This document shows positions 1 to 7,233 of a stretch of 7,233 nt of DNA, one piece after another. Every line of letters begins with the position of its first letter. The first letter of the stretch is position 1. The translations under genes were made by a program, and so were the position numbers. This DNA is from a bacterium. Lineage in GTDB: Bacteria > AUK180. Below the pieces are notes generated by a model. That model had not been told where the DNA came from. It saw nothing but the letters and a program-made list of their open reading frames with translations, and searched no databases. The DNA lies in NCBI GenBank assembly GCA_030622125.1, contig JAUXGM010000107.1:1-7233 (forward strand), read 5' to 3'.

Positions 1-2
1 CA

Positions 3-125
3 TCAAATCAGAATGCTAAACAAATTCTTTTATCTACAACTGAGGATTTAAGAGATTTTTATGAAAAAGTTGGCTTTCATGAATGTTCGAGAAATACTGT
101 TGTAAGATTAAAAAACACAGGATGA
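3..125 (+). CDS. GNAT-family N-acetyltransferase, C-terminal end only (cut by window edge)
   Basis: Frame 3 is open from the window edge to a TGA at 123-125 and encodes 40 residues. They include LRDFYEKVGFHE, which matches the last conserved motif of GNAT acetyltransferases (usually FYEKLGF), where the Tyr often acts as the general acid in acetyl transfer from acetyl-CoA to an amine. The peptide ends about 20 residues later, as is usual for the family. The substrate cannot be told because the acetyl-CoA-binding part lies outside the window. The stop is four bases before the next start and AGGA at 119-122 serves that gene, so the two are probably co-transcribed. The family call rests on this one motif. 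Confidence 0.7.
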   Translation, partial: SNQNAKQILLSTTEDLRDFYEKVGFHECSRNTVVRLKNTG

Positions 126-129
126 TATT

Positions 130-879
130 ATGAAGGTTGCATTAGCGGTTAATCAAATATGTGAAGATATAAATAGCAATTTGAAAACAATAAAAAAAAT
201 GATAGGAGAGGCAACTGATCATAATTGTGATCTGATATTATTTCCCGAAGCAGCAATCACCGGACTGATAAATAATGATAATCCCGAACATGATTTATCT
301 CTTGGAGAGTTAATTTCAGGAGATATTACAAATCAACTATGTGAAATTGCAATTAAAAATTCTATAAATATAGTAATTGGAATGCTTGAACGGGAAGAAA
401 AAAAGTTATACGATACGGCAATCTTTATAACCTCAGATGGGAAAATTTCACTTAAATACAGAAGAATTTCCTCAGGCTGGCATGGAGAGAAAGCTGATCC
501 TAATATTTATTGTCAGGGTCATACTATACAGATTTTGGAAACTAAATTTGGAAAATTTGCAATTTTGATCTGCGGTGATCTTTTTGATGAGAAAATAATT
601 AAAAAAGTAAAGATATTAAAACCGAATTATATTTTGTTTCTTATGGCTCGCAACTTTGAAGACAATTCTTATGATCAGGAAAGATGGGATAAAGAAGAAA
701 AAAATGAATATGTGAAGCAAATGAAAAAAATAGGTGCTGCAACTTTTATGGTGAATTATTTTGATAATGGAAGTTTGAATGATTTTAGTTTCGGCGGTGC
801 CATGGCAGTATCAAAAGCTGGAAACATTATTTCCGAACTTCCACTTGGAAGAGAAGGTATTCTTTTTGTTGAATTATGA
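130..879 (+). CDS. Carbon-nitrogen hydrolase (nitrilase/amidase superfamily)
   Basis: A 249-residue cytoplasmic enzyme of the nitrilase superfamily, which hydrolyses amides, nitriles or N-carbamoyl compounds through a Glu-Lys-Cys triad. The Glu is seen in LFPEAAITG (E40) and the nucleophile in ILICGDLFDE (C148, followed by the usual G-D context). The central Lys motif, normally YRK, reads KYRRISS, placing Arg at position 112. Either this is a subfamily trait, together with the downstream GWHGEKADP stretch, or the activity is altered. The length is slightly short for the family (about 260-300). The ATG lies 7 bases after AGGA (119-122), which overlaps the end of the preceding acetyltransferase gene, so the two look coupled. 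No signal peptide. The substrate is unknown. Confidence 0.88.
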   Translation: MKVALAVNQICEDINSNLKTIKKMIGEATDHNCDLILFPEAAITGLINNDNPEHDLSLGELISGDITNQLCEIAIKNSINIVIGMLEREEKKLYDTAIFITSDGKISLKYRRISSGWHGEKADPNIYCQGHTIQILETKFGKFAILICGDLFDEKIIKKVKILKPNYILFLMARNFEDNSYDQERWDKEEKNEYVKQMKKIGAATFMVNYFDNGSLNDFSFGGAMAVSKAGNIISELPLGREGILFVEL

Positions 880-894
880 ATGGAAGTAAAAAAT

Positions 895-923
895 TTGAAT
901 AAAATTGAAAAAAGTTGTAAAAT
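895..923 (+). promoter_or_regulatory. Possible sigma70-type promoter for the small gene at 945
   Basis: TTGAAT (895-900) and TAAAAT (918-923) are separated by exactly 17 bases. They match the -35 consensus at 4 of 6 bases and the -10 at 5 of 6. The start predicted from it is near 929-930, about 15 bases before the ATG at 945. In DNA this AT-rich such a match can arise by chance. Confidence 0.3.
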
Positions 924-944
924 GTATTTTTAGAAGATGAGCAA

Positions 945-1082
945 ATGAAAAAAAATAGACCCTATTATAAATCTTATGATAATATTGAAAAAAACAACAA
1001 TCTTCTCGGAGCTTATGATATTTGTGAAATTGAATTGAGGAATAATAAGGTAATAAAAATACGTCTAAAATATTTGCCATGA
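945..1082 (+). CDS. Possible small hypothetical protein (45 aa)
   Basis: An ATG-started reading frame encodes a 45-residue, highly charged peptide beginning MKKNRPYYKSYDNIEK and ending in a basic, beta-prone stretch (IELRNNKVIKIRLKYLP). I do not recognise the family. It lies in the gap after the hydrolase gene and ends 6 bases before the convergent hemW stop. A plausible promoter lies at 895-923; the Shine-Dalgarno site is weak (GAAGATGAG). The frame stays open upstream of the ATG back to a TAA at 918-920, reading NVFLEDEQ into the Met. A separate 17-codon frame starts at 880 and ends at 933, so the region could be one longer small gene broken by a frameshift. The opposite-strand frame across this gap looks like a shadow. 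Confidence 0.35.
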   Translation: MKKNRPYYKSYDNIEKNNNLLGAYDICEIELRNNKVIKIRLKYLP

Positions 1083-1088
1083 AAAATG

Positions 1089-2174
1089 TCAACCCCCGAC
1101 CTCTGTAACAATTGAGTTGTAGAAGAGGAAGCCGTTTTCTGTTAGTTTGAGATTGCCGTTTTCAATATTAAGATAGCCTTCTTTATAAAATTTATTCACT
1201 TTTTTCATATTTAAGAATTTTCTGATTTTTTTGATATTAACACCCCATTTTGTTCTCATTCCAAGCATCAGATTTTCAAATTTTTGCTCTTTTTCATTTA
1301 ATTCCTCAATCTTTTCTATTGGTAATTCGTTTGCATTTAATTGCTGTTCATATCTTTTAAGAGAGGAAAAATTAAAGTATCTTTTATTTTCAATTGTACC
1401 AACTGCACCAGGACCGATGCCGATATAATCTTTGCAATTCCATACATCTATATTATAATTGCAATATTTTTTCTCTTTTGCAAAATTCGAAATTTCATAA
1501 TGTTCATATTCATTATCTTGCAATATTTCGGATGCCTTTTTATAAAGCCTTGCAACCAGATTATCATCAGGTCTGTTCTTTATTATATTTTTCTGAGTAG
1601 AATTTAATGTCAAAATATAAAGAGAGATGTGTGGCGGTTTAGATCTTAAAAAGAGGTCCAGATCCTCTTTTAATACTCTTTCGGAGTCAAAAGGAATTCC
1701 AATAAGTCGGTCATACGAAAAATTGCCAAAATCGTTACTTATTTTTTCAATGGTATCAATAATATCATTTTTGTTATAATTTCTTCCAAGTAAATTCAAT
1801 GATCTTTCCTGAAAGGTTTGTATTCCAAGAGATATTCGTGTAACTCCGGCATCTTTTAAGGCTTTGAAATCAATATGTTTCCCATCCTCAGGATTAATCT
1901 CAATAGATACTTCACTGATATTATTTCCGATAAGATCAAGTATATCCCTGTAAAAATCCGCATTGTAAATTGATGGAGTTCCACCGCCGAAATAGATATT
2001 TTTTATATTACTTAAATCCCATTTTTCTTTGTCCATTGAAATTTCTTTTAATATCAATGACTTTAAAGGGTAATTTTTATCAAATTTTACTGAAAAAAAA
2101 TCACAATACGGACATCGTGAGCGGCAAAAAGGGATATGAACATAGATATTCCTTATTATAGGCTGAAGTTCCAT
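1089..2174 (-). CDS. hemW: Radical SAM heme chaperone HemW
   Basis: A 361-residue radical SAM protein of the HemW group, close to the usual length of about 380. In the family HemW binds a [4Fe-4S] cluster and SAM and delivers heme to target proteins; it was formerly annotated as oxygen-independent coproporphyrinogen oxidase. The cluster motif is HIPFCRSRCPYC (C17, C21, C24). The next residue is Asp-Phe rather than the extra Cys of true HemN, which separates the two. Further markers are GGGTPS (63-68), ISLGIQTF (114-121) and LLGRNY (128-133); the C-terminal third fits the HemN_C domain. The start codon lies inside the end of cdd (19-base overlap) with no clear Shine-Dalgarno site, suggesting translational coupling. 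The last codons (VTEVGG, stop) fall in a G-rich repeat-like string. Confidence 0.93.
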   Translation of the reverse strand: MELQPIIRNIYVHIPFCRSRCPYCDFFSVKFDKNYPLKSLILKEISMDKEKWDLSNIKNIYFGGGTPSIYNADFYRDILDLIGNNISEVSIEINPEDGKHIDFKALKDAGVTRISLGIQTFQERSLNLLGRNYNKNDIIDTIEKISNDFGNFSYDRLIGIPFDSERVLKEDLDLFLRSKPPHISLYILTLNSTQKNIIKNRPDDNLVARLYKKASEILQDNEYEHYEISNFAKEKKYCNYNIDVWNCKDYIGIGPGAVGTIENKRYFNFSSLKRYEQQLNANELPIEKIEELNEKEQKFENLMLGMRTKWGVNIKKIRKFLNMKKVNKFYKEGYLNIENGNLKLTENGFLFYNSIVTEVGG

Positions 2175-2557
2175 TTAAAAATGTCTGAAAGCTTCATTTT
2201 TTTATATTCTCCGTAAACATTGGTAAGGAATATGGTAAGATCGGGATCAAATTCTGTCATTACCTGTCTACAAGCACCACAGGGTGGAATAAAACTTTCA
2301 TTTTCAGTGTATAATAGAATTGCTTCGAAATTCTTTTTCCCCTCGGATACCGCTTTAAAAATAGCGACCCGTTCGGCGCACATTGTAAGACCATACGAAC
2401 TGTTTTCAACATTAATACCGGTGTAAATAGTGCCGTCATTTGCCAAAAGTGCAGCACTTACTTTAAATTTTGAATATGGAGAATAACTGTTATGAATGTT
2501 TTCCTTTGCAGTCTTGTACAGTTTATCAAAGATTTCCTTTTCTTTTTTTTTATTCAT
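2156..2557 (-). CDS. cdd: Cytidine deaminase
   Basis: A 133-residue, zinc-dependent enzyme that deaminates cytidine and deoxycytidine to uridine and deoxyuridine in pyrimidine salvage. The length is that of the small homotetrameric form. The signature is complete: NVENSSYG (49-56) for nucleoside binding, TMCAERVAI with zinc ligand C60 and proton-shuttling E62, and PPCGACRQV with zinc ligands C93 and C96. YSPYSKFKVSAAL near residues 25-37 is also typical. It begins 6 bases after the stop of the hepT stub, in the same frame, and its weak ribosome site (GAGAGA) lies inside the stub's last codons. It overlaps hemW by 19 bases at its end. No promoter of its own is evident, so it is probably read from the mntA promoter. 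Confidence 0.95.
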   Translation of the reverse strand: MNKKKEKEIFDKLYKTAKENIHNSYSPYSKFKVSAALLANDGTIYTGINVENSSYGLTMCAERVAIFKAVSEGKKNFEAILLYTENESFIPPCGACRQVMTEFDPDLTIFLTNVYGEYKKMKLSDIFKWNFSL

Positions 2558-2563
2558 ATTATT

Positions 2564-2668
2564 TTATCTCTCAAACTCCTCATAAGAAATAGATTTTTTA
2601 TTTTCCAATTTTCTTAATATATTCTCTATTTTTTTAATCTTTTTTTGTATTACATCGTTAGTAACCAT
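2564..2668 (-). pseudogene. hepT: HepT-like (DUF86/HEPN) toxin, N-terminal stub of 34 codons
   Basis: Too short for ordinary ORF cut-offs. It reads M-V-T-N-D-V-I then a long basic/hydrophobic helix (residues 8-24) and ISYEEFER, then TAA. It starts 11 bases inside the end of the MntA-type gene, behind a strong AGGAGGG site 5 bases from the ATG. That is where the HEPN toxin HepT normally sits in MntA/HepT modules, and the residues match the first helix and turn of HepT (DUF86). The remaining roughly 100 residues, including the RX4-6H RNase motif, are missing. The next gene, cdd, starts two codons after the stop in the same frame, so a deletion has probably joined the stub to cdd. It may still be translated, acting as a leader for cdd, or be a mini-protein in its own right. 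The assignment rests on position and a short helix, so it is moderate. Confidence 0.6.
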
Positions 2669-3110
2669 ATTTACCCTCCTCAATTCTTTTCCTTAAATTC
2701 TTATATGATATTGTTCTTAAAGGCTCCGTATCAAAATAAAGCATTTGAGATTTTGATTCAAACTTGATTCTTATGTGCTCATCTTTTGAAAAAAGTATCA
2801 TCTTGGTTTTTAAAACTTGATGGATTAAAGTAAGAGGTGCTTCATTTAGTATAACTAAATCTATTTCATCTGTCTTCAAAGTTGTTGTAATTATATCAAT
2901 TAATTCTAATTTTCGTTCGAATATATCTTTTTTTATCTTTTTTTCATTAATGTAAATTGCAATATCTATATCAGAAAGTGGTGTTACTTTACCCTTTCCA
3001 TAAGAACCAAATATATATCCGAACAAAATATCCTCTTCTTTTTGTAAATTTGATTTAAGCAAAGGCAGTAAAGGCTCTAATTTATGTCGAATTTTCTTTA
3101 ATCTTATCAC
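2658..3110 (-). CDS. mntA: MntA-type minimal nucleotidyltransferase antitoxin
   Basis: A 150-residue protein of the minimal nucleotidyltransferase (MNT) family. The active-site motif is GSYGKGKVTPLSDIDI: G35, S36 and the metal-binding D48 and D50, with a third acidic residue at D84 in EIDLVILN. In characterised MntA/HepT pairs, MntA silences the HEPN RNase HepT by transferring AMP groups to a tyrosine near its active site. Here only a stub of hepT follows, overlapping by 11 bases, so this looks like an orphan antitoxin with all its catalytic residues. The C-terminal segment (HIRIKFESKSQMLYFDTEPL) is typical of the family. The start is GTG; there is no upstream ATG in frame and no Shine-Dalgarno site. 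A consensus promoter places the message start on that GTG, implying leaderless translation. Confidence 0.85.
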   Translation of the reverse strand: MIRLKKIRHKLEPLLPLLKSNLQKEEDILFGYIFGSYGKGKVTPLSDIDIAIYINEKKIKKDIFERKLELIDIITTTLKTDEIDLVILNEAPLTLIHQVLKTKMILFSKDEHIRIKFESKSQMLYFDTEPLRTISYKNLRKRIEEGKYGY

Positions 3111-3115
3111 TTTTA

Positions 3116-3144
3116 ATTATATCAAATATTTTCCAAAATGTCAA
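3116..3144 (-). promoter_or_regulatory. Consensus sigma70-type promoter of mntA, apparently leaderless
   Basis: Reading the - strand, TTGACA (3144-3139) and TATAAT (3121-3116) are both perfect, with a 17-base spacer. Only five bases (TAAAA) separate the -10 box from the GTG at 3110, so the expected transcription start is the first or second base of the start codon. The -35 box overlaps the TGA stop of the upstream gene. It probably drives mntA, the hepT stub, cdd and hemW. Confidence 0.8.
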
Positions 3145-4148
3145 TTTGAGGGCAGTAGTGAATGGCTAATCTTTCCTGTTTCGGGATCATATATCCATTT
3201 ACCATCAAGTGCATCCGGTATCTTCTTCTCATGGAAATATCCTTTTTGGGCAAGTGTATCAAGGCTCTCAGGGAACTTACAATACTCTGCATAGTACATT
3301 TGAATGGCAACCCTTATATTTCTCATCTTAGCAAGGAGTGTATTTTTTTTTGCCATATCAAGAACAGGTTGAAGATTGGGATAGATAACATAGGGCTTAA
3401 TATTAGGATAGGCACTGTTATAAATGGTTCCTTTTTTATTGTCATATATCCAGCGTCCTTTTACGGGTTCAGGAATCTCATATAGAAATTCAGGAACAAG
3501 ATCTTTAAGTTTTTTAGGAAAGATCACATTGAATCCTTTTCTGTGCTTAGCAGAATAGTAGTGAATAGCAACATAGAGGGCATCAAGGTTATTTTGTATC
3601 TTCTTTCGCACCTTTCCCGGTATCTTTTCATCGGCAAGGCTGCCATAAAAATCACTCTGTTTTATCTCAACAATTTCACCGCATATAATTGTAGATTTCT
3701 CGACATCAATAACACGAACGGTAATATCAAAGAATTCCCCAACCTCAGAAACACTACCGCAGATTATGAAATTAGCTGCAAGTATCTTTCCGATCTTATT
3801 TGCGGAATGGACATCAATGATCCCCGTCTTTGCCAGGTTTAATTCTTTCATGACCTCATCGATCCTTGTCCTTTCAACAATGGTAAAGGTTCTCAGTTGA
3901 ACAAAATTTGTTATGAGTAGATCGGATACTATCCTTCCGAGATCCTCCTTTTTTACAAGTTCCGAGAGATTTTCAAGCTCAAAAATAGCGATATTTATCT
4001 TTTTATTATCGGGAAGTTCTTTTGTAATGGAGTTACTCAATTTGGCAGTGAGTTTTTCAACCTCTTCATTGAGAGCACTCCTCTTCTGGGCATACGGAAG
4101 AGGGATTAGGAAAATAAACATAAGAAAAATAAAAATACTCTTTTTCAT
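3141..4148 (-). CDS. Exported CsgG/FlgO-like protein with two pseudopilin-head-like modules
   Basis: A 335-residue predicted secreted protein. Residues 1-20 form a signal peptide (hydrophobic core, PYA before QKR). Residues 50-165 resemble the CsgG/FlgO fold of outer-membrane-associated proteins, with INIAIFELEN, FTIVERTRIDEVMKEL, TGIIDVHSANKIGKIL and FIICGSVSEVG. Two related modules follow, at about 179-248 and 271-333. Each has a helix rich in A-I-x-Y-Y, a P-x-x-L-x-x-L turn and a G-(R/K)-W-I-Y-D strand pair followed by T-G/T-I. This resembles the globular head of type II secretion pseudopilins (GspG-like) without the prepilin N-terminal helix. It is related to the next gene upstream (5398-4562) in the first domain only. 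It has its own promoter and no Shine-Dalgarno site. The function is unknown; an envelope role is inferred. Confidence 0.75.
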   Translation of the reverse strand: MKKSIFIFLMFIFLIPLPYAQKRSALNEEVEKLTAKLSNSITKELPDNKKINIAIFELENLSELVKKEDLGRIVSDLLITNFVQLRTFTIVERTRIDEVMKELNLAKTGIIDVHSANKIGKILAANFIICGSVSEVGEFFDITVRVIDVEKSTIICGEIVEIKQSDFYGSLADEKIPGKVRKKIQNNLDALYVAIHYYSAKHRKGFNVIFPKKLKDLVPEFLYEIPEPVKGRWIYDNKKGTIYNSAYPNIKPYVIYPNLQPVLDMAKKNTLLAKMRNIRVAIQMYYAEYCKFPESLDTLAQKGYFHEKKIPDALDGKWIYDPETGKISHSLLPSN

Positions 4149-4154
4149 TATTTA

Positions 4155-4183
4155 ATTTTATCATAAAATAAAATTTAAGTCAA
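4155..4183 (-). promoter_or_regulatory. Sigma70-type promoter of the CsgG/pseudopilin-like gene, apparently leaderless
   Basis: On the - strand, TTGACT (4183-4178) and TAAAAT (4160-4155) each match consensus at five of six bases, with a 17-base spacer. Six bases separate the -10 box from the ATG at 4148, so transcription is expected to begin at the A of the start codon. No Shine-Dalgarno-like sequence precedes the ATG. Confidence 0.65.
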
Positions 4184-4199
4184 TAAAAAATTGCTCCTT

Positions 4200-4256
4200 C
4201 GTTATTCTGAGAAATTTATCAGCTGATTATTCAAATTCCGATTTTTCGGGGAGAAT
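4200..4256 (-). repeat. 57-base repeat, inverted copy of 6598-6654
   Basis: The reverse complement matches 6598-6654 at 51 of 57 positions by my alignment, without gaps. All six differences are transitions, with A/T here where the other copy has G/C. They weaken the CCCCGA/TCGGGG stem that is intact in the other copy. Confidence 0.8.
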
Positions 4257-4271
4257 CTATCCTTGAAGTTT

Positions 4272-4289
4272 ACCCCGTTAATATGGGGT
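4272..4289. repeat. Small hairpin ACCCC/GGGGT
   Basis: ACCCC (4272-4276) and GGGGT (4285-4289) form a 5-base-pair stem around an 8-base loop, directly before the next hairpin. Confidence 0.5.
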
Positions 4290-4290
4290 C

Positions 4291-4327
4291 ATTATGAGGA
4301 TTTTGAAAAAATCCGTAATAATCTCAT
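4291..4327. repeat. Hairpin element with CCGTAATAATCTCAT end
   Basis: ATTAT pairs with ATAAT (4318-4322), and inside it GGATTTT pairs with AAAATCC around a 3-base loop. The segment 4302-4327 is matched exactly (26 bases) by the reverse complement of 7208-7233. The ending CCGTAATAATCTCAT recurs at 5626-5640 in the same orientation. Confidence 0.75.
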
Positions 4328-4348
4328 TTTTTAATTGTCAATTATCCC

Positions 4349-4369
4349 TGTCTGCGTGCAACGCACAGG
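4349..4369 (+). repeat. 21-base element, exact inverted copy at 5565-5585
   Basis: The segment starting TGTCTGCGTGCAACG is the exact reverse complement of 5565-5585. The pair brackets the gene at 4562-5398. The element is itself partly self-complementary (CCTG...CAGG when extended to 4348-4374). Confidence 0.8.
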
Positions 4370-4409
4370 CAGGCATTATCAATTGTCCATTATATTCAAC
4401 TGTTATAAA

Positions 4410-4520
4410 GTCATCCCCCGCCCCCATTTATAGCAGTTGCCTGTCATTCCTGCGAAAGCAGGAATCCATAAAATTGTCATACTATCATCCCCCGACCCCA
4501 TTTTCGACCCCATTTTTTTA
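4410..4520. repeat. CCCCCG / GACCCCATTTT strings
   Basis: GTCATCCCCCGCCCCCATTT (4410-4429) and a doubled form (4484-4520) with two GACCCCATTTT units. The reverse complement of the doubled form resembles 6212-6244, which has AAAATGGGGTCTGG then AAATGGGGTTGGGGG. A single CCCCCGACC string also ends the hemW gene (1088-1103). Confidence 0.65.
4446..4465. repeat. Perfect hairpin ATTCCTGC-GAAA-GCAGGAAT
   Basis: An 8-base-pair perfect stem closes a GAAA tetraloop, preceded by GTC and followed by CC. This resembles GTCATTCC...GGAATCC hairpins that I recall from intergenic DNA of many bacteria. No T-run follows on either strand, so a terminator role is unlikely. Confidence 0.75.
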
Positions 4521-4561
4521 TAAACTGTCAAACTATCAACCTGGCACTATTTTCTCTGAAA

Positions 4562-5398
4562 CTATTTTTTACGCAGATTCACTTTCATCATTTCTGCAAT
4601 TTTATCTTCCCCCTTTTTAATTATACATTCAGATGATTCATCTCCCGTAACTTCTTTCACCTTTAAAAGTCCAACTTTTTTTTCTATCACAATAAGTTTC
4701 TTTGTTTTGGGATGTATTTTTTCTGTCTCTTTAATCACATCAAATAGCATCTTTTTCTTTACACCTGCTTGCTTTCCAATATCGATCGTCACTATATTTC
4801 CTTCAATACTCAGTATATATCCTGACATTGGAAATGCATTCGTCATATCTTTTGCTACTTTCTTATATACTCTCTTTACCGTCTTTGCTAAAGTAGTCTC
4901 CGGATCAGCGGATGTATCAAGTGACAAGATTGATCCAAGCAGACCTCCGCCCGGCTTGGCATTGTACGTTTTAGAAAATAAGACTCCCGCTGTTTTTATA
5001 TCAATTACTCTAATTTGAATGACTACCAATGCGTCTACAGACAAATAAGGTTCACCTTTATCATCAACTTTCTGCACTGCCCTATAATTTACATTCGGTA
5101 CAGAACCTATAACTGCATATCTAACTCCACTAATCTTTCCTATTTTTACTGCATCTGAAACATCAATCAATCCGGTTAAACTTAATTGTTGCTCCTTCAC
5201 AATTTTATCCAACTGACTACGTTCTATCACATCAAATATTCCCTGATTGACCAATAGGGAAATCATCTGATTCTCCGCTGTGAGAGTCATGTTGTAATCA
5301 TTTCTAACACCGTTAAAAGGAAACACTGCAATCTTTTGTTTTTCTGAATACAAAACAGACAGAATCATTAACAAGCAAAAAAAGAAAACTTTCTTCAT
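4562..5398 (-). CDS. Exported CsgG-like protein with FlgT-C-like C-terminal domain
   Basis: A 278-residue predicted periplasmic or outer-membrane-associated protein. Residues 1-18 are a signal peptide with a hydrophobic core and no lipobox. Residues 22-145 form a CsgG/FlgO-like domain: KIAVFPFNG, FDVIERSQLDKIVKEQQL, TGLIDVSDAVKIGKI and YAVIGSV, then a beta-rich part ending RVIDIKTAGVLFSKTY. Residues 192-265 (GYILSIEGNIVTIDIG, GVKKKMLFDVI, VGLLKVKEV) resemble the C-terminal beta-barrel domain of FlgT. The FlgO/FlgT likeness is structural; no flagellar gene is near. It shares its first domain with the next gene downstream, so the two are tandem paralogues with different tails. The ATG has a strong AGGAGG 5 bases upstream, unlike its neighbours, and a stem-loop lies in its leader. 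Confidence 0.78.
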   Translation of the reverse strand: MKKVFFFCLLMILSVLYSEKQKIAVFPFNGVRNDYNMTLTAENQMISLLVNQGIFDVIERSQLDKIVKEQQLSLTGLIDVSDAVKIGKISGVRYAVIGSVPNVNYRAVQKVDDKGEPYLSVDALVVIQIRVIDIKTAGVLFSKTYNAKPGGGLLGSILSLDTSADPETTLAKTVKRVYKKVAKDMTNAFPMSGYILSIEGNIVTIDIGKQAGVKKKMLFDVIKETEKIHPKTKKLIVIEKKVGLLKVKEVTGDESSECIIKKGEDKIAEMMKVNLRKK

Positions 5399-5409
5399 AA
5401 GAACCTCCT
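5399..5409 (-). promoter_or_regulatory. Strong Shine-Dalgarno site
   Basis: On the - strand AGGAGG is followed by five bases and the ATG at 5398. This fixes the start of the FlgT-C-like gene and contrasts with the apparently leaderless starts at 3110 and 4148. Confidence 0.85.
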
Positions 5410-5413
5410 ATAA

Positions 5414-5439
5414 GAAAACAGATTAACAAATCTGTTCTC
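5414..5439 (-). promoter_or_regulatory. 11-base-pair stem-loop at the 5' end of the message
   Basis: On the - strand AACAGATT-TGTT-AATCTGTT is a perfect inverted repeat, extended to 11 pairs with one G-U pair by flanking GAG/TTC. It lies between a TATAAT box (5449-5444) and the Shine-Dalgarno site of the gene at 5398. The predicted start (about 5437-5438) is inside the first arm, so the message would begin almost at the stem. It could stabilise the RNA or, as DNA, be an operator. Confidence 0.6.
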
Positions 5440-5443
5440 TATG

Positions 5444-5449
5444 ATTATA
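5444..5449 (-). promoter_or_regulatory. Likely -10 box for the FlgT-C-like gene
   Basis: A perfect TATAAT on the - strand, followed by CATAGAG into the stem-loop. No good -35 box lies at 17 bases; TTCACC lies 19 bases away and is weak, so the promoter may need an activator or may be a chance match. Confidence 0.45.
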
Positions 5450-5521
5450 TTTTTTAATATTATGTATTGGTGAAAACGGGAACAATGATTTACTATCTTA
5501 ACTAATAAATGAGATTGTCTT

Positions 5522-5548
5522 GGGACACCACTCTGCAAGGAATGTCCC
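5522..5548. repeat. GGGACA...TGTCCC hairpin element, related copy near 6806
   Basis: GGGACA (5522-5527) pairs with TGTCCC (5543-5548). The surrounding GTCTTGGGACAC ... TGCAAG ... TGTCCCGC is repeated in the same orientation at 6801-6838, with small differences in the loop. Confidence 0.65.
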
Positions 5549-5564
5549 GCTGCTTTTTCGCCTA

Positions 5565-5585
5565 CCTGTGCGTTGCACGCAGACA
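5565..5585 (-). repeat. 21-base element, exact inverted copy of 4349-4369
   Basis: CCTGTGCGTTGCACGCAGACA on the + strand is the exact reverse complement of 4349-4369, on the other side of the FlgT-C-like gene. Confidence 0.8.
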
Positions 5586-5608
5586 AGCAATGACTCTTTC
5601 CTTCCGTC

Positions 5609-5640
5609 ATTATGAGGGGTTTACTCCGTAATAATCTCAT
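5609..5640. repeat. Second copy of the CCGTAATAATCTCAT hairpin, different loop
   Basis: ATTAT (5609-5613) pairs with ATAAT (5631-5635), and GGGG with CTCC around TTTA, with one G-U pair. The outer parts match 4291-4327 but the inner stem and loop differ while pairing is kept. Confidence 0.65.
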
Positions 5641-5649
5641 TTGGGATTC

Positions 5650-5769
5650 CTACGCCCCGCACCAATAATGGTGCCGTGGTTTATCCAGCACTTTGAAATG
5701 GTGCTGGGCTCTGAATGACAGTAAGGAAATGAGATTCCTACGCAAACTTTGTTTGCTCTGAATGACAGA
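5650..5769. repeat. Two adjacent GATTCCTACGC...CTCTGAATGACAG units
   Basis: Both units open with GATTCCTACGC and close with CTCTGAATGACAG. The first (about 5645-5721) contains GCACCA-ATAA-TGGTGC and CCAGCAC/GTGCTGG hairpins. The second (about 5733-5768) contains GCAAAC-TTT-GTTTGC. The ends are shared and the cores differ. Confidence 0.65.
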
Positions 5770-5856
5770 AAATAAGTGAATAGTAAATAGTCAATGGTTA
5801 ATAGTAAAGGATTTAGAGAACTGGTGACTTGGTGACTGGTGCTCTGGTAACCCTTC

Positions 5857-5898
5857 CATTGAGATTGCCACAGTCGCTTCACTCCTTCGCAATGACAG
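5857..5898. repeat. CATTGAGATTGC...GCAATGACAG repeat, copy 1
   Basis: ATTGC and GCAAT bracket a core CACAGTCGCTTCACTCCTTC. It resembles the GTCATTGCGAGGAGCGAAGC type of intergenic repeat that I recall from many uncultured-bacterium contigs. Related units are at 6356-6397 and 6541-6586. Confidence 0.7.
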
Positions 5899-5959
5899 AG
5901 GTAAATTAATTTTGTTGCAAAATTATTGTAATCTGTGTTTCTACCGAATATAACGAGAT

Positions 5960-6040
5960 TTATATCGGGGGGGGGGCAGAAATAGACTTAATTTCTAAAG
6001 AACCATTATCATTAAGTTTACCCATTTTATTAAATTCCAT
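5960..6040 (-). pseudogene. 26-codon frame behind a perfect promoter, ending just after a C10 tract (possibly broken or switchable gene)
   Basis: The ATG at 6040 is preceded by AAGG 6 bases upstream and by a perfect promoter at 6056-6084. The peptide begins MEFNKMGKLNDNGSLEIKSI, followed by S-A-P-P-P-I and a TAA at 5962-5960. I do not recognise it. The three prolines come from a run of ten C (5976-5967 on this strand). One more C would skip the stop and keep the frame open to 5637, through DINLVIFGRNTDYNN and then repeat-derived sequence. One fewer C would give a third ending. So this may be a homopolymer sequencing error, a phase-variable start, or a gene whose 3' part was replaced by repeats. 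The good start signals make the beginning real; the end is uncertain. Confidence 0.45.
5967..5976. repeat. Ten-base G homopolymer
   Basis: A run of ten G on the + strand, unusual in such AT-rich DNA. It lies inside the frame starting at 6040, and its length decides where that frame ends. Confidence 0.9.
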
Positions 6041-6055
6041 ATCTAACCTTGTTTT

Positions 6056-6084
6056 ATTATATTACTTTTTTTCTTCAATGTCAA
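6056..6084 (-). promoter_or_regulatory. Perfect sigma70-type promoter
   Basis: On the - strand TTGACA (6084-6079) and TATAAT (6061-6056) are both exact, with a 17-base spacer. The predicted start is near 6049, leaving about 9 bases of leader containing AAGG before the ATG at 6040. It is one of three well-formed - strand promoters here with 17-base spacers. Confidence 0.75.
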
Positions 6085-6163
6085 GTTTTTTTTATTTTTT
6101 TTGAAAATCTATTGAAAAGTAGAATTTTATCATTTAACTATATTGTATCATTCTCATCCATAT

Positions 6164-6189
6164 CACGATTTCTCAATTGAGAAATCGTG
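6164..6189. repeat. Perfect 26-base palindrome (CAATTG centre)
   Basis: CACGATTTCTCAA (6164-6176) is followed directly by its exact reverse complement. With no spacer it suits binding of a dimeric regulator or a DNA cruciform better than an RNA hairpin. It lies about 80 bases upstream of the -35 box of the promoter at 6056-6084. Confidence 0.75.
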
Positions 6190-6211
6190 CTTTATATTAA
6201 ATAAACCTGAG

Positions 6212-6244
6212 AAAATGGGGTCTGGAAATGGGGTTGGGGGTTGA
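6212..6244. repeat. AATGGGGT/GGGGGTTGAC string
   Basis: AAAATGGGGTCTGG followed by AAATGGGGTTGGGGG and TTGAC. This is the inverted counterpart of 4484-4520, and its end resembles the final codons of hemW (GGGGGTTGAC). Confidence 0.65.
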
Positions 6245-6317
6245 CTTTATGACATTTTTGAGGCAAATACCTTATTCTTTGTACCCTTTCATTTCTTTTT
6301 ATTTTGTATGTTATTTG

Positions 6318-6343
6318 CGTATTTGCGTAATTACGCAAATACG
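6318..6343. repeat. Perfect 26-base palindrome (TAATTA centre)
   Basis: CGTATTTGCGTAA (6318-6330) is followed directly by its exact reverse complement. ATTTGCGT is also tandemly repeated just before the centre (6313-6328). It has the same length and spacerless form as 6164-6189 but a different sequence. Confidence 0.75.
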
Positions 6344-6355
6344 ACATTACCATTT

Positions 6356-6397
6356 CATTGAGATTGCGACGGTCATTTTATTCCCTCGCAATGACGG
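6356..6397. repeat. CATTGAGATTGC...GCAATGACGG repeat, copy 2
   Basis: It has the same ends as 5857-5898, with a different core (GACGGTCATTTTATTCCCTC). Confidence 0.7.
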
Positions 6398-6404
6398 TAA
6401 GTGA

Positions 6405-6435
6405 GGGCACGGCATGCCGTGCCCCTACGGTTTTT
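6405..6435. repeat. GC-rich palindrome with terminator-like tail, copy 1
   Basis: GGGCACGGCA and its reverse complement form a perfect 20-base palindrome (6405-6424). Overlapping it, CCGT (6417-6420) and ACGG (6427-6430) form a short stem followed by five T, which could act as a weak + strand terminator. It is repeated at 6675-6705 with one mismatch. Confidence 0.75.
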
Positions 6436-6506
6436 ACCATTTACTATTCACTGGTTTTGTATTTTCTTTTTAATTGTCAAAATTGGTTCTTCTCCATTTT
6501 AAATGG

Positions 6507-6529
6507 ATTATCGGGTCAAGCCCGATAAT
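6507..6529. repeat. Hairpin ATTATCGGG/CCCGATAAT
   Basis: A 9-base-pair perfect stem around TCAAG. It is followed by GACG, so it ends in AATGACG like the other units of this region. Confidence 0.75.
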
Positions 6530-6540
6530 GACGATGAAGT

Positions 6541-6586
6541 GAATGAGATTGCCACACCCCGAAAGCATTTGGAGTTCGCAATGACA
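6541..6586. repeat. GAATGAGATTGC...GCAATGAC repeat, copy 3
   Basis: It has the same ends as copies 1 and 2, with an unrelated core (CACACCCCGAAAGCATTTGG). Confidence 0.65.
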
Positions 6587-6597
6587 AAAAAAGATAA

Positions 6598-6654
6598 ATT
6601 CTCCCCGAAAAATCGGGGTTTGAATAATCGGCTGATAAATCCCTCAGAATGACG
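6598..6654 (+). repeat. 57-base repeat, inverted copy of 4200-4256
   Basis: It contains CCCCGA-AAAA-TCGGGG, a perfect hairpin, and ends CAGAATGACG. This appears to be the less decayed copy, since its internal stem is complete. Confidence 0.8.
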
Positions 6655-6674
6655 GTTGCTTTGGTATTCTAAAT

Positions 6675-6706
6675 GGGCACGGCATGCCGTTCCCCTACGG
6701 TTTTTT
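6675..6706 (+). terminator. GC-rich palindrome copy 2 with CCGT/ACGG stem and T6
   Basis: This is a direct copy of 6405-6435 with one change that breaks the outer palindrome (T at 6691). CCGT (6687-6690) and ACGG (6697-6700) followed by six T resemble a short Rho-independent terminator on the + strand. No + strand gene precedes it, so the role is doubtful; it is primarily a repeat. Confidence 0.35.
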
Positions 6707-6719
6707 CTTTACTTATCAA

Positions 6720-6800
6720 CTTATTGCCTTATTGTCTTATTCCCTTGTCTATACTGTTCTTGGGAGGTTTATCGTTATCTAAGGAAGAATCCGGGACACA
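6720..6800 (+). repeat. Composite repeat unit 1: three CTTATTNN octamers plus 60-base block
   Basis: CTTATTGC, CTTATTGT and CTTATTCC (6720-6743) run into a block (6741-6800) that begins TCCCTTGTCTATACTG and ends CCGGGACACA. The block recurs at 7013-7072 with a single mismatch (T6761 against C7033). Confidence 0.85.
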
Positions 6801-6983
6801 GTCTTGGGACACACGATGCAAGCAACGTATGTCCCGCCTGTTTTCTGAGTTTAATATTGTTTTTCACTAACCTCCAGCCTTTCACCCCGCACCAGTTTCA
6901 CGGTGCTGGGCATGCCTCTAACCTCTTGTTGTTGAGGTAATGTCCCTCTTTTTATGGGGTAATGGAGATTAATATTGTTTTTA

Positions 6984-7072
6984 CTTATTCCCTTATTTCC
7001 TTATTTTCTTCTTCCCTTGTCTATACTGTTCTCGGGAGGTTTATCGTTATCTAAGGAAGAATCCGGGACACA
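6984..7072 (+). repeat. Composite repeat unit 2: four octamers plus 60-base block
   Basis: CTTATTCC, CTTATTTC, CTTATTTT and CTTCTTCC (6984-7015) precede the second copy of the 60-base block (7013-7072), 272 bases after the first. Both units are preceded by an AATATTGTTTTT segment (6852-6864, 6971-6982). Confidence 0.85.
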
Positions 7073-7110
7073 TCTCAACAAAAAAAAATCAGTTTGATGA
7101 GGTATGTCCC
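7065..7110. repeat. GGGACA...TGTCCC hairpin with A-rich loop
   Basis: GGGACA (7065-7070) and TGTCCC (7105-7110) can pair, with CTCA/TGAG pairing further in. It takes the same place after the 60-base block as the different GGGACA/TGTCCC segment at 6793-6835. Confidence 0.55.
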
Positions 7111-7154
7111 TCTTTTTATGGCTTTTCGGAGTTTAATATTATTTTTCGTATTTC

Positions 7155-7186
7155 CTTATTGTCTTATTTCCTTATTGCCTTATTTA
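7155..7186 (+). repeat. Third CTTATTNN octamer array (four units)
   Basis: CTTATTGT, CTTATTTC, CTTATTGC and CTTATTTA in tandem, then CTTCTTCTTG. It again follows a GAGTTTAATATT segment, but no 60-base block follows before the window ends. Confidence 0.8.
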
Positions 7187-7207
7187 CTTCTTCTTGACCT
7201 GTGAAAT

Positions 7208-7233
7208 ATGAGATTATTACGGATTTTTTCAAA
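7208..7233 (-). repeat. Hairpin element, partial at window edge
   Basis: The reverse complement of these 26 bases is identical to 4302-4327. The rest of the element lies outside the window. Confidence 0.8.

Follow-up and report, generated by a model that had tools for sequence, protein, structure and literature searches.

An LpoB/CsgG-type domain joined to two GspG-type heads without a prepilin helix in a putative periplasmic protein

The heads of GspG pseudopilins form the outer face of secretion pseudopili, and LpoB, TolB-N, FlgT and PelC are all envelope-assembly domains, with an LpoB-like fold that is common to TolB, FlgT and PelC. In CsgG, the curli export channel, an internal insert is the segment that holds the membrane hairpins. 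Here we describe a protein of 335 residues from a bacterial genome (G000) in which an N-terminal domain of the LpoB/CsgG type is followed by two GspG-type heads. The gene lies on the reverse strand (3141..4148 including the stop codon, ATG start) of the window, i.e. the whole stretch of 7,233 nucleotides that was analysed. The parts are known, and the combination is new as far as the literature was searched. We propose, tentatively and with slightly less than even confidence, that the protein is a soluble, Sec-exported and non-lipidated periplasmic adaptor, in which the LpoB-type domain would serve for docking and the paired, helix-less GspG heads as binding surface.

All features of the gene are given on the reverse strand. 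Residues 1-20 (4089..4148) are a probable Sec (type I) signal peptide, as judged from sequence and hydropathy: the approximately 20 N-terminal residues are hydrophobic and compatible with a type I signal, there is no lipobox cysteine, the first cysteine being residue 130, and no further strongly hydrophobic stretch follows. A poorly conserved extension that is predicted to be helical (residues 21-48, 4005..4088; 14% identity to the homologue described below, helix 19-42 in the AF2 model) precedes the LpoB/FlgO/CsgG-clan, TolB-N-like domain (residues 49-166, 3651..4004). The C-terminal half is made up of module 1 (residues 179-254, 3387..3614) and module 2 (residues 255-335, 3144..3386), and by sequence and hydropathy neither a prepilin motif nor a hydrophobic helix is found upstream of their starts at residues 179 and 255. 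Comparison with a full-length homologue of 48% identity shows the reading frame to be real: the modules (55% and 53%) are conserved like the N-terminal domain (52%), whereas the linkers retain 14% and 25%.

The N-terminal domain matches Pfam CsgG over cut-off (3.7e-11; protein residues 48-134 against profile positions 7-99 of 210), and FlgO (PF17680) at 5.9e-6, with 26.6 bits against a cut-off of 22.6 and near-full coverage (2-120 of 130), so that the CsgG/FlgO assignment of the preliminary description stands for FlgO over almost the entire profile and for CsgG in part. The LpoB profile is matched at 6.4e-4 by the protein and at 4.7e-5 by its homologue, and the LpoB equivalog cut-off (TIGR02722) is failed by far, at 18.4 against 110.55 bits. 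When structures were realigned to the model of residues 23-172, the C-terminal domain of LpoB was best (Z 16.0, 134 residues, 2.6 Å), followed by GNA1162 (11.4), TolB-N (about 9 to 11), FlgT (9.2), PelC (9.0) and CsgG (at most 8.1), the last with 101 residues aligned over chain range 32-209 while skipping the internal CsgG insert. The earlier label of a secretion-channel-type domain is hence not retained, as only the first half of CsgG is matched and the structure is closest to the soluble LpoB/TolB-N/FlgT domains. The CsgG-clan domain is used freely in this genome, where other clan proteins also carry swapped modules: on contig C119 (L008:1381-2661, reverse strand) it is joined to an FGE-sulfatase domain (5e-54), and on contig C68 it stands behind a region predicted by inspection to be beta-rich.

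The two modules, of approximately 75 residues each, are homologous to one another by sequence, the repeat in the C-terminal half exceeding chance. BLASTP aligns them with 37% identity over 60 columns (E 7e-9 as a single comparison), and hhalign, using profiles of two rows each (this genome and its homologue), gives 97.6% and a score of 62, against a shuffle maximum of 22.7 and with 0 of 200 column shuffles reaching the score. Together with the Pfam matches, this confirms the earlier reading of an open reading frame with a signal peptide, a CsgG/FlgO-clan domain and two similar modules. The motifs that had been described are all present, as VAIHYY (193-198), PKKLKDL (211-217) and GRWIYD (231-236) in module 1 and as VAIQMYY (280-286), PESLDTL (293-299) and GKWIYD (316-321) in module 2; the spacing A-I-x-Y-Y is exact in module 1 only, module 2 having A-I-x-x-Y-Y (A-I-Q-M-Y-Y).

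No pilin family was detected when the C-terminal half was scanned against Pfam and NCBIfam; T2SSG and TIGR01710 gave no match for the protein and none over cut-off anywhere in the phylum. Searches of PDB sequences returned chance matches only with the protein and weak unrelated matches only with a two-row tandem profile, and PHROGs gave nothing informative. The link to pilin families came via standalone lipoproteins in which the C-terminal module also occurs and which score Pfam T2SSG at 9.7e-4 to 0.018, below cut-off. Searched against 386 genomes, the tandem region matches both proteins without the helix and true prepilins, the latter having GFTxxEL-type leaders. In hhalign comparisons with seven prepilin heads, module 2 reaches 98.5% with no shuffle near, while module 1 is weak at 17.9%, yet above all 200 shuffles, and aligns at 96.0% to the helix-less set. 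A profile built from helix-less modules only, with module 1 of both homologues left out, detects module 1 at 2.4e-7, and the first eight matches of this same profile in the PDB are all GspG chains (E 5e-6 to 2.8e-4; next 0.28). Both modules thus belong, by homology of their sequences, to the GspG-type head superfamily.

AF2 with a two-sequence alignment gave a usable N-terminal domain and unreliable modules (pLDDT under 50). With an alignment of 11 rows of tandem modules from different genomes, pLDDT rises to 86 and each module is predicted to consist of a long and a short helix and a hairpin of two strands, at residues 178-201, 214-217 and 233-244 in module 1 (pLDDT about 82-93) and at 259-289, 296-301 and 318-329 in module 2 (about 91-98 over the core); with a pTM of 0.51, the relative placement of the two modules is not trustworthy. 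Plain Foldseek with the tandem model returned nothing significant. On realignment of the best 25 Foldseek chains, the V. cholerae pseudopilin EpsG (4lw9) matches module 1 with Z 7.1 (2.2 Å, 70 residues; next 2.6), and module 2 has no separate structural match in this tandem-model search. A Z score of about 7 is modest alone and counts here because it agrees with the independent sequence profile. The notion of two GspG-like heads without the prepilin helix is accordingly upheld by the alignment of module 2 to prepilin heads, the PDB profile search and, for module 1, EpsG, and the modules resemble both each other and a pilin head in the hhalign comparisons, the shuffles, the AF2 model and the EpsG alignment.

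Heads of this kind are reused widely. At E 1e-7 or better, the head profile has matches in 88 of the 386 genomes, a count that includes true prepilins. Among the distinct open reading frames inspected, 14 carry a prepilin motif, and a long N-terminal region or a lipobox is seen in most of the remainder; these numbers are biased by the choice of loci and by crude motif rules. Most helix-less heads belong to lipoproteins or TPR proteins; in the loci read, the TPR genes adjoin those of ABC-2 transporters. The module occurs singly or in tandem in three N-terminal contexts, i.e. behind a lipobox, behind ABC-2-linked TPR regions and behind the LpoB-like domain. The head hence appears to be a reusable envelope module that is exported without the pilus-forming part. 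No description of helix-less GspG heads was found in the open-access literature, which is weak evidence of absence. The protein had earlier been called an unusual mix, which holds for the fusion to an LpoB/CsgG-type domain, the rare part, and not for the detached heads themselves, which are widespread.

A recurrent trio was observed in unrelated genomes, consisting of an ABC-2 ATPase, an ABC-2 permease and a TPR-like protein that is anchored in the membrane and has one or two GspG-type heads at its C-terminus (L171:2247-5235, L172:363-2556, where the stretch read contained the permease and TPR genes only, L173:3239-5794, L174:4594-7307 and L164:1-2918); we know of no description of it. A single-head lipoprotein (L175:7481-7900; L136; L222-L224) is present in five of the eight genomes of the G083 phylum, and the next gene in G083 and G225 encodes a long protein resembling a nucleotide cyclase (L175:5387-7477). 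Lipoproteins with two tandem GspG-type heads and a lipobox-like motif occur at L159:988-1890 and L170:1642-2574, the latter locus having two adjacent head lipoproteins (1642-2574 and 2300-2653) with lipobox-like motifs, and in L086 and L095 the heads are C-terminal in other long proteins (436 and 604 residues). One head lipoprotein has a weak BamK profile match, the literature on which gave nothing about pilin-like proteins.

For the fusion protein we infer a periplasmic location, an adaptor role and the identity of possible partners, along the following lines. Exported via Sec, the protein would be left soluble and unlipidated in the periplasm, where its LpoB/FlgO/TolB-N-type domain would dock on an envelope partner. 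The two compact C-terminal GspG heads, in which the prepilin leader and the polymerising helix would have been lost or never present, may then serve in pair as a protein-binding surface, such that the adaptor would expose one LpoB-type and two GspG-type surfaces. As leader and helix are absent, the protein cannot be a substrate of prepilin peptidase, and the normal route into a pilus is closed to it. The recurrence of the same module behind three N-terminal contexts makes a binding module the most economical reading, and this fits with the finding that no catalytic domain is common to any of the module classes. Against the adaptor reading stand the lack of a known partner and of a conserved operon, the number of full-architecture sequences, only two, and the dispensability of the gene at least in the sister genome G001.

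Alternatively, the protein may be an accessory of the cell's own type IV pilus or T2SS, acting as a cap, plug or chaperone on the periplasmic side: the heads would bind the growing pseudopilus or the machine, and the LpoB-like domain would hold the protein at the outer membrane or cell wall. The genome indeed encodes such a machine, with pilM-N-O-P-Q, a secretin and pilC/gspF on contig C117 (gene names by inspection) and at least five prepilins, and the modules are genuinely related to GspG heads. However, no pilus or T2SS gene adjoins the gene in either of the two genomes that carry it, no GspG exceeds the Pfam cut-off in any genome of the phylum, whose pilin heads look different, and the same modules also belong to ABC-2/TPR clusters, beside which the stretches read show no pilus genes. 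A pilus partner is possible but unsupported, and we regard the accessory role as unlikely. The role in envelope assembly or sensing suggested in the preliminary description is hypothetical.

An LpoB-like role, in which the protein would regulate peptidoglycan synthesis or cell-wall coupling while its heads attach to the wall or to a second partner, would agree with the best structural match of the N-terminal domain (Z 16) and with the LpoB profile matches of the protein and its homologue. It is nevertheless quite unlikely, as the protein is unlipidated and falls far under the equivalog cut-off, and the LpoB-like fold is also that of TolB, FlgT and PelC; the lack of a match to the UB2H docking domain in this draft genome, with none over cut-off across the phylum, may weaken the reading further. 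A bolder extension, which we consider improbable, is that the helix-less heads of a soluble factor docked to the wall or outer membrane would imitate the tip or lattice of the pseudopilus and, from the periplasm, cap, plug or template the assembly of pilus or pseudopilus; such a factor would belong to a broader, as yet undescribed class of detached-head proteins.

The full architecture was found in two genomes, this one and G004 (JAGLGN01), a related MAG, at the 48% identity given above. Among 119 module-bearing and 38 clan-domain open reading frames from fetched loci, both features are combined only in copies of these two genes. Searches of genome contigs gave no matches with the single protein and, with the two-row alignment, the known homologue, one CsgG-only match and nothing else. 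G001, which belongs to the genus of G004, has the corresponding site intact but without the gene, 1,906 bp of G004 (L042 9175-11080) being replaced by 39 bp; the gene is dispensable at least in this sister genome. This empty site and the very patchy presence would suit a chance or decaying fusion in which the heads have no selected role, but the frame is intact in two genera and the modules are 53-55% identical against 14-25% for the linkers, which leaves that explanation very improbable. A secretion channel of the CsgG type in the outer membrane, to which periplasmic domains have been added, we reject as extremely unlikely, since, despite the Pfam CsgG match over cut-off, the match is limited to half of the profile, the fold is LpoB-like, the structural alignment jumps the insert that holds the hairpins, there is no lipid anchor and the full CsgG profile (8-207 of 210, 3.9e-43) sits in a different gene of the genome on contig C26, which, spanning the whole profile, is its real CsgG-like candidate.

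No operon is conserved around the gene, the neighbours differing between the two homologues: a second CsgG-clan gene, a nucleotidyltransferase, a cytidine deaminase and a HemW-like gene in the window, and DUF3795-like and radical-SAM-like genes (by inspection) in G004. Flagellar or Pel genes are not found within the 7,233-nt window. The second clan protein (4562-5398, reverse strand; 278 residues) has an FlgT_C-like C-terminus (2.1e-4, below cut-off), and the two clan genes are consecutive on one strand with 413 bp between them. An MNT-type nucleotidyltransferase is followed by a 34-codon open reading frame (MVTNDVIQKKIKKIENILRKLENKKSISYEEFER) resembling the start of a truncated HEPN partner (together 2569-3110, reverse strand), possibly a decayed toxin-antitoxin pair. 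A perfect sigma-70 consensus with extended -10 (TTGACA-17-TATAAT; 3116-3144, reverse strand), at the end of the gene under study and before the nucleotidyltransferase, suggests that the two are not co-transcribed. Positions 4200-4560 and 5400-7233 are repeat-rich non-coding DNA with inverted copies (e.g. 4200-4264 and 6590-6654, 88% complementary), and in G004 the homologue is preceded by a repeat of approximately 220 bp that occurs dozens of times in the genome.

In conclusion, the wide reuse of helix-less GspG heads is of more interest than the rare fusion itself: if the heads bind partners, they would offer a soluble tool for learning what is recognised by pseudopilin heads, and the analysis corrects automatic annotation, which would label such proteins as CsgG family channels. 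Compared to known systems, CsgG (PDB 6l7a, 4uv3) shares the core fold of the N-terminal domain (Z at most 8.1) and has in addition a membrane-hairpin half and a lipobox, both absent here. Residues 23-172 fold like LpoB, TolB-N, FlgO, whose profile is covered over 2-120 of 130, the middle domain of FlgT and PelC; unlike the LpoB group, the protein is non-lipidated, under the LpoB equivalog cut-off and different at its C-terminus. The major pseudopilin heads of GspG, PulG and EpsG (Pfam T2SSG, TIGR01710; PDB 4lw9, 3fu1, 3g20, 1t92) share with the modules the long helix, the short helix segment with PxxLxxL, the GYxxxIPxxPxG turn and the hairpin, whereas the modules have no prepilin leader or N-terminal transmembrane helix, are present as two tandem copies embedded at a C-terminus and are modelled with a shorter sheet of two strands each. 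The ABC-2-linked TPR proteins (e.g. L140, L164, L171, L173, L174) carry one or two helix-less heads at the C-terminus in an alignable tandem layout, with a membrane-anchored TPR domain and an ABC-2 operon context in place of the LpoB-like domain. Finally, the head lipoproteins (L038/L175, L136, L143, L156, L159, L170), which unlike the fusion protein have a lipobox anchor and no LpoB-like domain, contain the same module, single or in tandem, likewise exported without the prepilin helix.
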